Part shown: positions 1-5,865 of the stretch, in pieces
Layout of the letters: each line of letters begins with the position of its first letter
How positions within the stretch are numbered: position 1 is the first letter of the stretch
From: Gammaproteobacteria bacterium
GTDB lineage: Bacteria > Pseudomonadota > Gammaproteobacteria > HK1
NCBI GenBank assembly: GCA_020444775.1
Contig: JAGRHX010000500.1
Coordinates: forward strand, 1-5,865
Length of the DNA: 5,865 nucleotides
Direction: 5' to 3'
Notes under the pieces: generated by a model
Databases searched by the model: none
What the model was told of the DNA's origin: nothing
What the model saw: only the letters and a program-made list of their open reading frames with translations
Position numbers and translations under genes: made by a program

Positions 1-1035
1 GACATGGCCCGTGCCCGGTTCGCGCTCGGGCAGCTGGACGAGGCGCGCGAGAGTCTGCTCGAGCTGCGTGAGGAGCGGCCGCCGGATGCGGCGCGCCAGG
101 TCATCGACGAGTATCTGCAGGCCATCGAGCAACGCCAGAGCGGCACCGAGCTGAGCGCCTACGCCGAGCTCGGGCTGGGTCATGACAGCAACGTCGCCAA
201 TGCCACCGCGCGCGAGAGCGTGTTCGTGCCCGTGCTCGGTACCAGCGTCAGTCTGTCCGGCAGCAGCACCCAGCGTGCCGATGCATTCGGCGCCCTGAGG
301 GTGGGGGCTCGCTGGGATCAGGAGATCGCCCGAGGCTGGTCATCCAGCATCGGCGCGGACATCCGCGCGAGGTTGTATCGGAAACGAGTCGAGTTCGACG
401 AGGTCGATCCGCAGCTGCACGGCACGCTGCAGTACCGGTCAGGATTCAACACCGTCGCGGTCAATGCACGTCATGAGCAGATGGATCTGGACTACGAGCA
501 GTACCGAAAGGTTCTGAGCGTCGGTGTGACCTGGATCCGGGATGTGGACACCAGCCTGCAGCTGGTCGGATTCGCGCAGCATTCGCGGGTGCGCTACACC
601 AGCGATGCCAACAGCTCGAGCGACTCCAATCTGTTCCTGTTTGGCGTGGGTGGCGTCTGGCAACCGGGCTCGCGCCGGCTGACCGCGTTGTCCGGTAGCG
701 TCTACGGCGGCCGCGACAACGACACCAAGGCTCGGATCGACGGCGACGGCGCCCTCGTCGGCCTGCGGCTGGGGCTCAACCACCGCATCTCGGCTGACCT
801 CGAGGGCAGCGTCGTCGGTGGCGCCCAGCTCACCCATTACGACATCCAGAACGGCTTGTTCCAGCGCAAGCGTAACGATCGCTTCGCCGAGCTGCAGGGC
901 GTGCTGCGCTGGCAGTTCGAGCCGCTGTGGAGTCTGTCTCCGCAGCTCAAGCTGACCCGCAACTGGTCGAACATCGACATCAACAGCTACCAGCGTCTGG
1001 AAGCCGCCGTGTTCGTCAGACGCGATTTTCGCTGA
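1..1035 (+). CDS. TPR and beta-barrel outer-membrane protein, Slam/DUF560-like (5' end missing)
   Basis: The reading frame is open from the first base, so the gene starts outside the window; 344 residues are visible. Residues 1 to about 47 are helical and look like the end of a TPR domain (ARARFALGQLDEARESLLEL, then a helix ending in EYLQAIEQR). From about residue 52 the protein becomes a series of alternating, aromatic-rich strands. It opens with AYAELGLGHDSNVANAT (GHDSNV at residues 60-65), an arrangement typical of the TPR-to-barrel junction in surface lipoprotein assembly modifier (Slam, DUF560) proteins. The C-terminus, VFVRRDFR, resembles an outer-membrane signature with the terminal Phe moved in by one residue. 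Slam proteins move beta-barrel-tailed cargo across the outer membrane. The membership call rests on architecture only; another TPR-plus-porin family is possible. The FecR-domain gene begins 92 bases downstream on the same strand with no terminator between, suggesting an operon. Confidence 0.72.
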   Translation, partial: DMARARFALGQLDEARESLLELREERPPDAARQVIDEYLQAIEQRQSGTELSAYAELGLGHDSNVANATARESVFVPVLGTSVSLSGSSTQRADAFGALRVGARWDQEIARGWSSSIGADIRARLYRKRVEFDEVDPQLHGTLQYRSGFNTVAVNARHEQMDLDYEQYRKVLSVGVTWIRDVDTSLQLVGFAQHSRVRYTSDANSSSDSNLFLFGVGGVWQPGSRRLTALSGSVYGGRDNDTKARIDGDGALVGLRLGLNHRISADLEGSVVGGAQLTHYDIQNGLFQRKRNDRFAELQGVLRWQFEPLWSLSPQLKLTRNWSNIDINSYQRLEAAVFVRRDFR

Positions 1036-1127
1036 TCGTCGAGTGCGGGCGCTCGGCGTTGGCCGGCGCGTGATGACGCAAGCTCGTCCAGACCGCTGAA
1101 CCGCGAACAATGGCCACAGGTGCCAAG

Positions 1128-2954
1128 ATGAACCGCCACGCTCCATCGCAATTCTGCTGCATCCTGCTCCTGACGCTGCCACTGCTGGTTGTCGCGAGGC
1201 TCGCCGATGCGGCCGTGGGCCGATTCCAGTTCGTGCACGGGCGGGTGCAGGTGACCAGCGCGTCCGGTGAGAGCCGCTTCGTGACCCGCGGCAGCCCGGT
1301 CGAAGGCGGCGATGTGATCAGCACCAGTGCCAGCTCGATTGCCCAGCTACGGATGATCGACGACGCGGTGCTATCGCTGCGTCCGGACAGCGAGCTGAAG
1401 CTGGACGAATACCAGATGTCCGAGCGCAGCGCCGAGAACCGCAGCGTCATGTCCCTGCTGCGTGGCACCTTCAGGGCGATCTCGGGCCTCATCGGCCGTC
1501 GCAATCGCAGTGGCTACCGGGTCACCACGCCGACCATCTCCATCGGCATACGCGGCTCGGACGCGCTCATCGGCCACGATCCGGTGAGCGGGCTGAGCGC
1601 GCTGCAGACCCTGCAGGGCAGCCACATCGTGACCAGCACCGATCGCAGTGGTGCGGCATTCTCACTGGTCAGTCGGGTCGGGGACGTGGTCAGCGCATTG
1701 CCCGATCAGGCACCTCGATTCGCCGCCCGATTTCCGTTCGCCAGCGGTTCGATCGGACCGGGCGCCGGTCGGGCGCCAGGCCCGGGCGGGGCCGGCGCAG
1801 GGCGGGGCGAGCCCGACGCCGAGAGCGGATCCGAACCCGGTCCTCCACCTGAGGCGGCCGCACCCGGGGACGGCGGTCCAGACGGGGCGCCCGGCGATGC
1901 ACGTCGGGGCCGCGACGGAAGAGGTGCGCCGCGCCGCCAGGCCGGCACCCCTGACGGACCGGAGCCCGCGCGGCTCGAAGCCGGCGACCCGGTGGTCGGT
2001 TCCACCGCGGGCAAACCGGATGATCCGATCCCGACCGCCGGCAAGCCGCTACGCCCGGTGCCACTCGCGCCGTTGCCCGGGCTGGCGCTGCTGCCGCCGG
2101 TGGAGAGCAGCCGATTACCGTTGTCGGTCGATACCGAGCAGGTCAGCTTGACCGCGCCCAAGGTGGCGCCGGTGGGGACCTCGATGGTCGGTGCCACCTT
2201 CGCCAAGGTCTCGGGTGAGACCGCCGCCAGCACCGGCACGGTGATCCAGGGCATCAACAACGGCCTGATCCTGGTCGATGACCAGCAATTACCGGTATTG
2301 GTCGGCACCGAGGATGCCGGCGGCAGCTTCCGCTTCGTCGCCAATCAATCCAAGCCGGTAGTCACCGGGCAGTTCTCGACGGGCGCCCAGTCCGGCGGTG
2401 TCTGGGGCATCTGGCAGGGCAACTTCGAGATCGTCGAAGACGGTGTGCCCCATCCCGGGTTGGGTGGTTTCCCGTTCGCGCTGTCGCCGAATACCACGAC
2501 CGTTGCCCAGTTGCAGAATCTCGGTGGTACCTCGTTCAGCTTCAGCGACCTGCGTGGCATCGCCGTGGTCGACCAGGACGGCGTATTCACCACCTCGCAG
2601 GCGGCGGTGGCCAATCTGCTGGGCGTGACCGCTTCGGGCAAGTTCGCGTCCGACCAGAGTCTTGGGACCATCGGCTACCGGGTGGTCGCCGCGGTCGGCA
2701 GTCAGCGCTTCACCGCGGCCAACGTCGACAGCGTCGGCAATCCACTGTTGCCCGACAAGGACCGCACGATCCGGGATTTCGTCGGCGGCCATATCAAGCT
2801 CATGAACCTGTCCTGCCCGGGGGGTTGCTCGTCGGATGCCAGGGCTATCGCCTCCGGTCAGTTCCTGGGCAGCCGGGCCGAAGGGCTCATCACCAGCTTC
2901 GGGCTATCGGACAAGGGCAAGGGCATTTCCGGGGTCGCGGTCCTGGCTCGCTGA
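1128..2954 (+). CDS. FecR-domain secreted protein with C-terminal beta-barrel-like domain
   Basis: 608 residues from the ATG at 1128, which is preceded by AGG at 1118-1120 (7-base gap) and starts directly on a signal peptide: MNR, a hydrophobic core at residues 9-25, and an ADA cleavage site at 26-28. There is no lipobox. An ATG at 1110 is in frame but adds six residues before the signal. Residues 57-150 are a FecR domain (GDVISTS from 61, a core ending TTPTISIGIRGS at 133-144). Residues about 207-325 are a Gly/Pro/Arg-rich, partly collagen-like linker. Residues about 345-608 are beta-rich, with GGVWGIW at 423-429 and GQFLGSRAEG from 577, as often seen at the C-terminus of periplasmic FecR-family proteins and reminiscent of TbpB-like barrels. 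The only cysteines of the mature chain are C563 and C567 (CPGGC). No sigma factor or TonB receptor lies beside it, so this is not the classical FecIRA regulator. It is probably exported, possibly surface-exposed with help from the upstream barrel protein; its ligand is unknown. Confidence 0.85.
   Translation: MNRHAPSQFCCILLLTLPLLVVARLADAAVGRFQFVHGRVQVTSASGESRFVTRGSPVEGGDVISTSASSIAQLRMIDDAVLSLRPDSELKLDEYQMSERSAENRSVMSLLRGTFRAISGLIGRRNRSGYRVTTPTISIGIRGSDALIGHDPVSGLSALQTLQGSHIVTSTDRSGAAFSLVSRVGDVVSALPDQAPRFAARFPFASGSIGPGAGRAPGPGGAGAGRGEPDAESGSEPGPPPEAAAPGDGGPDGAPGDARRGRDGRGAPRRQAGTPDGPEPARLEAGDPVVGSTAGKPDDPIPTAGKPLRPVPLAPLPGLALLPPVESSRLPLSVDTEQVSLTAPKVAPVGTSMVGATFAKVSGETAASTGTVIQGINNGLILVDDQQLPVLVGTEDAGGSFRFVANQSKPVVTGQFSTGAQSGGVWGIWQGNFEIVEDGVPHPGLGGFPFALSPNTTTVAQLQNLGGTSFSFSDLRGIAVVDQDGVFTTSQAAVANLLGVTASGKFASDQSLGTIGYRVVAAVGSQRFTAANVDSVGNPLLPDKDRTIRDFVGGHIKLMNLSCPGGCSSDARAIASGQFLGSRAEGLITSFGLSDKGKGISGVAVLAR
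1750..2110 (+). repeat. Low-complexity Gly/Pro/Arg-coding segment inside the FecR-domain gene
   Basis: About 120 codons dominated by Gly, Pro, Ala, Arg and Asp, with short runs of Gly-X-Y character (GDGGPDGAPGD) but no exact tandem repeat. The DNA is markedly more GC-rich than its surroundings and, for that reason, carries long chance open frames on both strands. It separates the FecR domain from the C-terminal beta-rich domain and probably acts as a flexible extended spacer. Confidence 0.7.
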
Positions 2955-3033
2955 CGAGCCCCGGGTGGGAGTGCCGGGTCAGCGTCGTCAGCTGTTCGAG
3001 CGTGCCGCGGGCATCCATGAGCGGTTTGCGCCG
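2955..3033. other. Convergent intergenic gap, no intrinsic terminator seen
   Basis: This 79-base gap separates the stop codons of the convergent FecR-domain and CDF genes. It holds only very short inverted repeats, such as TGCC-GCG-GGCA at 3003-3013, and no run of T on either strand. Termination here is therefore either Rho-dependent or takes place inside the opposite gene. Confidence 0.5.
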
Positions 3034-3987
3034 TCAGTCCTCGTCAGCCGCCGATCTCGCTGCGTCCTGCTCGTGGTGCTCGCGTGCCTGCACCTCCAGG
3101 AACACCCGGGTGATGGCCGGGAATCGCGACTTGATGCGGCGTTCCAGTCGCGCCACCGTCTGCTCCACCTCGGCAAGACTGGTGCCGTCGACGAAGTCCA
3201 GGCTGATGTTGGCGAGCACGTCGTCGGGTCCGAAATGCACGGTCAGCAACTCGTTCACCGAGCGCACCGACGGCTCGCCGAGCAGCAGGCCCTGGATGCC
3301 CTGCACGGTGGAGTTGCGTGCTGATTCACCGGTCAGCAGGCCCTTGGTCTCATAGGCCAGGCCCATCGCGGTCAACGCGAGAATCACGCCGATCAGCATC
3401 GATGCCGCGGCGTCTGCCCATTCGATGTGCAGGAACTGTGTCGCCAGCAGACCGGCGAGCGCAATCAGCAGGCCGAGCATGGCGGCGCTGTCCTCGAACA
3501 GCACGGTGAAGACGGTCGGATCCTTGGAGCGCCGGACCTCTTCGATGAGGCCACGTTGACCGCGCACCCGATTGAACTCGCGCAGCGCCACGCTCCAAGC
3601 CAGACCCTCGAAGACCAGCGCGATCCCCAGCACCACGTAGTTCACCCAGAAGCTGGTGACCGGATGCGGGTCGTGGAGCTTCTTAAGACCCTCGTAGAAC
3701 GAGATGCCGGCGCCCAGGCCGAAGATCAGGATCGCGACCACAAAGCTCCAGAAGTAGAGCTCCATGCCATAACCGAACGGATGCGATTCGTCGGCGGGAC
3801 GCCGCGAGCGGGCGAGACCAAGCAGGAGCAGACCCTGGTTGCCGGTATCGACCAGGGAATGCACGGCCTCGGAGAGCATCGCGGACGAGCCCGTGTACAG
3901 GCTCGCGGCGAACTTGGTCAGCGCAATCAGGGCGTTGCCCGCAAGCGCCGCGTAGATCACCCGTTTCGAGCCAGCATGACCGGCCAT
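3034..3987 (-). CDS. Cation diffusion facilitator (CDF) transporter, ZnT9-like branch
   Basis: 317 residues, a normal length for a CDF exporter of divalent metals such as Zn2+ in the inner membrane. Six membrane segments are visible at about 10-30, 36-58, 80-98, 114-135, 158-182 and 187-210, followed by a cytoplasmic domain (about 225-305) and a His/Glu tail (EHHEQD). TM2 has the metal-site pair H43 and D47 (SEAVHSLVDTGNQ), and the following loop has HPFGYG at 69-74. TM5 carries E165-D166 (LFEDSAAMLGL) instead of the usual HxxxD/DxxxD, and TM6 has D192 in DAAASMLIG. The E-D variant and the sequence HPFGYGMELYFWSFVVAILI are characteristic of the SLC30A9/ZnT9-like group, so classical zinc export is not certain. 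The start is fixed by a strong AAGGAGG five bases upstream. A weak TAGGAT -10-like box lies at 4023-4028. It lies 97 bases downstream of vapC on the same strand but probably has its own promoter. Confidence 0.93.
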   Translation of the reverse strand: MAGHAGSKRVIYAALAGNALIALTKFAASLYTGSSAMLSEAVHSLVDTGNQGLLLLGLARSRRPADESHPFGYGMELYFWSFVVAILIFGLGAGISFYEGLKKLHDPHPVTSFWVNYVVLGIALVFEGLAWSVALREFNRVRGQRGLIEEVRRSKDPTVFTVLFEDSAAMLGLLIALAGLLATQFLHIEWADAAASMLIGVILALTAMGLAYETKGLLTGESARNSTVQGIQGLLLGEPSVRSVNELLTVHFGPDDVLANISLDFVDGTSLAEVEQTVARLERRIKSRFPAITRVFLEVQAREHHEQDAARSAADED

Positions 3988-3992
3988 CCTTT

Positions 3993-3999
3993 CCTCCTT
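3993..3999 (-). promoter_or_regulatory. Ribosome binding site of the CDF gene
   Basis: The minus strand reads AAGGAGG followed by five bases and ATG at 3987. It is a full anti-16S match and the strongest Shine-Dalgarno sequence in the window; it decides the start of the transporter and suggests efficient translation. Confidence 0.85.
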
Positions 4000-4045
4000 C
4001 GTCGGCTGACTGTGGCCTGGTCATCCTAACCCGCCGATCTCTGAC

Positions 4046-4073
4046 GACGCGCGGGTGCCGCCGCGCGCGCGTC
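4046..4073. other. GC-rich inverted repeat between vapC and the CDF gene
   Basis: GACGCGCG at 4046-4053 and CGCGCGTC at 4066-4073 form a perfect 8-bp inverted repeat with a 12-base loop, just after the vapC stop on the minus strand. No T tract follows in either direction. It could pause or protect the vapBC transcript end, but in DNA this rich in CG dinucleotides it may be chance. Confidence 0.35.
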
Positions 4074-4084
4074 CCGAGGCGTCT

Positions 4085-4483
4085 CTACTCGCCGCCGAGG
4101 TGTCTCCACAGGAGGCCGTCGACCGCCTCGAAATGCCGGTCGAAGGACAGCAGCTGGCCTCCCGATTCCATCGCATGAGCGGCGATCCAGACGTCGTTGG
4201 TCGGAATCGGCGTGCCGCGTCGGCGTAGCTGCGCGGCGATCAAGCCGAAGCGCTCAGCGCTCTCCAGTGTGACTTCAAGCGTCCGGACGAACCTTCGGGA
4301 GAGGAACGCATCGAGCTGTGCTCGGTTCTCGTCGTAGCGGGAGCCATTTCTGAATCCGAACAGCAACTCGCCCAGCACGACAGCGGACAGGAGCACCGCA
4401 TCGGCACGGCGGACGATGTCTGCCACGGGCCCCCGGTCCGCCATCAACGCGGAGTAGGCTTTCGTGTCGAGCAGCACTCTCAT
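4085..4483 (-). CDS. vapC: VapC-type PIN-domain RNase toxin
   Basis: 132 residues from the ATG at 4483, which forms an ATGA overlap with the antitoxin stop (TGA at 4482-4480); a GTG at 4489 would add two residues but is less likely. The single PIN domain is complete. D6 lies in the first strand (MRVLLDTKAYSAL), E39 in VVLGELLFGF, D97 in TNDVWIAAHA and D115 in LLSFDRHFE. These are the four acidic residues that bind Mg2+/Mn2+ in VapC ribonucleases, so the toxin should be active. VapC toxins cleave tRNA or rRNA and stop translation; the target cannot be told from sequence. The overlap indicates translational coupling, which keeps toxin supply below antitoxin supply. No frameshift or lost catalytic residue is seen. 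Confidence 0.93.
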   Translation of the reverse strand: MRVLLDTKAYSALMADRGPVADIVRRADAVLLSAVVLGELLFGFRNGSRYDENRAQLDAFLSRRFVRTLEVTLESAERFGLIAAQLRRRGTPIPTNDVWIAAHAMESGGQLLSFDRHFEAVDGLLWRHLGGE

Positions 4484-4743
4484 CGCCACAGCTCGTCATC
4501 GATCTGCTCCATCGCCTCGATGGAGCCGAGGAACTCCGCCTCCTCTTGCCCCGTCCAGGAGCCGATGAACTCGTCGAGTGAATGGCCGATGACCTTCGAG
4601 TTCGCCCTTTCGTCATCAAGCCCCGCACCCCGTCGGATGAGCAGGACCGCCGCCTTGTTCAGCGAGATACCCTGCTCGCGCGCCAGCGCCTCGATCTCGC
4701 GCCGCAGGTCGTCTCCGAATCCACGAATGGTGAGCTGGTTCAC
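4480..4743 (-). CDS. vapB: VapB-type ribbon-helix-helix antitoxin
   Basis: 87 residues from a GTG at 4743. No in-frame ATG lies near; the open frame runs further upstream, but through the promoter and into the opposite gene, and the domain begins right at this GTG (VNQLTIRGF). Residues 3-8 give the DNA-contacting strand, 11-25 helix 1 (DDLRREIEALAREQG) and 27-42 helix 2 (SLNKAAVLLIRRGAGL), the ribbon-helix-helix pattern of a dimeric repressor. The tail from 43 is acidic (SLDEFIGSWTGQEEAEF, ending EQIDDELWR), as in VapB antitoxins whose C-terminus plugs the PIN active site. The Shine-Dalgarno sequence is weak (GTGAG nine bases upstream) and lies inside a near-palindromic candidate operator, so repressor binding would be tied to the translation start region. 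It is the first gene of the operon. Confidence 0.88.
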   Translation of the reverse strand: MNQLTIRGFGDDLRREIEALAREQGISLNKAAVLLIRRGAGLDDERANSKVIGHSLDEFIGSWTGQEEAEFLGSIEAMEQIDDELWR

Positions 4744-4747
4744 TTGC

Positions 4748-4758
4748 TGTGACTCACA
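4748..4758. promoter_or_regulatory. Candidate VapBC operator, proximal site
   Basis: TGTGA-C-TCACA is a perfect 5-bp inverted repeat around one central base. It lies five bases upstream of the vapB GTG and covers the weak ribosome binding site. Its core recurs at 4783-4790 in the same orientation and at 4847-4854 in the opposite one, as expected for a ribbon-helix-helix repressor site. This is inference from position and repetition. Confidence 0.5.
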
Positions 4759-4776
4759 TGCGATGTAAGTTGAGGC

Positions 4777-4805
4777 ACTATATGACTCACCGAACAGGCA
4801 GACAA
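4777..4805 (-). promoter_or_regulatory. Predicted sigma70 promoter of vapBC
   Basis: On the minus strand TTGTCT (4805-4800) is followed by exactly 17 bases and then TATAGT (4782-4777). The -10 box matches the consensus at five of six positions and the -35 at four. Transcription would start near 4770, giving a leader of about 27 bases before the vapB GTG. Confidence 0.55.
4783..4790. promoter_or_regulatory. Candidate VapBC operator, distal site
   Basis: TGACTCAC here repeats exactly the eight bases at 4750-4757, 33 bp away (about three helical turns). It abuts the TATAGT -10 box and sits in the spacer of the vapBC promoter, where bound repressor would block RNA polymerase. Confidence 0.45.
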
Positions 4806-4819
4806 ACCGGCGCGCCGGT
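4806..4819. repeat. 14-bp perfect palindrome in the divergent promoter region
   Basis: ACCGGCGCGCCGGT equals its own reverse complement. It is adjacent to the vapBC -35 box (4800-4805) and roughly 40 bp upstream of the possible selD -10 box, so it could be a regulator site for either gene. No known regulator is recognised. Confidence 0.5.
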
Positions 4820-4840
4820 GCTGCCGCGCTTGCCTCTCGA

Positions 4841-4870
4841 GGGCCGGAGTCACAGGGTAGAATCCGGCCC
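4841..4870. repeat. Inverted repeat around a TAGAAT box upstream of selD
   Basis: GGGCCGGA at 4841-4848 and TCCGGCCC at 4863-4870 are perfect 8-base inverted arms around 14 bases. The right arm shares its first base with the TAGAAT box at 4858-4863, so a factor bound to both arms would occlude the promoter. A GAGTCACA at 4847-4854, matching the vapB-proximal site in the opposite orientation, lies within it. No T tract follows, so a terminator is unlikely. Confidence 0.45.
4858..4863 (+). promoter_or_regulatory. selD: Possible -10 box for selD
   Basis: TAGAAT matches the sigma70 -10 consensus at five of six positions and lies 57 bases before the selD start codon. No convincing -35 is seen at 16-18 bases; TTGCCT at 4830-4835 is 22 bases away. 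It may be activator-dependent or weak. Confidence 0.35.
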
Positions 4871-4906
4871 ACGCGCCGTGCGCGAGGCACGGCCATCGAC
4901 GAACCC

Positions 4907-4910
4907 GGAG
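4907..4910 (+). promoter_or_regulatory. selD: Ribosome binding site of selD
   Basis: GGAG followed by nine bases and GTG at 4920-4922. This site supports the GTG start that places the TGA at codon 17, the same position as Cys17 of E. coli SelD. The nearby ATG at 4924 is out of frame and gives only six codons. Confidence 0.6.
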
Positions 4911-4919
4911 ACTCCAACG

Positions 4920-5865
4920 GTGGATGCAAACGAGCAACGTCTGACCGCGCTGTCGCACGGCGGTGGCTGAGGCTGCAAACTAGCACCGTCGGTGCTAGCC
5001 GAGCTGCTCTCCGCGCTGCCGCCGCATTATGCCGATCCCAATCTGCTGGTCGGCAACCATACCGCCGACGACGCCGCGGTCTATAAGCTGAACGATTCGC
5101 AAGCGATCGTCGCGACTACCGACTTCTTCATGCCGGTGGTCGACGATCCATACGACTTCGGCCGGATAGCGGCCGCCAATGCCCTGTCCGACGTCTACGC
5201 GATGGGCGGCAGGCCGCTGTTCGCGCTGGCCCTGGCCGGCGTGCCGCTGGCCAGGGTCTCGACCGAGACCATCGGCCGGATCTTCGCCGGCGGGGCCGCG
5301 GTCTGCGAGCAGGCCGGGGTGCCCATTGCCGGTGGACACACGATCGATCTGACCGAGCCGATCTACGGTCTGGTCGCGATCGGTGTGGTGCATCCTGAGC
5401 GGGTGCGGCGTAACGCCGATGCCCGTGCCGGTGACCGGCTGATTCTCGGTAAGCCGCTCGGCGTCGGGATCCTGAGCGCGGCCGAGAACAAGAACGAGCT
5501 GGACCGGGACGCCTACGCGCAGATGATCGCCACCGCGACGCTCCTCAACTCGGTCGGCGCCGCGCTGTCCGAGATGGAAGGCGTGCACGCGCTCACCGAC
5601 GTGACCGGGTTCGGACTGCTCGGCCATCTGCTCGAGGTGTGTCGCGGCTCGGCGCTGGGCGCCAGCGTCGAGGCCGAGGCCGTGCCGGTGCTACCGGCGG
5701 CGCGTGCCTACGCCGAGCGCGGCTACAACACCGGTGCCGCGGGCCGCAACTGGGCGAGCTACGGCGACCAGGTGGATGTCCAGGGGACGTTGAGCGAGCC
5801 CGTGCTCAATCTGCTTCGCGATCCACAGACCAGCGGTGGTCTGCTGGTGAGCTGCGCGCCGGAGG
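4920..5865 (+). CDS. selD: Selenophosphate synthetase SelD, selenocysteine-containing (3' end missing)
   Basis: SelD uses ATP, selenide and water to make selenophosphate, the Se donor for Sec-tRNA synthesis and for 2-selenouridine in tRNA; it acts in the cytoplasm. From the GTG the frame reads VDANEQRLTALSHGGG, then TGA at 4968-4970, then GCKLAPSVLAELL, and stays open to the edge (315 full codons). Read as Sec, the TGA is residue 17, the position of catalytic Cys17 in E. coli SelD (SHGAGCGCK), followed by the essential Lys20. D51 (ADDAAVY), D68 (TTDFFMP), D91 (NALSDVYAMGG) and D227 (TDVTGFGLLGH) fall on the same numbers as the Mg/ATP ligands of the E. coli enzyme, and DPQTSGGLL is near the right edge. 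The intact downstream frame with every motif argues against a pseudogene. Probably some 30 C-terminal residues are missing. The gene is divergent from vapBC; selA, selB or mnmH are not in view. Confidence 0.95.
4968..4998 (+). promoter_or_regulatory. Sec codon UGA with bacterial SECIS hairpin in selD
   Basis: The UGA (4968-4970) is followed by nine bases and a perfect hairpin: CTAGCACC (4980-4987), loop GTC (4988-4990), GGTGCTAG (4991-4998). The first loop base is G and the loop begins 17 bases after the UGA. This agrees with the bacterial SECIS model as I recall it: a small apical loop with G among its first two bases, about 16-37 bases downstream of UGA. The hairpin would recruit SelB with Sec-tRNA. 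It lies in coding sequence, encoding LAPSVLA. Confidence 0.85.

What the first reader, a model, noticed from the sequence alone, without database searches (positions are those of the whole stretch)
4920..5865. selD is itself a selenoprotein gene: in-frame TGA at the catalytic Cys17 position
The frame before and after the TGA at 4968-4970 is continuous SelD sequence, SHGGG-U-GCK against SHGAG-C-GCK in E. coli. U17, K20, D51, D68, D91 and D227 all fall on E. coli numbering. The enzyme needed to make selenocysteine would then depend on selenocysteine for its own synthesis, an autocatalytic loop that also acts as a selenium switch. Sec-type SelD is known in some bacteria, so the principle is not new, but this gene would be truncated or misannotated by standard callers.
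Basis: partly seen in the sequence, partly recalled or inferred. Interest (0 to 1): 0.85.

Follow-up and report, generated by a model that had tools for sequence, protein, structure and literature searches.

The report
Selenocysteine-encoding selD gene
The gene for the enzyme that activates selenium carries a UGA codon where its key cysteine should be, so the cell very probably needs selenocysteine to make the very enzyme that supports selenocysteine synthesis; this arrangement is known elsewhere, and here it appears in a group of bacteria where gene catalogues cut the protein short.

Summary
A GTG-started selD frame (4920 to the window's end) is interrupted only by TGA at 4968-4970, at E. coli SelD position 17; the named catalytic residues match. 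It is almost certainly a selenocysteine codon. Of 211 distinct SelD proteins listed in two searches, 102 are truncated and all 102 begin after residue 17, as expected if callers stop at a conserved UGA. DNA shows HGGG-TGA-GCK in 26 of 399 genomes of one order (Burkholderiales, by inference); tRNA-Sec, selB and selA are in 25, 24 and 25 of them, against 10 of 24 Cys-SelD controls. A hairpin fitting the published bacterial SECIS model follows the UGA; in relatives this stretch is constrained at codon level. The window's own genome is not held, so its selABC could not be tested. Sec-type SelD and the autoregulation idea are old. New here: a large, truncated-in-databases set of Sec-SelDs related to betaproteobacterial Cys-SelD, the window's clade being apparently converted independently of group B and of A and B together (AU p 0.008 and 0.012). 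New member of a known kind.

The parts
4920..5865 (+). selD (selenide, water dikinase) coding sequence, GTG start, 3' end cut by the window
4907..4910 (+). GGAG, possible Shine-Dalgarno sequence, 9 nt before the GTG
   Evidence: read from the sequence
4968..4970 (+). in-frame TGA at SelD residue 17 (catalytic Cys/Sec position), read as selenocysteine codon
4977..4979 (+). codon of K20, lysine of the U/C-G-C-K motif
4980..4998 (+). SECIS-like hairpin: 8 Watson-Crick pairs, loop GUC at 4988-4990, 17 nt between UGA and loop
   Evidence: model constraints from PMC13188914

Best explanation
The gene makes a selenocysteine-containing selenophosphate synthetase. The ribosome meets UGA 17; SelB with Sec-tRNA(Sec), tethered by the hairpin at 4980-4998, inserts selenocysteine instead of terminating, and the Sec side chain in the N-terminal loop (with K20) takes the catalytic role that Cys17 has in E. 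coli SelD. [quoted passage not shown] Shown: frame, homology, UGA in related genes, machinery in their genomes, hairpin. Inferred: recoding in this organism, enzyme activity, and any regulatory effect of the loop.
For: Intact SelD on both sides of the TGA. 102 of 211 distinct listed homologues are truncated, all starting at residue 21 or later (66 at residue 25, 25 at residue 29). HGGG-TGA-GCK in 26 of 399 genomes of one order, and the HGAG form in 1 of 369 of its class; all 27 are open for 330-349 codons after the TGA. tRNA-Sec 25/26, selB 24/26, selA 25/26 in the 26, against 10/24 each in Cys-SelD genomes of the order (Fisher p 2.7e-5, 1.8e-4, 2.7e-5). Folding of the 45 nt from the UGA is stronger than synonymous randomisations in 28 Sec genes (mean z -1.19) and not in 109 Cys genes (0.01) (p 5e-9). 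In the 26 Sec relatives the two most codon-conserved 8-codon windows of 241 start at codons 22 and 21 (0.82 each; 0.52 in the rest), with codons 24-27 unchanged in all comparable pairs; in Cys genes those four codons score 0.73, 0.72, 0.39 and 0.34.
Against: The window's genome is not held, so its selA, selB and selC were not seen, and no DNA from its own clade was obtained: its close relatives are truncated proteins whose stop codon is inferred. The hairpin alone is weak by a permissive count: 1432 of 20,000 synonymous randomisations, and 1 of 109 Cys genes, have a stem of 8 or more with a G[GU] loop if G-U pairs count (2 of 20,000 and 0 of 109 with Watson-Crick pairs only, a criterion chosen after seeing the hairpin), and 8 of 200 shuffles fold as well. 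It lies 3 nt closer to the UGA than in most DNA-verified relatives and lacks their bulge. In Cys genes, too, the most codon-conserved window begins at the site (codons 18-25, 0.70), and in Sec group A alone (11 pairs) the site is not first.
Confidence: 0.94

Rival explanations
1. Sequencing or assembly error: the true codon is TGC/TGT and the gene is an ordinary Cys-SelD.
For: Most SelD genes met in sampled genomes carry Cys: of 54 strong matches in 398 genomes of the phylum, the 30 fetched as loci show the Cys motif and the other 24 lie in open frames of at least 348 codons. The window is a single sequence.
Against: The nearest relatives are a clade of proteins all cut after residue 17; errors would not be shared across many separate metagenome proteins. 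DNA-verified TGA copies exist in 26 other genomes of one order.
Confidence: 0.03
2. Pseudogene or programmed truncation: the UGA terminates and a shorter SelD starts at GTG 4992 (residue 25).
For: A frame of 291 codons from GTG 4992 to the window's end exists, and 66 of 102 truncated relatives are called from the equivalent start.
Against: The product would lack residue 17 and K20, both needed for catalysis (recalled for E. coli SelD). The codons before the TGA keep RLTxLSHGGG, and the frame after it shows no decay. Codon conservation and folding after the UGA in relatives argue for an RNA element there.
Confidence: 0.02
3. UGA is a sense codon for another amino acid, or is suppressed by a non-Sec tRNA.
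For: None specific.
Against: Other gene frames in the window end at TGA as an ordinary stop (FecR-domain gene at 2952-2954, SlipAM-like gene at 1033-1035). Nearly all related TGA-selD genomes carry a Sec system, and the aligned residue is Cys elsewhere.
Confidence: 0.01

Closest known systems
   Same: UGA at the same position, HGAG-U-GCK, and selA, selB and tRNA-Sec in the genome.
   Different: 51% identical to the window after the UGA, on a very long branch of its own; its 45 nt after the UGA fold no better than synonymous controls (z -0.07). PMC4561486 (passages) describes the Pasteurellales case as a Cys-to-Sec conversion.
Cys-type SelD of Burkholderiales and of E. coli (3u0o)
   Same: Same family, same residues apart from 17; the Burkholderiales loci are 61-68% identical, the best Cys protein listed 69% (P0007).
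   Different: Cys at 17; no enhanced folding after it.
Sec-type SelD in the 26 genomes of groups A and B (loci L125-L150)
   Same: Sec-SelD with SECIS-like hairpin and, in nearly all, the Sec machinery.
   Different: 60-65% identical; the AU test rejects the window with group B as one clade (p 0.008); hairpin loop 3 nt further from the UGA.
Sec-type SelD of Deltaproteobacteria and Clostridia
   Same: Sec in SelD is long known there (table in PMC1794560, passages).
   Different: Not compared by sequence here.

Membership tests
SelD / selenophosphate synthetase | Scores above NCBIfam equivalog cut-offs for SelD | tested here: met
   486 (cut-off 299) and 416 bits (cut-off 125)
SelD / selenophosphate synthetase | Cys/Sec17-G-C-K20 loop and conserved aspartates | tested here: met
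   U17, K20, D51, D68, D91, D227 at E. coli numbering
SelD / selenophosphate synthetase | Makes selenophosphate from selenide and ATP | not testable with these tools
   needs an enzyme assay
Bacterial selenoprotein gene | In-frame UGA aligned with a redox Cys of homologues | tested here: met
Bacterial selenoprotein gene | bSECIS: loop 3-9 nt, stem 4-16 bp, G in first two loop positions, 16-37 nt spacing, MFE at most -7.5 (PMC13188914, passages) | tested here: met
   loop GUC, 8 bp, spacing 17 nt, -19.6 kcal/mol; the model by itself discriminates weakly
Bacterial selenoprotein gene | UGA conserved in relatives | tested here: met
   26 DNA-verified genomes in one order; in the window's own clade only inferred from truncated proteins
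Bacterial selenoprotein gene | selA, selB and selC in the same genome | not testable with these tools
   window genome not held; selA, selB, tRNA-Sec in 25, 24, 25 of 26 related genomes
Bacterial selenoprotein gene | Selenium in the protein | not testable with these tools
   needs mass spectrometry or 75Se labelling

The most novel reading that the evidence does not exclude
SelD in betaproteobacteria-related lineages has moved between Cys and Sec several times, and in most of the Sec-SelD genomes the whole Sec apparatus is kept mainly for SelD itself (and through it for selenouridine in tRNA) rather than for formate dehydrogenase: a nearly self-serving use of the 21st amino acid. The window would belong to one such independently converted lineage.
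Probability: 0.25. Interest if true: 0.6.

Novelty: new member of a known kind. Interest (0 to 1): 0.38.

Why it matters
It indicates that Sec-type SelD is common, and cut short in databases, in lineages close to betaproteobacteria, for which a 2006 survey listed a single selenoprotein family (PMC1794560, passages). It gives sets of Cys- and Sec-SelD close enough for testing why a selenium enzyme would itself be made selenium-dependent, and whether the loop works as a switch.

Tried and rejected
Own genome: not held. A viral scan found no relative. The 25 listed plasmid matches of 167 were 54-62% identical and their codon 17 was not inspected. The CDF gene was used to try to place the organism: nearest relatives unnamed, the four organism names in the list alphaproteobacterial; its nearest relative P0122 as query gave at best 63% in 398 genomes of the phylum. 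Inconclusive; the organism remains unplaced. A second draw from the order repeated part of the first sample and gave nothing new. The two Rfam matches in the window are below their gathering scores; Rfam on three relative loci found nothing. The promoter/terminator scan of 4700-5100 gave one minus-strand promoter-like match and no terminator. A test of window plus group A as one clade was started and did not finish; it was not run again. Structure prediction was not used, since solved SelD structures exist. The covariation tools were not used, the relatives' hairpin being almost invariant.

Rows left out: 348 SelD sequences were reduced to 80 representatives before the tree, then P0282 was dropped; six duplicate loci were dropped before that; 115 Cys sites were reduced to 109 different ones. 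The window and L086 were not in the codon-conservation test. Three genomes with tRNA-Sec model scores of 47-49 bits (G1077, G001, G625), over the gathering score of 47, were not counted as having tRNA-Sec; their matches look like the serine-type tRNAs that the model also hits in every genome (my judgement).

Full report
Observation. Window 4920-5865 read with TGA as a residue gives 315 residues with one UGA, at residue 17. The product is SelD by two NCBIfam equivalogs (486 and 416 bits) and aligns to E. coli SelD (3u0o) from residue 3 to the window's end with E = 1e-99, SHGGG-U-GCK opposite SHGAG-C-GCK. K20, D51, D68, D91 and D227 fall on E. coli numbering. A GGAG precedes the GTG start by nine bases. 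The gene is cut by the window's end.

Relatives at protein level. Of the 120 homologues listed by the first search (7999 scored), 21 are 324-326 aa long and begin at the residue equivalent to 25 of the window. They are 68-72% identical over 92% of the query. The best-scoring hit in that list is a Cys-SelD (P0002, 68% over the whole length), and the best Cys identity is 69% (P0007); compared only over the part after the UGA, the 24 best matches are all truncated proteins and P0007 comes next. Over two searches 211 distinct homologues were listed: 109 carry Cys and 102 are truncated; all 102 begin at residue 21 or later (5 at 21, 66 at 25, 25 at 29, 1 at 30, 4 at 33, 1 at 42). This is what gene callers would do with a conserved stop at residue 17, but the stop itself is inferred for these. 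Several lie on long contigs (P0248 8.7 Mb, P0025 4.7 Mb, P0253 3.4 Mb), so truncation by contig ends does not explain them.

Relatives at DNA level. The pattern HG[GA]G-TGA-GCK was found in 1 of 369 genomes of the class of the Nitrotoga genome G001 (G257, which I take for a Pasteurellaceae) and in 26 of 399 genomes of its order. The order is Burkholderiales in GTDB by my recollection; the tool names no groups. All 27 have an open frame of 330-349 codons after the TGA and an upstream start codon. Of 398 genomes of the phylum 54 had a strong SelD match; the 30 fetched as loci show the Cys motif and the other 24 are in open frames of at least 348 codons. None of the 26 belongs to the window's own clade; they are 60-65% identical to it.

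Machinery. In the 26 TGA-selD genomes tRNA-Sec (over 70 bits) was found in 25, SelB over its cut-off in 24, SelA over its cut-off in 25. The misses are G1077 (tRNA and selB; its selA lies at a contig edge) and G878 (selA and selB; tRNA present); both have contig numbers in the hundreds, so are fragmented. In 24 Cys-SelD genomes of the same order the numbers are 10, 10 and 10, the same ten genomes each time (Fisher p 2.7e-5, 1.8e-4, 2.7e-5). Weaker tRNA matches (about 40-51 bits) occur in every genome, some over the gathering score of 47; 39 of 51 genomes have a match over it, and three of these (G1077, G001, G625) have none over 50 bits and were not counted. For the window's genome none of this can be tested.

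SECIS. The 48 nt from the TGA fold at -19.6 kcal/mol (z -1.74 against dinucleotide shuffles, 8 of 200 as good), with an 8-bp stem, loop GUC and 17 nt between UGA and loop. PMC13188914 (passages) gives the bacterial model as loop 3-9 nt, stem 4-16 bp, G in the first two loop positions, spacing 16-37 nt, MFE at most -7.5; the window meets each. Discriminating power: with G-U pairs allowed, 1432 of 20,000 synonymous randomisations and 1 of 109 Cys genes reach 8 pairs with a G[GU] loop; with Watson-Crick pairs only, 2 of 20,000 and 0 of 109 (longest 5); the strict criterion was chosen after seeing the hairpin. Ignoring the loop rule 2586 of 20,000 reach 8 pairs, and longer stems occur elsewhere in the gene. 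Better evidence comes from the set: folding z against synonymous controls averages -1.19 in 28 Sec genes and 0.01 in 109 Cys genes (p 5e-9; z under -1.5 in 10 of 28 and 5 of 109; the window -2.34, the Pasteurellaceae gene -0.07), though related sequences are not independent. In 26 Sec relatives the 8-codon windows starting at codons 22 and 21 have the highest same-codon fractions of 241 windows (0.82; 0.52 in the rest), with codons 24-27 identical in all comparable pairs. In 109 Cys genes the highest window also begins at the site (codons 18-25, 0.70), carried by the G-C-K codons; their codons 24-27 score 0.73, 0.72, 0.39 and 0.34, and codons 18-30 together 0.61 against 0.55 elsewhere. Group A taken alone (11 pairs) does not put the site first. 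The common hairpin of the relatives is CGC-CRGC-GKU-GCUG-A-GCG with the loop 3 nt further on.

Evolution. In a tree of 79 representatives the window stands beside 11 truncated proteins (support 100/95) inside a larger set of truncated and a few Cys-SelDs, apart from the two DNA-verified Sec groups (A: L125, L126, L129, L132; B: 13 representatives). The label Cys against Sec/truncated needs 6 changes, 4 with DNA-verified rows only. Holding all Sec and truncated rows as one clade is rejected (p 7.9e-5; this set includes the long Pasteurellaceae branch); window with A and B, p 0.012; window with B, p 0.008; A with B not rejected, p 0.456; window with A was not finished. The groups were named after seeing the tree, the bootstrap had not settled, and counts of changes cannot tell gain from loss. 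Independent Cys-to-Sec conversion in the window's clade is the simpler reading, not proven.

Literature. PMC4561486 (passages) reports Sec in 19% of the SelD genes of its reference prokaryotes, always at the same position, and states that in Gammaproteobacteria Sec forms are almost uniquely in Pasteurellales, a Cys-to-Sec conversion. PMC1794560 (passages) lists one selenoprotein family for Betaproteobacteria, names FdhA as the only selenoprotein of the Sec-decoding organisms there, and already discusses SelD as the single selenoprotein of some species. Searches of the held library for SelD and selenoprotein with Betaproteobacteria gave 5 papers and for SelD and selenocysteine with Burkholderiales none; in the passages I read of three of the five there is no report of Sec-SelD in betaproteobacteria. 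Supplements could not be read, so it may be in print. The autoregulation idea is in the title of Guimaraes et al. 1996 (seen as a reference).

What the Sec system serves in relatives. A formate dehydrogenase alpha (TIGR01553) with one in-frame TGA was found in 10 of 10 machinery-positive Cys-SelD genomes and in 6 of 26 Sec-SelD genomes; 19 of 26 had no match at E 1e-100 and G828 only a partial one without the N-terminal part (Fisher p 3.2e-5 with G828 counted as lacking; that the TGA is the Sec site was not checked). In 7 of the 19, all 21 matches of the other formate dehydrogenase family (TIGR01591; 7 of them over its cut-off) were free of stops. Other selenoproteins were not searched. selU (mnmH) lies divergently next to selD in the three loci tested, so selenophosphate there also serves tRNA selenouridine. 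The window does not show selU upstream; it has a VapC-like gene, a short gene before it and a CDF transporter.

Verdict. A Sec-type SelD gene (confidence 0.94), new member of a known kind. The loop 'SelD needs Sec, Sec needs SelD' follows from the pathway; its action as a selenium switch is untested.

Noticed in passing
SelD may be what keeps the Sec system there.
   Followed up: partly
database proteins P0251-P0332: A second large set of truncated SelDs (mostly 316-329 aa) outside the window's clade suggests many more unannotated Sec-SelDs.
   Followed up: partly
L184, L188, L191: selU (mnmH) is divergent from Sec-selD, its frame starting about 80-160 bases upstream of the TGA; the window has no selU at that place.
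   Followed up: partly
window 4085-4740, minus strand: VapC-like PIN-domain gene (4085-4489) with a short, possibly antitoxin gene before it (4480-4740, no NCBIfam match), divergent from selD.
   Followed up: no
window 1-2954, plus strand: SlipAM-like outer-membrane gene (PF04575) followed by a FecR-domain protein of 614 aa with a Gly/Pro-rich middle; possibly a surface-protein pair.
   Followed up: no
window 3034-3987, minus strand: CDF metal transporter whose few named close relatives are alphaproteobacterial while SelD is nearest to betaproteobacterial proteins among named ones; the organism could not be placed.
   Followed up: partly
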